The notes under the pieces: model-generated | What the model was told of the DNA's origin: nothing | Seen by the model: only the letters and a program-made list of their open reading frames with translations | Databases searched by the model: none | NCBI GenBank assembly: GCA_030605835.1 | Contig: JAUWHO010000053.1 | Span: forward strand, 1 to 34,947 | From: Candidatus Zixiibacteriota bacterium | Lineage (GTDB): Bacteria > Zixibacteria > MSB-5A5 > DG-27 | DNA: 34,947 nucleotides | Reading direction: 5' to 3' | Position numbers and translations under genes: made by a program | Shown: piece by piece, positions 1 through 34,947 of the stretch | Layout: each line of letters starts with the position of its first letter | How positions within the stretch are numbered: the stretch's first letter is position 1

Positions 1-1568
1 GCAAAAGTCCGGATCGGGAATACACCGGACATTCCGGAGCCCCATCATACTGGTCAACGAACCGAAACACCTGGATGATAGTGGACTACTTCGGACCTGA
101 CGGATTGGGATACATTCCGGAGGTCCCCTCTCATTTGACAGACTGGACCGGGAGCGCCACCGGCATCAACAACCGCATCAACAGCGGCACTTTCCTGGTG
201 CAGCACCGTGATCACGGCGGAGTCGACGGATGGTCCCACCCCAGGTATCAGATACCAGACCTCAACGGGTTGCACAACGACATGTACCCCTTTGTCTTCT
301 CCATGAACTGCCTGACCGGGAAGTTCAACCATTACAGCCAGTGCTTCGCGGAGGCATTCCACCGCGAGCCGCAGCGTGCCTTGGGTGTCGTAGCGGCCAG
401 CGACGTGTCCTACTCCTTTGTGAACGACACTTACACCTGGGGGATATACGACGCCCTCTGGCCCAACTTCGACCCCGGGTACGGCTACAACCCCGTGGGA
501 GCAAAGCCCCTTCAGACCTGCTTCGCCAACGCCTACGGCAAGCACTATCTGGAGGCTTCAAACTGGCCCTACAACTCCGGGAGCAAGGACATTACTTATC
601 ATCTCTTCCATCACCACGGAGATGCTTTCACCGACCTCTACTCGGAGGTGCCGCAGGATCTCACCGTCTCTCACGATCCCACACTGCTGCCCGGCGCCAC
701 TGAATTCACCGTGACCGCCAATGTTGGCGCTCTTATCGGACTGACCGTGGACGGCGAGATCATCGGCGTGGGCGAGGGTACCGGTTCACCGGTCTCGATA
801 CAGATTGAACCGCAGTCGCCCGGCGCAACCATGATCGTCACCGTCACTTTGGCGAACTATTATCGCTACGAGCAAGCTGTCCCCGTTGGAGGGCTTGCTA
901 TGACCATGGAGTTGCAGCCGGACGATCCCCCGGTTGTCGTTCCCCGGGGTGGTTCCTTCGGCTTCACCGGCACCGTCACCAACAACACCGACGAGGTCCA
1001 ATATGTCGACATCTGGACAATAGCGTATGTCCCCGGAATCGGAATGTATGGGCCTCTGAAGCAGTTCGTCAATTTGAGATTTGACCCCCATCAAAGCCGC
1101 GAAGCTCACTTCTACCAGCGGGTCTCCAACTCAGCTCCCATTTCGGACGAGTACTTCTATTGTGGCTACGTGGGTGACTATCCCTCAGTGACTGACTCCT
1201 CCTGCTTCCCGTTCGAGGTTATCACCGGCGCCTTGGCTAAAGCCGGTCAGAGCGGCTGGGTTCTGACAGGTTCCTTTCTGGAGGGAGATTTGGCTGACCT
1301 CCCCTCTGACTTTGCTCTGATGAAGAACTATCCAAACCCCTTCAACGCTCAGACGGTGATTGAGTATCAGTTACCGGAGACCAGCAACGTCAAGCTGGAG
1401 GTTTACAACCTCCTTGGCAGTAAGGTTGCGACCTTGGCTAATGGAGAGCAACAGGCCGGTTACAAATCTGTAACCTGGGATGCCTCCGACGTCTCTTCTG
1501 GGATCTACTTCTACAAGCTCAATGCTGGTGAATACACCGAGACGATGAGGATGATACTAGTCAAGTAA
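1..1568 (+). CDS. Gingipain-like C25 family cysteine peptidase with T9SS C-terminal domain (5' partial)
   Basis: The reading frame is open from the left edge (frame starting at base 3), so the N-terminus lies outside the window. The visible part begins inside a caspase-like C25 (gingipain) catalytic domain: the catalytic His is probably in HRDHGG (His codon 213-215) and the nucleophile Cys in SMNCLTG (Cys codon 309-311). After an Ig-like stretch (about 650-900) comes a domain of about 120 residues (about 905-1250) also found in the 5433 and 15090 genes, then a type A sorting domain starting at NYPNPFN (about 1327) and ending TMRMILVK. Known for the family: secreted cysteine endopeptidases moved across the outer membrane by T9SS, which cleaves the tail. 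Function as an active protease is inferred from the two catalytic motifs; the substrate is unknown. A terminator follows closely. Confidence 0.85.
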   Translation, partial: KSPDREYTGHSGAPSYWSTNRNTWMIVDYFGPDGLGYIPEVPSHLTDWTGSATGINNRINSGTFLVQHRDHGGVDGWSHPRYQIPDLNGLHNDMYPFVFSMNCLTGKFNHYSQCFAEAFHREPQRALGVVAASDVSYSFVNDTYTWGIYDALWPNFDPGYGYNPVGAKPLQTCFANAYGKHYLEASNWPYNSGSKDITYHLFHHHGDAFTDLYSEVPQDLTVSHDPTLLPGATEFTVTANVGALIGLTVDGEIIGVGEGTGSPVSIQIEPQSPGATMIVTVTLANYYRYEQAVPVGGLAMTMELQPDDPPVVVPRGGSFGFTGTVTNNTDEVQYVDIWTIAYVPGIGMYGPLKQFVNLRFDPHQSREAHFYQRVSNSAPISDEYFYCGYVGDYPSVTDSSCFPFEVITGALAKAGQSGWVLTGSFLEGDLADLPSDFALMKNYPNPFNAQTVIEYQLPETSNVKLEVYNLLGSKVATLANGEQQAGYKSVTWDASDVSSGIYFYKLNAGEYTETMRMILVK

Positions 1569-1590
1569 TTCACTTGACAGGGGACTAATA

Positions 1591-1621
1591 GCGCCTGGGT
1601 TTCTCCCCGGGCGCTTTTTTT
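1591..1621 (+). terminator. Rho-independent terminator of the C25 peptidase gene
   Basis: A 9-bp stem (1591-1599 with 1606-1614, one G-T pair) is followed by seven T. It lies 22 bases after the stop codon. The stem sequence is nearly the same as the one after the 5433 gene, so the two loci share tail domains and terminators. Confidence 0.9.
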
Positions 1622-1724
1622 GTTAAGTCGTTTTCGGGAGTTGCCCACGATGTGCAAAGGAGAATGAGGAGGAAAAGTGTTATACAAATTCTTTTCATCA
1701 CCTAATGTGACAAGATTATTAATT

Positions 1725-4718
1725 TTAGCGGTTCTGTCTCTTCCTCATCATCAGCGCAGTCTTCTCCTTCAGTTCGAAATACTCGGCTATATTGGGGACA
1801 TTCTTGGCGATGTTTTCCTTTACTCTTTCCGCTTTGTCAACATCCACACCCAGTCGTATCATGGCTTCACAATATGTAAAAGTGACTATAGGAGAAGTTC
1901 TCGGTGTTGACTTGAGAAGCTCCTGCAGGATCCCGGCGCTTTCTTCAAGCCGCCCCTGGAAGAGGCGGAGGAGACCGAGCTGGAACGAGGCTTCCGGCAT
2001 GCCCTTTCGGATTGCGAGAGACCGGAGCAGGTATTCTTCCGCTTTCTCGAAATCTCCTTTCTCCATGACGATCCGCCCCAGGTCGAAAAGGGCCATCGGG
2101 TGATTCGGTTTCCTGTCAAGGGCTTTCTGGACCTTTTCTGTAATTTGCTCCGAAAAGTTAAGGTTATGACGCACGTCCTGGTTGTCGGGGCAAAAGAGGA
2201 GAGCTTTTCGCTGGGCGATCTCTGATTCGAAGGGCCCGGTTGGGTACCAGGTCTCAATCTGGCCGCGCATCATCCAGCGGGAGCCTTGGTCGTACGCATT
2301 GAGCTTATTCCTGACCTGCTCGCTCAGGGGTCGTTCCTCGAGCAAGGAAAGAACGTCCTCTTTCAGGTTGACAAGCTCGTTAATTATGGCTCTCTCTTCA
2401 CGAATGCTTTCGCGCGCAAATTCAACAAGTGGCTTATCGTCTGTGTTAAGCAGGGATTTGGCCAGATAGTCGTGGAGTTCTTCATTGCCGAACATGTAAC
2501 GTGTGAGGAACACAAAAGGATCCTCGAGGTTGGAGTCTCTGAGATCGGCGGCCACTTCGTCCTGACCCGTCCGTTCCTGCCAGTTGTCGAAGTTGATCTC
2601 GAGCGGTTTCATTGATCCGATAAGGCAGAAGTGCTGGGGATTGCAGTACCACAGGGTGGAGTAAGGGAAGACCTCGGTGAAACTCCGGCACAGCATCCGC
2701 CATTCCACGTCAGCTAATGCGTTCTGGGTCATCCAAGCACAAATAATACCGTTGGATGTCATCTTTTCCCGGCACATCCGGTAAAAGTCCACGGTGTACA
2801 GGTTGGCGGAGTAACGCGGGTGGATCGCGTTAAAGGAAATCACGTCATACGTCTCCCTTGAACCAAGAATATAGTTGCGGCCATCGCCCTGGATGAATTT
2901 GAGCTTCGGGTGATCTAAAACGCCGTGGTTGACCTCCTCGAACCAGTGGGCGGTTTCCTTCTCATCTCTCAGTAATTCGACTACATCTACGCGCTTCACA
3001 TCGTTGTATTGACAGCACCCCCACACCGTCGAACCCATGCCGAAACCGATGATTAGCACCTTCTTGGGATCGTCATGGAGCAGAACCGGCAGATGCGACA
3101 GCATTCGATGTACCTGCATATCCATGTAGTTTGTGGAAGCCGTGGAATGGCCGTTGATATTCAGCTCTCTGGGGCCGTTGGCCTTTTCGAGGACGGCGAT
3201 TGACGCATCGGGCCCCTCGCGGAAGTAGCGCAGCGTGAATAAGCCGGGTTGTTCTTTGAAGATATGACTCAGCTTGATGACCGGCTGACCGGTGAATAGA
3301 ACATTCACGAATACGAGCACTGCCAGCCCTGTTATGGCGAATACTCTAACCCGAAGCCGAGCCCGGCTTTTGTCTATGGCGACGATTAGGAGGAAAAGTC
3401 CGATAACCACGTAAAGCGACGCGGACAAGAGAATGCTGCTCTGGATGTTGCCCATGAGGGGCAGCATCACGAAACCTGCTCCAAGGGAACCAAAGATTGC
3501 TCCCGCGGTGTTGAGGGCGTAAAGTGTACCTGTTCCGCGACCGATCTCTTTCCGGTTGCCTACATAGATTCGGCAGACTAAGGGAAATGCAGCGCCCATA
3601 AGGAGTGTTGGCACCAGCATGATAAAGAAGGACTGAGAGAGCTTCTGTACAATTTGCCCCAGGAGGATATTACTGCTGGAGACAAGCCAGAATCCGGTAT
3701 TACGGGTACCGTGGAGCAGGTCGAAAAGCGGGATGCTGAGGCTTGCCGTGACGCCGATCAGGATTTCGATCACAGCCAGGGTGAGGAGAGGTTTTTTGAT
3801 CCTATCTGCGAACCGGGCCATGATGAGGCTGCCGACACCGATACCGGTTAGAAAGGCAGTGAGCATGGAGGTGAAGGCCCACGTATCTACGTTGACAAAG
3901 TACATGAGGCTTCGGGTCCAAAGTACTTCCAGGGCTAAGGCTGTGAACCCTGACAGTGCGAAGAGCCAGAGGACTGCCCGAATCTGGCGGGGTGAGTATT
4001 CGGTCGTTACTTCGATCGTCTTCTCTTTCTGGCGTTTAGTCTTTTTCTGGCGAATTTCTATCTCTTCCGGACGGGACCGCCCGGACAAGTAAAACCCTGA
4101 GAGAGCCACCGTCAGGTTAAGAATGGCCGCGGTGGTGAGGGTCATCCTTACCCCAAGGAGTTCGATGAGGAAAAAACCGGTGATGAAACAGCCGATCACA
4201 GCACCTAAGGTGTTGACTGCATACAGGGTGCCGATTTCCACACCGGAACGGTCGCGACCTCGCACAAGGTAGCGGCTCAGGGCCGGCAGAGTGCCGCCCA
4301 TAAGCGTGGTGGGCACGATGAGGATCATAACGGCCAGGCCCAGACGCAGAGTCATCTGCCCGGCGAAAGACTCGGAAAGGAAAGGCCATGCCATCTTGTA
4401 AATTTCGTCGGAGAAGTCAATGAGGAAGGGAAGAATGAAAGCGTAGACGCCGACTGCGCCCTCCAGCCACGCATAGAGGCGAAAGCCGTTAGCTCCGGGA
4501 CGGTCTACAATCCGGCCGAAGAACCAACTGCCGAGGGCCAAACCGCCCATATAGACACCCAGAACGGTGGCCACCGCATAGACTGTAGTTCCGAGCACAA
4601 GGGAGAACATACGGGTCCAGAGGACTTCGTAAATCAGCCCGCTGATACCGGAGAATAAGAAAAGGAGAATGACTACTGTGTGGTATGCAGGAAAACCCTG
4701 TGGTTTTTTTGCTGTCAT
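1725..4718 (-). CDS. Membrane-embedded spermidine-synthase-like protein with C-terminal TPRs
   Basis: 997 residues in three parts. Residues about 15-460 are a multi-helix membrane region with two related halves (each starts with a segment like SGxxxLxxEVLWTR), as in the fused MFS/spermidine synthase family. Residues about 480-760 form a Rossmann methyltransferase-like domain with IIGFGMGSTVWG (about 550) as the nucleotide loop and QGDGRNYI (about 609). Residues about 855-985 are TPR repeats. In true spermidine synthases an Asp follows the sheet before the substrate loop; here that place reads SFNAIHPRYSA, so the usual catalytic acid appears absent and aminopropyl transfer is doubtful. Genes of this fused type are common in uncultivated bacteria and have no settled function. 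Start ATG at 4718, stop TAA. A candidate promoter lies 235 bases upstream. Confidence 0.85.
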   Translation of the reverse strand: MTAKKPQGFPAYHTVVILLFLFSGISGLIYEVLWTRMFSLVLGTTVYAVATVLGVYMGGLALGSWFFGRIVDRPGANGFRLYAWLEGAVGVYAFILPFLIDFSDEIYKMAWPFLSESFAGQMTLRLGLAVMILIVPTTLMGGTLPALSRYLVRGRDRSGVEIGTLYAVNTLGAVIGCFITGFFLIELLGVRMTLTTAAILNLTVALSGFYLSGRSRPEEIEIRQKKTKRQKEKTIEVTTEYSPRQIRAVLWLFALSGFTALALEVLWTRSLMYFVNVDTWAFTSMLTAFLTGIGVGSLIMARFADRIKKPLLTLAVIEILIGVTASLSIPLFDLLHGTRNTGFWLVSSSNILLGQIVQKLSQSFFIMLVPTLLMGAAFPLVCRIYVGNRKEIGRGTGTLYALNTAGAIFGSLGAGFVMLPLMGNIQSSILLSASLYVVIGLFLLIVAIDKSRARLRVRVFAITGLAVLVFVNVLFTGQPVIKLSHIFKEQPGLFTLRYFREGPDASIAVLEKANGPRELNINGHSTASTNYMDMQVHRMLSHLPVLLHDDPKKVLIIGFGMGSTVWGCCQYNDVKRVDVVELLRDEKETAHWFEEVNHGVLDHPKLKFIQGDGRNYILGSRETYDVISFNAIHPRYSANLYTVDFYRMCREKMTSNGIICAWMTQNALADVEWRMLCRSFTEVFPYSTLWYCNPQHFCLIGSMKPLEINFDNWQERTGQDEVAADLRDSNLEDPFVFLTRYMFGNEELHDYLAKSLLNTDDKPLVEFARESIREERAIINELVNLKEDVLSLLEERPLSEQVRNKLNAYDQGSRWMMRGQIETWYPTGPFESEIAQRKALLFCPDNQDVRHNLNFSEQITEKVQKALDRKPNHPMALFDLGRIVMEKGDFEKAEEYLLRSLAIRKGMPEASFQLGLLRLFQGRLEESAGILQELLKSTPRTSPIVTFTYCEAMIRLGVDVDKAERVKENIAKNVPNIAEYFELKEKTALMMRKRQNR

Positions 4719-4952
4719 GTCCGTTCCGTCAGGTAGAAACTGAAGTTATAGCGGGCTTTTTCTAAAGCGATGTACCTGTTTCCCCCTGTTTAGGTTGTAC
4801 ATTAAGCGGTATTTAAACAAAAAGGTTCAACTAAGTCCCGACCCTTAATGAGATCGTCTCGGTGCACCTTCCTTTCTCTCAGGTCTCGCGCTTATGCGAC
4901 AAGAATGCCCGCACTCGTGGCCAAAATTAAGCTGTATTCGTAAACAGCCCAG

Positions 4953-4981
4953 AGTTTAACACATTTTCAGCAGGATGTCAA
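4953..4981 (-). promoter_or_regulatory. Sigma-70-type promoter for the 4718 gene
   Basis: On the minus strand a perfect TTGACA (complement of 4976-4981), a 17-base spacer, and TAAACT (4953-4958; four of six). Expected start near 4946, giving a leader of about 230 bases. Confidence 0.55.
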
Positions 4982-5038
4982 GAGAGAGTCATCTGCAGGC
5001 CAGAAATCGGCACTGTCAAGAATCTTGCCAAAAACTCC

Positions 5039-5067
5039 TTGACAAATAAAGAAGAAAAGTTAATTTT
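5039..5067 (+). promoter_or_regulatory. Weak candidate promoter for the 5433 gene
   Basis: Perfect TTGACA at 5039-5044, but the best -10 at 16-17 bases spacing (TAATTT or AATTTT) matches only three of six. It would give a leader of about 360 bases. Confidence 0.3.
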
Positions 5068-5379
5068 CTAAAGGACTGCTCTGACTACATCTTAAGGAGA
5101 TTTGATCAAAAAACGCGTGAAGAGATGTTTTCTGCTTTGACTTCTTGGAAACCGACCTGATTAGGAATCAAACTTCAGGACTCTGTTAAGAGCACCCACC
5201 AGAAAAGAAGAGTTGACAACATGAATAGACGGCTTCCTCGTTTCTGCCGCCGGCTGTCGCCGTTGGCAGAGGCCACACTCTTTCTAAGGAGGTGATAACA
5301 ATATCAGTGCATGAGTCTATTCATTTAGATGTGTGCACTGGAGTGATGGTGGAAGCATACTGTCAATTGATCTGGTTCC

Positions 5380-5404
5380 GGGCTGAACTTGTCCAGCCCT
5401 ACGT
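5380..5404 (-). repeat. Short palindromic repeat, GTAGGG type
   Basis: Stem GGGCTG/CAGCCC (5380-5385, 5394-5399) with an 8-base loop containing CTTGT. On the minus strand it is preceded by ACGTAGGG, as in the copy at 19669. It sits just before the start of the 5433 gene. Confidence 0.5.
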
Positions 5405-5432
5405 GTAAACGACTAAGCAAGGAGAGAGAAAG

Positions 5433-7427
5433 ATGAGAAAAGTATTACTGATGAGCTTGACTCTGGGTTTGCTTCTCGCCCTGATCATCCCGGTCTCATC
5501 CGTGGCGACTACCTCCCTAACGGAGGAGGCAACATTCCTGCGCCATACCGAAAGTGGCCCCATGCTGGTTCAAGGAGAAGGACTGCCCCAAACGGGCGCT
5601 ACACCACTGCTACCCGATCCCTGGGTGGTTTGGTCGCGCTACCTGACGGACGCCATCTACAACACCACCTCCAACACCGTGGACGCCCACAGCTTCGCGG
5701 GGACCTATTTGAACCCGCCGAAAGAGGCAGCGCTGTACGCTTCCGATGGGGGTGGCATTCCGGAGTGGGCATACGGCGGCACCGAGTTTTACACCGACGC
5801 CGCCGATGCCGGTTTCACGCTTGCGGCTGTCGATGAGGATGGCGGCGGCGTCAACGTAATCAAGTGGACCGGCCCCGGCAACGGCACTCCGGACTGGGCC
5901 ACCAGCTTTGCGGGATACGCTGTTACTTCCTACGGACCGATCGCAGTATCGGATGACGGTTCGACCATAGCCGTCGTAGCCACTCCGCCCGGCACTGACG
6001 CCCATCTGCTCTTGTTTGACGCCGGTTCAGGAACGCCTCTGATCGACTATGTGGCCTCCGGCCTGGGATTCCCCCGCTACGTGAAGATCAATGCAGATGG
6101 CCGCTACACCGCCTTTATCGCCCTGGCGACTCTGGTGGTCTTCGACCGCGACCTCTTAGCGGTCCGCGACCAGATATACATGGGAGCCAGCAACAGCGCC
6201 CTTGATATCTCCGGAGACGGGGACCTTCTGGCCTACGGCTGGACTTCCATGAGAGTCATGGAGTGGAACGGTTCCTCATACCAGCAATTATGGTCCTGGG
6301 CTACCGGAGGCTATTATGTGACCAGGATAGCAATATCCACCGATGGCAGCACCATTGTCTCTTGCTGGTACAATCTTGCGCACACGACCATCAAGGTGGT
6401 AGTTCACAGTCCCGATTCCTCTACCCCGCTCTGGATCTACGATTACCCCCATTCCAGTGGAACCTACCAGGAGGCCGCTTACGATGTCGACATCACCGAT
6501 GACGGCACCTACTTCATAATTGGCAGTTGGGGTGATGCCGAGAATCTGAACCCGGAGGTGCATATCTTCCAGAGGGATGAGACCCCACATGTATATTACA
6601 CCCTGGATATGCCGGGCTCCATGTTCTCGGTGGACATAGCCAGTGATGGCAGCTACGCCACCGCCTGCGGGAAGCATATCCATGCCAACGTATCCGGACG
6701 CGGTGGTGACATCGTCATGATCGACACCGATATCTCGGCATTATCGGATGTTTCAATCGAGATAGTCCCAGATACCATTCCGGTACGAGTACCTCAAGGT
6801 GAGCGCTTCGGCTTCACCGGAACTCTCAAGAACAACACCAATCAGCTTCAAGTCGTCGACGTCTGGACCATGGCTATGGGACCGCACTGGACGAAGCAGA
6901 TCTGGGGACCGTTCAAGCAGTTCTATAATGTGGAGCTCGCAGCTGGCGACAGTCTCGGCGGTCACTTCTATCAGCGGGTTCCCATTCTGGCGCCCCTGGG
7001 GTGGTACGACTACATCGCATACTGCGGAGACTATCCTTCAACCATTATTGATTCCTGCTTCTTCGAGATCGAGGTCATGCCGGCCGCTTTGGCCAGAGGT
7101 GAGGCCCCGGATTGGGTTCTCACGGGGTCATTTAGCCAGATTGAAAACTTCGTCAGCCTTCCCTGCGAGTTCGGGCTGATCGGCAATTATCCCAATCCAT
7201 TCAACGCCGCCACCACCATCAACTACGAACTGCCAGTTGCGGGTCACGTCAAGGTCGAGGTCTACAACATTCTCGGTGAAAGAGTGGCAACCTTGCTTGA
7301 CGAAAAGCAGGAGGCGGGTTACAAGTCTGTCAGCTGGGATGCCTCCGAGATTGCCTCTGGCATTTACTTTTACAAACTCACTGCTGGAGATTATACCGAG
7401 ACGATGAGGATGATATTGGTCAAGTAA
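5433..7427 (+). CDS. Secreted beta-propeller-like protein with T9SS C-terminal domain
   Basis: 664 residues. A signal peptide (about 1-26) has a Lys/Arg start and a Leu-rich core. Residues about 60-430 are made of repeated beta strands with phrases such as AVSDDGSTIAVV, NADGRYTAFI, DISGDGDLLAYG and DITDDGTYFIIG, which suggests a WD40- or quinoprotein-like propeller. Residues about 445-560 match the extra domain of the C25 peptidase at the left edge (FGFTGTLKNNT, WTMA, HFYQRV), and the last 90 residues are a type A sorting domain with NYPNPFN and the ending TMRMILVK. I infer export by T9SS and surface attachment or release; the ligand is unknown. The ATG is preceded by AAGGAG with good spacing. 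The 3' region carries two hairpins and a terminator. Confidence 0.85.
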   Translation: MRKVLLMSLTLGLLLALIIPVSSVATTSLTEEATFLRHTESGPMLVQGEGLPQTGATPLLPDPWVVWSRYLTDAIYNTTSNTVDAHSFAGTYLNPPKEAALYASDGGGIPEWAYGGTEFYTDAADAGFTLAAVDEDGGGVNVIKWTGPGNGTPDWATSFAGYAVTSYGPIAVSDDGSTIAVVATPPGTDAHLLLFDAGSGTPLIDYVASGLGFPRYVKINADGRYTAFIALATLVVFDRDLLAVRDQIYMGASNSALDISGDGDLLAYGWTSMRVMEWNGSSYQQLWSWATGGYYVTRIAISTDGSTIVSCWYNLAHTTIKVVVHSPDSSTPLWIYDYPHSSGTYQEAAYDVDITDDGTYFIIGSWGDAENLNPEVHIFQRDETPHVYYTLDMPGSMFSVDIASDGSYATACGKHIHANVSGRGGDIVMIDTDISALSDVSIEIVPDTIPVRVPQGERFGFTGTLKNNTNQLQVVDVWTMAMGPHWTKQIWGPFKQFYNVELAAGDSLGGHFYQRVPILAPLGWYDYIAYCGDYPSTIIDSCFFEIEVMPAALARGEAPDWVLTGSFSQIENFVSLPCEFGLIGNYPNPFNAATTINYELPVAGHVKVEVYNILGERVATLLDEKQEAGYKSVSWDASEIASGIYFYKLTAGDYTETMRMILVK

Positions 7428-7440
7428 TAGAGTTGTGCTC

Positions 7441-7488
7441 TCGAATGCCCACATTCGACAGCTTGCGTCAGATGAGGGCATCTGACGC
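7441..7488 (+). other. Two perfect tandem hairpins in the 3' untranslated region
   Basis: Hairpin one: TCGAATG/CATTCGA (7441-7447, 7452-7458), loop CCCA. Hairpin two: GCGTCAGATG/CATCTGACGC (7465-7474, 7479-7488), loop AGGG. The loops are complementary, and ATGCCC (7445-7450) can also pair with GGGCAT (7476-7481). They lie between the stop codon and the terminator. Confidence 0.7.
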
Positions 7489-7504
7489 CACTGCAGAAGC
7501 AATA

Positions 7505-7534
7505 GCGCTCGGGTTTCCCCCGGGCGCTTTTTTT
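7505..7534 (+). terminator. Rho-independent terminator of the 5433 gene
   Basis: 9-bp stem (7505-7513 with 7519-7527, one T-G pair) followed by seven T. Nearly the same as the terminator at 1591. Confidence 0.9.
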
Positions 7535-7558
7535 GGTCAACGGCTCATCACTTCACCA

Positions 7559-7580
7559 CAGCGGAAACCTTTGGGTTTCC
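7559..7580 (+). repeat. Short palindromic repeat, GCGGAAACC type
   Basis: Perfect stem GGAAACC/GGTTTCC (7563-7569, 7574-7580), loop TTTG, preceded by AGC. The same core, with loop sequence changed, is present on the minus strand at 29093-29116. Confidence 0.5.
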
Positions 7581-7586
7581 ACTTTC

Positions 7587-8123
7587 CTATATCCTCTCCC
7601 CTATCTCCTGTTCCTTACTTTGTAAAACGTACTCGAAGACCTCTTTCGCTTTCCGAGCGAGTCCGAAATTGTAAAGACAAATCCCATATCCAACCAGAGC
7701 GTCACGGCTTTTCGGAGAGATTTTCAGGGCCTCCCTGAAATAATCTAACGCCTTCTCATCTTCTCCCTTGCCGATTTTGACATACCCCAGGCCGGTCGAC
7801 GCCTCGACATAGGTAAAATGCATATCTCTGGAGGTGAGAAACTCCGCTTCCGCCTTCAACACATTGCTGAGTCTGTAATGACACCACCCTGCGAGATTGT
7901 GCCAGGCGACCGATTTGGGGTCGACCCTAAGCCCTTTTGAGATTAGCCTCAAGGACTCCTCAATTCGGTTCTGGCGATAGAGATCCAAAGCCCGGCCATA
8001 CGTTTCCCCAACCGTCTCAATCTTCCCTTTCTGTGAAAACGAAGTCTCAGTCGCAAAGTGAGCGAGTGGTATGATTAGTAAAAAGAGGAAAAACCAGAAG
8101 ACGCTGATTCTTCTCACCTGCAT
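7587..8123 (-). CDS. Exported small TPR protein
   Basis: 178 residues. An N-terminal hydrophobic stretch (residues about 6-24, FWFFLFLLIIPLA) is a signal peptide or membrane anchor. Residues about 40-170 form three to four TPR repeats, with phrases such as AVAWHNLAGWCHYR-like helices and ALDYFREALKISPKSRDALVGYGICLYNFG. TPRs bind other proteins; the partner is not shown. ATG at 8123 follows AAGGAGAGGA. It is convergent with the 5433 gene and stands alone. The C-terminus ends in a charged tail just before the palindromic repeat at 7559. Confidence 0.75.
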   Translation of the reverse strand: MQVRRISVFWFFLFLLIIPLAHFATETSFSQKGKIETVGETYGRALDLYRQNRIEESLRLISKGLRVDPKSVAWHNLAGWCHYRLSNVLKAEAEFLTSRDMHFTYVEASTGLGYVKIGKGEDEKALDYFREALKISPKSRDALVGYGICLYNFGLARKAKEVFEYVLQSKEQEIGERI

Positions 8124-8253
8124 TCCTCTCCTTTTCTCATTTTAACCGCAAGCTGTCCGACGGAGATGAGCTTCTGGCGGGTGGATTCAGATTGGACTTC
8201 TTTTAGACTTTTCAAAACACTTGCCTTGAAGCTTTGGCGTTCTTTTCTTGTAA

Positions 8254-8259
8254 TATAAT
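8254..8259 (+). promoter_or_regulatory. Possible -10 element upstream of the 8334 transcription unit
   Basis: A perfect TATAAT lies 75 bases before the ATG. No good -35 is seen at 16-18 bases; GCTTTG is what stands there. Confidence 0.3.
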
Positions 8260-8333
8260 GATAGCGGACTTTCAGGAAAAGGCTCAACACTTCTTGTCCA
8301 AGACGTTCGAGGGTCCTTGAACCTTACGAGAAA

Positions 8334-10346
8334 ATGAAGAGTCCAACGTTACAGCATTTCCAAAGGGTAGTCTGCTCTGCATTGACGCTTTTGCTCTTCC
8401 TGTTCTCAACTGCTCATTCAAGTGACAACCCCCTTCAGGAAATTTTGCGATTGTGTGAACTGGAACGCCTTCCCACCCAGGATGACTATCCCGATCACCC
8501 CGCGGTGGTGCTTTACGACTCCGGCGAGTTTTCGATCGAGCTGGAGAGAGGAGTGAGTCCCGATTTCAACACCGAGTTGAAGAAAAGACACATCCTGCTT
8601 ATTCTCAACCCCCTGGGAAAGGACTACGGGAACTTGAAAATCTATTTCGGGCACAACAGCGAAATAACCGAATTCAAAGGCCGGGTGATCACACCCCAGG
8701 GAAAAGTGGTCAAGGTGGATAAGAAACAACTTCTGGAGGTCACTGCCTTTCCGGAGTTCTTCCTTTACTCCGACACCAAGGCGAAGGTGGCCGCTTTCCC
8801 AGAAGTTTTGGTGGGGTCGATAATAGATTACCAGTACACGAAAAGATACAAGAACCCCTTGGCCTGGGATACCTGGAATTTCCAGGGGGTTCTCCCAACG
8901 GTCAAGTCCATCTACACCTTGATACTGCCAAGAAGGTTCTTCCAGCCCGACCAATCCGGCAAATCCGACTGGTTTAAATGGAGGTACAAAACTTACGGAA
9001 TCGAAGGGGAACCGCTCAAAGGCTCGATCCCGAAAGTCGCTCCCCCGGGAGAGGAGCGCTATATCACCCACACCTGGACTGCGAGAGATCTACCGGGCAT
9101 TGAGCTTGAACCCTTCATGCCACCTCTTTCGCAGGTCAGAGCCAGAGTCATCTTCTCTGACGGGATCTCCGGCACCTGGAGGGAGATTGGCGACAAATAC
9201 TATGAGCTAATCGAAAAACAACTAAGGTCTTCGGGGAATCTGTCCCAGAAGGTGTGGGAGCTGACCTCCGACACCGAGGACAAGCTCAAGAGGATGAAAT
9301 CAATATACTACTTCGTTCGCGACAATATCCGCTACGTTGCCATCCACTTAGGCAGAGGCGGTTATGTGCCCCACTATCCACGGCAGGTTTTCGAGAACAA
9401 ATACGGCGACTGCAAAGATGTATCCGCGCTTCTGGTCTCGATGCTGAAGGGGATCGGAATTGAGGCCCATCCCGCCCTCATCTGCACTAAGGATTACGGC
9501 TTCATCGACACCACCATCTGCTCCCTGGATCCATTCGATCACATGATCGTCTACCTCCCCGGAGAAGATGAACCGATCTGGCTCGATGCCACCTCCAAAT
9601 TCGCGCCGTTCAACTTCCTCCCCTGGCAGGACAGAGAAGTTGAGGCCTTCGTTGTCCGACAAGATGGCGGCTCAGAGTTTGTGACCACCCCTTCGTCAGA
9701 CAAAAGAGAAAACCTGAGCAAGAGGGTATTCAATCTCTCAATCAACGAAGAGGGTGACCTTACCTGCAAGGGCTTTTTGGAATACGGTGGAACCCGGATG
9801 GAGGAGGTACGCTCCGATTTCACATATGCTTCCCGGGAAGAGTCAGAGAAAGCCGCCAGGAGGTATCTCAACCAATGGTGTCCGGGGGCAACTCTGATCG
9901 ACTTCAGACTGGAGAACTTCGACTCGCCGGAGGGAAACGTCAGAATCCGGCTCTCCTTCAGGGTGGAGAACTATGCCGATGATGTCGGCGTGGAGATGGT
10001 CTTTTTTCCTAATATCCTGAACCGCCTGGAATCGACCGCTCCCTTCTCCGAGGAGAAAAGGGAACACTATCTACATTTCTACAATCCCTATACCGAAATC
10101 GATACCCTGAGTTTCCTGCTCCCCAACGGCTATCAGGTTGAGAGCTACCCCTCTGCCAAAAACCTCAGTTGCAAATGCGGGCTTTTTCGTTCGAGCTGCC
10201 ATGTTGTCGGCGACACTCTGAAGTATCACCGTTTCCTGCAGCAGGAGGAAGTCTACTTGGACCCCTATTACTACCCTGAGATAAAGGAATTCTTCGAGGC
10301 CATAAGCACCGCCGACAGGGAGATGGTACTCGTCAGAAAGAAGTAG
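8334..10346 (+). CDS. DUF3857 and transglutaminase-like domain protein
   Basis: 670 residues. Signal peptide at 1-29 (core ALTLLLFLFSTAHSS). Residues about 60-250 are a DUF3857 domain, and residues about 290-440 a transglutaminase-like core with a full Cys-His-Asp triad: Cys360 in YGDCKD, His403 in DPFDHM, Asp418 in WLDATS. The rest is beta-rich (DUF3858-like). Known for the family: periplasmic or surface proteins of Bacteroidota-like and other bacteria; some act as cysteine proteases or amidotransferases, but no substrate is settled. The stop is TAG, and a radical SAM gene follows after 32 bases, so they are probably cotranscribed. The intact triad suggests an active enzyme. The start ATG has only a weak ribosome-binding site. 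Confidence 0.85.
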   Translation: MKSPTLQHFQRVVCSALTLLLFLFSTAHSSDNPLQEILRLCELERLPTQDDYPDHPAVVLYDSGEFSIELERGVSPDFNTELKKRHILLILNPLGKDYGNLKIYFGHNSEITEFKGRVITPQGKVVKVDKKQLLEVTAFPEFFLYSDTKAKVAAFPEVLVGSIIDYQYTKRYKNPLAWDTWNFQGVLPTVKSIYTLILPRRFFQPDQSGKSDWFKWRYKTYGIEGEPLKGSIPKVAPPGEERYITHTWTARDLPGIELEPFMPPLSQVRARVIFSDGISGTWREIGDKYYELIEKQLRSSGNLSQKVWELTSDTEDKLKRMKSIYYFVRDNIRYVAIHLGRGGYVPHYPRQVFENKYGDCKDVSALLVSMLKGIGIEAHPALICTKDYGFIDTTICSLDPFDHMIVYLPGEDEPIWLDATSKFAPFNFLPWQDREVEAFVVRQDGGSEFVTTPSSDKRENLSKRVFNLSINEEGDLTCKGFLEYGGTRMEEVRSDFTYASREESEKAARRYLNQWCPGATLIDFRLENFDSPEGNVRIRLSFRVENYADDVGVEMVFFPNILNRLESTAPFSEEKREHYLHFYNPYTEIDTLSFLLPNGYQVESYPSAKNLSCKCGLFRSSCHVVGDTLKYHRFLQQEEVYLDPYYYPEIKEFFEAISTADREMVLVRKK

Positions 10347-10378
10347 AAATCTCCGTTTTTTGGGATTAAATTCTGGTC

Positions 10379-11278
10379 GTGGTCGAGCTCTCCGAATTAG
10401 AAAAAAAGGCTGAAACTGCCTGGCAGATGCTTTCCGACTGCTCCATCTGTCCGCGCCGATGCCACGTTAACCGTCTGCAGGGAGAAGTTGGGATTTGCAG
10501 GACCGCTGAGCTGCCGCTGGTTTCCAGCTACAACCTCCATTTCGGGGAGGAGCCTCCTATCTCCGGACACCGTGGGTCCGGAACGATATTTTTCGCCAAC
10601 TGCAATTTGAGATGTCTTTACTGTCAGAATTATCCCATAAGCCAGATGGGAAACGGGGAGGTCACATCATTGGAAACATTGGCGGCGATGATGTTGGAAT
10701 TGGAGAAGGCCAACGCCCACAACATAAACTTCGTCACTCCCACCCACGTGGTTGCGCAGATCTTGAAAGCTCTGCTTATCGCCAGGAAGAAGGGGCTGAC
10801 TCTGCCGATAGTCTATAATAGCTCTGGATATGACTCTTTAGACACTCTGAAGCTGCTGGATGGGGTGGTGGAGATCTATATGCCAGACATGCGCTACGGA
10901 GAAAACCAGTCCGCTTCACGCTTCTCGGGCGTAAAAGACTACGTGGAGGTGAACCAAGCCGCCATCAAGGAGATGCACCGTCAGGTCGGGGATTTGGTTG
11001 TGGACGAAGACGGGGTAGCCACGAGGGGAGTCCTGATCCGCCATTTGGTTCTGCCCAGTGGCCTTTCAGGCAGCAAGAAGATCTTCGGCTTTCTGGCCAA
11101 GGAGGTCTCAAAAAACAGTTACGTCGGTCTGATGAGCCAGTATTTCCCGGCCTATGAGGCTCCAGACATAAAAGAGATTTGCAGAAGGGTGAATAGATCC
11201 GAATTCGGGCAGGTCAAGAGGTGGTTTTTCGAAGCCGGGCTCTCGAAAGGATATATCCAACCGGAGCCTCTTTATTGA
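10379..11278 (+). CDS. PflA-like radical SAM protein (COG1313 type)
   Basis: 299 residues. The radical SAM cluster motif is CNLRCLYC (Cys75, Cys79, Cys82), which binds the 4Fe-4S cluster that cleaves S-adenosylmethionine. Four more Cys stand near the N-terminus (21, 24, 28, 40, in CSICPRRC and GICR), typical of the PflX/COG1313 branch named 'putative pyruvate formate lyase activating enzyme'. The true substrate of this branch is unknown, and no pyruvate formate lyase gene is in the window. The start is GTG at 10379; an in-frame stop stands 12 bases upstream, so the start cannot be much earlier, and no clear ribosome-binding site is seen. Spacing to both neighbours (32 and 81 bases) suggests cotranscription. 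Confidence 0.85.
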   Translation: MVELSELEKKAETAWQMLSDCSICPRRCHVNRLQGEVGICRTAELPLVSSYNLHFGEEPPISGHRGSGTIFFANCNLRCLYCQNYPISQMGNGEVTSLETLAAMMLELEKANAHNINFVTPTHVVAQILKALLIARKKGLTLPIVYNSSGYDSLDTLKLLDGVVEIYMPDMRYGENQSASRFSGVKDYVEVNQAAIKEMHRQVGDLVVDEDGVATRGVLIRHLVLPSGLSGSKKIFGFLAKEVSKNSYVGLMSQYFPAYEAPDIKEICRRVNRSEFGQVKRWFFEAGLSKGYIQPEPLY

Positions 11279-11359
11279 AATCTGGTTGCAAAAGATGAGC
11301 TTTTGAGCTATCCTTTGAGTGCTTGTTGCATTTAGGAATCTGAAGCCGGGTTTCACACT

Positions 11360-13543
11360 ATGCGAGCGATGCTTCCAGCAATTAGAAATGGCCTGAAACT
11401 CTCGTTGGCGTTACCAGTACTGTCTCTCTATTTTCTGTTGAATAGCACCTGCGTCTATTACAACACCTTCTATTACGCCGAGAAGTATTTTGAGCAAGCC
11501 GAAGAGAATCAGAAAAAGCGAGAAAAACAGGCCCAAGGGCAACAACAACCGCAATCATACCCACCCACCGGGAGGCAGTATCCTCAGAAGGGCTACGAAG
11601 AGGGCTACCAGAAAGGTTACCAGCCTCAGCCGCGAACCAGCTACAATCCCGACAGGGAACTGTATGAAAAGGCGATCAAGAAAGCCTCCAAAGTTCTGGC
11701 CTTCCATCCTAAGAGTAAATATGTCGACGATGCCCTGTACATAATTGGCAAATCCTATTACAGCATGGAGGAATATCAGAAGGCGGACCGGAAATTCAAA
11801 GAGCTGGTGGTCAACTTCCCGAAGAGCGAGTTTATTCCTAAAGCTTACTTTTACATGGGCATGAGCCACTTCCATCTGGAGGATTACGCTAAGGCCCAGG
11901 AGGCTTATGGCGAGGTCCTAAAGATCCCCAAGAAAAAAGAGTTGAAAGACCAGGCGAGCTTCATGTTAGCGGAGATAGCCTACAAAGAGCAGGACTATCC
12001 GAAGGCGATAAAGCTGTATCAGCAGATGCTGTCTCAGTATCGCAAGAGCGAAAAATCCGCCCAGGCACAACTTCAGATTGGAGAGTGCCATTTCCAGCTC
12101 GAAGATTACCAGGCCGCAGCCGCTGCCTTCGAGATCGTCGAGAAACATCACCCCGATACTGAAACCTACTACCTCGCCAAGTTTCGAAGGGGCGAAAGCC
12201 TCTATCTTTCTGGCAGACAGGAACCGGGGCTGGCTGTTTTTCAAAAACTCGGCGAGGATGAAAGGTACTTCCATCATCAGGCGGCGGTAAGGCTGAAGAT
12301 CGCCGCCGGAGAACATCAGCTGGGAAGACAGGACCGGGCAATGAAAACGTATGAGGAGGTCATAGAGTCGCATCCCAGAACCGAGGAGTCGGCCCGGGCA
12401 TACTACGAATTGGGGCGCATTTACCAGCTGGAGCTACTGGATTTGACCAGGGCCAAAGAGATGTTCGACAAGTGCAAGACGGAAAAGCCCTCCTCGGATG
12501 TGGCCAACGAGGCTCTGGCTCGCTCCGCAGAGATTGCCAAGCTCAAATCCTATCGAGAGCAGCTGGCCGACTCACTCGGTGAAGCCGGCGCCGAGACTCA
12601 GTTCCTGCTTGCGGAAGCCTTGCTTTTGGACATGGGGCAGCCCGACTCTGCCCTCCAGGAGTATATAGATCTGGTGGAAAGAGAACCAGAAAGCAATTAT
12701 GCTCCCAAGGCCCTCTACGCCGCCGCATATATCTACAAGGAGCTCAAGGGAGACACCGCAGAGGCAGTAGACCTCTACCAGCGTATCGCCCAGGAGTACC
12801 CTTTAAGTGAGTACGCCCTGGTGGCCGCAGATTCCCTGGGGATAGAGTTGGCCATCGCTGACTCCCTCAACCTGGGCGCTCTCTTTGAACACGCCCAGGA
12901 CTTGCTTTTTAACCGCGGAGAGCCCGATTCTGCGTTACTGCTGCTATTTGAAGTCGAGGCCCGTTTCCCCCAGAGCGAATATGCACCTCAAGCCGCTTTC
13001 ACCCGCGCCTGGATTGTCGACACCTATCTCTTTCCTGAGGATTCCAGCGGAGTATATGCGTATCAGGAGATCGTCGACAAATATCCCGACACAGAATTTG
13101 CTCAGGCGGCAAGGAACCGCCTGGGTCTGACCAGGAAGACCTCCGATCTTGCGGCTGAGTACACCCTCATCGAAGGAGGAGACACCACCACCTTCAATCC
13201 CGAAGACACCACCACTTACAGCAAGCTCGGCTATCCCATGGCACCGGAGCCTCTCCGGGCAGGAGTCTTCGTCTATCCCGAGGAGCTGATCGACTATGAG
13301 TACAGGGGTAAAGTCCTCTTGAAGATATTCATTGACACCTTTGGCCAGGTTAAAGAGGCTGAGGTTTTAGGTTCCTCTGATTCCGATCTGATAGACCAGG
13401 CCGCCATCGATGCCGCCCTAAAGACCACCTTCGATTTCCACCGTATGGACCCGAAAGAGCTAAACGGCTATTTCCTCCATCAGGTGAAATTTGAGCCTCC
13501 GGAGCGCAAGGGCCCTCGCTATGAACCCGGGGTCGGTCCTTAA
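11360..13543 (+). CDS. TPR lipoprotein with TonB-type C-terminal domain
   Basis: 727 residues. The N-terminal signal ends in a lipobox-like LNSTC (Cys31) followed by VYYNTFYYAEKYFEQA, a start often seen in TPR lipoproteins of uncultivated FCB-like lineages. Thr before the Cys is unusual for a lipobox. A Gln/Lys/Tyr-rich low-complexity stretch (about 50-95) is followed by many TPR repeats of BamD/YbgF type (about 97-590). The last 90 residues look like a TonB C-terminal domain (YRGKVLLKIFIDTFGQVKEAEVLGSS, split here by its strands). I infer a periplasmic scaffold that could touch TonB-dependent receptors or the envelope assembly machinery. It does not have the inner-membrane helix and Pro-rich spacer of a normal TonB. 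Stop TAA, 17 bases before the next gene. Confidence 0.8.
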   Translation: MRAMLPAIRNGLKLSLALPVLSLYFLLNSTCVYYNTFYYAEKYFEQAEENQKKREKQAQGQQQPQSYPPTGRQYPQKGYEEGYQKGYQPQPRTSYNPDRELYEKAIKKASKVLAFHPKSKYVDDALYIIGKSYYSMEEYQKADRKFKELVVNFPKSEFIPKAYFYMGMSHFHLEDYAKAQEAYGEVLKIPKKKELKDQASFMLAEIAYKEQDYPKAIKLYQQMLSQYRKSEKSAQAQLQIGECHFQLEDYQAAAAAFEIVEKHHPDTETYYLAKFRRGESLYLSGRQEPGLAVFQKLGEDERYFHHQAAVRLKIAAGEHQLGRQDRAMKTYEEVIESHPRTEESARAYYELGRIYQLELLDLTRAKEMFDKCKTEKPSSDVANEALARSAEIAKLKSYREQLADSLGEAGAETQFLLAEALLLDMGQPDSALQEYIDLVEREPESNYAPKALYAAAYIYKELKGDTAEAVDLYQRIAQEYPLSEYALVAADSLGIELAIADSLNLGALFEHAQDLLFNRGEPDSALLLLFEVEARFPQSEYAPQAAFTRAWIVDTYLFPEDSSGVYAYQEIVDKYPDTEFAQAARNRLGLTRKTSDLAAEYTLIEGGDTTTFNPEDTTTYSKLGYPMAPEPLRAGVFVYPEELIDYEYRGKVLLKIFIDTFGQVKEAEVLGSSDSDLIDQAAIDAALKTTFDFHRMDPKELNGYFLHQVKFEPPERKGPRYEPGVGP

Positions 13544-13560
13544 ACTCAGGTGTTGACTCT

Positions 13561-14385
13561 GTGCCCTATCAACTTGATGCCACCGTTGCCGCGATCAGAT
13601 CGATAGCTCCCTCCCTTTTCAGGATGACTCTTCATTGTCCTGCAATTGCGAGGAGCTCCCTTCCCGGAAATTTCGTTCATATCCTGACATCGAAAGCCGG
13701 AGAGCCTTTCTGGAGGCGGGCCTATTCGGTTCACGATACCGACACCACCAAAGGGATCTTCGAGATCATCTTCAAGGTCGTCGGGCGGGGAACGAGCTCG
13801 CTCTCCCGGATGAAAAAGGGCGACAAGCTCAATCTGCTGGGCCCACTGGGAAACAGCTTCACTCCTCCCCACAAAAAAAACATCGTAGCCTTGGTCGCCG
13901 GTGGAGTAGGCGTTCCCCCTCTCCACTTCTTTGCGAAGACTCTAGTGCAAAAAAAAAAGCTGCCGCCGCGGAACATTCTTTTCTACGTCGGAATGAGAAC
14001 AAGAAGGGAGCATTTTGGCTTGCCCGAATTGCGAGGGATGAGACTCAACTTGTTTCCGGCAACCGATGACGGCAGCTTTGGCTACCGCGGTTTTGTAACC
14101 TCCTGTTTTGAGGAGGCGATGCAATCGACCTCTCTAGCTCTGGATGATTTGAACGTATAGACCTGTGGGCCCGAGGAGATGCTGAAAGAGATGGCGAGGC
14201 TCTCAGCCAAGTACAACATCCCTTGCGAGGCTTCTCTGGAAACGGCTATGCCCTGCGGGATCGGCGCTTGTATGGGATGCACAGTGAAGGTGAAGGGGAC
14301 CCAAGGTCAGGAGAGTTTCAATCTCAAGCGTGTCTGTAAGGACGGGCCGGTATTTCCACTGGAGGAGATCATCTGGCATAACTGA
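13561..14385 (+). pseudogene. PyrK-like NAD(P)H flavoprotein subunit interrupted by an in-frame TAG
   Basis: One frame of 275 codons with a TAG at 14158-14160. Before it: a ferredoxin-reductase fold with RRAYS (FAD binding), GPLGNSF and AGGVGVPPL (nucleotide binding). After it: TCGPEEML and a 2Fe-2S site with Cys232, Cys237, Cys240 and Cys259 (CGIGACMGC and VC). This is the domain order and length of PyrK, the electron transfer subunit of type 1B dihydroorotate dehydrogenase. The TAG replaces a residue that is normally aromatic (usually Tyr, as in VYTCGP), so one base change from TAC or TAT explains it. Either the gene is dead, or the base is a sequence error. TAG ends two other genes here (8334 and 18900), so full reassignment is unlikely. 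No pyrD is adjacent. GTG start at 13561, after AGGTG. Confidence 0.65.
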
Positions 14386-14689
14386 GGCTCCTGCAACAAT
14401 GTTCTCCAAGTTCACACAAGCAGCCCAGGCGAGACTTCAGCCACAAACTCACGCCTATCTCCTGCTGGTGCACGGACATTTAGGTTTTTTGGCAAACATC
14501 GAAGGGACTGAACCGAGTCTTGTTCAACCGGTAACTCAGGGATAGTAAAGGCCTTTGAGCGTTGATGTTATTCAAGACCTCCAGATCCGTCTCAATCCCC
14601 CGGCTCCCAAGGATTTCTAAAGAAAATGGAAAAAGAGTAGAAGCCGTCTATTAAAATTTGAAGAAAAATGCCGAAATGTAAAATATCTA

Positions 14690-14718
14690 TTGACAAAATC
14701 TGTCAGGTGGACGATATT
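14690..14718 (+). promoter_or_regulatory. Sigma-70-type promoter of a candidate small RNA
   Basis: TTGACA (14690-14695), 17-base spacer, GATATT (14713-14718; four of six). The predicted start is near 14725. Confidence 0.6.
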
Positions 14719-14724
14719 AGAGTT

Positions 14725-14902
14725 CCTGACACTTGCAATAGAATCCACCAAGGGGTATATCATGGAAGATATACGGAGGGTGGCGAGTATCCACGGACAA
14801 AATCCCTTGGAGGAACAAGCAAGATCTGCCGTTGTCGTTTGCTCGGATTTCGAGTTTCAGCCCCCCTCTCGAGACTCGGCAAGCGTACAACGGCTTTTTT
14901 TT
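14725..14902 (+). ncRNA. Candidate structured small RNA, about 178 nt
   Basis: A promoter, a nested fold and a strong terminator delimit it. Pairings: CTTGC (14732-14736) with GCAAG (14819-14823); TCC (14744-14746) with GGA (14812-14814); CCAAGGG (14748-14754) with CCCTTGG (14804-14810), separated from the previous pair by an A-A mismatch; inside, GTATATC/GATATAC (14755-14761, 14768-14774) and GTGG/CCAC (14780-14783, 14791-14794) make a three-way junction. The 3' end is the terminator hairpin 14828-14894 with eight T. It matches no RNA family I recognise: it is not 6S, SRP, tmRNA or a known riboswitch. The nearest gene downstream is convergent, so it is not a leader. A 60-codon frame from ATG 14762 has a fair ribosome-binding site (AAGGGG), but it runs through the terminator. 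Confidence 0.5.
14828..14902 (+). terminator. Long terminator hairpin at the end of the candidate small RNA
   Basis: GCCGTTGT (14828-14835) pairs with ACAACGGC (14887-14894). The stem continues as CGTTTGC with GCAAGCG (one wobble, one bulge), with an inner TTCGAG/CTCGAG stem, then eight T at 14895-14902. Confidence 0.8.
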
Positions 14903-15089
14903 ACAACAAGAGCCAGCAAGCGGGGGCTGGCTGCGACAGAATGAAGTAAGGGAACGACCCAGCGGAAGACTATTTACCATTCACTATTGACTATTCACTA
15001 CTCACCACTCGCCGAAGATTCCTGACACAGGCCAGGGGGTTACAGAGTATCTGCTCTCGGTGTGTGGCGAAAGGGGCTAGTCGGTCACC
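14903..15089. repeat. Hairpin and heptamer tandem repeat in an otherwise empty stretch
   Basis: AGCCAGC/GCTGGCT (14911-14917, 14926-14932) form a hairpin. Five imperfect heptamers of TATTCAC type run from 14978 to 15012. The rest of 14386-14689 and 14903-15089 shows no gene. Confidence 0.6.
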
Positions 15090-17285
15090 TCACTTCAAGA
15101 ATGTCATTCTCATGGTCTCAGAGTAATTCCCGGCGGTAAGCCTGCAGAAGTATATTCCGCTTGTCTGCCCGGAGGCGTCCCAGATGAGGAAGTGCTTCCC
15201 GGCGCCCTTTTTTTCGTCCACCAGGGTGACCACTTTTCTGCCGAGGATGTCGAATAGCTCCAATCTGACCCTACTTGCGGTAGCGAGTTGATATTCGATG
15301 GTGGTTTCGAGATTGAACGGATTGGGATAGACTCTGGTGAGAGAAGTCAAAAAAGGAACCTCAGGAGCTCTCAGCGCCCAACCGTATAAAGTCCAGTCGA
15401 AGACCGCCGCTGCTTTGTCCCCTTCGATCTTGATTACCTCGAAATAGCTCGAATCCGCTACACTGTCTGGATAGATTCCGACATACCCGATGTAAAAGTA
15501 ACTCCCCGCCGGAGCGCCTCCGGGAACGTTCTGGTCCAGACTATCCACACGAATGGTCTGATTCGGGTCCAGTCCAACCGGCTGCAGCTCTAACGGTCCG
15601 TAGTATTCGCCGCTCGGAAGCTTAGCCATTGACCACACCTGCCAACTCTGAGGCTCACCGGTCAAATTCTTGAGCTTGGCGCGGAAGAAGAACCTCCCTC
15701 CCTGTGGCGGAATCGTAACTGGGGGATCATACGGAGTGAGTGTTAAGTCCACCACCTCTGCAGAGGAGGAACGGATTTCAAAAGAGGCTGGAGTTATTTC
15801 CTGAGCCGATCCGGAACCGCCGACGACGGTGTACCGGACATGGCAGTTGGCGGAGGTCACCTCCGTCGGCCAGATTACCTGATGACGTCCGTTGTTCGGC
15901 AGATCTTCATCTATCAGATACCAGGGCCCGTCAGGTCCGGTGAGCGACAATTCCAACCTCACCGAGGTGGTCTCGCCGGAGGGAACAGCGCTGGTCCAAT
16001 CGATAAAACCGACCGAGGCTCCAATGAAGACCTCACCGCCGCCCGGGAAAGCAGGGTGAACAGTCAGGCTGTCCGGAATCGATGTCTCCTTGAAGAACCT
16101 CAAATGATTTCGTTCGTTCGGCCAACGGCCCTCTTCGGAAACCAGAGCAATGTCAGGGTAACCATTGTGGTCAGCGTCCCCGCCAACGCGGAGGGCAGAT
16201 TTGTATCCCGGATTAGGAGTGCTGAACATTGTCACCGGGGTCCAGTTTCCAGTGCCATCGCCAGTCCAGACGACAACGTCTCCGCTCCCGAAGGCGACCA
16301 CATCCATATATCCATCCAGGTTCATGTCCGCCAGCTGGGTGGCTTCAGCGTTCCAGGAGGAGGGCAAGTTCCCGGAGAAATCGACCCACAACTCGCTTGC
16401 CTCGTCCCAACACCAGACCTCCACTCCTCCGGTGGAGTTGGTGAAAGACAGATCCATGCCTCCGTCACCGTCGACGTCTGCCAGATCAACTCCCTCATGC
16501 CCTCTTAAGCCCGGAGAGGGTAAATTCACGTCGCCATTGGTGAAGCCGCCTGCGCCGTCGTTGAAGTAGACAGTACCGTGCTGGTGAGCAACAGCGAAAT
16601 CGGGATAGCCGTCACGGTTAATATCCCCGAAGACCAAATCCATCTGAGAGTTGCCGCCCAAAAAACCGAAAGACTGCACCCAGCTACCGTCCCCCTGGTT
16701 GATGTAGACGTGAACTCCGGAACAACAACCGAAGGAGTTGGAGGCCACATCCAGAAAACCATCGCAGTCAACGTCGGCGAAATCGGTTCCAAACATCCCC
16801 CACTCCTCCCCGTTGGTGGCCAAGCCGTCATCCCAGGGTTGCCAGTTCCTTCCGGTCCCGTCACCGAGAGCAACCTCTATCAGCTGGTCTCCGAAATCGT
16901 TTCCGGAATAATTGTGATGCATGGCGTAACCGACATCGAGCAACCCGTCGTTGTTGACATCACCGACCGCAATTCCGCCATATCCGAAGTTACCGTTCTG
17001 ATAGACAGACCAGTTGCCAGCACCATCCCCGAACCAAACCATAACTCCGTGCTGGTCGCTGTTAACGTAAGGGGAACCATGGTCACCAATGGAGAGAATA
17101 TCCAGATGACCGTCACCATTCACATCCGCCAGCTCCAGCTCGGTCTGTCCTCCCTCCATCCGTGGGTAATCAAGCCCATTGGAGGATTCGACATACTCCA
17201 AAGCGTAAGCTGCACCGGAAAGCGAAAGTGATACAAAGACTACCAGAACAGAGAGCCCAACCCGCTTCTCAATGAGGTACTTCAT
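15090..17285 (-). CDS. Secreted VCBS/FG-GAP repeat protein with T9SS C-terminal domain
   Basis: 731 residues from the ATG at 17285, chosen over an earlier frame start at 17327 because it follows GGAAGGAAG and begins a clean signal peptide (about 1-28, ending SGAAYA). Residues about 30-370 hold seven calcium-loop repeats of the form DxNxDGxxD (DVNGDGHLDI, DVNNDGLLDV, DVDCDGFLDV, DINRDGYPDF, DVDGDGGMDL, DMNLDGYMDV, DHNGYPDI), which build a seven-bladed FG-GAP propeller. Then come an Ig-like part, the same extra domain as in the two T9SS proteins at 1 and 5433 (about 520-635), and a type A sorting domain with VYPNPFN that ends SETMRMTFLK. I infer a calcium-stabilised surface or released protein; the ligand is unknown. 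It is probably cotranscribed with the beta-helix gene upstream (133-base gap). Confidence 0.88.
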   Translation of the reverse strand: MKYLIEKRVGLSVLVVFVSLSLSGAAYALEYVESSNGLDYPRMEGGQTELELADVNGDGHLDILSIGDHGSPYVNSDQHGVMVWFGDGAGNWSVYQNGNFGYGGIAVGDVNNDGLLDVGYAMHHNYSGNDFGDQLIEVALGDGTGRNWQPWDDGLATNGEEWGMFGTDFADVDCDGFLDVASNSFGCCSGVHVYINQGDGSWVQSFGFLGGNSQMDLVFGDINRDGYPDFAVAHQHGTVYFNDGAGGFTNGDVNLPSPGLRGHEGVDLADVDGDGGMDLSFTNSTGGVEVWCWDEASELWVDFSGNLPSSWNAEATQLADMNLDGYMDVVAFGSGDVVVWTGDGTGNWTPVTMFSTPNPGYKSALRVGGDADHNGYPDIALVSEEGRWPNERNHLRFFKETSIPDSLTVHPAFPGGGEVFIGASVGFIDWTSAVPSGETTSVRLELSLTGPDGPWYLIDEDLPNNGRHQVIWPTEVTSANCHVRYTVVGGSGSAQEITPASFEIRSSSAEVVDLTLTPYDPPVTIPPQGGRFFFRAKLKNLTGEPQSWQVWSMAKLPSGEYYGPLELQPVGLDPNQTIRVDSLDQNVPGGAPAGSYFYIGYVGIYPDSVADSSYFEVIKIEGDKAAAVFDWTLYGWALRAPEVPFLTSLTRVYPNPFNLETTIEYQLATASRVRLELFDILGRKVVTLVDEKKGAGKHFLIWDASGQTSGIYFCRLTAGNYSETMRMTFLK

Positions 17286-17418
17286 AGCTACTTCCTTCCG
17301 CAAAAGGATTGATTTTAAGAGTTCCAATAACTCACTTCCGAAAGATCTTAGTCGTAGAAAAAACGTAGTCTAATCCAGAGAGTCCTTTACCAAAGAAGCA
17401 AGTTATTTCAGAAAGCAG

Positions 17419-18537
17419 TCATCGCTTATCTTCCAGCCAGTTGGGAAAACGCGCTCCCATGTCGGAGACGCTGCCATCCCTGTCTTGGAGAGATTCTGGA
17501 TCGCCGGTATCAATACAGGGAGACTCCTCCCCCAATGAGAAATCCCCCTTCTTGGGATCTACGAAAAGAGGATCCTCATTGATGTTGCTTGTACCCTTCC
17601 AGCCACCCTTGATATCGCTGTATCTGATTGTCAGGGTGCTTCTGTCCAAATGTATCTCTGGGCTTTTGGAACAGGAGTTCTCCCAGATAATACTGTTCCT
17701 GATCGTCGGCTGAGAAAGCACAAAGCAGATTCCGCCGCCGACCCTAACGGCTTCATTCTGAGTGACGGTGATATTAGTTATCTTGGGCTTCGATCCCCGG
17801 CAATAGATCCCTCCCCCTTTGAACTTAGCCAGATTCCCGTGGAGAAGGTTATCTTCAATTCGAGGCTCCGAGTAACGGGAATAAATACCGCCGCCTAAGG
17901 TTCTGGCCGAATTGTCGTGGATCGAATTACGGGTTATCAAGGGAGCGCTGAAGTAGGAACAGGCAATCCCACCTCCGTATGTGGCCGAATTCTCGTAGAT
18001 AGTGTTTCCTGCAATCAGAGGGTTGGAATGCTCCTCGCAAGAGATCCCTCCGCCCCACCATTCGGCTCGATTTCTCCTGATGGTGCAATTGACTATTGAG
18101 GGGTTGGAACTCCAGCAGAGGATGCCGCCGCCGTCAAATTGTTCCCGGTCATAACCGGTGGCCCGACCGTATTCTACCCGGCAATGGCTCAATCGGGAGA
18201 GCTGACCGGCGTGAATGAATCTGATTCCACGCCAGCCCTGAGCGGTATCCTGAGCGGTGAAGATTATGGAGTCGCTCTCGGTTCCAATCGCCTTTAGAAC
18301 GGCCGAGGTGTCCACCAAAAATCTGTAATACCCCTGAAAATTCACGATCACCCCGGGCTCGATATTCAGGGTGGCTCCGAATGGCACTCGAAGATTGCCG
18401 ACGACATTGTAAGGACTGTCCTCGGTGGTCCAAGTCCCCTTGACGTTCCCCTGCACCTCAATTGCTGTGACGGCAGCAGGAGCCAATATTGCCGCCCCCA
18501 CCATGAGGATTACAACTAACCTCACCGAGTACATCAT
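17419..18537 (-). CDS. Secreted right-handed beta-helix protein
   Basis: 372 residues from ATG 18537. A TTG start at 18564 would add nine residues; neither has a clear ribosome-binding site. Signal peptide at about 1-26 (VILMVGAAILAPAAVTA). From about residue 100 there are regular turns of 22-25 residues containing GGGI(Y/S/A/C)C and N(T/S)I phrases (GGGISCEEHSNPLIAGNTI, GGGIACSYFSAPLITRNSI), typical of parallel beta-helix (PbH1, NosD/pectate-lyase-like) proteins. The C-terminal DTGDP and DMGA phrases match the last turns of such domains. No T9SS tail is present, unlike the neighbour. The fold fits polysaccharide binding or cleavage, but I see no catalytic residues to prove it. Confidence 0.8.
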   Translation of the reverse strand: MMYSVRLVVILMVGAAILAPAAVTAIEVQGNVKGTWTTEDSPYNVVGNLRVPFGATLNIEPGVIVNFQGYYRFLVDTSAVLKAIGTESDSIIFTAQDTAQGWRGIRFIHAGQLSRLSHCRVEYGRATGYDREQFDGGGILCWSSNPSIVNCTIRRNRAEWWGGGISCEEHSNPLIAGNTIYENSATYGGGIACSYFSAPLITRNSIHDNSARTLGGGIYSRYSEPRIEDNLLHGNLAKFKGGGIYCRGSKPKITNITVTQNEAVRVGGGICFVLSQPTIRNSIIWENSCSKSPEIHLDRSTLTIRYSDIKGGWKGTSNINEDPLFVDPKKGDFSLGEESPCIDTGDPESLQDRDGSVSDMGARFPNWLEDKR

Positions 18538-18899
18538 CGAACGCCAGGCCAGATCTAGACTCAAGCCGAAGTGCTAAACTGACAAGTCACACAACTCATT
18601 TTTAATAATATACCCCGCTTATAGTGTATGTCAAGGATTTTCAGAGGCTTAGGCTCCACGGTGCGTCTGAGGAATTGTCAAGATCGCGGTCCGAGGAAGG
18701 GACGTTGGCGTTGAACTCCTTCAGCTCTTTCGGGGACGAAGACAATGGATGTTGAAAGCTCCCATCGATCCCCTAACGAGGGAGCTGGAGACGTCAGGCG
18801 GAGACCAAATCCTCAGAGAATGATTGACCAGACCGGAGATTCTGAGTCACCTGCTCGTGGTTACATGAATGGGGGGCTGGGGATTCCCAACCGTGAGCT
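18538..18899. other. Intergenic region between the beta-helix and lipoprotein genes
   Basis: Apart from the promoter at 18609-18636 I see no gene or strong structure here; an imperfect GGGGATTCCC palindrome stands near 18875. Confidence 0.5.
18609..18636 (-). promoter_or_regulatory. Strong sigma-70-type promoter for the 18537-15090 unit
   Basis: On the minus strand TTGACA (complement of 18631-18636), 16-base spacer, TATATT (18609-18614; five of six). Expected start near 18602. Confidence 0.75.
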
Positions 18900-19424
18900 C
18901 TATCCAAGAGAACCCTTCAGAAGCTTGACTTCGTCAATCCAGGCAGTCCCCTTCCCATTGGCAACCAGATTGAGCCTTACCCGGTCCGGCCTCTCCCCTT
19001 CCCCCAGGAAAAACGGGGTTTCTTCGGTAACCCAATCCGTAGTCCCAGTAAGTGGGTTCTGAAGTCCACGAGAGAAAAACTCACCCTTCCCAGGAAAATG
19101 GCACCACATCTCCAGATAGACCTGCCCCTCGACGTTGTCAGTGCGAAGTCGAGCCTGATAGATCAACCTGGCGTTCTCGAGGTCTATGTCCTCCACCTCG
19201 AACAGTCGCACCACCGTTGGCTCGCTGAAAATGACCCGCAAGGCTCCGTTTCCATCACTTGAAACCTGCCGGTCAATCTCCACCCCCGACTGCGTGATGA
19301 TTCCCTCCATGCTGTCCAGGGGAAAATGATGTAGCTCCGCGACCTGAATCGGCGCCTGCGAGCATCCAGCGATTATGAGAAGCTCAAGCAGGCCCACAAC
19401 CAGTGCAAAATAAGTCTTGTTCAT
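18900..19424 (-). CDS. Lipoprotein with a carbohydrate-binding-like jelly-roll domain
   Basis: 174 residues from ATG 19424, chosen because it follows GAGGGGG with good spacing and gives a clean lipoprotein signal (LLIIAGC, Cys about 21). The mature part is beta-rich, with phrases such as GALRVIFSEPTVVRLFEVED, LIYQARLRT, VYLEMWCHFPG and GTAWIDEVKLLKG. The last phrase is the usual closing strand of carbohydrate-binding-module-like jelly rolls. I do not recognise a named family; similar hypothetical proteins seem to occur in several phyla. The stop is TAG. It is probably anchored in a membrane; the function is unknown. Confidence 0.7.
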   Translation of the reverse strand: MNKTYFALVVGLLELLIIAGCSQAPIQVAELHHFPLDSMEGIITQSGVEIDRQVSSDGNGALRVIFSEPTVVRLFEVEDIDLENARLIYQARLRTDNVEGQVYLEMWCHFPGKGEFFSRGLQNPLTGTTDWVTEETPFFLGEGERPDRVRLNLVANGKGTAWIDEVKLLKGSLG

Positions 19425-19668
19425 ATTCAAACCCCCTCTCTGAAGGTCTGACCACACGACGATGCTATGCTAGCCACACTTATTAGAATCGTTCGCTATT
19501 CTGGTGACTTGAGTGTTATCGTCAGGTCATTCAATCAGTAGATGACTCGTCCGGGACGGTGAATGATAGGATTTCTTCCGCCTAATGGATTTCGACTGTT
19601 TCGATTTTCCCTCAGCCGGGACTGTAAGGATAGGGCCTTATTCCCCTCCACACTCTCAGAGGAGCAAC

Positions 19669-19694
19669 CGTAGGGAGGGGGCTTGTCCCCCTCC
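19669..19694 (+). repeat. Short palindromic repeat, GTAGGG type
   Basis: CGTAGGG followed by a perfect 8-bp stem GGAGGGGG/CCCCCTCC (19674-19681, 19687-19694) with loop CTTGT. A degenerate copy (GTAAGGATAGGG) begins at about 19624. The rest of the 345-base gap between the two lipoprotein genes (19425-19769) shows no gene. Confidence 0.55.
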
Positions 19695-19769
19695 ACCCTC
19701 TTTTGCGAACTGCGAATGAGAAGCTGAAACAGGATGAGCCCGATAGTGTCTGCCACCGCGGGGTTTTTC

Positions 19770-20783
19770 TCACCGGTTTATTTCATCTGTTATCTCGGCA
19801 ATTCTGTCGGTGAGTTTTTTGAATCCCTCCGGATCCCATTCCGGCATCTTGGCGACCGTGAGCTCATCTCCGGCTCGTTCGAGGTACTTCAAGCCCTCCT
19901 CCAGCTTGCCCTGTGCAACGGCAATCTCGCCCAATTCCTTGCAGGAGTGCCCCACCCACTCGGCGGTGTCGGGATTGCGGTCGGCGGCATAGCGCTTTTC
20001 GGCCCACTCCAGGACCGGACGCAACCACTCCAAGGCGGTATCGAACTCTCCCAGTCTCCTGTATGCGTGCCCCACTGACCAATCGGCTACCAACTTCGCA
20101 TGCTCGCCGCCCACCCTGTGGTGATACTCGCGGGCCTTCTTCAGAGCCTCAAGCGACTCCTGGAATTGACCCATCTCGTCGTAGGTCCACCCCAGATTGT
20201 TCCACAACGGCCCCAGCCAGCCATCGAGATTGCCGGCCTCCGCGGCTTCGATTCCCTTTCGAGCCCACACGATCTGTTCTTCGTGGCCAGCAGTAATCGC
20301 AACCATGTGGGCAGCATCGACGGCCCGACCGTGGAGCTCATTCTGGAGACAGTAGTCATACATCTGCCTGAAAGTTGCTGTTGCCACCTCCAGCTTCTCG
20401 TCTTTCCACTCGAATCGCCCCCGCACACCGAGGTAGCGAGACCAGGCTTTGGGCTGTCTGTCGGAGGCCAGAGCCTTCGCCTTTTCAAGCCAGGGACGTC
20501 CCTCCCCCTTCTTGTCTTGGGCCAGGTATCCCCTGGCAAGCTGAGAAAGGGCCTCCACAAGTGTTACTTCTGCCTCCTCCTTCTCTGCAGCGGTGACCGC
20601 CTGCAGGTATGTTTCCGTGGCCTCGGCGTAATTTCGACTGTTGAACAGCTCATCCCCCTTGGCGAGCAGCTCCGAACTCGTCGTCATCTCTTCTCCTTTC
20701 GAGGTTTCCTGCTTTTGCGCCGGGCCACACGATGAAATGAGGAGACAGAGCCCCACGCAGATGCCAATAAGTAACCGGATCAT
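19770..20783 (-). CDS. TPR lipoprotein
   Basis: 337 residues from ATG 20783. An upstream in-frame ATG at 20888 is rejected because the inner ATG has GGAGGA at ideal spacing and begins a lipoprotein signal (IRLLIGICVGLCLLISSC, Cys about 19). The mature part is a chain of TPR repeats (about 35-330): NSRNYAEATETYLQAV, LWNNLGWTYDEMGQFQ, ALEWLRPVLEWAEKR. It fits a periplasmic scaffold protein. It has its own promoter (20878-20907), directly after the terminator of the cytochrome/porin operon, so it is probably not part of that operon. Confidence 0.8.
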   Translation of the reverse strand: MIRLLIGICVGLCLLISSCGPAQKQETSKGEEMTTSSELLAKGDELFNSRNYAEATETYLQAVTAAEKEEAEVTLVEALSQLARGYLAQDKKGEGRPWLEKAKALASDRQPKAWSRYLGVRGRFEWKDEKLEVATATFRQMYDYCLQNELHGRAVDAAHMVAITAGHEEQIVWARKGIEAAEAGNLDGWLGPLWNNLGWTYDEMGQFQESLEALKKAREYHHRVGGEHAKLVADWSVGHAYRRLGEFDTALEWLRPVLEWAEKRYAADRNPDTAEWVGHSCKELGEIAVAQGKLEEGLKYLERAGDELTVAKMPEWDPEGFKKLTDRIAEITDEINR

Positions 20784-20877
20784 AATCGATTCCTCCAATA
20801 AGTGATTTGTGCTGATCTTCTTTTTGTTTGTGAGGCAGACCATATAAAGATGCGCGAGTCTCTTACTACTTTGAGTC

Positions 20878-20907
20878 AGGATAACCAACGCACCGCCATG
20901 ATGTCAA
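20878..20907 (-). promoter_or_regulatory. Promoter for the TPR lipoprotein gene
   Basis: On the minus strand TTGACA (complement of 20902-20907), 18-base spacer, TATCCT (20878-20883; four of six). Start near 20871, leader about 88 bases. Confidence 0.5.
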
Positions 20908-20977
20908 TCCTTTACTGCGTGGGTTTGACGTATTCCAGTAGTCTCCGGCATCTGAAAAAGACACCCAGAGATGATGC

Positions 20978-21007
20978 AAAAACGGACGGGCGATTTTAGC
21001 CCGTCCG
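20978..21007 (-). terminator. Rho-independent terminator of the cytochrome/porin operon
   Basis: On the minus strand a perfect 9-bp stem CGGACGGGC/GCCCGTCCG (20983-20991 and 20999-21007), 7-base loop, then five T (20978-20982). It lies 30 bases after the porin stop. Confidence 0.9.
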
Positions 21008-21037
21008 TCTCTGAAATCTCACTCCTTCTTAAAAGGA

Positions 21038-23209
21038 CTAATAGCTTATCCTGAAACCGGTTCTGATCACATAGAAGGAACCGCTCTCCGCTCCGTAAAC
21101 GTAGGGTTGGTCGTCTGTCAAGTCGTAGTAATCGGCATCCGCGGTCAGAGAGACTTGGGGTGACAACTTGTATTCTAAGCCCAAGGAGAGAGTGAACCAC
21201 TCGTAAGAGAGGTCGGAATACTGATCTACGCTGGAGTAATCGTAGTCGCTCGCGGCGATCTCGTTCGTCACCTCAGCCGGAGCCTGAGGCATCTGGATGG
21301 GATCGAAGGAGGCCTCGCTCTTGAGGTAGTTGCCCTGCAGGGAGAAGTTCAAGCTTCTTTCCGGGCTGAAGAAAACCCCAGCCTGGAGGTTATGAGATTT
21401 GGAGCTGTATTCGGTCTCTGCGAAAAGGGAGCCATAGTGCTTCACGCCACCACCTGTGGCGCCGGCAAAGTGACCCCCTCACCCATCCATCATCGGTACT
21501 ACCGCCAAGCCGTTCGACTTATCGAAAAGATAAGTATAATCACCGAAGAAGTTCCAGCTAGCATTTGGGGAGATGTTGACCAAGAAGTGAGGTTGAAACT
21601 TGGTGCGTTTGAAGTCTAAGTTCTCGTTATCCCCGTTCGTCTCCACGCGCACCTTCAATCCCGGTGAGAAGCTGAACTTCCGAGTGGGTTTGAAGCTCAA
21701 GCTCACTTCTACTCCATGACGACTGGTTGGCTGATTGGTGACATCCCCATAGCGGATGGAATCGCGCTGGAAGTAGAAAACCTGAGAGTTATTAGCCAGA
21801 GGAGCCAAAACCGGATTGCCGGAGGCTTCAAACATCCTCCCGGAAGGTGAAAACGGAGTGTCGATGCTCTCGAATGAGTATTTCAGTCGACCGGTGAATT
21901 TCAAACTGGGCCTGTACTTCACTCCCATCTGAAATTTGAGCTTGGTGGTTTTCTGATCGGCGCCAAGCTCGGGATAATCACCCCTCGTTATCCCCTGATA
22001 GCCTGCCAGAAAGGAGAGGCGATATCTCCTGCTCGGCTGGTATAGCATCTCCAGCGAACCCTTGACCTCGGCGCGGGTCAGATTAGAGTAGCGAGTGAAA
22101 TCGAAGCTCTGACCTCCACCGGTTAAACCATCCCTCCAGGGGGCGAGGTCGACTATGACCTCGTCGTTCTCAATCTTGCCCATCGAAGCGGAGGCCACCA
22201 TCTTGGTCTTACTGGAGAGGGGATAGATAAACTTCAGGCTGCCGTGATTGCCTTTGGCCTTGAGGTCAACAGTCTGGTTATCCACGGTGGAATTGGTGAA
22301 TCCACCTAGAAGCTGACCTCGACCCAGCTCGGTCTTGACCTTGATGGTGTGAGCTAACTTCTGGATGTCCGCATACTGGCCAAAGGGAACGAACTCTCCA
22401 TCGAAGTTCACCCGGGAGCCGAATTCATCTATAGCCCCACCGTTCACCGGATGCTGGGCGGTGTCGTAGAAAGCCTCGACAGTGGTGACTTCCGATCTGA
22501 AATTCCGATAGCTGAACTCGTAAGATAAAAGCAGTGGTCCGGCCTCACCTTCAACCCCGGTATTGATTGTGTGAGTGCGGCGATCGACCGAGGCAGAGGT
22601 CGAAACCATGTGACAGGAGGAACAGTGCATGGAAACCACCTTCTGCTCCTCGCCGTCCTCCAAGAGTGACCGGTGGGTAACCCAGAACCTCACCCCGGAG
22701 GCACCCGGAACCTTCACCTGAAAATCAGTTTCAATCTGGTGCCGGGTATATCCGAAATCAGCTCCCGAGGCCTTATCCTCATAAGTTACCATTTTGCCAC
22801 CGGGAGTGCCTGCGGTTCGATCAGTCGCCTCCCGAACCACTAGATTCCTCAAAAGATCTGTCCCCCTCTGGCGGTGAAAGGATTTGTAGGAAACCCGTGC
22901 GGAGATGATATCTTTTGAACGTCCCTCCAGCTCAAGCGACATCCTCTTGGGGTCGTAGTAATGCCCGGAAATATAGAAATTCTCCTTCTCCCGGTAGCCG
23001 GAATATCGTAATGCTATCTCCGGCATCACCCCTTCTTCACCCCGATCAAACTCCCCGACCCTTTTGTAGTAGTCCTCAAACCCGGTGTAGTGACCCCCCA
23101 CCCACAAGCTCCAGGTGGAAAAGCCTTCCTGGGCAGAGACCGGAGCCGGAGGAAGTGAAAAGCCGATTGCCAGCGCAACTATAGCAACAGTCAAAAACAA
23201 TCTTTTCAT
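21038..23209 (-). CDS. MtrB/PioB-type (GSU2204-like) CxxCH-containing porin with in-frame UGA, probable selenoprotein
   Basis: 723 residues if the TGA at 21479-21481 (codon 577) is read through. Upstream: signal peptide (about 1-26, ending VSA) and many alternating beta strands. Downstream: further strands in the same frame, ending GFRISY with the C-terminal aromatic of outer-membrane barrels. The second part has no start signal or export signal of its own, and the joined length fits MtrB-type porins (about 700). CSSCH at residues 196-200 is a possible heme site. Around the UGA the protein reads MMDG-U-GGHFAG, and a hairpin with an AGGU loop follows. From memory, NCBI names a family 'GSU2204 family CXXCH-containing (seleno)protein', next to GSU2203-type decaheme cytochromes, which is exactly this context. 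Alternatives: point mutation or sequence error. ATG after AAGGAG, 10 bases after the cytochrome gene. Confidence 0.8.
21445..21461 (-). promoter_or_regulatory. Candidate bacterial SECIS hairpin
   Basis: On the minus strand, 17 bases after the UGA, CGCCAC-AGGUG-GUGGCG forms a 6-bp stem with a 5-base loop, extendable by a G-U pair. The loop starts 24 bases after the UGA and has G at its second and third positions. The fdhF SECIS loop of E. coli (AGGUCU) starts with the same four bases at a similar distance. Confidence 0.5.
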
Positions 23210-23219
23210 CTGTTTCTCC

Positions 23220-24209
23220 TTACCTTGTCAGTGCTCTGCCGTGACCCGAAATTGACTGGGCGGGAAGATCAGACCCGTGGATTTCGGAGTGACATTGGGT
23301 GCATTTGGTTAAAAACGCCTGCTTCATGCCGTCGCGGCTGGAGAGGCCTCCTCGTTCTGGATGCACCGGAGCAATGAAATCTCCCTCGAAGCCTGTGAGT
23401 CCCGTGTGGAAATGCATCGCATGGCAGGAGAGGCAAAGGAACGGCTCATTCTGAATGAGCAGATTGTCGGCGACGGTCCCGTGAGGATTGTGGCAGATTC
23501 CACAGTCTTCGTTGACCGGCTCGTGTTCGAAAATGAAGGGGCCCTCTTTCGAAGCGTGGCAGGAGAAGCAAAGCTCACGATCTCCATGGTCTACCGCAAA
23601 CTTTACAGTGCCCCCGTGGACCGCGTGACAGTCGTAGCAGCGGATCAGACCCTCCGCGACTGGATGGTGAGAGGGCAGACGAAACTCCGCCCTGGTGTCT
23701 AAGTGACAATCAAAACACAATCCGGGGTCCTCTTTTTTAAGGAGGTGTCTCTTTTCGGAATGAACTTGATGGCAGTCACCACAACCCTCTGCCACCTCGG
23801 AGTGCGCCAGGCCACCGAAAGAATCCATTGTGCCACTTCGATGGCAGTTATTGCACCGATTCCTTTCCGTGATGGAGTAATCCTTGGAGGGATGATAGAT
23901 CAGATCAGGGTCTCCCTCTTCGGCGTGTATTGAGCCCGGACCGTGGCAAGCTTCGCAGGTATTGTCACCTCCAACCGAGAGCCTGGCGTGGATGTTGCCA
24001 GAGAAAGCCACGCTTCTCTCCTCGTGACACCACGAGCAGGTCTCGTCACCGACCATCTCAGCACCGGCAGGCGACTTCGCCAGGACGCAAGCTCCACTGA
24101 GGAAAAGGAGCCCCATGAAGAAGGCGAAGGCTTTGCCCCACGAACGGTTCTTGAGAGGAGGAATAGGAAACTTCAGCCTCCTCACAATAGCATGGTTTTT
24201 GATGAACAT
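23220..24209 (-). CDS. Decaheme c-type cytochrome (MtrA/DmsE or GSU2203 type)
   Basis: 329 residues with ten CxxCH motifs (first Cys at 58, 85, 119, 143, 165, 191, 214, 236, 259, 303). A hydrophobic segment at about 25-45 (AFAFFMGLLFLSGACVLA) is a signal peptide or anchor. Length and heme number match MtrA (333 residues, ten hemes). Known for the family: MtrA-like decahemes sit inside an MtrB-like porin and carry electrons through the outer membrane. The porin gene follows after 10 bases, so the pair is very probably such a conduit. No outer-surface multiheme cytochrome (MtrC, OmcA) is in the window. Direction of electron flow, out to minerals or in from a donor, is not shown. ATG at 24209 after AGGAG; promoter at 24271-24299. 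Confidence 0.92.
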   Translation of the reverse strand: MFIKNHAIVRRLKFPIPPLKNRSWGKAFAFFMGLLFLSGACVLAKSPAGAEMVGDETCSWCHEERSVAFSGNIHARLSVGGDNTCEACHGPGSIHAEEGDPDLIYHPSKDYSITERNRCNNCHRSGTMDSFGGLAHSEVAEGCGDCHQVHSEKRHLLKKEDPGLCFDCHLDTRAEFRLPSHHPVAEGLIRCYDCHAVHGGTVKFAVDHGDRELCFSCHASKEGPFIFEHEPVNEDCGICHNPHGTVADNLLIQNEPFLCLSCHAMHFHTGLTGFEGDFIAPVHPERGGLSSRDGMKQAFLTKCTQCHSEIHGSDLPAQSISGHGRALTR

Positions 24210-24270
24210 TGCTGTTTCTCCTACCTCCAGGTAGTGGTTTCAAGTAACGCTTGCTTTTTGAAATCACGCT

Positions 24271-24299
24271 TATATAAAAAAGTGTCCTCTCAATGTCAA
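24271..24299 (-). promoter_or_regulatory. Promoter of the cytochrome/porin operon
   Basis: On the minus strand TTGACA (complement of 24294-24299), 17-base spacer, TATATA (24271-24276; four of six); TATAAG at 19 bases is an alternative. Start near 24264, leader about 55 bases. Confidence 0.65.
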
Positions 24300-24615
24300 G
24301 AGAAGTGTTGGCCACCCATAGGGATACGTGATTAAATCTGTCAAGTAACTTCCTCGAGCGCTGCCATCAGAACTCTCCTGAGGAGGCAAAAGGCAAAACC
24401 CGAAATAGTCGACGACAGCTGAGATGAGCGCAAAGCGAGACTGTTGGAGAGATCGCTTCGAGTAAGCCAATCATCCGAAGCACAAGATAGGGTAAACAAG
24501 CTCCACTTTCAGCGCCCCGGAACGAAATACTGCTGCATCTCTGAAGAGACTCTCGTTCTCGGCTTTGACAGCTGCGTCGCCAGCATCCCCAGATCAGAAA
24601 ACCTCTAAAAATGTG
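24300..24615. other. Middle of the 616-bp divergent intergenic region
   Basis: Between the two divergent promoters I see no gene. A GGCAAAACC and a GCGCAAAGC motif near 24390 and 24430 recall a c-di-GMP riboswitch but lack the needed stems. Confidence 0.4.
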
Positions 24616-24644
24616 TTGACAAAGTTTTTTCGTTTTCGTAATAT
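24616..24644 (+). promoter_or_regulatory. Promoter of the barrel/esterase unit
   Basis: TTGACA (24616-24621), 17-base spacer, TAATAT (24639-24644; four of six). Start near 24651, leader about 175 bases. Confidence 0.7.
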
Positions 24645-24825
24645 TTAGCGATTTTTTTCGGGTAGAGAAGTTACGTTGGTTGGAAGGCTTCCCGGAAATC
24701 AGGCAAAGCTTGCAGCATCCCGCGATTCTGGTGAGCCGATTTGGATCTAGTGTATCAATCTGAGAGCTTAAGATCAAACCGGGACATAATCATAAAGACT
24801 ACAGAAATCACAATAGGAGTTGTCG

Positions 24826-26295
24826 ATGCTTAGAAAAATGACCGTTCTCTTCTGTTTATCGTCATTCTTAAGTTTCTTGCTGGCGGCCAGCTCCTTCGCG
24901 GGAGGTTTCGCCACCAGCGGGGTAGGCTCCAAGGCTGTCGGCATGGGAGGGGCTTTTCGGGGATTGGCGGATGACTGGAGCGCAGTCTACTGGAATCCAG
25001 CCGGTCTGGCTCAACTTGAATCCTCGGAGGTGAACATCACAGTAATGGCTACCTCCCACCGAGGCGAATATACTCCGAATATCAAATACGGGATGGGCAC
25101 ATCTCTTTACGAGATCGGCTTTAAGAACGGCACTCGCTGGTTTCATAAGGACGAAATCAACGTCTTCCCGAACGCCGGTGGCTTCGTGAAGCTGCCCGGC
25201 GTGAAGGGGATGACAGCCGGAGTGGGAGTCTCTCTGAATCATAACCTCAACTTCAGATGGGATCTCTTCGACCCGCCGGTCGGTTATAACAACACCGTAG
25301 AATACCCCGAAATCGACCACAGCTCCAGGTTGAGGGTGATTGATTTTCATCCCTCCGTCGCCAAAGAGGTGATGGAGAATAAGCTGTTCTTCGGTGCTGG
25401 ATTTTCCGCCCAATACTGCGAAATGGACCTCCGGAAAACAGAGATAACGCCGAACCTTCAACTTGATCCCACAACCGGCGACACCATCTGGTTGCCTCGA
25501 CCCCTGGATCACCTGTACACCGACCTCCTCTTCGAGGCCGACGGCTGGGGCTACGGCTTTAACGCCGGCCTGCTTTTCAAGCTCAATCCCAAATTCCAGA
25601 TCGGGGTCAGTTATCGTTCGGCCACCACCATCGAACTCAAAGGGGACACCAAGCTGGACTTATACCTGGCCAAAAACCCCGGGATGGAGCAGTTCTTTCT
25701 GGACAAGGGCACTGCTGAAGACACCACCATAGCCAACCTCTTCAAAGGAGGGCTGCTCTCCACCAAACCAGACGCCGAGCTAGACTTGAAGCTGCCCGCA
25801 GATGTCGGTGTCGGGATAGCGTATATACCCAACGATAAACTCACCCTCACCGCCGACGTTAGCTTCACCCAGTGGGATCAGCTGGACCTTCTGGAACTGG
25901 AGCTTGAGGGAGTGAGCCCAATGGGCGATTCGGCGGAGAACATCACCATAGTCACCAACTGGGAAAACACGGTGCGTTTCTCCGCAGGATTGCAGTATGT
26001 CTTCAACGAGACGGTGACCTTGAGGGGCGGTTACTACTACGATCCCTCCCCGGTACCGGACGAGACCTTAAGCCCACTTTTCCCCGACGTTGGCGATAAG
26101 AACAGTTTCAACCTCGGGGGATCGCTGCTTTTTGGTGGTTACGAGGTCAGCTACAATTTCGAATATGTTTCCTCTTGGGACCGCGATATAGACACCCTCT
26201 CGGATCCGAATGGAGATGGGCTTTTCGACAATTATACTGGTTCCTACAAGATGAACAGCTTTAGCTCCCTGTTCTCTTTGACTTATCGTTTCTAA
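24826..26295 (+). CDS. FadL/OmpP1-family outer-membrane barrel
   Basis: 489 residues from ATG 24826, six bases after AGGAG (a TTG at 24820 is less likely). Signal peptide at about 1-24 (LSFLLAASSFA). The mature N-terminus GGFATSGVGSKAVGMGGAF and then DDWSAVYWNPAGLAQL are the hallmark of OmpP1/FadL/TodX proteins, which let hydrophobic molecules pass the outer membrane. The rest alternates beta strands and ends SLTYRF with a terminal Phe, as barrels do. It also resembles PorV-like T9SS proteins only in the general NPAGLA phrase; the FadL reading is better supported by length. Substrate unknown. The esterase gene follows after 38 bases and is probably cotranscribed. Confidence 0.88.
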   Translation: MLRKMTVLFCLSSFLSFLLAASSFAGGFATSGVGSKAVGMGGAFRGLADDWSAVYWNPAGLAQLESSEVNITVMATSHRGEYTPNIKYGMGTSLYEIGFKNGTRWFHKDEINVFPNAGGFVKLPGVKGMTAGVGVSLNHNLNFRWDLFDPPVGYNNTVEYPEIDHSSRLRVIDFHPSVAKEVMENKLFFGAGFSAQYCEMDLRKTEITPNLQLDPTTGDTIWLPRPLDHLYTDLLFEADGWGYGFNAGLLFKLNPKFQIGVSYRSATTIELKGDTKLDLYLAKNPGMEQFFLDKGTAEDTTIANLFKGGLLSTKPDAELDLKLPADVGVGIAYIPNDKLTLTADVSFTQWDQLDLLELELEGVSPMGDSAENITIVTNWENTVRFSAGLQYVFNETVTLRGGYYYDPSPVPDETLSPLFPDVGDKNSFNLGGSLLFGGYEVSYNFEYVSSWDRDIDTLSDPNGDGLFDNYTGSYKMNSFSSLFSLTYRF

Positions 26296-26333
26296 CTCTT
26301 GAGGATTCGGAAATATTAGAATTGGAGGATTAG

Positions 26334-27683
26334 ATGATACCAGCTTTCAAGAAACTAGGCATACTGGTGCTCGTTGCGGGTCTCTTGCTGTTCTTCGGAT
26401 GTTCGGAGAGGGAAAATCCTGCCGGACCTCAGATTTCCGAAGGTTTAGACTACACCGGTTCGTTTTATGATTCCGTCTCCTTCTGGGGAAACTTGAGCGG
26501 AGACCTCACCCAGAGAAACATCGCGGTCTACACTCCTCCGGGATATGATCCTGCCAACACAAACGTCCGCTACCCCACCCTCTATCTCTTGCACGGTTTC
26601 TGGGGAAGCGAGCGCTATTTCCTGGATTACTTCTCCTTGAAGGAGACCGCCGACGAGATGATCTCCAGGGGGGAGATAAAACCGATGCTGATCGTCACCC
26701 CCGACGCCTCCAGCAAGCTGGGAGGTGGCTTCTACACCGATTCGGACTCCATGATGACCACGGCGGTTGAATACACTGTCTATTACGAGTACACCCGGTA
26801 TGATAGCATGGGCAACCCCGCTGGGTCCACAGCGGTGAAGGATACCGCTTACGCTGAGCTGACCTTCACCGGAGCATACGAAACTTACATCTGGCGGGAT
26901 GTGATTGAGCAGGTGGAAGCCGCTTATACCGCTTATGACGGACCCTGGTGGGAATATACCAGCTTCGATAATTTGGGCCAGCCACTTGACTCCGTTCAGC
27001 ACACGCGACCCGCAAGGGATTACCGAGCCACTGGCGGTCATTCGATGGGTGGTTACGGAGCCATGAAGATTGCGATGCGCCACCCAGATCTATTCACCTC
27101 GGTGTCGGCGATGTCAGCGCCTTTGGCCTTCAATCTCCTGATAGACCACATACCGGATGTCTATAGCGAGAACGGGGTTAGCTTCGGGGATTCTGCCGGT
27201 TATTATGCCTTCTCTCCCTCCCAGACGAAACCCTGGACGACGTTATTCTTCAGCATGGGCGCCGTCTTTAGCCCCCACAGTCTGTCGGAGCCCGACACCA
27301 CTTATTTCCATCGCTTAGCCCCAGCGGAGCAGGGTTTGGTGGGAGTTGATCTCCCCTTCGGTCCTGATGGCGACACAAGCTCCACCATCTGGAACAAGTG
27401 GCTCGCCGAAGATGTGACTACAATGGTGAGCAGTAATCCAACCAGGTTTAAGCCCGCCCTTGACAGCCTCACAATTTACATTGACTGCGGGCTAGATGAC
27501 GAGATGGATATGAATCTCCACGCCGAAGCCTTCGATGCTGCCCTGACCAGTGCCGGTGTGGAGCATGACTCCCCTGCTTACTACAGCGGGTACGGGAATC
27601 TGCCTGCCAACAACTTCAACTACATCGCCGACCGCTTGAGGGTAGTGCTGAAATTCCATTCCGACAACTTCCCCGACGAGTGA
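26334..27683 (+). CDS. Esterase-like alpha/beta hydrolase lipoprotein
   Basis: 449 residues. Lipoprotein signal with LLLFFGC (Cys23). The hydrolase domain matches the esterase D/feruloyl esterase family (COG0627-like): an N-terminal strand and turn phrase YTPPGYD, YPTLYLLHGFWGSE, then the nucleophile elbow GHSMGG with Ser237 and a following MKIAMRHPDLF. An insertion of about 70 residues (about 140-215, rich in Tyr, Thr and Glu) sits between strand 4 and the elbow. The acid is probably one of the Asp in IDCGLDDE; the His may be in the C-terminal part but I cannot assign it surely. It probably cleaves an ester at the cell surface or in the periplasm. ATG follows GGAGG. Stop TGA, terminator 25 bases later. 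Confidence 0.85.
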   Translation: MIPAFKKLGILVLVAGLLLFFGCSERENPAGPQISEGLDYTGSFYDSVSFWGNLSGDLTQRNIAVYTPPGYDPANTNVRYPTLYLLHGFWGSERYFLDYFSLKETADEMISRGEIKPMLIVTPDASSKLGGGFYTDSDSMMTTAVEYTVYYEYTRYDSMGNPAGSTAVKDTAYAELTFTGAYETYIWRDVIEQVEAAYTAYDGPWWEYTSFDNLGQPLDSVQHTRPARDYRATGGHSMGGYGAMKIAMRHPDLFTSVSAMSAPLAFNLLIDHIPDVYSENGVSFGDSAGYYAFSPSQTKPWTTLFFSMGAVFSPHSLSEPDTTYFHRLAPAEQGLVGVDLPFGPDGDTSSTIWNKWLAEDVTTMVSSNPTRFKPALDSLTIYIDCGLDDEMDMNLHAEAFDAALTSAGVEHDSPAYYSGYGNLPANNFNYIADRLRVVLKFHSDNFPDE

Positions 27684-27707
27684 GCGTTCTCTCAATAGTC
27701 GCTTAAG

Positions 27708-27738
27708 AAAGCCACGGCTTGGTGCTGTGGCTTTTTTC
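27708..27738 (+). terminator. Rho-independent terminator, probably bidirectional
   Basis: Stem AAAGCCACGGC (27708-27718) with GCTGTGGCTTT (27724-27734), one wobble, loop TTGGT, six T at 27732-27737. The minus strand has TTTCTT after the stem, so it may also end the 27827 gene. Confidence 0.9.
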
Positions 27739-27826
27739 TTCAAACCCAGTTCGACTGGGAGACTTCAGTGAGTCTGCTGTCTCAATGTCTATGTCAGGCA
27801 AAAAGGGAACGAACAGCGGGAAAGCC

Positions 27827-28525
27827 CTACTTCAAGGGATTCAGGGAGGGGAAAACCCCTTTGGGATCGAACATCGTTTTTATTCTCTGGTTGAGCTCCC
27901 TCTTGGCCGGAGCCTTCATCTGCTCAAGGGAGGGAATGTTCGGTTCCAGAAACGTGAGGTTTTCGTACTCGGGCAGACGAGAAAGCGGGAGAACTCGCAA
28001 GGTGACCGCGGTGATGATTCCCAGGCGCCCCCAGCCGCCGCAGAACAGCCGCACCAGGTCGTACCCGACCACATTCTTGAATGTCACCCTGCCGGTGTTG
28101 ACAATCTCGCCTGAGGCCGTAACGACCTCCAGAGCCAAGGTGAATTTCTTCACTTCCAGCTTCTGTCCACCGAACTCTGCGCAGAGGCTTTTGCTGATCA
28201 GGGAGGCCACCGACTCGGAGAGATCGGGATGTGAAAAGGGAAAGAAAAGCCCGGAACTCCTCAGCTTCCGATTTAGCCGCGAGACCTTGTAACCGGCCTG
28301 GAGCGTTATGAAGAAGTCTTCCGGGGAAAAATCCAATACCTGGTCAAGATGTGAGAGATTGAGAATTATACGATTTCTTCGCCCCAGGGGGATATCTTCC
28401 AATGAATGACCCCGGTTCACCGGCACCACCAGAAGCCTCCTCTTCTGTGCAAATCTGATGAGCCTCGCCACTTCCGCGGTGTTCTCCGGGTAGACCTGAA
28501 GGTTGCGGCATTTTACGGTGAGCAT
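27827..28525 (-). CDS. Short FAD-binding oxidase subunit, GlcE-like
   Basis: 232 residues. The N-terminal 180 form a PCMH-type FAD-binding domain of the GlcD/GlcE family: VYPENTAEVARLIRFAQK, VVPVNRGHSLEDI (FAD loop), and TFKNVVGYDLVRLFCGGWGRLGIIT. The final phrase KTMFDPKGVFPSLNPLK is the usual end of GlcE proteins. GlcE has about 350 residues, so about 100 residues of the middle (the FAD-oxidase C-terminal domain) seem to be missing while both ends are kept. Known role of GlcE: flavin subunit of glycolate oxidase (GlcDEF). No glcD or glcF is in the window, so the role is open. It follows the zinc-ribbon gene by 62 bases on the same strand. Confidence 0.78.
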   Translation of the reverse strand: MLTVKCRNLQVYPENTAEVARLIRFAQKRRLLVVPVNRGHSLEDIPLGRRNRIILNLSHLDQVLDFSPEDFFITLQAGYKVSRLNRKLRSSGLFFPFSHPDLSESVASLISKSLCAEFGGQKLEVKKFTLALEVVTASGEIVNTGRVTFKNVVGYDLVRLFCGGWGRLGIITAVTLRVLPLSRLPEYENLTFLEPNIPSLEQMKAPAKRELNQRIKTMFDPKGVFPSLNPLK

Positions 28526-28587
28526 ATTACCTCGCCCCGCTGGATAGATCAGTCTCCGGTTTGACAGAATGAGTGAACGTCGACGAC

Positions 28588-28923
28588 TTATATGTCGTCC
28601 AATATCCCCTCTGCGATTTCCAAACCCCTCTCGTAATCCTCTTCTGGAACCCAGAGTATGATTTCAACCGGAGAGGTGCCGACACCACCTCCGAGCATCC
28701 TTCCCAGATCCTCCCCCTTAACCAGGCAAGGTATACCCTCCTGCTCCAAGACCTCTTTCAACATCTCAGCGTAGAGTCGGGAGGGCAAGCTTTTCAGCGG
28801 CACAAATTCTCCCAAGCTGATCCTCTCTGCGTTTATTGAATCTTCAATCAGAAGAAGGTTGCACTCCGGACAGGTCTTTACCCAGTCCTCGTATCTTTTC
28901 CGGCAATGGGGACAAATAGACAT
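28588..28923 (-). CDS. Zinc-ribbon DUF2007-like protein
   Basis: 111 residues. A zinc ribbon at the N-terminus (CPHC at 4-7 and CPEC at 18-21) is joined to a DUF2007-like 'putative signal transducing protein' domain: FVPLKSLPSRLYAEMLKEVLEQEGIPCLVKGE, split over its helices, and ILWVPEEDYERGLEIAEGIL. The domain is small and of unknown role in the family. Probably an operon leader with the GlcE-like gene. ATG at 28923; a promoter is close upstream. Confidence 0.82.
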   Translation of the reverse strand: MSICPHCRKRYEDWVKTCPECNLLLIEDSINAERISLGEFVPLKSLPSRLYAEMLKEVLEQEGIPCLVKGEDLGRMLGGGVGTSPVEIILWVPEEDYERGLEIAEGILDDI

Positions 28924-28960
28924 TCCAACCTTCCAGTACTGTCACGTTCGTTACACGATT

Positions 28961-28989
28961 AAACTATCAGCCGGATCAACTGCTGTCAA
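28961..28989 (-). promoter_or_regulatory. Candidate promoter for the zinc-ribbon/GlcE-like genes
   Basis: On the minus strand TTGACA (complement of 28984-28989). At 17 bases stands TAGTTT (three of six); at 20 bases TTTAAT (five of six). Leader about 30 bases. Confidence 0.45.
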
Positions 28990-29029
28990 GCGATTTTGGA
29001 GATTATTCACTCAAAAGGAATACCTCGCT

Positions 29030-29116
29030 TGTAGCGGAAGGTCATAAGCCTGCCCGGCCAGGGACTCGTCGGAGCTTCAGCCTTCCACTTCTGGAAACCT
29101 GAAGGTTTCCGCTACA
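29030..29116. repeat. 87-bp element bounded by a 10-bp inverted repeat
   Basis: TGTAGCGGAA (29030-29039) is the exact reverse complement of TTCCGCTACA (29107-29116). The right end carries a perfect hairpin GGAAACCT/AGGTTTCC (29093-29100, 29103-29110). It looks like two palindromic repeats facing each other. The rest of 28990-29245 shows no gene. Confidence 0.6.
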
Positions 29117-29245
29117 CAACCCCCTGTTGTTGTCAGGTACCAAATCCGGCCCGGGATTGTGATATATCCAATGGGGTATTCGATACACGATGTTGATAGG
29201 GTATCGGGTCCACCATCGGGTACGAACAGAGAAATGCCTTTGAAT

Positions 29246-29965
29246 CTAAGGTGTCTCTGTGGCCTTCTCGCCGCTCATTTCCTTTAAGTATTTTTGCGTG
29301 AGCTTCTCAGTCTCTATCCAACGCAAGGTCAGTTCAATAAGAGTCTTAAGGTCCTCGATATCCTTATCCTCCCACTTCTGAACATAGTGGGTTTGGTCAT
29401 TACCTAGCCAAGCAGCTTTTTCCGCGCAATTCTTTACATTGATGTTATCGATGTGGTCTCTTATGCAATTCGACAGGAACTTGTTCCTGACTTCTTCAGC
29501 AGCCTCCGGGTTCTTTGAAATTATGTAATCCTTTACCAGAAATTCCAATGCCTTTCTATAGCCAACCCCACATATCTGGTGTAGCTCGTATTCCTCCGCA
29601 CTGCGAGCCTCGTTGTAGATGTCGCAAAAGGATTGAGACACCTTTTTGATCATGTCCGAAAACTGCCTTTCGCGGATTTTCACAGGCTCAACCTTGTCCA
29701 GGCAATATGCCTTTTTCCCAGAAGTTTTGTCCTTTCCAACAGATAAATACGTTGCAAAAAAAATGCTCTCACAGTCCCGGTCAGGGCACTGATAGACGAT
29801 TTGGACTAGAGCGTCTGAAGAAGGGCGCGCTACACGATTTGTGCTCACCATTACCGCATCTATTCGCGTGTGGCAAACAGGACACTCGTTCGGCTTCTTG
29901 TCAATCACTACATGAAATTCAGCTCCACTGATCGATTTAGCTACTAATTCAATTCCGGTATTCAT
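29246..29965 (-). CDS. DUF4145 protein with zinc ribbon
   Basis: 239 residues. Cys28-Cys31 (CPVC) and Cys60-Cys65 (CPDRDC) form a likely zinc ribbon. The helical part has the phrases typical of DUF4145: ICGVGYRKALEFLVKDYI and AAWLGNDQTHYVQKWEDKDI. DUF4145 proteins are often found with restriction or defence genes, but their role is unknown. It lies 65 bases downstream of atpD with no terminator seen between, in the place where atpC (epsilon) usually stands. It has AAGGGG before the ATG. Whether it is cotranscribed with atpD is open. Confidence 0.8.
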   Translation of the reverse strand: MNTGIELVAKSISGAEFHVVIDKKPNECPVCHTRIDAVMVSTNRVARPSSDALVQIVYQCPDRDCESIFFATYLSVGKDKTSGKKAYCLDKVEPVKIRERQFSDMIKKVSQSFCDIYNEARSAEEYELHQICGVGYRKALEFLVKDYIISKNPEAAEEVRNKFLSNCIRDHIDNINVKNCAEKAAWLGNDQTHYVQKWEDKDIEDLKTLIELTLRWIETEKLTQKYLKEMSGEKATETP

Positions 29966-30030
29966 CTTTCTTACCCCTTTCGTTCTGCCAGTGGTGATTG
30001 GTGCTTCCGTGAGTCAAAGCGCCGTGAATC

Positions 30031-31479
<1,449 letters not shown>

Positions 31480-31525
31480 TCAAAACCCAACAGACCGGGG
31501 TATGCTCAGTTCAGAACGGGCCGAG

Positions 31526-31945
31526 TCAATCATCCACCAACACCTTGCTCACGGTTACAATGTCGTCGCGAAGATGATAGCCGATTCTTCTATAAAAATC
31601 AACAGCCTCCATGTTTGGCTTCTCCACCCAGAAGTTGATCTTCTCCACTCCCTTTTCTCTGAACTTCTTCTCGAGCATTTGGACTAATTCTCTGGCGATA
31701 CCTCGATTCCTGCATTCCTTCTTAACTGCCAGGTGATGGATTATACCGCGTCTTCCATCGAAACCACCTAAGATGACTCCGCAGAGCTCGCCATCTTCTG
31801 TAGCCCCGAAACAGGTGTCGGGATTCCGCTCTAGCATCACTATGAAACCTTCTTTGGAATCGGCCTTTTTCATTGTTATCCCACCCTCTCTCCAGATCTT
31901 CAAAACCTCACTGTAATCTTCAACTCTCAACGATCGTATCTTCAT
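31526..31945 (-). CDS. GNAT family N-acetyltransferase
   Basis: 139 residues, normal for a single GNAT domain. The acetyl-CoA loop is RNRGIA (79-84) after the strand IIHHLAVKKE, and the C-terminal VDFYRRIGY is typical. Known for the family: transfer of an acetyl group from acetyl-CoA to an amine; RimI-like members act on protein N-termini, but the substrate here is not shown. It starts 9 bases after the methyltransferase gene, so the two are very probably cotranscribed, with atpD next. Confidence 0.87.
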   Translation of the reverse strand: MKIRSLRVEDYSEVLKIWREGGITMKKADSKEGFIVMLERNPDTCFGATEDGELCGVILGGFDGRRGIIHHLAVKKECRNRGIARELVQMLEKKFREKGVEKINFWVEKPNMEAVDFYRRIGYHLRDDIVTVSKVLVDD

Positions 31946-31954
31946 AGCCGCGAC

Positions 31955-32761
31955 TTATTCCTCTTTTCTAAAGTTCAGGCAATAGTGATGAAACGTGTTA
32001 CTGACCCAGGCATTGTATATTCCATACGGCGCCAGGCGCTGGTCATCCTGACACCATATCTTTTCATCCTTCAACGTGTATATTTCACTCAAGCTTTTTG
32101 CAATGTCCCAGGCGAGGGGATACATCCTACTACCCTTTTTCACGTTTTTGACTATGATAGTCAGATACCCTCCGTTCTTGAGAATCTTGTATATCTTCGC
32201 AAAGACGGTGCAGATCTTGTCAATGAACTCCTCGTAGTCAGAGATATTGCCGAGGTCATTTGCATCTTTCGAGTAACTGATGTCCAGCCCTTTTTTCTTG
32301 CGCTCTTTCTGGGTGAAGGCCCCCTTCATCTTGAGCATATCCCAATAGGGCGGGCTGGTGATGACGTAATCGATTTGCGGAAGCTTGTATCTGTCAACCT
32401 TAAAAGCATCTCCATTGATGATCCTGATTTTCGAGCCAGAAGTCTTCAGAGCTCGCTCTCTTTTGTTGACCCTGTCCCGAGCGATATCACAATACTGCTT
32501 GTTCAATTCTATGCCCACTCCATTCCTTCCAGAATCTATGCATGCCAGAAGGGTGCTTCCCGTTCCAACCATGGGGTCCAGAACCGTCTGCCCCTTTTTG
32601 GTGAAGAATTCTATGAATTCCCTGACCAGATTTTCCGGAAACTTGGCTGGATGGAGCAAGACCTCTTTTCCCCTCGGGGGAGGATTGTGCACGAACCAGG
32701 ACTTCTGAAACTTAATCCACTCTTTCCCGGAGAGGTCGTTTAGTCTATTCTGGCGCGCCAA
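31955..32761 (-). CDS. DNA methyltransferase (N4-cytosine/N6-adenine type)
   Basis: 268 residues. Motif X-like segment LLHPAKFPENLVREFI (35-50), motif I DPMVGTGST (62-70) that holds S-adenosylmethionine, IELNKQY (motif II), and motif IV TSPPYW (135-140), the catalytic loop of exocyclic-amino methylases. The order X, I, IV resembles the gamma class; TSPPYW suggests N4-cytosine or N6-adenine as target. The domain for target recognition is short, and no restriction gene is near, so it may be an orphan. The start is TTG at 32761, two bases after the stop of the LigT-like gene and near AAGGGAT, which points to translational coupling. Confidence 0.87.
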   Translation of the reverse strand: MARQNRLNDLSGKEWIKFQKSWFVHNPPPRGKEVLLHPAKFPENLVREFIEFFTKKGQTVLDPMVGTGSTLLACIDSGRNGVGIELNKQYCDIARDRVNKRERALKTSGSKIRIINGDAFKVDRYKLPQIDYVITSPPYWDMLKMKGAFTQKERKKKGLDISYSKDANDLGNISDYEEFIDKICTVFAKIYKILKNGGYLTIIVKNVKKGSRMYPLAWDIAKSLSEIYTLKDEKIWCQDDQRLAPYGIYNAWVSNTFHHYCLNFRKEE

Positions 32762-32763
32762 GC

Positions 32764-33285
32764 TCAGGATCCCTTCTCTCTGAAGTCAAATGTTCTAATC
32801 GTCTCCCAGCGATGCGGGGCCTTTCTCTCAAGCAGACTTAACCTTTCAGCTATGAAGTCTAAGGTCAGATTGAAATCCTTCAACTCATCATATGCACGAT
32901 TCATGTCCACTTCGGTTTCGAAACGTCCCAGTGTCAGATGCGGATAGAAAGGACGGCCAACATCAAGCAACTCCTCAAACTCACCGCCATACAGTTTTCG
33001 ATTCAGAAGACGCAACCTGTTGGCGCCTTCCGATATATCCAGATACGCCAGCAAATCCTCGGGGCGGAGTTTGATGCCGTTGAAACCGACATTGAATCTG
33101 ACCGTCTCGGAAGCGGTATTTTCAAGATGCGCATATATCTCCCCCGGGCGCAGCCCCGTCTCTGAGGGAAAAAGGAGAGTCAAATGGGGTCTAACGTGTG
33201 AGGAGATGGGATTGTGCTTATCGTAGACTCCGCGGATCGCTTTTTCCACCTGTTCGCTGACGAATATGACACCGCAAATGACCAT
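32764..33285 (-). CDS. 2'-5' RNA ligase/LigT-like phosphoesterase
   Basis: 173 residues. Two HxT motifs of the 2H phosphoesterase family are present: HLT at 34-36 and HLT at 116-118, the second followed by LGRF. Known for the family: 2H enzymes open or form 2'-5' or cyclic phosphate bonds in RNA and nucleotides; the natural substrate in bacteria is often unclear. It starts 34 bases after atpG and ends two bases before the methyltransferase start, so it leads the three-gene insert. ATG at 33285; no clear ribosome-binding site. Confidence 0.85.
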   Translation of the reverse strand: MVICGVIFVSEQVEKAIRGVYDKHNPISSHVRPHLTLLFPSETGLRPGEIYAHLENTASETVRFNVGFNGIKLRPEDLLAYLDISEGANRLRLLNRKLYGGEFEELLDVGRPFYPHLTLGRFETEVDMNRAYDELKDFNLTLDFIAERLSLLERKAPHRWETIRTFDFREKGS

Positions 33286-33319
33286 ACGACCATGATGGCA
33301 ATTTCACTGGTGAGCGATC

Positions 33320-34177
33320 CTATTTCAGCGCCTCCGCTCCTGTGACTATCTCCAGCATTTCTCTGGTAATGGAGGCCTGACGGGCTCTGTTTCGCAGCCG
33401 GGTGAGACGCTCCATCATCTCCTCCGCATTTTGGGTGGCGGCTCCCATGGCCATCATCCGGGCCCCGTGCTCCGAGGCAAAAGACTCAGCCAGAGCGGTG
33501 CGAATTCTGGTGACACAATAACGTGGTAGTAAGTCATCGAAAATGGAAGCCGGGCTCGGTTCAAATAAATACTCCAGTCGGCGCGAAGTCTCCTCTCCCC
33601 TTCTCGGATCCTCGATCGGCAGGAGATTCTCCAGCGTGACACGATATGTGATAGTTGACAGAAAACGCGTATACAGCAGTCTCACCTCGTCAACTTCTCC
33701 CGTCAGAAAGAGGTCTGTTACCTCCTTGGAGATCGAGCGTACCCGCATCAAATCCAGATTCCCGGCCAAATCCAGAATTTTATCCGTGATTGTCCAGTGT
33801 CGCCGCCGGTAGTGCTCATACCCCTTTTTCCCGATGAGGTAAAGACAGACACTGTCAGGGGCATAGTTCCCAAGCTCTTCGTTTAGACGACGTATAATGT
33901 TGGTGTTATACGAACCACACAGCCCGCCATCCGAGGTAAAGGCCAGAATCATAACCTTCTTTATTTCTCTTCTCTGAAAAAAAGGATGGGTCAGAGCCGC
34001 CGCCCCTGCCAGGCTCTCCAGGATCTCTTGCATCTTGTTAGCATACGGGCGCGCCGATTCCACCAGTGCCTGGGCCTTGCGCAACTTAGCGGCTGCCACC
34101 ATCTCCATGGCCTTGGTGATCTGCTTGGTCTTCTCGACGGTGCGGATACGACGCTTGATGGCTCGCAGTGTTTCCAC
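33320..34177 (-). CDS. atpG: F1 ATP synthase subunit gamma
   Basis: 285 residues, the usual length. It is the central rotor shaft of F1. The N-terminal helix ETLRAIKRRIRTVEKTKQITK and AMEMVAAAKLRKAQ are typical, with SDGGLCGSYNTNI in the Rossmann-like part and the C-terminal helix ATQNAEEMMERLTRLRNRARQASI-like phrase (split here: MMERLTRLRNRARQASITRE). Start is GTG at 34177; an in-frame stop stands 15 bases upstream and no clear Shine-Dalgarno is seen, so it may depend on translation of an upstream frame. The gap to atpA is 254 bases, longer than normal for this operon. Confidence 0.95.
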   Translation of the reverse strand: METLRAIKRRIRTVEKTKQITKAMEMVAAAKLRKAQALVESARPYANKMQEILESLAGAAALTHPFFQRREIKKVMILAFTSDGGLCGSYNTNIIRRLNEELGNYAPDSVCLYLIGKKGYEHYRRRHWTITDKILDLAGNLDLMRVRSISKEVTDLFLTGEVDEVRLLYTRFLSTITYRVTLENLLPIEDPRRGEETSRRLEYLFEPSPASIFDDLLPRYCVTRIRTALAESFASEHGARMMAMGAATQNAEEMMERLTRLRNRARQASITREMLEIVTGAEALK

Positions 34178-34431
34178 AGCAGTTGCCAGAAGTTAAATCA
34201 AAGCCTCCTTGAGCGGTGCCTTGGTATCTTCTCCCTGAATCACTAATCCCTTTCGAAGCTTGCAGAAGATGTCACAAAAAGAGAACCCCCCTCTAGATGC
34301 GTGGATAGTGGGTTGCCGGGGAATGTGCCCCTCCTTACACATCTTTTTTTCAAAACTACTGCTTTTGCCTTCTTCATTAGCGAACAGCATCATTGCATCG
34401 AGGCAATCTCTTCACCAGAGGCACCAGGGTC
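34178..34431 (-). other. Unusual gap between atpA and atpG, with a repeat-like palindrome
   Basis: atpA and atpG are usually almost adjacent. This stretch has a palindrome GGGG-AATGTG-CCCC (34318-34331) preceded on the minus strand by GTAAGGA, like the other short repeats, and AAGATGT/ACATCTT (34266-34272, 34339-34345) as a 7-bp inverted repeat around it. A 66-codon frame (34193-34393, minus) fills it, but its sequence (HIPRQPTIHASRG and so on) looks derived from the repeat; I do not call it a gene. Confidence 0.5.
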
Positions 34432-34947
34432 TTACTTCTTCAAGCTCTCCACAAACTTCGCCTTGAACTCTTTGGTGGCTTGCCCCAGTTTCTTCTCCGT
34501 CGCCTCGGTGAGATCTTTCGTCGTGGCTATCTTGTGGGCGATGTCCGGATAGCTCTCCTCGACGAACTTGTAGAATTCCTCCTCGAAACGCTGACAGCTC
34601 TCGACCGCCAGATCGTCGAGAAAGCCGTTGGTGGCAACCCATATGATTATCACCTGTCTCTCCGCCGGCATGGGAACATACTGATCCTGTTTCAAGATCT
34701 CGACCACCCTCTCCCCGCGGGTCAACTGTGCCTGAGTGGCCTCATCAAGCTCAGTTCCAAACTGGGTGAAGGCTGCCAGCTCCCGATACTGAGCCAGATC
34801 TAACCGCAAACGGCCAGCAACTTTTCTCATCGCCCTATTCTGAGCGTTACCGCCTACCCGCGAGACTGAAATACCAACGTTAATCGCCGGTCTGACTCCG
34901 GCGTAGAACAGGTCCGGCTCCAGATAGATCTGACCGTCGGTGATGGA
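34432..34947 (-). CDS. atpA: F1 ATP synthase subunit alpha (5' partial)
   Basis: The C-terminal 171 residues of the alpha subunit. The frame is open to the right edge ([30 protein letters not shown] are visible), so the N-terminus and Walker A lie outside the window. [15 protein letters not shown] and [15 protein letters not shown] are strongly conserved alpha phrases, and the C-terminal helical domain is complete to the stop at 34432-34434. It is the non-catalytic nucleotide-binding partner of beta in the F1 ring. atpG follows after a 254-base gap. Confidence 0.96.

What the first reader, a model, noticed from the sequence alone, without database searches (positions are those of the whole stretch)
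21038..23209. Outer-membrane porin with an in-frame UGA that is probably selenocysteine
One barrel gene is open from 23209 to 21038 except for TGA at 21479-21481. Frame is kept, the C-terminal part has no start or export signal and ends with the normal barrel aromatic. A 6-bp hairpin with an AGGUG loop starts 17 bases after the UGA, close in form and distance to bacterial SECIS elements. From memory, a GSU2204-type family is described as CXXCH-containing (seleno)protein. A selenocysteine in a Gly-rich segment of an electron-conduit porin would place selenium chemistry at the outer membrane. TGA ends several other genes in this window, so global reassignment is unlikely.
Basis: partly seen in the sequence, partly recalled or inferred. 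Interest (0 to 1): 0.85.

Follow-up and report, generated by a model that had tools for sequence, protein, structure and literature searches.

The report
Selenium-containing electron-conduit barrel protein
This gene makes an outer-membrane barrel that probably helps carry electrons out of the cell, and one of its codons that would normally mean 'stop' almost certainly inserts selenocysteine; the family was already predicted to contain selenium, but what the selenium does is unknown.

Summary
One 723-residue barrel gene (23209-21038, minus strand) is interrupted only by TGA at 21479-21481. It belongs to NCBIfam NF041027, 'GSU2204 family CXXCH-containing (seleno)protein' (517 bits; model ends at the residue before the UGA), and follows a GSU2203-type decahaem cytochrome gene. 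Selenocysteine is strongly supported. The genome has selA, selB, tRNA-Sec (UCA) and a selD with its own in-frame UGA. All 54 clean same-phylum homologues spanning the site have exactly one in-frame TGA. The downstream hairpin (7 bp, AGGUG loop, 23 nt after UGA) covaries strongly over 36 distinct homologues. Two Acidobacteriota-type homologues have Cys (TGC) at exactly this column; they have lost the hairpin, and selA was not found in their genomes. The predicted fold is a 26-strand barrel closest to MtrB. Strand parity puts both the selenocysteine loop and the CXXCH haem motif on the extracellular side in two models; their distance could not be measured. The family was already listed as a predicted selenoprotein, so this is a new member of a known kind. 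Added here: the Sec/Cys switch, the covariation, the wide distribution and the topology. The chemistry of the selenium is unknown.

The parts
21038..23209 (-). Barrel gene, GSU2204 family; 723 aa with selenocysteine at residue 577
   Evidence: translation; NF041027 517 bits; fold match to MtrB 6r2q_B
21479..21481 (-). In-frame UGA, read as selenocysteine (residue 577, motif MDG-U-GGH)
   Evidence: Conserved as TGA in all clean homologues spanning the site or replaced by TGC Cys
21444..21462 (-). SECIS-like hairpin: 7 bp stem, AGGUG loop, 23 nt after the UGA
   Evidence: covariation score 0.606 against 0.198 +/- 0.023 shuffled
22610..22624 (-). CXXCH haem c motif (CSSCH, residues 196-200), in a predicted extracellular loop
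   Evidence: Invariant in A1 and A3; position; topology
23220..24209 (-). GSU2203-type decahaem c cytochrome (10 CXXCH), upstream gene of the same operon
   Evidence: NF041028 337.9 bits over cut-off 325; 10 motifs; same order in most related loci

Best explanation
The gene encodes a selenoprotein: UGA at residue 577 is decoded as selenocysteine by SelB and tRNA-Sec with the hairpin just downstream as SECIS. The product is exported and forms a 26-strand MtrB-like outer-membrane barrel that, with the decahaem cytochrome encoded just upstream, makes an electron conduit across the outer membrane. Selenocysteine and a single CXXCH haem lie in two loops on the same, extracellular, side, and most invariant residues lie in the extracellular loops. 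The most likely role is a redox site at the outer mouth of the conduit, with the selenocysteine acting with or near the haem to pass electrons to an external acceptor or partner cytochrome. Shown by sequence: UGA conservation, covarying hairpin, Sec/Cys exchange, sel genes, gene order. Predicted: fold and topology. Inferred: haem attachment, complex formation, and the role of selenium.
For: Family NF041027. selB, selA, tRNA-Sec, selD. 54 same-phylum matches spanning residue 577 with exactly one TGA; codon verified in 30 phylum loci and in 30 of 31 named records, the last being an alignment shift with TGA one residue away. Cys (TGC) at the same column in L094 and L095, hairpin lost, no selA found in those two genomes, versus selA in 29 of 35 checked. 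Stem covariation: 63 double-changed cells against 21 expected, 0 of 500 shuffles. MtrB 6r2q_B best fold match, E 6e-21, TM 0.66/0.73. Same topology in a second model of a distant homologue. Decahaem-barrel gene order conserved. 20 of 32 invariant residues in extracellular loops.
Against: No protein or selenium measurement. The loop holding residue 577 has pLDDT under 50 in both models, so its distance to the haem motif is unknown. The anchored hairpin alignment was chosen by pairing, which favours the structure, although spacing varies only by whole codons (20, 23, 26 nt). No extracellular cytochrome gene lies next to this operon in the window. Several UGA-bearing relatives also gave no selA hit (G450, G540, G386, G220), so absence of selA in the two Cys genomes is not by itself decisive in incomplete assemblies.
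Confidence: 0.85

Rival explanations
1. The UGA is a true stop: a nonsense mutation or sequencing error in a broken gene, or a two-part barrel.
For: UGA is used as a stop by other genes in the window; the assembly is a draft in 53 contigs.
Against: The same TGA is kept in dozens of independent assemblies over several phyla with the downstream 145 codons conserved; the C-terminal part has no export signal and completes the last strands of the barrel.
Confidence: 0.02
2. UGA is read as another amino acid (Trp, Gly or other) by reassignment or plain readthrough, without selenium.
For: A read-through product is clearly selected for.
Against: Seven of 20 main window ORFs end at TGA; a tRNA-Sec with UCA anticodon and full sel set are present; the only other residue seen is Cys, with loss of the hairpin; the hairpin covaries.
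Confidence: 0.03
3. It is a selenoprotein barrel, but the selenocysteine is not a catalytic redox centre: it ligates the haem iron or holds loops or a partner cytochrome together.
For: Both redox motifs are among the few invariant columns at about 20-25% identity; the only invariant Cys besides 577 are those of CXXCH, so no resolving Cys partner is conserved in the same chain.
Against: No distance can be read from the models; replacement by Cys in one lineage fits ligand, structural and catalytic roles alike.
Confidence: 0.35

Closest known systems
NCBIfam NF041027, GSU2204 family CXXCH-containing (seleno)protein (Geobacter sulfurreducens GSU2204; listed as predicted selenoprotein in Table 1 of PMC13188914)
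   Same: Above curated cut-off over the whole model, one Sec, one CXXCH, next to a GSU2203-type decahaem cytochrome.
   Different: Different phylum (Zixibacteria-like lineage by its relatives); no functional difference seen.
MtrB of the Shewanella Mtr complex (PDB 6r2q chain B), MtrB/PioB family
   Same: 26-strand barrel, decahaem partner, best match by fold.
   Different: About 11% identity; far below the TIGR03509 cut-off; carries its own CXXCH and a selenocysteine.
OmcKL-type conduit of Geobacter and HotSeep-1 (PMC10553843)
   Same: OmcK is GSU2203, and the pair is proposed as a porin-cytochrome conduit in direct interspecies electron transfer; GSU2203 and GSU2204 rise on haematite and magnetite (PMC4070692).
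   Different: That paper does not mention selenocysteine; the identity of its OmcL with GSU2204 is my inference.
ExtKL, selenocysteine-containing multihaem cytochrome of Geobacter (PMC5877670)
   Same: Predicted Sec in extracellular electron transfer machinery.
   Different: A cytochrome, not a barrel; a different family (NF040886).

Membership tests
Bacterial selenoprotein | In-frame UGA conserved with conserved coding on both sides | tested here: met
Bacterial selenoprotein | Hairpin 16-37 nt downstream with G in first two loop positions (model in PMC13188914) | tested here: met
   (window copy -11.1 kcal/mol, spacing 23); covariation
Bacterial selenoprotein | selA, selB, selD and tRNA-Sec in the genome | tested here: met
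Bacterial selenoprotein | Cys-containing homologue at the same position | tested here: met
   L094 and L095, TGC
Bacterial selenoprotein | Selenium measured in the protein | not testable with these tools
   No experiment
NF041027 GSU2204 family | Score above curated cut-off 350 bits | tested here: met
   517.2 bits
MtrB/PioB family TIGR03509 | Score above curated cut-off 240 bits | tested here: not met
   28.9 bits; Pfam PF11854 33.8 bits over its cut-off 23
Mtr-type conduit (works like) | 26-strand barrel adjacent to a decahaem cytochrome | tested here: met
Mtr-type conduit (works like) | Third, extracellular multihaem cytochrome | tested here: inconclusive
   Common downstream in relatives, not adjacent in this window

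The most novel reading that the evidence does not exclude
The barrel is not a passive sleeve: its conserved extracellular loops form an external active site in which a c haem and a selenocysteine work together, so that the conduit wall itself is an extracellular selenoenzyme.
Probability: 0.3. Interest if true: 0.8.

Novelty: new member of a known kind. Interest (0 to 1): 0.48.

Why it matters
Selenocysteine at the cell surface, in the wall of an electron conduit, is unusual: most characterised selenoproteins are thioredoxin-fold or other soluble redox enzymes. The family is already catalogued, but I found no study of it as a selenoprotein in the papers held. It is shared by Zixibacteria, Calditrichota and Acidobacteriota-type genomes and is named after a Geobacter gene, and the related OmcKL conduit is proposed in direct electron transfer between methane-oxidising archaea and their partners. 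A natural Cys form gives a ready comparison for testing what selenium contributes.

Tried and rejected
Rfam at gathering thresholds finds nothing in the window. The single-sequence scan of genome contigs found no relatives; the alignment query did. PDB sequence search with the alignment gave no hit, so the fold link rests on the model. Plasmid collection: no match. selA co-occurrence inside the phylum is uninformative because nearly all genomes have it. The review credits the family to PLoS Genet 2008 (PMC2398784), but that main text has no mention of cytochrome or outer membrane, so the original prediction was not traced. Haft and Tolstoy 2025 is not held. A true stop or sequencing error, and general UGA reassignment, were rejected as explained under the rivals. 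Paralogue L102 (G298) lacks the Sec loop altogether and is not a counter-example at the site. Geobacter copies themselves could not be fetched, so Sec in GSU2204 rests on the NCBIfam name and the review.

Full report
Observation. The minus-strand frame 23209-21038 reads 723 residues with one interruption, TGA at 21479-21481, residue 577. The frame continues with 146 residues, ends in a barrel-type aromatic and has no other stop. UGA is a normal stop for 7 of 20 main ORFs of the window.

Identity. The read-through protein matches NCBIfam NF041027, 'GSU2204 family CXXCH-containing (seleno)protein', at 517 bits (cut-off 350); the model ends at protein residue 576, immediately before the UGA. The upstream gene 23220-24209 is NF041028, GSU2203 family decahaem cytochrome (337.9 bits, cut-off 325). 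A 2026 review (PMC13188914) lists NF041027 among predicted selenoproteins. The kind is therefore known.

Machinery. The genome (2.68 Mb, 96% complete) has selB (368 bits), selA (574 bits), selD (370 bits) and tRNA-Sec (69.8 bits) above cut-off. ARAGORN calls tRNA-SeC with anticodon UCA. The selD gene has its own UGA in SGAG-U-AAK, which fits the UxxK motif of Sec-containing SelD.

Conservation. In 133 genomes of the phylum, 60 have a match. By my count of the table, 54 matches that span residue 577 have exactly one in-frame TGA; one degenerate copy (G040) has a TGA and a TAG. Codons were read directly for 30 phylum loci and 31 named records including Calditrichota, Aminicenantes and KSB1 records. 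In the latter, 30 align TGA with residue 577 and in L055 a gap shifts the TGA by one residue. The two sets overlap in part, because some named records are the same genomes.

Sec/Cys pair. In a sample of 396 genomes from the phylum of the Aminicenantes genome G134, 37 have relatives, mostly at 23-29% identity. Of the copies read, all with the site have TGA there except L094 and L095, which have TGC. UGA copies keep a hairpin 20-23 nt downstream, -2.9 to -14.2 kcal/mol by simple stem scoring; the two Cys copies score -0.1 and -3.2. selA was not found in either Cys genome and was found in 29 of 35 genomes checked. The other four without selA carry UGA and are probably incomplete assemblies. In the tree the Cys pair sits among Sec forms, so Cys is most simply derived; the pair counts as one event.

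SECIS. Thirty-six distinct hairpins were anchored on an N-G-[G/T]-N-N loop. Pair 1 is C-G in all; pair 2 is paired in all 36 with four pair types (AU 16, UA 9, GC 8, CG 3); pair 5 is paired in all. Covariation score is 0.606 against 0.198 +/- 0.023 in shuffles and at most 0.164 in slid controls. The anchor was chosen by pairing, which leans towards the structure, but spacing only takes the values 20, 23 and 26 nt. By a strict perfect-stem rule only 36 of 1259 TGA triplets of the window pass; not every family member passes that rule either, because many stems have a mismatch at pair 4.

Structure. The AlphaFold2 model (pLDDT 80, pTM 0.74) has 26 barrel strands. Its best PDB match is MtrB, 6r2q_B (E 6.4e-21, TM 0.66/0.73); the next hit is at E 9e-10. 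A model of the distant homologue L089 has the same 26 strands. With the last strand ending in the periplasm, as in known outer-membrane barrels (general knowledge), the loops between strands 7 and 8 (CXXCH) and between 21 and 22 (residue 577) are extracellular in both. All turns assigned to the periplasm are short, 2-7 residues. Twenty of 32 invariant residues lie in the extracellular loops, which make up 251 of 723 positions; none lie in periplasmic turns. In ordinary barrels these loops are usually the most variable (general knowledge; no control set was run). Across phyla only 14 columns are invariant, among them the CXXCH residues and Gly-Sec/Cys. The only invariant Cys besides 577 are those of CXXCH.

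Context. The order decahaem cytochrome then barrel is kept in most related loci, often preceded by a protein of about 200 residues and followed by large multihaem cytochromes. In this window no further multihaem gene follows. GSU2203 is OmcK; GSU2203 and GSU2204 rise on haematite and magnetite in Geobacter (PMC4070692), and an OmcKL conduit is proposed for partners of methane-oxidising archaea (PMC10553843), without mention of selenocysteine.

Conclusion. The recoded UGA is as well supported as sequence alone allows (about 0.97). A conduit role is likely (about 0.85), extracellular placement of both motifs fairly likely (about 0.8), and joint action of selenium and haem is a hypothesis (about 0.3).

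Noticed in passing
L016 (G000:C52): selD of this genome is itself a UGA-containing selenoprotein gene (SGAG-U-AAK), next to selA.
   Followed up: partly
window 21038-23209: The window barrel groups with Calditrichota (L082) and Aminicenantes (L083) copies and L022 rather than with two other same-class copies (L032, L041), support 100/99; possible lateral transfer.
   Followed up: no
L055 7302-12088 and L056 7198-10836: A second, haemless barrel of about 530 aa with its own decahaem and a 16- or 5-haem cytochrome lies beside the Sec-barrel operon, looking like an ordinary conduit.
   Followed up: no
L102 (G298:C1:2154500-2157600): Paralogue with CXXCH but without the Sec/Cys loop, in a genome that also has the UGA form.
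   Followed up: no
window 75-1568, 5433-7427, 15090-17327: Three proteins with type IX secretion C-terminal sorting domains; the first is a C25 (gingipain-type) peptidase relative.
   Followed up: no
L079: KSB1 copy is split over frames (frameshifts) but keeps the UGA.
   Followed up: no
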